Shown here: positions 1 through 21,081 of the stretch, piece after piece
How the letters are laid out: every line of letters starts with the position of its first letter
Position numbering within the stretch: position 1 is the first letter of the stretch
Virus record (IMG/VR): IMGVR_UViG_3300005663_000785
Coordinates: 1-21,081 of that record
Length of the DNA: 21,081 nucleotides
Source: a virus
Reading direction: 5' to 3' (one strand)
Program-made: the position numbers and the translations under genes
Notes under the pieces: generated by a model
Seen by the model: only the letters and a program-made list of their open reading frames with translations
Told to the model about the DNA's origin: nothing
The model's database searches: none

Positions 1-28
1 GTGCGTCTACCAATTCCGCCACCCCAGC
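1..28 (-). tRNA. tRNA-Leu, 5' part only (cut by window edge)
   Basis: Read on the minus strand, the first 28 bases give GCTGGGG-TG-GCGG-AATTGGTAGAC-GCAC. This is the acceptor strand, the U8/G9 linker and the D-arm typical of bacterial tRNA-Leu, with the GGTAGAC D-loop. The anticodon, variable arm and 3' half lie outside the window, so the isoacceptor is unknown. It sits 10 nt downstream of a leftward small gene, so it is probably co-transcribed with that cluster. Confidence 0.85.
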
Positions 29-38
29 TCTATTCTTT

Positions 39-194
39 TTACCTCCTTTCTTCTACTGTTTTCACCTGATTCTTGGTACGCTCCTTAGTGCAATACTCGC
101 AACCACAATCATCGGGTACTGGCTCATCGCTAACATGCCAAGGATACTTGACACACCACTTGGTATACTCCACCATTCCTTCGCTTATAGCCAT
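39..194 (-). CDS. 51-aa Cys-rich miniprotein
   Basis: The gene is not recognised. It starts at an ATG with a purine-rich ribosome site (AAGGGGG and AAAGGAAG) just upstream, and ends in TAA 10 nt before the tRNA. The protein begins MAISEGMVEYTKWCVKYPWH and has a central DDCGCEYC cluster. That gives three closely spaced Cys plus Cys14, which could bind one metal ion. The tail is Lys/Arg/Glu-rich. It is the last protein gene of the leftward cluster and follows the 83-aa gene by 18 nt. The WCVKYPWH segment loosely recalls the AKKYPGHHPH segment of the 49-aa protein at 1816-1965, so distant relationship is possible but unproven. Confidence 0.65.
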   Translation of the reverse strand: MAISEGMVEYTKWCVKYPWHVSDEPVPDDCGCEYCTKERTKNQVKTVEERR

Positions 195-212
195 CTTCCT
201 TTTACCCCCTTC

Positions 213-464
213 TTACTTAACCTTTCTGATAACGTGTGCATTAAATATTGCAACTGCTTTGGTTATTTCTCTTTGGGCATCTTGGATATTACAAGTTGCT
301 TGTACAATAGGGTTTAAAATAGTTGGTTTCTTTGGGTCTTCGGGTCTATCCTCACCAACGAAATTCTCAATGACCGTTCTAATCTCAATCGCATATTCGT
401 AAACCCTAAAACTCTCCGCCAATAGCTTCCGTTCCTCTTCCTTAATGCATCTCGATGTGTCCAT
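213..464 (-). CDS. Hypothetical 83-aa helical protein
   Basis: The gene is not recognised. Its ATG is preceded by an excellent AAGGAGG site 5-6 nt upstream. The protein is mostly predicted helix: an acidic and basic N-terminus (MDTSRCIKEEERKLLAESF), then a long amphipathic helix, a short Pro-rich break (EDRPEDPKKP) and a second helix. It has no signal peptide, no membrane segment and a single Cys. It is the only member of the left half of the cluster without a Cys-pair motif. Its position between tiny genes in a leftward operon suggests an early accessory or host-takeover role, which is inference. Confidence 0.75.
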   Translation of the reverse strand: MDTSRCIKEEERKLLAESFRVYEYAIEIRTVIENFVGEDRPEDPKKPTILNPIVQATCNIQDAQREITKAVAIFNAHVIRKVK

Positions 465-601
465 TGTTTCCTCCTTTCTTACTTGATACTACTATCTTAA
501 ACTACTATGTGGCATAAATCAATGTTGTTGTCGGTTATTGGCGAGCTTATATCTCACCTGTCTACGCCTGAGAACTCTCTGTACCTACGCTATCCTCATT
601 A

Positions 602-783
602 TTTACTTATGGTCTAGGCAAATATAGTCCGCTACAACTACCACCTATTTCGAGGAAGCCACAACCAAACCCTATTCTCCAGTAACTATATCCTCGACAT
701 AGCACTATTCCCCAAAAAGTTCGCTTAGTACACAAAACACGATATACTTTCATTATCTACCCCCTTTTTTTACTTATGGTCTA
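602..783. repeat. 15-bp direct repeat pair in the leftward cluster
   Basis: TTTACTTATGGTCTA occurs identically at 602-616 and 769-783, 167 bp apart. On the coding (minus) strand, one copy overlaps the stop codon of the 48-aa gene. The other lies in the gap just upstream of the same gene. The two copies therefore bracket the 48-aa gene exactly, as if it were a cassette. Function is unknown. Confidence 0.7.
607..753 (-). CDS. 48-aa Cys- and Gly-rich miniprotein
   Basis: This short ORF is supported by an ATG with a run of five Gs (AAAAGGGGGTAGATA) at ribosome-site distance and by its place in a series of similar small genes. The product starts MKVYRVLCTKRTFWG and contains Cys8, Cys19, Cys31 and Cys40, plus several Gly, Trp and Tyr. 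It could be a small metal-binding or disulfide protein, but no family is recognised. A perfect 15-bp repeat lies at both ends of the gene. The 142 bp to its left (465-606) contain no convincing ORF on either strand. Confidence 0.5.
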   Translation of the reverse strand: MKVYRVLCTKRTFWGIVLCRGYSYWRIGFGCGFLEIGGSCSGLYLPRP

Positions 784-787
784 TTGG

Positions 788-955
788 TTAAGTCCCTGCT
801 GATGCGCTATTACAAGGTCGCCTTACACCTCTATCGTTCCATTCTACCCCACAATTATCACACTTTAAGCCATTATAGGGATACTCCAAAGCGATAGCCT
901 TACCCTCACCACACTCAGGGTACCAATCTCCCTCACAAACTATATCTTCTGCCAT
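788..955 (-). CDS. 55-aa zinc-ribbon-like miniprotein
   Basis: The ATG follows AGGAGGGTATAGACA, a strong ribosome site. The protein has Cys7 and Cys15, then a central LKCDNCGVEW segment (Cys32, Cys35), and Cys48 near the end. The CxxC-G followed by an aromatic residue is typical of a zinc-ribbon knuckle. No catalytic motif is visible. Likely role is a small DNA-, RNA- or protein-binding adaptor, as is common for short phage early proteins (inference). It lies 22 nt downstream of the 117-aa gene in the same orientation. Confidence 0.65.
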   Translation of the reverse strand: MAEDIVCEGDWYPECGEGKAIALEYPYNGLKCDNCGVEWNDRGVRRPCNSASAGT

Positions 956-977
956 TGTCTATACCCTCCTATATCGG

Positions 978-1331
978 TTAATACATTATTATTTCGTCAT
1001 TAACTCTGAGTTTGAAAACCTGCTTCTCCGTACCATCAGCCATGACACATTTATGGTAGGGGTTAATATTGACAGTGTGCCTTCCAAGGGCAGTAGAATC
1101 GCCTAAAACTAATTTGTAATTGTTAATTATATCTGGGAACTTTGGGCGTATCACCTTTAAAACCTTGTACACTCTTACCCTCCTATAGCAAATTTCCCGG
1201 TCGGAATGATATATCTTTCTTGTCTCTGTACACCTTACCCCATCATTCCTTTCCCATCGCTCACCTATTTGTATTTCACAGTGGCAATGGTGGCAATACT
1301 CTCCGTGTCTTCTCATAATTCTTGCTGCCAT
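978..1331 (-). CDS. 117-aa protein with N-terminal treble-clef-like Cys/His module
   Basis: The start ATG has a GGGGG ribosome site (CAAGGGGGTATGAA). Residues 13-18 are CHHCHC, followed by EIQIGERWER and later a YHSDREIC segment. The order CxxC-x3-I-x2-GE-x-W ... YH-x4-C looks like a zinc-binding treble-clef or LIM-like knuckle. The C-terminal half is beta-rich and basic, with a phrase near the end (MADGTEKQVFKLRVNDEI) that faintly recalls the end of Hint/intein N-domains. The rest of a Hint domain is absent, so that similarity is probably accidental. It is the longest gene of the leftward cluster. Function is unknown. Confidence 0.75.
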   Translation of the reverse strand: MAARIMRRHGEYCHHCHCEIQIGERWERNDGVRCTETRKIYHSDREICYRRVRVYKVLKVIRPKFPDIINNYKLVLGDSTALGRHTVNINPYHKCVMADGTEKQVFKLRVNDEIIMY

Positions 1332-1382
1332 TTCATACCCCCTTGTTAGTCTTAATAGCTTAATAGTGAGCGGGTAAATGTT

Positions 1383-1601
1383 TTATTTCTTGTTTATTGG
1401 CGAGTAATCACAGCTAGCCCTCATTGCTAACAGCATCCCAACATCCCCCACATCCTTAAAGGTATCGTGTAGAGCTTGTGCGAAGTAACAAGTATTTTCG
1501 ATGCTCCTGGTAAGATGATTCTCTTTGTCTGCGGTGAGTTTTCCTTCAAGCTGTCTTATGTTTTCGAGCAGTTTATCAAAGAACTCTGCTTTATACGACA
1601 T
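1383..1601 (-). CDS. Hypothetical 72-aa helical protein
   Basis: The frame is open from a TTG at 1634, but the ATG at 1601 is preferred because GAAGGGAG lies 6-7 nt before it. The protein (MSYKAEFFDKLLENIRQLEG...) is predicted helical with a heptad-like first 30 residues, then a second helix with two Cys. No family is recognised. It has no membrane segment. It sits in the leftward cluster downstream of a 22-bp dispersed repeat (1627-1648). A weak -10-like hexamer (GGTATAAT on the minus strand, near 1669-1676) lies upstream but has no matching -35. Confidence 0.65.
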   Translation of the reverse strand: MSYKAEFFDKLLENIRQLEGKLTADKENHLTRSIENTCYFAQALHDTFKDVGDVGMLLAMRASCDYSPINKK

Positions 1602-1682
1602 CTGACGCTCCCTTCTCACCCGCCCACTATTCAATTATTAAGGTACTAGCTCTATTGATAGACCGTGAATTATACCGCCTTA

Positions 1683-1853
1683 CTAGTGCCGTTTCCCTGG
1701 ACATTTCCCTATCCCTCGTTTAACCTGGCTTGCCTTAGCTACTCGCCCACAATTTAGGCATTCAAGATAGAAGCCTCGCCAATCAGAAGATGTCCATTTA
1801 TGGCGGTTTGAAAGTCTATGTTTCAAGTATTCCCGACTCTTCAATCCAACCAC
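1683..1853 (-). CDS. Zinc-ribbon miniprotein, up to 57 codons, start uncertain
   Basis: An open frame on the minus strand encodes ...LKSREYLKHRLSNRHKW, then GFYLECLNCGRVAKA, a basic linker, KCPGKRH and a stop. ECLNCG plus KC gives a short zinc-ribbon-like Cys arrangement. No ATG is present. Possible starts are GTG at 1853, TTG at 1844, or TTG at 1826, the last with a weak GAAGAG 10 nt upstream. The frame overlaps the end of the 49-aa gene (1816-1965) in a shifted frame. It could be expressed by translational coupling or by ribosomal frameshifting from that gene. Coordinates use the longest plausible start. Confidence 0.45.
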   Translation of the reverse strand: MVGLKSREYLKHRLSNRHKWTSSDWRGFYLECLNCGRVAKASQVKRGIGKCPGKRH

Positions 1854-1965
1854 ACCAGGTCTTTGCTACTGGCTTATCTTTCCAGTAGGAATATAAATCT
1901 TTGAGCCATTGATGTGGATGATGACCTGGGTATTTCTTTGCCAGTTCAATGAGTTCATGCGTCAT
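1816..1965 (-). CDS. Hypothetical 49-aa protein
   Basis: The ATG follows GTGAGGTGAAAAGT, a good ribosome site. The protein MTHELIELAKKYPGHHPHQW continues into a Trp/Tyr/Lys-rich stretch and ends GWIEESGILET. It is compact, His- and Trp-rich, with one Cys and no membrane segment. It is not recognised. The last 38 nt overlap the zinc-ribbon frame at 1683-1853. The short length and abrupt end, with a sensible-looking continuation in another frame, raise the possibility of a frameshifted or programmed-frameshift gene. Confidence 0.6.
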   Translation of the reverse strand: MTHELIELAKKYPGHHPHQWLKDLYSYWKDKPVAKTWCGWIEESGILET

Positions 1966-2061
1966 ACTTTTCACCTCACTAATTATTATTTAGCAAAGGC
2001 GGCATAGCTCACAGCCTATCTATTTACTGATGACCTCATGTCCGGGCGGGCGATTGTTTGC

Positions 2062-2361
2062 TTAGTGGACTCTAAGCCAAGCTTTGAGAGTGAAAATATT
2101 GGAAAACTCTTCGTCTATTAAGCTCTCAATTTCAAGTGTGTTTTGGTTTATCTCATTGAGTCTCCAGTGTAACCGTTTAGGTTGTCCAAGCATATCAGTC
2201 CAAGCATAGGTTGAGCGGGCTAAGTAAGCCTTGCCTGTGGCCTTCCCGTAATAAGCTCGGTAGGATACATCGTTGAAAAATCGCTTATTACTCTGCGAAA
2301 ACCATTCCCCGTTGGCCCCCCTAATGTCTCGTAGTAAAGTCGGGCTTTTGGTAAGTGTCAT
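2062..2361 (-). CDS. Hypothetical 99-aa basic protein
   Basis: The frame is open from a TTG at 2397, but the ATG at 2361 is chosen because CTAGGGGGTATCATA directly precedes it. The product MTLTKSPTLLRDIRGANGEW is followed by FFNDVSYRAYYGKATGKAYL, a Trp- and Arg-rich middle and an acidic helix (EIESLIDEEFSNIF). The aromatic and basic composition and mixed alpha/beta pattern suggest a small folded nucleic-acid or protein-binding domain. No family is recognised. There are no Cys pairs, unlike several neighbours. Confidence 0.7.
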   Translation of the reverse strand: MTLTKSPTLLRDIRGANGEWFSQSNKRFFNDVSYRAYYGKATGKAYLARSTYAWTDMLGQPKRLHWRLNEINQNTLEIESLIDEEFSNIFTLKAWLRVH

Positions 2362-2527
2362 TATGATACCCCCTAGCTGCTTGCTAATTTTAGTCAAGTC
2401 TTATGCTCGGTTACTTGCCCGCCCAGAAATGAAGCCATCAGCTTGTGCCTTCTCCTATCTTCTACTTGCCCCCACTAAGGTTAACATCGGGTAGTCAATA
2501 AGTTCAGGCTATTTGATTATTAAGGTG

Positions 2528-2683
2528 CTAATGTCCGCCAACAGCATACTGTTTAAGGATAACCACTGGCACATGCCAAAGCAGTTCTTTAAGAGCCTTC
2601 ACATCACCAGCTTTAACTTCAGTCGCAATACGCTTGGCTACTGTATCAACTAAAGCCTCCAAATTTCTAAGTTCATCAGCCAT
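2528..2683 (-). CDS. Hypothetical 51-aa helical protein
   Basis: The ATG has one of the best ribosome sites of the cluster (AGGAGGTGAGGGA). The protein MADELRNLEALVDTVAKRIA continues through TEVKAGDVKALKELLWHVP and ends in VVILKQYAVGGH. It is predicted to be two amphipathic helices. Small helical proteins like this can be dimerising regulators or inhibitors of host enzymes, but nothing specific can be assigned. It is the second gene of the leftward operon, 35 nt after the 54-aa zinc-ribbon gene. Confidence 0.65.
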   Translation of the reverse strand: MADELRNLEALVDTVAKRIATEVKAGDVKALKELLWHVPVVILKQYAVGGH

Positions 2684-2718
2684 TCCCTCACCTCCTATTT
2701 ATTTTAGTTATACCCTCA

Positions 2719-2883
2719 TTATACCCACGATATGGGTTCGGTTTTATCACAATTAAAGCAAATCGGCCAGGCTGTCTCAGAAAGATGCCTTATCATTCTA
2801 TATAAATTACCCTTCCTGATAGGCTTCTGGCACATCTCACATACCCGCTCAATTCTACTCTTGTAATACTTTACCTGTTTCAT
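2719..2883 (-). CDS. 54-aa zinc-ribbon miniprotein, first gene of the leftward operon
   Basis: The protein carries two clear Cys pairs, CEMC (residues 15-18) and CFNC (42-45), separated by 23 residues. This gives a complete four-Cys zinc-ribbon or treble-clef site. After the first pair comes QKPIRKGNLYRM, the CxxC-x3-I-x2-G pattern also seen in the 117-aa protein and at the end of the 966-aa fibre-like protein. The ATG at 2883 is chosen because GGAG lies 6 nt before it. An in-frame ATG at 2895 would be almost leaderless. As the promoter-proximal gene it should be the most strongly expressed of the cluster. A DNA- or RNA-binding regulator is plausible (inference). Confidence 0.75.
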   Translation of the reverse strand: MKQVKYYKSRIERVCEMCQKPIRKGNLYRMIRHLSETAWPICFNCDKTEPISWV

Positions 2884-2903
2884 TCTTGTCTCCATTTATA
2901 CTC

Positions 2904-2931
2904 ATTATAAGCCTATCTACACCAAAGTCAA
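2904..2931 (-). promoter_or_regulatory. Sigma70-type promoter for the leftward cluster
   Basis: On the minus strand, TTGACT (2931-2926), a 16-nt spacer and a perfect TATAAT (2909-2904) lead into the 54-aa gene. Transcription would begin near 2897, about 14 nt before the chosen ATG. Confidence 0.8.
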
Positions 2932-2952
2932 GCAATTTAATAATGTATATTG

Positions 2953-2994
2953 ACACTTAAAACCCACCACAACAAAGGGTGAGTAAATAAGTGT
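2953..2994. promoter_or_regulatory. Inverted repeat between divergent promoters (candidate operator)
   Basis: ACACTTA at 2953-2959 and TAAGTGT at 2988-2994 form a perfect 7-bp inverted repeat with 28 nt between the arms. It lies between the leftward promoter (2904-2931) and the rightward -10 (3073-3078), where a repressor could bridge both. It could also be chance in AT-rich DNA. No repressor gene is seen in the window. Confidence 0.35.
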
Positions 2995-3069
2995 TACATC
3001 TAAGCTCATAAACTGCTATTATCTCCCACATGCTACCAAATGCTCACTAATTCATCTAACTGTTTAATG

Positions 3070-3078
3070 TGGTATAAT
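3070..3078 (+). promoter_or_regulatory. Extended -10 promoter abutting the first rightward gene
   Basis: TGG followed by TATAAT is a textbook extended -10. The -35 region is poor (TTCATC at 3051-3056), as tolerated for extended -10 promoters. Only five bases separate the hexamer from the ATG of the next gene, so transcription should begin at or next to the start codon and give a leaderless mRNA. Confidence 0.65.
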
Positions 3079-3083
3079 GAGAT

Positions 3084-3539
3084 ATGATAGATGAAGATAA
3101 AGAGTTCTATAACAATACTTTGGGTGAAACGGTCAAGAGAGTTAAGGTTGTAGACATAACACCAGAGACCGTTGGAACGACTAGGAGAAATAAAGGTTGG
3201 GATAATCTAATCCCCGTTAAACCAGGTGAGATACGTAATCCTAAAGGCAGACCAAAGGACATTAAGTATATATCTGAAGCTGTAAGAGACTTATTACAAA
3301 GCAATCCCGACTTACTTAAAGAGATTGTATTAAAGTTAGCTAATGAAGCCTCCAAGGGCAATGTCCCAGCATTTAAGGAGCTTGCTGACCGGGGTGAGGG
3401 CAAGGTTACAGAAGAGTTGGCTATTAAGGGTGAAATAACAATCACGCCTGATATGAGAGCACTAGCATCTAGGGAGTTATTAGAGGTAAAAGAAGAAGAG
3501 AGATTATTAAAGGAGGGTTCACAAGGTGCCACAGAATAA
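3084..3539 (+). CDS. DUF5681-type protein, candidate small terminase or packaging factor
   Basis: Residues 46-59 read KPGEIRNPKGRPKD, the hallmark of DUF5681 proteins (usually KPGQSGNPKGRPKG). These sit just upstream of large terminases and are thought to act in DNA recognition for packaging. A helical region follows (about 60-105) and ends in the AFKELADRGEGKV phrase typical of this group. The C-terminus is acidic and helical. There is no Shine-Dalgarno site. An in-frame TGA lies two codons upstream, so 3084 is the earliest possible start and fits leaderless expression. The end overlaps the next gene by 14 nt. Family assignment is by motif recognition; the packaging role is inferred from context. 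Confidence 0.75.
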   Translation: MIDEDKEFYNNTLGETVKRVKVVDITPETVGTTRRNKGWDNLIPVKPGEIRNPKGRPKDIKYISEAVRDLLQSNPDLLKEIVLKLANEASKGNVPAFKELADRGEGKVTEELAIKGEITITPDMRALASRELLEVKEEERLLKEGSQGATE

Positions 3540-3608
3540 AGAGGTTCACAGGGAGTACATGAGGAAATACAGGCAGGGTTCACAGGATAGCGTTACGGGT
3601 TCACGGGG
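3516..3608 (+). repeat. Four GGTTCAC direct repeats (iteron-like), candidate packaging site
   Basis: Copies are GGTTCACAAGG (3516-3526), GGTTCACAGGG (3543-3553), GGTTCACAGGA (3577-3587) and GGTTCACGGGG (3598-3608). Start-to-start distances are 27, 34 and 21 bp. The 34-bp step breaks the reading frame, so the repeats are not explained by a repeated peptide. They lie across the junction of the candidate small-terminase gene and its neighbour, where pac or cos recognition sites are often found. Confidence 0.6.
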
Positions 3609-3780
3609 TGTTACAATAGACCGTGAAGAGGCTGTCGAACTACTCAAGATATACAGTTCATTAGACAAGACAATCTCAACACTCACCGGTTCGGCCAACA
3701 TGCTAGCCCTGGTAAGATTCGGTGATATAAGAATGAGTGATGTAAGAGATAGAATACTAAACGGTAAATGGAGTGCCTAG
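3526..3780 (+). CDS. Hypothetical 84-aa protein overlapping the DUF5681 gene
   Basis: The start is GTG, with AAGGAGGG eight nt upstream inside the preceding gene. The two genes overlap by 14 nt and are probably translationally coupled. The N-terminus MPQNKEVHREYMRKYRQGSQ is basic and helical, like the EYMRKYR-type basic helices seen in small phage DNA-binding proteins. The rest is helical, with a DKTISTLTGSANMLALVRFG segment. No catalytic motif is visible. The basic helix, the direct repeats in its 5' end and its neighbours suggest a DNA-packaging accessory protein, but this is inference. Confidence 0.65.
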   Translation: MPQNKEVHREYMRKYRQGSQDSVTGSRGVTIDREEAVELLKIYSSLDKTISTLTGSANMLALVRFGDIRMSDVRDRILNGKWSA

Positions 3781-3878
3781 CTATAACGAGACGCACCAAG
3801 ATGCACGAGAAGCACACTGTAGCACTAATTGAATACCTATACATAGATTACCCCCCATCAAGGGGTAGTGGTGAATGA
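3768..3878 (+). CDS. Possible 36-aa ORF overlapping the previous gene
   Basis: An ATG inside the last codons of the 84-aa gene opens a 36-residue frame beginning MECLAITRRTKMHEKHTVAL and ending PPSRGSGE. It is basic then acidic and protein-like, but no good ribosome site is present. It could be expressed only by coupling. The end contains a small hairpin (TACCCC/GGGGTA, 3849-3867). It may be a remnant. Confidence 0.25.
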   Translation: MECLAITRRTKMHEKHTVALIEYLYIDYPPSRGSGE

Positions 3879-3974
3879 AGTGGGTTGGGCATATGACATT
3901 GGGTTATTATAATTGTTGACTACATCGAGAAAATATTATTATTCTACAACTATCAGTATTATGTAAAGAAAGTA
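3879..3974. other. AT-rich non-coding stretch
   Basis: No ORF or clear structure is seen between the 36-aa ORF and the promoter at 3975. A TTGACT near 3915-3920 lacks a well-spaced -10. The stretch may carry upstream activation sequence for the following promoter. Confidence 0.4.
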
Positions 3975-4003
3975 TTGACTTATACGGGATAGGGTGTTAT
4001 ACT
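3975..4003 (+). promoter_or_regulatory. Strong sigma70-type promoter for the terminase operon
   Basis: TTGACT (3975-3980), a 17-nt spacer and TATACT (3998-4003) form a near-consensus promoter. A start near 4010 gives a very short leader ending in AAAGGAGGG, six to eight nt before the ATG at 4023. Confidence 0.8.
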
Positions 4004-4022
4004 ATAATAAAGGAGGGTAATT

Positions 4023-4250
4023 ATGAAAGCGAAAGATACGGTGATGGGTGACGATAATGCTCTTTTAATTGATAATTCGATACAGCAATCGTTTATTGTG
4101 TCTTTCTATGATGGTGATGAAGAGGTGGGCAGGTTAGAGACTGTGGATGGGGAGTTAAGGTTTACAGGCAGGGCTGATAAAAGTGCAGAGCTTTTTTTCA
4201 ACCATTTCCTCAAGGGATTATGTGACCAGTATTTAAGGGGTAATAGATGA
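4023..4250 (+). CDS. Hypothetical 75-aa acidic protein
   Basis: This is the first gene after the strong promoter, with an AAAGGAGGG ribosome site. The product is acidic, with predicted beta strands in the middle (SFIVSFYDGDEEVGRLETV style) and a helix at the end (AELFFNHFLKGLCDQYL). It has one Cys, no membrane segment and no known motif. It overlaps the next gene by ATGA, which indicates translational coupling. Its promoter-proximal place before terminase suggests a role in packaging or head assembly, but no family is recognised. Confidence 0.7.
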   Translation: MKAKDTVMGDDNALLIDNSIQQSFIVSFYDGDEEVGRLETVDGELRFTGRADKSAELFFNHFLKGLCDQYLRGNR

Positions 4251-4480
4251 GCATATTATTAAGTAAATTGGAGATAGCTGAAGCGATAGATATGGCAAAT
4301 GGGGGCAAGGAATGGCGTGAGGGCTGGAAATTGTGCGATGTTATTGAGGAACAAGATTACTCTATAGCCAAAGCCCAGTTAAAGAAGGTCATAGATGAAA
4401 TCAGGCGTGATAATGGAGAGACCTTATTTTTACTTGAGAACTTAGTTTTTTGGAATGATTTAGTTAAAGAGATAGAATGA
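4247..4480 (+). CDS. Hypothetical 77-aa helical protein
   Basis: The ATG overlaps the previous stop (ATGA), with AAGGGG nine nt upstream. The protein MSILLSKLEIAEAIDMANGG continues through EWREGWKLCDVIEEQDYSIA and two further helices. It is amphipathic, helical and slightly acidic. It has no recognised domain. It is followed by a short gap with micro-ORFs and then the large terminase, so it belongs to the same operon. Confidence 0.7.
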   Translation: MSILLSKLEIAEAIDMANGGKEWREGWKLCDVIEEQDYSIAKAQLKKVIDEIRRDNGETLFLLENLVFWNDLVKEIE

Positions 4481-4575
4481 AGTATTTAATAATAGGGGGT
4501 GTGGGGTGAAAGTTGGAGATAGAGTACAGGTATAGAGATAACCCTGATTCGGTAGGTCTATATAAGAAGATATGA
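4478..4575 (+). other. Micro-ORF chain or decayed gene before terminase
   Basis: An ATGA overlap opens a 10-codon ORF (MKYLIIGGVG). A GTG then starts VKVGDRVQV before a TAG, and a TTG at 4513 opens a 20-codon ORF ending DNPDSVGLYKKI at 4575. The GTG and TTG frames join sensibly as KVGDRVQV-YRDNPDSVGLY, like a broken small beta-barrel (KOW-type) segment. This looks either like a frameshifted remnant or like leader peptides that keep ribosomes moving toward terminase. Confidence 0.35.
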
Positions 4576-4670
4576 TAAAGGAATTTCATACTATAACCAA
4601 GCCGATAGTTTTTGTCAGTGTCTTTATTTTTAAGGGTGTAACCTTGGTTATGGTATTTAATTTGAACTGA
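4572..4670 (+). CDS. 32-aa hydrophobic peptide coupled to the terminase start
   Basis: The ATG overlaps the stop of the 20-codon frame (ATGA) and the TGA overlaps the ATG of terminase (TGATG). After a short polar start (MIKEFHTITKP) the peptide is a continuous hydrophobic stretch, IVFVSVFIFKGVTLVMVFNL, which could span or lie in a membrane. The terminase ATG has no Shine-Dalgarno site, so translation of this peptide may be what delivers ribosomes to terminase. A weak AAGAAG lies before its own start. Whether the peptide itself has a function is unknown. Confidence 0.45.
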   Translation: MIKEFHTITKPIVFVSVFIFKGVTLVMVFNLN

Positions 4671-6310
4671 TGAGTAAAGAATTCGATGATAAAGTAGCAC
4701 TTTGTTTTTCCAAAGATGACAGGACTCCCGAAGAAGAAGTCATATTAACCATTGAGTTTTCCAAGTGTATGGGGAGTTTTCTGTACTTCTTGAAGTGGGT
4801 GAAGTTGGTAGAAACGCCCACATTAGATAATCCTGGTGGAGCTATCTCCTTGCAGTTGTGGCCTCACTTAAAGGAAGTTATACGGGCATTTCTAACCAAG
4901 CGGTTTATAACCATTCTCAAGGCACGTCAAATCGGGCTTTCCTATATTACGGCTGCTTATGTTTTGTGGCACTCACTTTCGCATACTGGGAGTACTGTAT
5001 TGCTTTTCGCAGCCAGAGAAGATGATGCCTTTCTGCTTTTGGGTAAATGCTACGAAATGTACGACCAGTTGCCTTCATTTCTGAAACTCAAGATTGGTTC
5101 TAGGAGCAAGGGGGAAATGACTATTCCCTCTATGCATAGCACGGTTATGGCAATGCCTGCCACCGAGTTTGCGGGTAAGGGTCATACTGCTTCTATTATA
5201 GTTTGCGACGAGCATGATGACCACCCTTATGCCTATGAGAATTATCGCTCGGCAAAGCCAACGATTGACCGCTCAGGCGGACAGTTCATCAGTATATTCA
5301 CGGTGGAGAAAAAATACCCAGACACTCTTGCTAAAGGATTATTTAAGGATGCCATTGAGAAGAAAAATGATTTCACACCCCTCTTCTTTCCCTGGGATGT
5401 TGTGCCAGGCAGAGATGAGGAATGGTACGAATTTACCAAGAGAAATGCACCCCCTGATGAAGTAGCAGAGTTGGGGATTGAGTTATATATGGAGCAGAAC
5501 TATCCCCGCTCTATTGAGGAAGCACTATCTCGAAGTGAAACCGTGGCAGCCTTTGACAAGAAGGTTCTCAAGGCAATGGGGGAAGATGTCAGGGGTAAGA
5601 TAAATGAGGACTTTGATGGGATTGATAATGATATTTGCCACATTTACAAAGATTATCATATCGGCAATTTCTACATCGCAGCTTCAGATGTATCTCTTGG
5701 TGTTATGAAAGACTTCCAGGTTACGACTATATTGGATGTAAAGACAGGGGATATTGTAGCCGATATTCTTAGTAGGACAATCCCCCCAGAAGCGTTAGCC
5801 TATCACAGTGTAAATCTATTAAAACGTTATCACAACCCATTATGGTGGATAGAGGCGAACTTATACGGTAGGACAGTTATTAAGAAGGCGGTTGAATTAG
5901 GGTATAAAAGATTAGGATACAGGGGTGATAAGCCGATTGCGTGGAATAGAATTGATGATAACGAGGTTTTGAAAAGAGTCGGCTTTTTTACAGACGATAA
6001 GAACAGGGGCGATTTGTTCGGTGCGTTAATCCCCGCAATAAACGATTACCAGATTAAGATTTATAACCATGAAGGTTTGAAGCAGTTTTATGGTATAATT
6101 AGAAATGCTGATAAGGGGGGCAAGATAGAGGCGATGTCCTCTCAGCATGATGACTATGTGATTGCCGTTGGTATTTGTTGGTTAAAGAAGGGCGATGTCA
6201 AGACCTCATCTTCTCCTCTAAAACCTATTGAAACATTAACCTGGGGTGAACAGCATCCCTCGGTGATACAAAGGCTTATAGATAAACAGTTACAGGGGAG
6301 TATTAAATGA
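4670..6310 (+). CDS. terL: Terminase large subunit (packaging ATPase-nuclease)
   Basis: This is the motor that pumps phage DNA into the prohead and cuts it. The ATPase half has an adenine/Walker A region around residues 82-92 (LKARQIGLSY), a variant of the usual Q-motif plus P-loop, then VLLFAARE and a clear Walker B, IIVCDE (176-181). The nuclease half shows FYIAASDVSLGVMKDF (334-349) with Asp340, WWIEANLYG (392-400) and SSQHDDYV (490-497), the three acidic patches of the RNase H-like fold. The length of 546 aa is normal. The P-loop lacks the classic GKT/GKS, as in several TerL groups. The start relies on coupling with the upstream ORF. It overlaps the portal gene by ATGA. Confidence 0.93.
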   Translation: MSKEFDDKVALCFSKDDRTPEEEVILTIEFSKCMGSFLYFLKWVKLVETPTLDNPGGAISLQLWPHLKEVIRAFLTKRFITILKARQIGLSYITAAYVLWHSLSHTGSTVLLFAAREDDAFLLLGKCYEMYDQLPSFLKLKIGSRSKGEMTIPSMHSTVMAMPATEFAGKGHTASIIVCDEHDDHPYAYENYRSAKPTIDRSGGQFISIFTVEKKYPDTLAKGLFKDAIEKKNDFTPLFFPWDVVPGRDEEWYEFTKRNAPPDEVAELGIELYMEQNYPRSIEEALSRSETVAAFDKKVLKAMGEDVRGKINEDFDGIDNDICHIYKDYHIGNFYIAASDVSLGVMKDFQVTTILDVKTGDIVADILSRTIPPEALAYHSVNLLKRYHNPLWWIEANLYGRTVIKKAVELGYKRLGYRGDKPIAWNRIDDNEVLKRVGFFTDDKNRGDLFGALIPAINDYQIKIYNHEGLKQFYGIIRNADKGGKIEAMSSQHDDYVIAVGICWLKKGDVKTSSSPLKPIETLTWGEQHPSVIQRLIDKQLQGSIK

Positions 6311-8163
6311 GCAAACGAAGTGATAAACCTACAACAGATGAGATTTTAAAGGAGTTCGAGTTTTGTAAGAAACACTATTCTAACCTGAGACAATGTTACG
6401 AGGATGACGAAAGGTTTTACAATCTGGATTTTAAGGATAGATTACATATCCCAAAGGAATTTGAGAAGGACAGGGTGGTTCTCCCCACGGCGAGGGATGT
6501 TGTGGATACGGGGATAAATCACACCAATATCTTTAATGCGAGGGTTTTCACCAATAAGAAGGGAACATCTGAAATTTCCAAAGAGTCGGCCGAGATGCTT
6601 CGTAAGTTAGGTCTGGGAATAATTCACGGTATAAATGTAGAGTCAAGAATAGCTCCAGCCCATGTCGGGGCAAAGCATTACTGGAAACACGGATTAGCGG
6701 TTTTTAAGACTATCTGGGATGCTGATAGATGGGTGGATAAGCCCGAACAAAAAGATGGGGAATCCGATGATGATTACGCTGTAAGATTAGATGACTGGAG
6801 GGCTGGACAACATCTCTCTTTACCGATTGTTATTAAGGCGATAAATCCATATCATATAATGCCCGACCCTTATACTGGGGGGGATTATTATGTCATAGAG
6901 TGGTATAAGAGGAAACTATATGATGTTAAGAGAATCTGGCCTCATTATGAAGATAAAGAGAAAAGAGACCCCGATACTTGGATAGAAACCTTTTCTTTCT
7001 GGACTGATAAGTATAGAGCCGAGTTTGTGGTGACTTCACCCGAAGGGGAATCTATTAAAGGCGACTCTATGCTCAAACTTCCAGGTGGGGTAGTAGCTCA
7101 TAAGTATGGTTTCAATCCCTACACTTTAATCGAATCTGGGTTGGGTGATGAGGATACGGAAAACAAGCCTGAGAATAGATATGTCGGGTTGTTAAGAAAG
7201 ATGAATGACCTCTTGGTTTCAGAGTCTCTAAATTACAGTCTCCATAATATTCTGATGACACAGGGGACGCTAGGTGGTGGATATGTCACGGGTGTTGATG
7301 CTGGGACTGTTGGGGAAGTTAAGAAAGAATATGGTAAATACTGGCCTGTGGGTGGTAAGGATGTGGAGTTTCACGAGTGGGAGTCCAAAGTTCCGTCAGA
7401 AGCATCTGCCAGGCACTTAGCCCTAACACACGATTATATCTCCTCTCACGCCGCACCGAGAAGTGCTAGAGGTCTTTCTGAGGTAGGTGTGAGAAGTGGG
7501 GCTGATAGACGTTTAATAATTGCTGAAGCCTCTGCAATTTATCAATATGCTACACCTGCTTTCCAGAATGGATGGGCACAGATACTTTCTAAATGTGCGA
7601 TGTTGGTTAAAAATGTTATCCCAGGTGACTTTAGAATATGGACTAAAACGCCTACGGACGAATTTGATGTCCTTGTTAAGAAGAAGTTAATCAGAGAACC
7701 ATTTAACTATTATGTGGAGTTTGCCCCAATATCAGAAGAAGATGAGTATAGACGGCAGGACTCTCTGTTAAAGATGTGGAATGGTGGGCAGGGAATTACA
7801 ACTCAGGAATGGACTTGGAATCAGATGTCCAATGTTGACCCTGAAAGGATGAGACGGGAACAAGAGAAGGAAAACCTGAGAAGGATGCCTTCTTATAATC
7901 AGTTAAAAGACCAGACACTAGCAATGTTATACCAGCAGGCTTTACAACAGTTGGGTTTACAGGGTCAGGCTGCCCCAGCGCAACAGGGTGCACAGCAAGG
8001 ACAGGGACAGGCTCAAGGGCAAAGGCCTATGGTGCCAGGAATTCCCAATAGAGCACCTATGGGTTCAGCCCAAGACATAGATAACCAATTAAGAAAATTA
8101 GTAGAGCAGGGTAATTCTGGGATACAATCAGGACAAGGACTCGGCGGTGGAGGTAATAGATGA
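6307..8163 (+). CDS. Portal protein
   Basis: The gene directly follows terL with an ATGA overlap, and its 618-aa size and composition fit a phage portal, the dodecameric ring through which DNA enters and leaves the capsid. The N-terminal helical part (FCKKHYSNLRQCYEDDERFY) and the AINPYHIMPDPYTGGDYYVI segment (about residues 178-197) are typical of portals that contact the DNA and the head shell. The last 75 residues are rich in Gln, Gly and Pro (AAPAQQGAQQGQGQAQGQ) and probably disordered. No active site is expected. The assignment rests on context and characteristic segments. Confidence 0.88.
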   Translation: MSKRSDKPTTDEILKEFEFCKKHYSNLRQCYEDDERFYNLDFKDRLHIPKEFEKDRVVLPTARDVVDTGINHTNIFNARVFTNKKGTSEISKESAEMLRKLGLGIIHGINVESRIAPAHVGAKHYWKHGLAVFKTIWDADRWVDKPEQKDGESDDDYAVRLDDWRAGQHLSLPIVIKAINPYHIMPDPYTGGDYYVIEWYKRKLYDVKRIWPHYEDKEKRDPDTWIETFSFWTDKYRAEFVVTSPEGESIKGDSMLKLPGGVVAHKYGFNPYTLIESGLGDEDTENKPENRYVGLLRKMNDLLVSESLNYSLHNILMTQGTLGGGYVTGVDAGTVGEVKKEYGKYWPVGGKDVEFHEWESKVPSEASARHLALTHDYISSHAAPRSARGLSEVGVRSGADRRLIIAEASAIYQYATPAFQNGWAQILSKCAMLVKNVIPGDFRIWTKTPTDEFDVLVKKKLIREPFNYYVEFAPISEEDEYRRQDSLLKMWNGGQGITTQEWTWNQMSNVDPERMRREQEKENLRRMPSYNQLKDQTLAMLYQQALQQLGLQGQAAPAQQGAQQGQGQAQGQRPMVPGIPNRAPMGSAQDIDNQLRKLVEQGNSGIQSGQGLGGGGNR

Positions 8164-8330
8164 GTAATTCTTTAGAAACCATGCAGGAATTAGTTAAGGA
8201 AGACATTGAATTGATGAAGGAGATTATTGCAGAAGATTTAATTCCCCTAATACAGTTCAGAGAACAGATAGAAAAGAAAGAGTTTAATAAAGCCTTTAAT
8301 GAAATGAAGAAGCTTGAAGGAGAAGTCTAA
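8160..8330 (+). CDS. 56-aa helical protein between portal and Gln-rich protein
   Basis: The gene overlaps the portal stop (ATGA) and the next start (TAATG). The product (MSNSLETMQELVKEDIELMK...) is almost entirely charged amphipathic helix with heptad character, ending KAFNEMKKLEGEV. Such a small coiled-coil protein could be a portal-associated or scaffold-like assembly factor. No specific family is recognised. It has no Cys and no membrane segment. Confidence 0.75.
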   Translation: MSNSLETMQELVKEDIELMKEIIAEDLIPLIQFREQIEKKEFNKAFNEMKKLEGEV

Positions 8331-9460
8331 TGCCAGAAGCAATCAGGAGTGATACACAATTATGGGCAGACTATAAGAATGCTGGTGGGAGATTAAGTTA
8401 TACCGACTGGGTAAAGGCGGAACGTCCAGGTGCTCCTGCCGAGAAAGGGCTTAGATTTCCCTGGGAAACCACTGCAGGGGAGGGGTTCATAGCCCCTTGG
8501 ACTCGTCAGGTGGCAGTTCCCACACAAGAGGGTATAAGATTTAGGCAACCTTTAACATTGGAACAAAGGCGGCCTCCACCCCCAGAAGAACCAACACCAA
8601 CACCAGAAGAAGAGGCAGCTGGGGTAGACTTAACGGGGTTCAAGATAGAAGTTCCGCCATTTCCCACAGACCCTCCTCCAGAGGGCTTTCGCTGGGCGTT
8701 TGATAGAGATATGAATAGGTGGGTGCCCCAGTTTACAGGATTAACAGCACAGCAACAGTCTCAGCGAGAATTACAGCAACAGCAATTAGGGTTACAGAGA
8801 CAGCAGCAATTAGGTTTTCCTTCACCAGAACAACCTCCGACTGACGCTTTCGGTAGAACTGCTACTTGGAGTGAACGTTTAGGTCAGTGGGATTATCCGC
8901 CTAATTGGGGACAGAGACCAGGAGACCAACCTGCACCGATTTCACCTTTTCAGCAACAGCAGTTTGGGTTACAAGAGCAACAGTTTGGGCTTCAGCAACA
9001 GCAGATTGAGCAACAGCAAGCACAATTTCAAGAGCAATTAGCATTTCAGCAACAGGCTCAGCAACAAGCCGCCCAAGAACAAGAACAACGATATAGAGCA
9101 CAACTGGCAGCCCAACCGATAAACTGGTTACAGTATGCTGCTTATACAGGAGAGCAACCAGTAATTCAACCGTGGATGATGCCATTAGGATTTCAAGAGA
9201 CAGGCGGGCAGGTAGCTCCTCAAGGGATGCAGATAGGACAACCGATACCAGGTGTTCAGGGGCAACAGACCTTTGCTAATATGCCAGCATTAACAACTCC
9301 ATCTGCACAGCTTCAGGCTCAGTGGGGGCCGACAGCCCAAGCACAGTTCTTAGGATACAGACAAGCCAGGACAGGTGCTGCACCAGCCGAAACTCAATTC
9401 AGGTTAGGTTCGGGAAGAGCACCAACAGGACAATTCGGGGGATTTTCAAGGTTTAGATAA
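8330..9460 (+). CDS. Gln/Pro-rich 376-aa virion-associated protein
   Basis: The N-terminus looks folded (SDTQLWADYKNAGGRLSYTD, like short phage peptides with an LWxDYKxAGG...YxDW motif). The region at residues 80-120 is Pro/Glu-rich. Residues about 138-265 are strongly Gln-rich, with repeated FGLQEQQ and QQQQ patterns that could form an extended helix or coiled coil. The C-terminus is Gly/Gln-rich. No enzyme motif is present. It is coupled by TAATG at both ends. Its place between portal and a very large protein suggests a head or head-vertex structural role. Length and sequence are probably variable among relatives because of the low complexity. Confidence 0.75.
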   Translation: MPEAIRSDTQLWADYKNAGGRLSYTDWVKAERPGAPAEKGLRFPWETTAGEGFIAPWTRQVAVPTQEGIRFRQPLTLEQRRPPPPEEPTPTPEEEAAGVDLTGFKIEVPPFPTDPPPEGFRWAFDRDMNRWVPQFTGLTAQQQSQRELQQQQLGLQRQQQLGFPSPEQPPTDAFGRTATWSERLGQWDYPPNWGQRPGDQPAPISPFQQQQFGLQEQQFGLQQQQIEQQQAQFQEQLAFQQQAQQQAAQEQEQRYRAQLAAQPINWLQYAAYTGEQPVIQPWMMPLGFQETGGQVAPQGMQIGQPIPGVQGQQTFANMPALTTPSAQLQAQWGPTAQAQFLGYRQARTGAAPAETQFRLGSGRAPTGQFGGFSRFR

Positions 9461-12400
9461 TGCCAGATTTAGAGGAACAAATTAGGGCGTTAAGTCCTGC
9501 TGCGTTAGATATATTTAAAAAACAACTCCCGCAGAGATTAAAAGAACTCGGTGAGTTGGAACGCAATACTGCCCTTGAGAAACTGATGGCATTACCCGAA
9601 CTTGAGTTGGGGGGATTTCAACCACAGGTTCAACCTCAACCTATTACCAGACAGCCCCAGATAGGCCAGGAAGCCCCTCAAGACATTCCTTGGTGGCAAA
9701 CTCCATTACAGTGGATAAGGAATGTTGAGCAGGCTGCGGGAACATTTTTAGCTGCCCCATTTACTCCTGCGGTTGCAGGTACAGAAAACTTACCCTGGTG
9801 GCAGAGGGAAAGGGCTGAATACGAGGTTTGGGATGAGCCTTCTTTTCAGACAGAACCTCTATTCAGATTACCGTGGACACCACAAGGAATAAGGGACAAG
9901 CCGTGGACTATTGGTGTTAAAGGGGCGTTAGAAAGTGTCCCCTGGTTTGCTACTGCTTTAGCTACAGCAGGGTTGGGTGCGACTGCAGCTTTAGGAACTA
10001 GAACTGGTATCGCTGGTTTAACCAGGGCAGCCGCTTTGGGGCAGAAGGCGTTAAAACCTGTTTTGGCAGTGGAGAGAACATTGGCATATCCGATTACCAA
10101 ACCATTAGGATTGGCTGTTAAACAAGTAAAGAAGTTAGTCCCCTCTGCTTTACCTGCAACCTCAAGGTTTATTGCTCCTGCCTCCGAGGCCATTGAAAAG
10201 ACTATCACCAAAGATGATTGGCAGAGACGAGTAGCACAGATGTTCGGTAGGCGACCTATCCTTAAATCTATTACTGAAAAGATAGGTGGTAGGGCTGCCA
10301 CTGTAACGGCGGGGGTAGAGGATACAACGGCAAGGGCATTACTTGTTGGTGTGAGAACGCAGGAAATACTTTTAAGTAAAGGTCAAACCGCATTAGCCAC
10401 TTTAAGGGAACTACACCCTAATCCGATTAGACTATTTGGCGTAGACGAGGCGACTGGGTTAACTAAGATTAGAGCGAAAGTTGGATTTAAGGATGCGTCT
10501 AAACATATAAGCGACATAGCCGAGCATCCTGCAAGGTATCAATTAACCGTGCAACAAAAAGCCTACATAGAGCAAATTCACAGAGTAGAGGACTGGGTAT
10601 TAGATGGGTTAAAGGAAGCGGGAATAGATGTCAAGCTGTTAAAGTTCGATGAGTTCTCTCACTGGGTTCATCGTGAAGTAATCGGTAAGAATGTAGATGA
10701 TGCTCTTATTAAGATAAGAAGTAGGGGTGGTGGAAGGATAGGGGCTAAAGCGACTTGGGAAAAGACCAGATTTTATGAAACTGCTGCGGAGGGTGTTAAG
10801 GCGGGAATATTATACGAACCCTCAATGGAGAGGGTTGTTGAATTATACCTTCAGAGTGCTGCTAAGAGAATATCAGACCAGAGAATAGCTGGTATGGTGG
10901 CACAGTTTGGGGTAAAGCCTTTGGAAAGGGCTATGGCAATAGCTCCCCAGACTTTAGCAGAAGCCAAGAAAACTGCTTTTACTTTAGTGGGTGCCAGGAG
11001 ATTGGTTAAGGTTATCAACAGGGCTGTCAGGGGTGAGAAACTAACCGAGCAAACATTAAGAGCACAGGAGAGAAGGTTTCCCGAATTAGGTAGAAGGGTA
11101 AGAGAAGCTATTGGTGAACCTGAAAGATTAAAAGCGTTAGTTAAAGAAGCAAATCAAATTATAGAAGCTGCTCAAGCCCCGTTCTGGAAAGCCAAGGCTG
11201 CGAGACAAGCCTTAATGGAGCAGGCTAGAACCCCGACTTTAGGGACAGAAGCGACCATTTGGCATCCCGCATTTCAGGGTAAAATCTATCCTAAGAATGT
11301 AGCCGTTGAAATTCAGAGATACTGGGATGATGTTGGTTTCGGCCCACTTAGTAAACTCGCCACTATATCTGGTGAAATGAGAACCCTTGTAGCTGCGGCT
11401 GACTTTAGTGCTATGTTCATCCAGGGACTTCCTGGGATTGCCTTGCATCCAACAGCGTGGGGTAGGGCTGCGGCTATGTCGTTTAAGACATTCTTAAAAC
11501 CCAGACAATATCAGGAATATCTAGTTAAGAACATGGATACTTTAATGGAGAGGGCTAATTACGGTGGATATGTCGGTGGGTTTGAGTTTATGGAGGCTAT
11601 GCCCGCCCTGCAGAGAGAAGCAGCCAGGGCTACACGGTTGGCATTAGGAAGTCCCGCAATCGGCAAGACAGCCATAAGACAGACTTACGGAAGGTTCGAG
11701 GCTTCCTTTGGTTCTTTCGGTGATGTGATGAGAAACGAGATGTGGAAGGGATTAAAGGGAAGTGCTAAGAATGAAGCTGATTTAATGGAGATAGCCCGAC
11801 ACATTGACCGTATGACAGGTGTGATGTCGTCTAAGGGATTAGGTCTGGGTAAAGTTCAGAGAGATTTTGAGCAGGCATTTCTATTCTTTGCCCCAAGATA
11901 TACCAGGGCTGGGTTTGCTCTGGTAAGTGATATGTTGAAAGGTGGTTTTACTGGAGACCAGGCTAGAAAAGCGTTAGGTTCAATGATGGCGGCTGGTGCT
12001 GTAATGTATGCTGGTATATCTAAAGCTGTAGGGCAAGAGCCTAACTTCGACCCGACCAATGGAAGATTTATGACCATTGAGATAACCGACCCCGTAACGG
12101 GTTCTACAAGGCATTTCGGGCTTGGGGGTATGATGACCTCTTTAATGAGGTTTGGTGCTGATGTAGCGGCTTCTGCTACAGGGCAGGGCTTAAATGAGCC
12201 ATTGGATTTTGTTAAAATGAACAGATTTGATAATCCCTTCTTGAAGTTTATGTTCTCCAAGTCTGCACCACTAACTGGGTTTACTGAAGGGATGGTGTTC
12301 GGGCACAACTATTTTGGTGAGCCGTTTGAAAATCCAGGCGATTACTCTTTGTTTTTACTGGAACAGGTTATGCCGATTGCGTTACAATCAGCGTTTATGG

Positions 12401-13350
12401 AAAAAGAGGGACTATCTCCGACAGCAATAGCAGCGGAGGAATTAGGTATGAGGACATTCCCCAGAAGTGATTGGGAGAAAAGAAATATCTTACGAGACCG
12501 ATTAGCTCAAGAAACTTATGGAATGGACTGGGAACAGGTTGGATTACAACAGGGTGAGTTAGCTCAATTACAACTGGAAAGGGGAAGTCCTGAATTACAA
12601 GAGGCTACGCAAACTGCTGCTGAAACAACCAGTAAAATGGCTAGGGGTGAAGGTTTAGTTTGGGATGCGTGGCGTAAAGAAGGTGCTGCGGTAGAGGAAA
12701 GATACCGACAATCCATAATGACTGCTTCTGCCGAGTTTTCTGTTACTCAGGATGGCACTACATTCAGAGAAAAGGCAGATGAGGCTTCTGCTATTAGAAG
12801 GGCAATGTATTCTCAAAGAGAACTAAGCCCAGAATATGCTGAGATAAATCAGTATTTCAATCAGCCTTTAACCCCAGAACAAATGTCGAGAATGAACCCC
12901 AAAGACATAGCAAGAAGAGAATACTATCAATCAATGTATGCCCCAGATATGTACGACCAGTTCGGGAATTATAGGTTTGATGAGGCAGATAGACGAGAGC
13001 AACAATTCGTTCAACGGTATGGTCAAGGAATATTGGATTATGTAGAAGAGTATATGGGTGCTAAATGGGATGAACCTCCAGCACTACAAGCTCTTAAAGC
13101 AGCCAGGGATGTCCTACAACCTTACTGGGATATAGAGAGGCAGGTTTGGCAATCTCTGGGTAAGGAACTAAAACAGATTTCAGACCAGATTAAGATATTG
13201 GAAAGAACTGACCCGATTCAGGCAAAGCTAATGCTGTTTAATTATCCACAGATAGTATTTGCTCGCAGACAGATAGCACTCTTGAAGCGTCGGCTTAAAT
13301 TGGGGTCGCCTGAAATTACAAATGCTCTAAATGTGTTTTATCGTTTTTGA
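9460..13350 (+). CDS. 1296-aa large virion protein, candidate ejection/internal protein
   Basis: This is the largest gene of the window. After a Gln/Pro-rich start and a Trp-rich stretch comes an Ala/Gly hydrophobic segment near residues 155-190 (VPWFATALATAGLGATAALG). A long helical middle with many basic residues follows. A second hydrophobic patch lies at about 838-858 (ALGSMMAAGAVMYAGISKAV), and the C-terminal helical part ends ALNVFYRF. Glycine/alanine membrane-active segments inside a very long helical protein are typical of phage internal or ejected proteins and of large polyvalent (LPD-type) proteins. I do not see catalytic residues for a transglycosylase or protease. It is translationally coupled to the Gln-rich gene (TAATG). 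The ejection role is inference from size, composition and position. Confidence 0.7.
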   Translation: MPDLEEQIRALSPAALDIFKKQLPQRLKELGELERNTALEKLMALPELELGGFQPQVQPQPITRQPQIGQEAPQDIPWWQTPLQWIRNVEQAAGTFLAAPFTPAVAGTENLPWWQRERAEYEVWDEPSFQTEPLFRLPWTPQGIRDKPWTIGVKGALESVPWFATALATAGLGATAALGTRTGIAGLTRAAALGQKALKPVLAVERTLAYPITKPLGLAVKQVKKLVPSALPATSRFIAPASEAIEKTITKDDWQRRVAQMFGRRPILKSITEKIGGRAATVTAGVEDTTARALLVGVRTQEILLSKGQTALATLRELHPNPIRLFGVDEATGLTKIRAKVGFKDASKHISDIAEHPARYQLTVQQKAYIEQIHRVEDWVLDGLKEAGIDVKLLKFDEFSHWVHREVIGKNVDDALIKIRSRGGGRIGAKATWEKTRFYETAAEGVKAGILYEPSMERVVELYLQSAAKRISDQRIAGMVAQFGVKPLERAMAIAPQTLAEAKKTAFTLVGARRLVKVINRAVRGEKLTEQTLRAQERRFPELGRRVREAIGEPERLKALVKEANQIIEAAQAPFWKAKAARQALMEQARTPTLGTEATIWHPAFQGKIYPKNVAVEIQRYWDDVGFGPLSKLATISGEMRTLVAAADFSAMFIQGLPGIALHPTAWGRAAAMSFKTFLKPRQYQEYLVKNMDTLMERANYGGYVGGFEFMEAMPALQREAARATRLALGSPAIGKTAIRQTYGRFEASFGSFGDVMRNEMWKGLKGSAKNEADLMEIARHIDRMTGVMSSKGLGLGKVQRDFEQAFLFFAPRYTRAGFALVSDMLKGGFTGDQARKALGSMMAAGAVMYAGISKAVGQEPNFDPTNGRFMTIEITDPVTGSTRHFGLGGMMTSLMRFGADVAASATGQGLNEPLDFVKMNRFDNPFLKFMFSKSAPLTGFTEGMVFGHNYFGEPFENPGDYSLFLLEQVMPIALQSAFMEKEGLSPTAIAAEELGMRTFPRSDWEKRNILRDRLAQETYGMDWEQVGLQQGELAQLQLERGSPELQEATQTAAETTSKMARGEGLVWDAWRKEGAAVEERYRQSIMTASAEFSVTQDGTTFREKADEASAIRRAMYSQRELSPEYAEINQYFNQPLTPEQMSRMNPKDIARREYYQSMYAPDMYDQFGNYRFDEADRREQQFVQRYGQGILDYVEEYMGAKWDEPPALQALKAARDVLQPYWDIERQVWQSLGKELKQISDQIKILERTDPIQAKLMLFNYPQIVFARRQIALLKRRLKLGSPEITNALNVFYRF

Positions 13351-13364
13351 TAAGGAAGTAAGTG

Positions 13365-13523
13365 ATGCCGTATGCAGTTAGGAAACAGGGAGACAGGTGG
13401 ATTACATATAATAAAGATACTGGTGATGTGAAAGGGAAACATGCAACGAGAGAAGAGGCTATGTCTCAGATGCGATTATTGTACCATGTTAAGGGTGGGG
13501 GAAAACTGACAAAGGCAAAATGA
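13365..13523 (+). CDS. 52-aa small basic phage protein
   Basis: The start has AAGGAAG as ribosome site. The product MPYAVRKQGDRWITYNKDTG is followed by DVKGKHATREEAMSQMRLLY. The order beta hairpin ('xRWxTYNKxTGxVKGxH') then one helix ('TxEEAMxQMRxLY') matches a small protein type that is frequent in phages near structural genes and has no known function. The TGA overlaps the ATG of the HNH gene (ATGA). Confidence 0.75.
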   Translation: MPYAVRKQGDRWITYNKDTGDVKGKHATREEAMSQMRLLYHVKGGGKLTKAK

Positions 13524-14101
13524 CAGACGAGTTAAGGTGTAAGAAACAAGTGGATGGCTTAGATGTCTTTCTGGATGGTTATAGATATTGCGTGATGCAA
13601 CCTTGCTTGGATTGCGGGCAGGTGAGAAAAGTGCGGATAAGAAACGGAAAGTCTGAGAGTAAGCGTTGTCGGGGGTGTTCTGCTAAAGTTAGATGGAGTG
13701 AATTATTAGGTGATAAAAATCCCTTTTGGAAAGGAGGGCGAACGAGGCATACCCAAGGTTATATTTTAGTATCAGTCCCAAATGACAGTTTTTTTGCATC
13801 TATGGTTTTTAGGCGTGGGGCAAAGGGAAGGGAAAGATTGTATATTTTAGAACACCGCCTCGTTATGGCAAAACACTTAGGCAGGTGTTTGCAGTCTTGG
13901 GAAATCATACATCATAAAAACGGAATTAAGGATGACAATGGAATTGCGAACTTGCAACTAGTGAGTGATGATAGACATAAGCAAATCACGTTATTAGAGA
14001 ATAGGATAAAACGCTTAGAGGGGAAGGTTATTCTATTGGAAGCAGAGAATGTTTTATTAGGGGTTGCACATGAAGCGAGGGATACAAGGGTTGATTTTTG
14101 A
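13520..14101 (+). CDS. HNH homing-type endonuclease with zinc knuckle and C-terminal zipper
   Basis: Residues 111-153 (EHRLVMAKHLGRCLQSWEII, then HHKNGIKDDNGIANLQL and DDRHK) form the beta-beta-alpha-metal HNH_3 nuclease motif. The paired His131-His132, Asn134 and Asn144 and the leading Glu-His (111-112) are as expected for active members. The N-terminal part carries two Cys pairs, C29/C32 and C50/C53, probably one structural zinc. The C-terminus (about 155-180) is a leucine-zipper-like helix, TLLENRIKRLEGKVILLEAE. Such free-standing HNH genes nick DNA of related phages lacking the gene and spread by repair. Here it is fitted between structural genes by an ATGA overlap at its 5' end. Confidence 0.88.
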   Translation: MTDELRCKKQVDGLDVFLDGYRYCVMQPCLDCGQVRKVRIRNGKSESKRCRGCSAKVRWSELLGDKNPFWKGGRTRHTQGYILVSVPNDSFFASMVFRRGAKGRERLYILEHRLVMAKHLGRCLQSWEIIHHKNGIKDDNGIANLQLVSDDRHKQITLLENRIKRLEGKVILLEAENVLLGVAHEARDTRVDF

Positions 14102-14222
14102 AATTCGTTGTAAGAAGTGTAATAAAAAGCTAGGTGGAAATCTTGATGGCAAGGTTGAGATAGTCTGCCCTAGATGTGGGCATTATAACGCCTTCAACAT
14201 AAAAGTTAAAAGTGTGGTATAA
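14070..14222 (+). CDS. Com-like zinc-finger protein (50 aa)
   Basis: The frame EIRCKKCNKKLGG ... IVCPRCGHYN with Cys14, Cys17, Cys33 and Cys36 closely matches phage Mu Com (IRCKNCNKLL ... IRCPRC). Com is a zinc-bound translational activator that opens the mom mRNA by binding RNA. The ATG at 14070 has a GGGG site seven nt upstream and overlaps the HNH gene by 32 nt in another frame. A later TTG (14091) is less likely. No mom-like gene is present in the window, so its target is unknown; RNA binding is inferred from the family. The TAA stop overlaps the -10 hexamer of the following promoter. Confidence 0.8.
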   Translation: MKRGIQGLIFEIRCKKCNKKLGGNLDGKVEIVCPRCGHYNAFNIKVKSVV

Positions 14223-14223
14223 T
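14194..14223 (+). promoter_or_regulatory. Extended -10 promoter before the short RNA
   Basis: TGG plus TATAAT (14218-14223) is an extended -10. TCAACA (14194-14199, four of six to consensus, 18-nt spacer) may act as -35. The -10 shares bases with the Com-like stop codon. The GTGGTATAAT core is identical to that at 3069-3078. Confidence 0.6.
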
Positions 14224-14229
14224 AGGATA

Positions 14230-14332
14230 AGTGTTCTAAACACAATTCCCTCAGCACGTTAACAACCGAATAACCAGAGCTACTAAGATAGCCCATTTAC
14301 GAGAACCTTGAGTTCCGTGAGTGGGTTTTTTT
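14230..14332 (+). ncRNA. Candidate short phage RNA or attenuated leader (about 100 nt)
   Basis: Between the promoter and the terminator lie about 60 nt with no ORF, then the terminator stem. A perfect hairpin, GTGTT-CTA-AACAC (14231-14243), stands at the 5' end, and a weaker GCTA/TAGC pair (14279-14292) competes with the base of the terminator. This arrangement yields either a free-standing small RNA or a leader in which termination is conditional and gates the scaffold and capsid genes. No known riboswitch consensus was recognised. Confidence 0.5.
14292..14332 (+). terminator. Strong intrinsic terminator
   Basis: CCCATTTACG pairs with CGTGAGTGGG (ten pairs, two G-U), followed inward by GAAC/GTTC around a CTTGA loop with one bulged A. 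Seven Ts follow directly (14326-14332). It lies 22 nt before the scaffold-like gene. Confidence 0.85.
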
Positions 14333-14354
14333 ATTAAATAAACGGAGGTTTACA

Positions 14355-15143
14355 ATGGCAAAGGACGAGGAAGTCGTTCAAGAGGAGAAGGCTTCAACAG
14401 AGGAGACTACTTCAAAGGAGACTGAAACCAAGGCGGAAGAAAAAGGGGAAACGAAAGCAGAGGAGAAGTCTACAGAGCAGCCTTTTAGCACAGAGCAAGA
14501 GGCTAGGATACAACAGATGGTTTCGCAGGCATCTACGGAAGCCACAAAGACAGCAGTAGAAGCGGGTCGGCGACAGCTTCAGGGGGAGCAAGACCGCAAT
14601 AGAAATGCCGAAAGCAGGGCGAGACTTGCCGAATCAAGAGTCAAAGGATACGAAACCAGTCTAAGTGGTCTGGATGAGGAAACTCAGAAGGACATAGAAC
14701 TGGCAAGACTACGGGAGCAAGACAAACATTATCAGTCTAATGCACAGGATGAGGAGCAGAGGAGACAGCAAGCGACTCAAATCCAACAGATGAATGACTC
14801 TTTAACAGAAGAAGTTAAAATCTGGGGAATAGAGCCTAACGACAAGAGAATTGATTATGCTTCTGACGCACCTGACTATTTTACAGGTAGAAAGCGATTC
14901 ACGGATTCGCTTCAGAAAATAGTCAACGCAAAACAGCAAGAGGCTGGAGAGAAACAGGCGGAGAATTTGAAGAATTTAGAAACTAAACTCCGCAAGGATT
15001 TAGGTCTTGACTCGGTAGATACTACCACGGGAAGTGGTGGGGGTAGTGATTCCGATGCTGAGTTCAAAAAGGGACTTGGTGATGGGAGTTTACCGTTAAA
15101 CAAAACAAATATGGCGAGAGCTAAGAAATTAGGAATTGCTTAA
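14355..15143 (+). CDS. Scaffold-like head assembly protein
   Basis: The position immediately upstream of the major capsid gene, the 262-aa size, a very acidic low-complexity N-terminus (Glu/Lys/Thr repeats, residues 1-45), a long Gln/Arg/Glu coiled-coil centre (about 48-150) and a short basic C-terminus (NMARAKKLGIA) are the pattern of phage scaffolding proteins. These template prohead assembly and are then removed. The basic C-terminus would contact the capsid protein. The ribosome site is CGGAGG. Expression must pass or bypass the terminator directly upstream. Assignment is from architecture, not conserved residues. Confidence 0.8.
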   Translation: MAKDEEVVQEEKASTEETTSKETETKAEEKGETKAEEKSTEQPFSTEQEARIQQMVSQASTEATKTAVEAGRRQLQGEQDRNRNAESRARLAESRVKGYETSLSGLDEETQKDIELARLREQDKHYQSNAQDEEQRRQQATQIQQMNDSLTEEVKIWGIEPNDKRIDYASDAPDYFTGRKRFTDSLQKIVNAKQQEAGEKQAENLKNLETKLRKDLGLDSVDTTTGSGGGSDSDAEFKKGLGDGSLPLNKTNMARAKKLGIA

Positions 15144-15157
15144 TAAGGAGTTAAATT

Positions 15158-16039
15158 ATGGCAACAAGTGGATGGACTACAACCTCAGCACTTGCTGATA
15201 GTTTGGATGATGTCCGTTCTTCAGCAAGGATAGTGAGGGAATTTGAGGGGGTTATGCCTCAACTAGTGGATAAGGCTACACTAGGTGAGGGTATTGGACC
15301 TGCTTGGCAGGAAATCAAGTATGACCAATTAACCGCACAGGCTGTAACTGAAACCACGGAACTGGACAATCCTCAGCAGTTAGCTGATTCACTGATTTCA
15401 ATTACTCCGACAGTGGTGGGTATTGAAACATTTATCACTGATAGAGTAGCAGCAAGAATCAGCAAAATAGGCTTATCTAAGATAGGTAGTCTTGGGCAGA
15501 ACGCAATTCAGAGAAAGAAAGACGAAGACGGGCTGGTATTATTTGCCAGCGCAACTGATACTTCTGACCCTGGTGCAGGCGTTACTTTATCTTCGGGTTA
15601 TATTGCCTCGGCATCTTATAACATCACAAGCAATACAACTGAGCCAGGGCACAAGCCAATCAGATGCGTCTTACATGGTTTCCAGATAAAGGATTTATAT
15701 GACGAACTGGTAGCTGGTGTGGGAACATATGTGGTTGACGAAGGCCCGACTGCACGAGTATTTCAGAACAGGTTTGACCTACCGATAGCAGGTACAGAAG
15801 TCTATGAGGATGGCAACATCTCGATAGTCAGTGGTATTGATGATGCTACTGGTGGTGTTTTTGCTATGGAGGGAATCGTTCTAGTCCAAGGTCGAGCACC
15901 ACGCATTATAAGTGTAAGGAACGAGAAGCGTGGTGGTGGTGGAGACCATGTGTATCACTATGATGAGTATGCCTACGGAATTCGTTTAAGCAACTGGGTA
16001 TATTCGATGGTGAGCGATGCGACTGCTCCAACAAGTTAA
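15158..16039 (+). CDS. Major capsid protein, probable HK97 fold
   Basis: The 293-aa protein follows the scaffold-like gene after 14 nt, with AAGGAG as ribosome site. The N-terminal arm (SLDDVRSSARIVREFEGVMP) and an E-loop-like segment (GPAWQEIKYDQLTAQAVTET) are followed by a helical spine (DSLISITPTVVGIETFITDR) and the domain ending in VQGRAPRIISVRNEKRGGGG. This is the order and length of a minimal HK97-fold shell protein. Proteolysis is not obvious. The 3' flank contains two structured RNA elements instead of the overlaps common upstream, in line with separate control of capsid protein dosage. Confidence 0.85.
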   Translation: MATSGWTTTSALADSLDDVRSSARIVREFEGVMPQLVDKATLGEGIGPAWQEIKYDQLTAQAVTETTELDNPQQLADSLISITPTVVGIETFITDRVAARISKIGLSKIGSLGQNAIQRKKDEDGLVLFASATDTSDPGAGVTLSSGYIASASYNITSNTTEPGHKPIRCVLHGFQIKDLYDELVAGVGTYVVDEGPTARVFQNRFDLPIAGTEVYEDGNISIVSGIDDATGGVFAMEGIVLVQGRAPRIISVRNEKRGGGGDHVYHYDEYAYGIRLSNWVYSMVSDATAPTS

Positions 16040-16040
16040 T

Positions 16041-16086
16041 ACCGCTGAAAAATCAGATAGAGTAAGGGATGAAGACTCTTAGCGGT
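16041..16086 (+). promoter_or_regulatory. Structured RNA motif, copy 1
   Basis: Outer stem ACCGCT/AGCGGT (16041-16046 with 16081-16086) encloses a 5' internal loop GAAAAATCAGAT, an inner stem AGAGT/ACTCT and an apical loop containing GATGAAG. The same layout, with different stem sequences but the same AAAATCAGAT and GATGAAGAC, follows at 16094-16144. It is downstream of the capsid gene, with no U-run, so it is not a terminator. Confidence 0.6.
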
Positions 16087-16093
16087 GCAAAAA

Positions 16094-16144
16094 CTTTGTC
16101 TAAAATAAAATCAGATGTTTGGGTGATGAAGACACCCGACAAAG
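16094..16144 (+). promoter_or_regulatory. Structured RNA motif, copy 2, abutting the Shine-Dalgarno site
   Basis: Outer stem CTTTGTC/GACAAAG (16094-16100 with 16138-16144), 5' internal loop with AAAATCAGAT, inner stem GGGTG/CACCC (16121-16125 with 16133-16137) and loop ATGAAGA. The last base of the outer stem is the first G of GGAG for the 246-aa gene, so folding could limit ribosome access. Confidence 0.65.
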
Positions 16145-16153
16145 GAGAACAAA

Positions 16154-16894
16154 ATGGCGAACATGGGTTCAAAGGGAATAACTAGGTATGAGGAAACCTT
16201 TGCTGCGGACAATATAGGTAGTGCAGGCAATGGTGTTGCCTGGCTTGAGACCAATGATGCTGGCACGGCTTTTGCCAGAGCGGTTGCAGCGGGTAAGGGA
16301 TTGCACGTTTTTGGGGCAACTTCCACTGGTGGTGCTGACAGACATGAGTTCCTCAGTGATAAATTTATGTTCACTGGGCAAGAGGGGCACTCATCGGTTG
16401 AAATACTGCTCCAGTTGGGGGCTATTACAGATGTAGCCTTTAACTTTGGGTTCTTTGATGCTGTTACTGGGGCAAACAGCATCCTACCCGCCAAGATTGA
16501 TAGCGAGGTCATCACAGGTCAGGTTGCTGATGGGTTTATCGGTTTTCTTTATGATTCAAATGCAACCTATGATGAGCTCCACTGCTTCTGGGCTAATGGT
16601 GGTGTTGATACCACAACGGCAATAGCCGACCTGAGAATGGTGGGTTTAGCTCCAATAGCCTCAAAGTGGCTATACATGAAAGTTGAGATGCAGGACAGGG
16701 GTTCAGGTAAGGGTGTCAGGGCAACCTTTCTTACGGTAGACTCTAATGGTCGCAGTGCGGAGAAAGTCTTTAATACTTCGGTAGATAGAGACCTTCCTCT
16801 TGACTATTACCTAGGGGTGATAAATCGAACTACCACTGCGGTCAACATCTATCTTAAAGGTGTTGCCTGGGAACAATCAATACCTAATATGTAA
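16154..16894 (+). CDS. 246-aa virion structural protein (beta-sandwich-like)
   Basis: The gene lies directly after the capsid gene, with AAAGGAG as ribosome site. The product is rich in Gly, Ala, Thr and alternating hydrophobic residues. It suggests a jelly-roll or lectin-like beta sandwich: EETFAADN at the start, then HSSVEILLQLGAITDVAFNF, WLYMKVEMQDRGSGKGVRAT and YYLGVINRTTTAVNIYLKGV. This is the layout of concanavalin-like phage structural domains used in decoration proteins or fibres. No catalytic residues are evident. Candidate roles are capsid decoration or a head or tail fibre subunit. The name is based on position and predicted fold only. Confidence 0.7.
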   Translation: MANMGSKGITRYEETFAADNIGSAGNGVAWLETNDAGTAFARAVAAGKGLHVFGATSTGGADRHEFLSDKFMFTGQEGHSSVEILLQLGAITDVAFNFGFFDAVTGANSILPAKIDSEVITGQVADGFIGFLYDSNATYDELHCFWANGGVDTTTAIADLRMVGLAPIASKWLYMKVEMQDRGSGKGVRATFLTVDSNGRSAEKVFNTSVDRDLPLDYYLGVINRTTTAVNIYLKGVAWEQSIPNM

Positions 16895-16907
16895 TTAAGA
16901 AGGTTTT

Positions 16908-16972
16908 TGGGGATTGTCCTGAAATCAATCCCCACTAAGATTCAGGTGCTGACCTTTCAGCATCTTAGGAGG
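16908..16972 (+). promoter_or_regulatory. Compact pseudoknot-type RNA upstream of the fibre-like gene
   Basis: P1 is TGGGGATTG/CAATCCCCA (16908-16916 with 16926-16934). P2 is CTAAGA/TCTTAG (16935-16940 with 16963-16968). P3, inside P2, is TGCTGA/TCAGCA (16947-16952 with 16957-16962) with a CCTT loop. The only other unpaired segment, TTCAGG (16941-16946), is perfectly complementary to CCTGAA in the P1 loop (16918-16923). Helices abut without spacers. P2 contains the first two bases of the AGGAGG site (16967-16972), so the fold can control translation of the 966-aa protein. Confidence 0.7.
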
Positions 16973-16982
16973 AAAAAACAAT

Positions 16983-19883
16983 ATGGCTGTTTCTAAAACA
17001 CATAAAGGGTGGCAATTCGACAAACATAACGGCCGCCTAAACTTTTACTACGAGGGAACACGGGTTGGTCATATCACTGCAAGTGGTATGGACTTAGCCT
17101 CTGGCTTAGACTACACCATTGATGGTGTTTCTGCCAGTGGTGGAATCAGTAACCTTGACGAAGCCTATGACGGTGGTGGTTCTGGTTCGGGTAGGACTAT
17201 CACTGTTGATAGTAATGCAGTTGTTCTGGCTGGTGATGAAGCAACACAAAACATTTTTGTAATCACGAATACAGCGGGTACAGGTGCGTTGATTGACTTA
17301 ACCCATACCACCACATCATCCAAGGATATTGATGGTACTGGCTCAACTTGGTCTGTAACTGGTGCTGGTGCTGCGGTATTCACTACCATTAGTGGCACTA
17401 CACTTACCCTGAGTGCTGATATTGATATGTCAGCTTCGGCTACGGGTACTTACGACATCATCTTGAAGGATTCTGTGGCTGACGCACTTTCAATTAGGCG
17501 AGCTTCTACAGATGTGATAGTTTTTGACACCTCTACCCCAAGGGTAACTATTACACCTGCTACGACTATCACTGGAGCTTTGACTGCTTCCAGTACAATT
17601 ACTGGAGGGGGTATACTTACCATCAGCACGGGTGGAGCTAGCATTACAGGTAACACTACAATCACGGGAGACCTTACCGTTACAGGCACCATGGACTGGG
17701 GTTCTAGTCTTACGGTAGACGAGCTAATACTTGATACTGATGGGGCTGCTCTAGGCGCTACTGTGTGCGGTTTATGGCGAGATAATGGTGGGGATGCTTC
17801 TTTCCAAGCCATTGCGGGTAAAGCAGTCAAACTTCTCATAGCTGGTACCAGCGAGATGGAAGTTGGTGATTCAGCAACCATCGTTAATGAGGCAGGTGCT
17901 AACAGAGACTTCAGGGTAGAGAGTGACAATTTGGAGTACGCTCTCTATGTAGATGGTGCTAAGGACAGTGTGGTAATCGGAGACAATACCGACATTTCTG
18001 ATGTAGACTATCGCCTTATGGTCGGTAATGTGGCAAAGACGTTAGCCACTGGTCAGAGTGCGGCTTTACTTTATGTCGCACCAACTGCCTCTACAACGGA
18101 ATTCACTTCAGGGACTCATGGCTATATAGCCACGGCATACTTCGCAGAACCGAACATCACCAATGCTGGTGGTGGCACTATAACCACTGCTGCAACTGTT
18201 TACATCGCTGACGCTCCAACAGAGGCTAACAGCAACAACGCTGCTCTCTACATAGCGTCTGGGGCACTGACGGTTCTCTCTGGGGCAGTCACCTTAGATG
18301 GTGGCGACTTCCTTTTCAACAACCTTGGTGCCGACCTTAACTTCAGGGCAGAAAGTGACAACTTACAGTATGCCTTGTATGTTGATGGGGGTAAAGACTG
18401 TGTAGTGATTGGTGATAATACGGATGTATCCGATGTGGATGTTCGCTTGTATGTTGGTAACGTAGCTAAAACACTACTCGCCAATCAAAGTGCAGCTATA
18501 CTCCATGTAGCACCAACGGCGTCAACAACCGAAGCACCGAGTGCTAGTACTCATGGTTATATTGCTACCGCTTACTTTGCGGAACCAAACATCACAGAGG
18601 GTACGGGAGATACCACTGTCGCTGCGACTGTCTACATTGCAGATGCTCCGACTGAGGCTGAAACTGACAACGATGCCCTTTATATCGCATCAGGCGATAC
18701 CACAATGGCTTCGGGTAGCTTTACCATAAAATCTGGTAGTATCGTTCTGACTTCAGGCAACCTTACTTTTACAGCAGCTAGTGACGTTATAATCGCCGCT
18801 GCTACGGGTGCTGCGCTAGAAATCAGTGACGCTTCAACTAAATTCTACGCCATTGATACCAGGGTGACTACTTCTGCTGTAACCACTCATGCCTTTGATA
18901 TATCTGACTACACATTAGCTTCTGATTCCGCAGTCGTGGCAACGGGTTTGAGTTTAGCGGCACACACTTTGACCTACTCTGGTAGCAACACAGTAACAAC
19001 CCAGTTGGATACCGTGGTCATTGGAACACGAACCGTTGCTGGTAGTGCAGTAACAGTTAATGAGTCCAACTCTTTACTCCTAGTTGCTCCTACTGAAAGC
19101 GGAAGCATTACTCTTGTTGCTACTTCTGCCCTTCGGATAGTCAATTCTGGTGGTACTCCCACAAATCAGTATGGTATCTACATCGAAGACTTGACCGTAG
19201 GTGCTACCCTGGATGTGGGTATCTACCTTGCTGGTGCTGACTCAGCGGCTATATATGTAGCTGCTGACCCAATCCACCTTGCTGACAACGTAAAACTCGG
19301 ATTCGGTACTGGTACAGGGGTCGGTGCTTTTGACGCTTCAATCTACTACAGTAACGCAGACCTAGTTATCGTTCCAAACGACATTGGTACTGGTCTGGTG
19401 AATATTGCGGGTGGTATAGAATCTAGTTCAGCGGCCGAAATTATTATCAGCGTTGATAATGCTGCCATAACCGTAGGCACTGAAGGTGCCATGAGAGTTC
19501 CTTTCCGTGCTACTACGGATGCCGCTTTTAATGATGCCGCTGGTGGTGACATAGATGGCTGCATAGGTGTCCAGCAAGATACGGACAATGGCAACCTCGG
19601 AACTTTTGAAGCTAGGGTAAATGGCTCTTGGGTTAGTGTAGCCACCGCAGGTATTGAGATTCAGGGGAAGACTCTGGGAAGTAGAAAGAATCCCAGTAAC
19701 AAGTGGCACGATAATCAGATAGTCGGAGAAGGCTTGGTAGACGAAACCATTTGTTCCACCTGTGGTAAGAAGATGAAGGTTGGAGAACCTATTGTTCTGT
19801 ACCCCAACTTTGAACGCACAGACAAGAACGATGGCACATCAAGTCTCCATTGTGTCTTCGCACATCTTGCTTGCGCCAAGTAG
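16983..19883 (+). CDS. 966-aa repetitive fibre-like protein with C-terminal zinc-binding module
   Basis: The N-terminus (KGWQFDKHNGRLNFYYEGTR, then VGHITASGMDL) resembles the adaptor start of many phage tail-fibre or appendage proteins. The body is Thr/Ser/Gly/Ala-rich beta-repeat sequence with phrases such as TTITGALTASSTITGGGILT, likely a beta-helix or intertwined trimer. Residues 307-427 and 453-571 are two homologous units (ESDNL.YALYVDG.KD.VVIG ... IADAPTEA). The end has C924-x2-C927 ... H956-C957-x3-H961-x2-C964, a probable zinc site unusual for a fibre tip. No endosialidase or intramolecular chaperone motif is seen. The AGGAGG site is partly inside an RNA fold. Receptor-binding or virion-surface function is inferred. 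Confidence 0.75.
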   Translation: MAVSKTHKGWQFDKHNGRLNFYYEGTRVGHITASGMDLASGLDYTIDGVSASGGISNLDEAYDGGGSGSGRTITVDSNAVVLAGDEATQNIFVITNTAGTGALIDLTHTTTSSKDIDGTGSTWSVTGAGAAVFTTISGTTLTLSADIDMSASATGTYDIILKDSVADALSIRRASTDVIVFDTSTPRVTITPATTITGALTASSTITGGGILTISTGGASITGNTTITGDLTVTGTMDWGSSLTVDELILDTDGAALGATVCGLWRDNGGDASFQAIAGKAVKLLIAGTSEMEVGDSATIVNEAGANRDFRVESDNLEYALYVDGAKDSVVIGDNTDISDVDYRLMVGNVAKTLATGQSAALLYVAPTASTTEFTSGTHGYIATAYFAEPNITNAGGGTITTAATVYIADAPTEANSNNAALYIASGALTVLSGAVTLDGGDFLFNNLGADLNFRAESDNLQYALYVDGGKDCVVIGDNTDVSDVDVRLYVGNVAKTLLANQSAAILHVAPTASTTEAPSASTHGYIATAYFAEPNITEGTGDTTVAATVYIADAPTEAETDNDALYIASGDTTMASGSFTIKSGSIVLTSGNLTFTAASDVIIAAATGAALEISDASTKFYAIDTRVTTSAVTTHAFDISDYTLASDSAVVATGLSLAAHTLTYSGSNTVTTQLDTVVIGTRTVAGSAVTVNESNSLLLVAPTESGSITLVATSALRIVNSGGTPTNQYGIYIEDLTVGATLDVGIYLAGADSAAIYVAADPIHLADNVKLGFGTGTGVGAFDASIYYSNADLVIVPNDIGTGLVNIAGGIESSSAAEIIISVDNAAITVGTEGAMRVPFRATTDAAFNDAAGGDIDGCIGVQQDTDNGNLGTFEARVNGSWVSVATAGIEIQGKTLGSRKNPSNKWHDNQIVGEGLVDETICSTCGKKMKVGEPIVLYPNFERTDKNDGTSSLHCVFAHLACAK
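17901..18695 (+). repeat. Two homologous internal units of the fibre-like gene
   Basis: Bases 17901-18263 and 18339-18695 encode units of about 120 residues, offset by 146 codons. Protein identity is high (for example VGNVAKTL, HGYIATAYFAEPNIT, TVYIADAPTEA in both), while synonymous positions have diverged widely. The duplication is therefore old and held at protein level. Confidence 0.85.
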
Positions 19884-19886
19884 AAT

Positions 19887-19919
19887 AAGGGCTTGGGGGG
19901 AGAGCCTTAAATCTCCCCC
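19887..19919 (+). promoter_or_regulatory. G-rich hairpin or H-type pseudoknot before the 291-aa gene
   Basis: GGGGGAGA (19896-19903) pairs perfectly with TCTCCCCC (19912-19919). In addition AAGGGCT (19887-19893) can pair with AGCCTT (19903-19908) with one bulge, which together gives an H-type pseudoknot. No U-run follows. AAAGGAGGG lies 8 nt further on. Likely an mRNA stability or translation element. Confidence 0.5.
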
Positions 19920-19937
19920 ATAAATAAAGGAGGGTAT

Positions 19938-20813
19938 ATGAAACTTAACAATGGGGAAATCTGGATGTCGAGGGAACCGCTTGCAAAACTCATGGAGCAG
20001 AAGTTTCCTATCAGGACAAGCTACGACTTAGCGATGATGGTTAGTAAATTAAATGCACAGCTAAAGGTCATTGACGAAGTGCGCAACAGTCTTGTCAGAA
20101 CTCACGGGACACCCGATAAGGACAATCCACAACAGATGAGTTGTCCAGTAGTAATTGAGAAGATGGATACCAAGGGTAATGTCGTAAAAGACAAAGATGG
20201 GAAACCTATCATGAAGTCAAACCCAAACTTCTCAAAGTTTATGGATGAGTTTGCCGAGTTGCTAAACAAAGAAGAAGAGATTGACTTCGGTAAAACTAAA
20301 GTTCCCGTGAAGTTACCTGAGAAGGTAGCGGCAACCTGTGACAAGTGCTCACACAACATGGATAGACCACTTGAGATAGAACCAATCCTTTATGGCACTG
20401 GAAAAGTTTATAGAGGTCTAGCCTGTCCGAAAGGGCAGGTTAACCCTCTTTGCTGGGGGTGGGGGAAACTCCTCCCCCAGCCTATGAATGGAGTGGTAAT
20501 GTTGATTCAAGCAACGCTAACAGTGAATGGTAACGAGAAGGCGTGGAGTTTACAGGAGGTGCACTTACAGTCTCCTGGCTCTAGGGGCTTTCATCGGTAT
20601 AGGATAATATTAGTTAATCGAGACGGCAAGCTCGCAGAGTATCGGGAGGATTTAGGGCTGGCTTCAAAATTCAAAGGGGCGAAGCAAGTCAATATCCCCT
20701 CCCTCTGGGAGCATACGGTAGCGGAGTTAATCTCGCTTGCCGTCGAACTCCGCTACGAAACAGATATAGATGTTAAAGAGTGGCTTCAAATAGATAAAAT
20801 GAAGCTTGCCTAA
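19938..20813 (+). CDS. 291-aa two-part protein: DUF1617-like N-terminus, Cys module, beta C-terminus
   Basis: Residues 1-133 (MKLNNGEIWMSREPLAKLME, RTSYDLAMMVSKLNAQLKVI, EEIDFGKTKVPV) match the pattern of a small stand-alone phage protein family (DUF1617-like) normally about 140 aa. A Cys segment follows (TCDKCSHNMDRPL ... LACPKG ... LCWGWGK). The C-terminal 104 residues (from MLIQATLTVNGNEKAW) are a separate alpha/beta part with a basic RGFHRYRIILVNRDGK strand. The frame is open throughout, but an internal ATG at 20499 has GGAG five nt upstream, so the second part may also be made alone. Strong hairpins lie between the parts (20419-20481). Function is unknown. Confidence 0.7.
   Translation: MKLNNGEIWMSREPLAKLMEQKFPIRTSYDLAMMVSKLNAQLKVIDEVRNSLVRTHGTPDKDNPQQMSCPVVIEKMDTKGNVVKDKDGKPIMKSNPNFSKFMDEFAELLNKEEEIDFGKTKVPVKLPEKVAATCDKCSHNMDRPLEIEPILYGTGKVYRGLACPKGQVNPLCWGWGKLLPQPMNGVVMLIQATLTVNGNEKAWSLQEVHLQSPGSRGFHRYRIILVNRDGKLAEYREDLGLASKFKGAKQVNIPSLWEHTVAELISLAVELRYETDIDVKEWLQIDKMKLA
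20419..20481 (+). other. Two strong hairpins inside the 291-aa gene
   Basis: Hairpin 1 is TAGCCTGTCC-GAAA-GGGCAGGTTA (20419-20442), ten pairs including two G-U, closed by a GNRA tetraloop. Hairpin 2 is GCTGGGGG/CCCCCAGC (20452-20459 with 20474-20481). They resemble the intergenic hairpins elsewhere in this operon, although here they are inside an open frame. Confidence 0.6.
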
Positions 20814-20837
20814 GTGAAAACGGTTAAGGAGGTTAAA

Positions 20838-21081
20838 ATGACCGAAAAAGACACACTTCAGGACAATAGGGACATAGAGAAGGACATTACTAAAATTCCG
20901 ATAGAAAACAACATTTTTCTCTCTATGCATGCATCATATTATCATCAAGGTACTTGTGAATTGATTTCCATAATAAATTTCGAAAGTCTATTAAAATTAA
21001 AATCAAGAATTAAGTGCACCATTGTTTTAATTGATGATATATATGATATTTATAAAAGGTTAGTAGATCAAGGTCAAATGT
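20838..21081 (+). CDS. AT-rich gene of unknown function, 3' end outside the window
   Basis: The ATG follows TTAAGGAGGTTAAA, an excellent site that has the composition of the phage operon. The frame stays open for 81 codons to the edge. The first 22 residues (MTEKDTLQDNRDIEKDITKI) look disordered and acidic. Then comes a folded-looking part: NNIFLSMHASYYHQGTCELI, later CTIVLIDDIYDIYKRLVDQG. The hydrophobic strand ending in IDD could be a Walker B-like or Rossmann-type strand, but no P-loop is visible and no family is assigned. From about 20900 the DNA is clearly poorer in G+C than the genes before it, and codons end mostly in A or T. This suggests recent acquisition (a moron-like gene). Confidence 0.7.
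   Translation, partial: MTEKDTLQDNRDIEKDITKIPIENNIFLSMHASYYHQGTCELISIINFESLLKLKSRIKCTIVLIDDIYDIYKRLVDQGQM

Follow-up and report, generated by a model that had tools for sequence, protein, structure and literature searches.

A candidate RNA leader with two pseudoknots at the Shine-Dalgarno sequence of a viral fibre-like gene

A structured, pseudoknotted RNA adjoins and partly contains the Shine-Dalgarno (SD) sequence of a fibre-like gene in the viral DNA analysed here, as an earlier note on this DNA had proposed and as the stems, the SD overlap and comparison with relatives bear out; about 40 related viral contigs have the same structure immediately before a gene of this kind. Its helices, both of its pseudoknot pairings, its position, its overlap with the SD and its repeated loss or replacement are established by comparison of the homologous sequences. 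It is rather likely that the element is a cis-acting RNA leader of the fibre-like gene, composed of an SD-proximal core module and an optional 5' module, which would limit or gate initiation, and it probably determines the amount of fibre-like protein that is made. We read it as a putative new phage cis-regulatory leader, recorded in no catalogue searched. To our knowledge, structured regulatory RNAs are hardly known in phage late genes, and the known repertoire would gain a very small pseudoknot fold in which the SD is embedded.

Position and layout of the element

The window, by which we mean the whole 21,081-base IMG/VR virus record, contains genes for a terminase, a capsid protein (named by its place in the structural module and by its relatives, without a family model), an HNH endonuclease and a fibre-like protein. 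The RNA occupies the gap between a gene for a 246-residue protein with a predicted lectin fold and the fibre-like gene (Table 1). Three stems are present at 16908-16968 with the place and sequence given in the earlier note, comprising 8 (P1), 6 (P2) and 5 (P3) Watson-Crick pairs; this architecture had 0 occurrences when the whole 21-kb window was copied 40 times by a first-order Markov model, and the 71-nt core has a nested minimum free energy of -25.7 kcal/mol (z = -3.1). P1 is extendable by one pair, T16908:A16934, and P3 can be written with a flanking extra pair, (T)GCTGA/TCAGC(A). The element exceeds the interval first given (16908-16972) and includes a 5' leader from about 16895. Its two pseudoknots, PK1 and PK2, have just 3 bp each in the window itself.

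Table 1. Features of the RNA element and of its flanking genes in the window.
Feature	Position	Strand	Evidence or remark
Upstream gene, 246 aa, predicted L-type (concanavalin-like) lectin fold	16154..16894	+	AlphaFold pLDDT 82; Foldseek matches legume lectins and 2a5z, E about 1e-7
Stop codon of upstream lectin-fold gene	16892..16894	+	RNA begins right behind the stop, in relatives too
PK1 5' strand (AGG), leader	16901..16903	+	Partner 16918-16920; leader:loop complementarity covaries over 33 loops
PK1 U-rich linker (TTTTT)	16904..16908	+	Sequence; U/C-rich in most relatives
Hairpin P1: GGGGATTG (16909-16916), loop TCCTGAAAT (16917-16925), CAATCCCC (16926-16933)	16909..16933	+	Stem sequence fully replaced in relatives, pairing kept
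PK1 3' strand (CCT), P1 loop	16918..16920	+	A-rich GAAAT follows; covariation over 33 loops
P2 5' strand (CTAAGAT)	16935..16941	+	Partial anti-SD mimic; CCUUA-type in many relatives
Conserved unpaired UC	16942..16943	+	UC-A nearly invariant; T8, C9, A10 and T13 of the alignment invariant
PK2 5' strand (AGG), bulge	16944..16946	+	Partner 16953-16955; covariation
PK2 linker, single invariant U	16947..16947	+	Alignment of homologues
P3 5' strand (GCTGA)	16948..16952	+	Paired in 100% of cells, 36 homologues
PK2 3' strand (CCT), P3 loop	16953..16955	+	Pair columns 20:27 and 19:28
P3 3' strand (TCAGC)	16957..16961	+	Covariation of homologues
P2 3' strand (ATCTTAG)	16962..16968	+	Continues straight into the SD; P2 = CTAAGA(T)/(A)TCTTAG
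Shine-Dalgarno AGGAGG	16967..16972	+	Initial two bases within P2; SD at P2 3' edge in relatives; ATG of the window at 16983
Fibre-like gene, 966 aa	16983..19883	+	N-terminal anchor motif [KR]GW..D..N..L...v.GT common to relatives; C-terminus highly variable

Relatives were gathered through capsid matches in viral contigs, and matches to the RNA pattern added further contigs of the same kind. In these relatives the RNA follows a gene for a protein of about 220-270 aa and precedes one for a protein of 98 to 966 aa that carries the N-terminal motif given in Table 1; the exception is contig L013, where the bulge deviates (TAAATT) and the [KR]GW motif is missing from the gene downstream. The upstream stop codon lies 9-34 nt, mostly 9-22 nt, before P1, and the start codon 6-14 nt past P2, a position that is constant in relatives. 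A covariance model from which the window and its closest RNA relative (L065) were left out recovered the window element at 42.7 bits (E 1.9e-8) and found no second copy of it within the window.

The Rfam scans are in keeping with the statement in the earlier note that the RNA fits no riboswitch class recognised there. At the gathering score of Rfam 15 the element was unmatched in the window and in 13 + 9 locus sequences, the sole hit being a group I intron in contig L064, and at a relaxed E-value the window region gave no match to it. A DNA-level search for the window genes in 50,697 phage records found none, and relatives of the capsid protein were found neither in phages nor in GTDB genomes, so that these searches brought up no cultivated relative. 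No promoter- or terminator-like sites were found at the element, and both readings were dropped. A literature search, with most subscription papers outside its reach, returned no description of a matching phage motif. A broad RNA pattern matched 66 viral stretches, mostly unrelated coding sequence, and was rejected.

Covariation in the core and 5' modules

The core module was aligned in 36 distinct sequences, one of which (L039) contributes slight noise through misalignment at the 3' end. Membership was decided by the stems, the bulge pattern (mostly UCA..U), the SD and the downstream gene, PK2 pairing not being used, and a small number of descriptor hits that fell in unrelated genes were taken out by hand. 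Across P2, PK2 and P3, standard pairs occupy 93.8% of cells in the 36 homologues, the covariation score is 0.778 against 0.185 for shuffles and 0.235 for the best slid control, and 14 of the 15 pairs show two-sided changes. PK2 alone, which joins the bulge A-N-N to bases 1-3 of the P3 loop, is paired in 94.4% of cells and scores 0.661 against 0.155, with GG:CC, AG:CU, AC:GU and CG:CG types that include GC to CG swaps. The column pair 20:27 is GC in 24 sequences, CG in 9 and GU in 3, with none unpaired, and the column pair 19:28 is AU in 19, GC in 9, UA in 3, UG in 2 and CG in 1, with 2 unpaired; about ten of the 36 genuine core-module descriptor hits have an incomplete PK2 of only 1-2 Watson-Crick pairs. 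The covariation between bulge and P3 loop fits a pseudoknot in which both pairings form simultaneously, and it could also come from two alternating hairpins.

In the 5' module, P1 is rewritten in most relatives with its pairing retained. The leader and the P1 loop form PK1 through pairings that include AGGC:GCCU, AGG:CCU, UGGC:GCCA, AAAGCC:GGCUUU, GGGC:GCCC and AUAGC:GCUAU, and over 33 loops 1 of 50,000 swaps attained complementarity as high as that observed (18 of 20,000 in the initial set of 26), these permutation controls, like those given below, not being phylogenetic tests. Two negative controls, pairing of the leader with the bulge and with the P3 loop, were both at chance. The two modules can occur apart: contigs L076, L206 and L171 have the core only, without P1 and PK1, and PK1-type modules without P2 and P3 stand before other genes at L023:8948, L061:10001, L200:7666 and L198:6188, and also in L021. 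In the window, a lone PK1-type H-pseudoknot (AAGG...GGGGGAGA GCCUUAAA UCUCCCCC) is located at 19884-19920, immediately behind the stop codon of the fibre gene and ahead of the SD of the gene that follows.

Proposed role and alternative readings

In the arrangement that we propose, P2 encloses a tiny H-type pseudoknot in which the bulge A-N-N pairs with the P3 loop, one invariant U joins the two helices and P3 is stacked above. The 3' strand of P2 is the 5' part of an extended SD (U-A-A-G-G or U-U-A-G-G, then AG), so that the SD is predicted to be half buried, with G-A-G-G exposed as a short toehold. A second H-type pseudoknot, with U-rich and A-rich linkers, arises in the 5' module by pairing of the P1 loop with the leader, which comes after the stop codon of the upstream gene. 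The P2 5' strand (CUAAGAU in the window, CCUUA in many relatives) may compete with the 16S anti-SD for the first half of the extended SD, and PK2, together with PK1 where present, would stabilise the state in which the SD is buried. Such a folded state would limit or gate access of the 30S subunit to the SD; translation of the fibre-like gene would be uncoupled from that of the lectin gene before it, and the stabilities of P2 and PK2 would fix its rate; a protein, putatively a phage structural protein, a host r-protein or S1, may shift the balance. A bolder proposal, which we put forward tentatively and consider possible rather than probable, is that these RNAs constitute a phage-specific family of double-pseudoknot translational switches, which respond to a phage or host protein (for instance the lectin, the fibre or the assembly status), set the proportion in which a single late mRNA yields two adhesion proteins, and are carried along in fibre-gene exchange. 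The many sequence variants with natural compensatory mutations, the constant location just ahead of the virion gene that is most exchangeable, and the existence of natural relatives without the element make control of fibre dosage at the level of translation directly testable.

Several characterised systems offer points of comparison. In the gene 32 operator of phages T4 and RB69, a pseudoknot in the mRNA leader, 5' of the SD, is needed for translational control of the adjacent gene (PMC535899); in T4 the ribosome-binding site is found downstream of this pseudoknot, in a less structured region that exceeds 40 nt in length and includes UUAAA, and the pseudoknot nucleates binding of the ssDNA-binding protein gp32 (PMC535899). 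The present element is likewise a phage mRNA leader with a pseudoknot 5' of the SD, but the SD lies partly inside the pseudoknotted stem, the gene encodes a surface fibre and there are two pseudoknots; a pseudoknot upstream of an unstructured UUAAA or UAAA ribosome-binding site was not found, since a start codon 6-14 nt after P2 leaves no room for such an element. The uS4 (alpha mRNA) and uS15 (rpsO) operators contain pseudoknots at or just before the ribosome-binding site, where the bound protein permits or blocks initiation (PMC10931766). The likeness to these operators lies in a pseudoknot at or near the ribosome-binding site, and in the window and its relatives the SD is indeed inside or adjoining a conserved pseudoknotted structure, whereas the fold and the genes differ and the present element is known from sequence comparison. 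In SAM/SAH-type riboswitches the SD strand itself forms a pseudoknot helix and the ligand is bound in a conserved pocket (PMC7367207). With these the element shares a compact H-type pseudoknot that overlaps the SD, whose folding should limit ribosome access; here, however, the pseudoknot joins the bulge to the P3 loop and the SD pairs in the enclosing stem P2, with neither a conserved pocket nor an Rfam match. By analogy, the element resembles all three systems in logic, with no tested defining fold in common.

The main rival to an initiation-limiting leader, above all for PK1, is a role in mRNA stability or processing, in which the pseudoknots, chiefly PK1 behind the stop codon, would block 3' exonucleases and protect the capsid-lectin message, with differential expression of the operon as the result. 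PK1-type modules that lack P2 and P3 stand directly behind other stop codons, such as that at 19884-19920, and before the other genes listed above, and U- and A-rich linkers suit a rigid pseudoknot; the core of P2, PK2 and P3, however, keeps its place relative to the SD and start codon and not to the stop codon, and it survives the loss of P1 and PK1; we regard this role as unlikely. It is more doubtful still that the element resembles the SAM/SAH or preQ1 classes in being a metabolite riboswitch whose pseudoknot includes the SD. A compact pseudoknot adjoining the SD and a core with invariant unpaired U, C and U would suit such a reading, whereas conserved unpaired bases are few and form no extended conserved pocket, the neighbouring gene encodes a virion surface protein and not a metabolic one, and Rfam gave no match at the gathering cut-off (window and 22 locus sequences) or at the relaxed one (window region). 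The sparse invariant unpaired bases (UC and U) argue against a large ligand pocket, and a ligand may still be bound.

A slightly less probable alternative is that the stretch is a conserved DNA linker that aids exchange of the fibre gene by homologous recombination, its RNA structure being incidental. Contigs L065/L193 and L022 are 77% identical over a stretch that comprises the RNA and roughly 200 nt from the start of the fibre gene, and differ in their flanks, and the C-terminus of the fibre is hypervariable; on the other side, it is the pairing that has been selected and not the sequence, and the compensatory changes that rewrite P1, P2, P3, PK1 and PK2 lower DNA homology.

Least probable is the pairing scheme of the earlier note, in which CCUGAA in the P1 loop kisses UUCAGG in the bulge and UCCU in the same loop pairs alternatively with the SD as an on/off switch. 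The exact complementarity of CCTGAA (16918-16923) to TTCAGG (16941-16946) does hold in the window and is retained in L065, L022 and L063, but all 6 bp are found in only 4 of 29 homologues, the remainder having 2-4 contiguous matches, and such disrupted homologues are what that note itself had named as evidence against the pairing. Moreover, own-versus-swapped complementarity is at chance (5343 of 20,000 permutations), the lengths of P1 and P2 are uncorrelated (rho 0.04), P1 is missing in some relatives that retain P2, the bulge and P3, and UCCU, on which the pairing of TCCT with AGGA depends, occurs in only 5 of 29 P1 loops. The bulge covaries with the P3 loop instead (0 of 20,000 permutations). 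We infer that the 6-base match of the window arises because both real pseudoknots happen to use AGG/CCU there, GAA and UUC being conserved for other reasons; the stems are real and probably functional, and the pseudoknot first drawn from them is not supported. The pistol ribozyme has a topology that resembles this abandoned scheme, its P1 loop pairing with the junction between two further helices and a linker holding the cleavage site. In the present element, compared with it through the Rfam scan, pairing of the P1 loop with the junction is not conserved, and P3 and P2 are joined directly, with no counterpart of the linker in which pistol is cleaved.

Loss, exchange and neighbouring sequences

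Of the 78 proteins in a capsid tree, 37 come from contigs in which the RNA was not found. Many relatives without it start the fibre-like gene with GTG 2-12 nt past the preceding stop codon, and others have a plain SD; its absence from many close relatives shows that the RNA is, as judged from these genomes, dispensable. Changes of PK2 letter type on this tree number 14 for AAG, 8 for AGG and 8 for AAC, at least 10, 4 and 3 of which are forced by starred branches, and PK2 differs already between the window (AGG) and its nearest relative (AAG), whose capsid identity is 92%. Since L193 and L022 share the RNA and the start of the fibre gene and not the flanks, the RNA apparently can travel with the anchor domain of the fibre, and therefore some of the changes of state seen on the capsid tree may reflect recombination or exchange of whole modules and not mutation.

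Other features of the neighbouring genes were observed in passing. The fibre gene of the window contains an internal repeat at 17908-18694 (17908-18262 against 18340-18694; 70% identity over 363 alignment columns). A gene for an HNH endonuclease lies within the structural module at 13520-14101, and LAGLIDADG-like reading frames were found downstream of the capsid gene in L018 and L021, near the same genes as the HNH site. The group I intron of L064 (1894-2130; Rfam RF00028, 103 bits) lies at the 3' end of the capsid gene, and the capsid match ends at the intron site, at residue 284 of 293. In L021, two similar lectin-type genes stand side by side after the capsid gene (offsets 236 and 1042), which suggests a duplication of the gene upstream of the RNA.

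A second RNA is present in the window at 16041-16153, between the capsid and lectin-fold genes, and no Rfam match above threshold was obtained for it. It consists of two tandem P1-bulge-P2 copies, the latter adjoining an SD, which have conserved unpaired AAAAUCAGAU and a conserved loop AUGAAGA and differ from each other in their stems. RNA of this type also occurs in L022, with at least one copy in L016, and it looks more riboswitch-like than the fibre-leader element.
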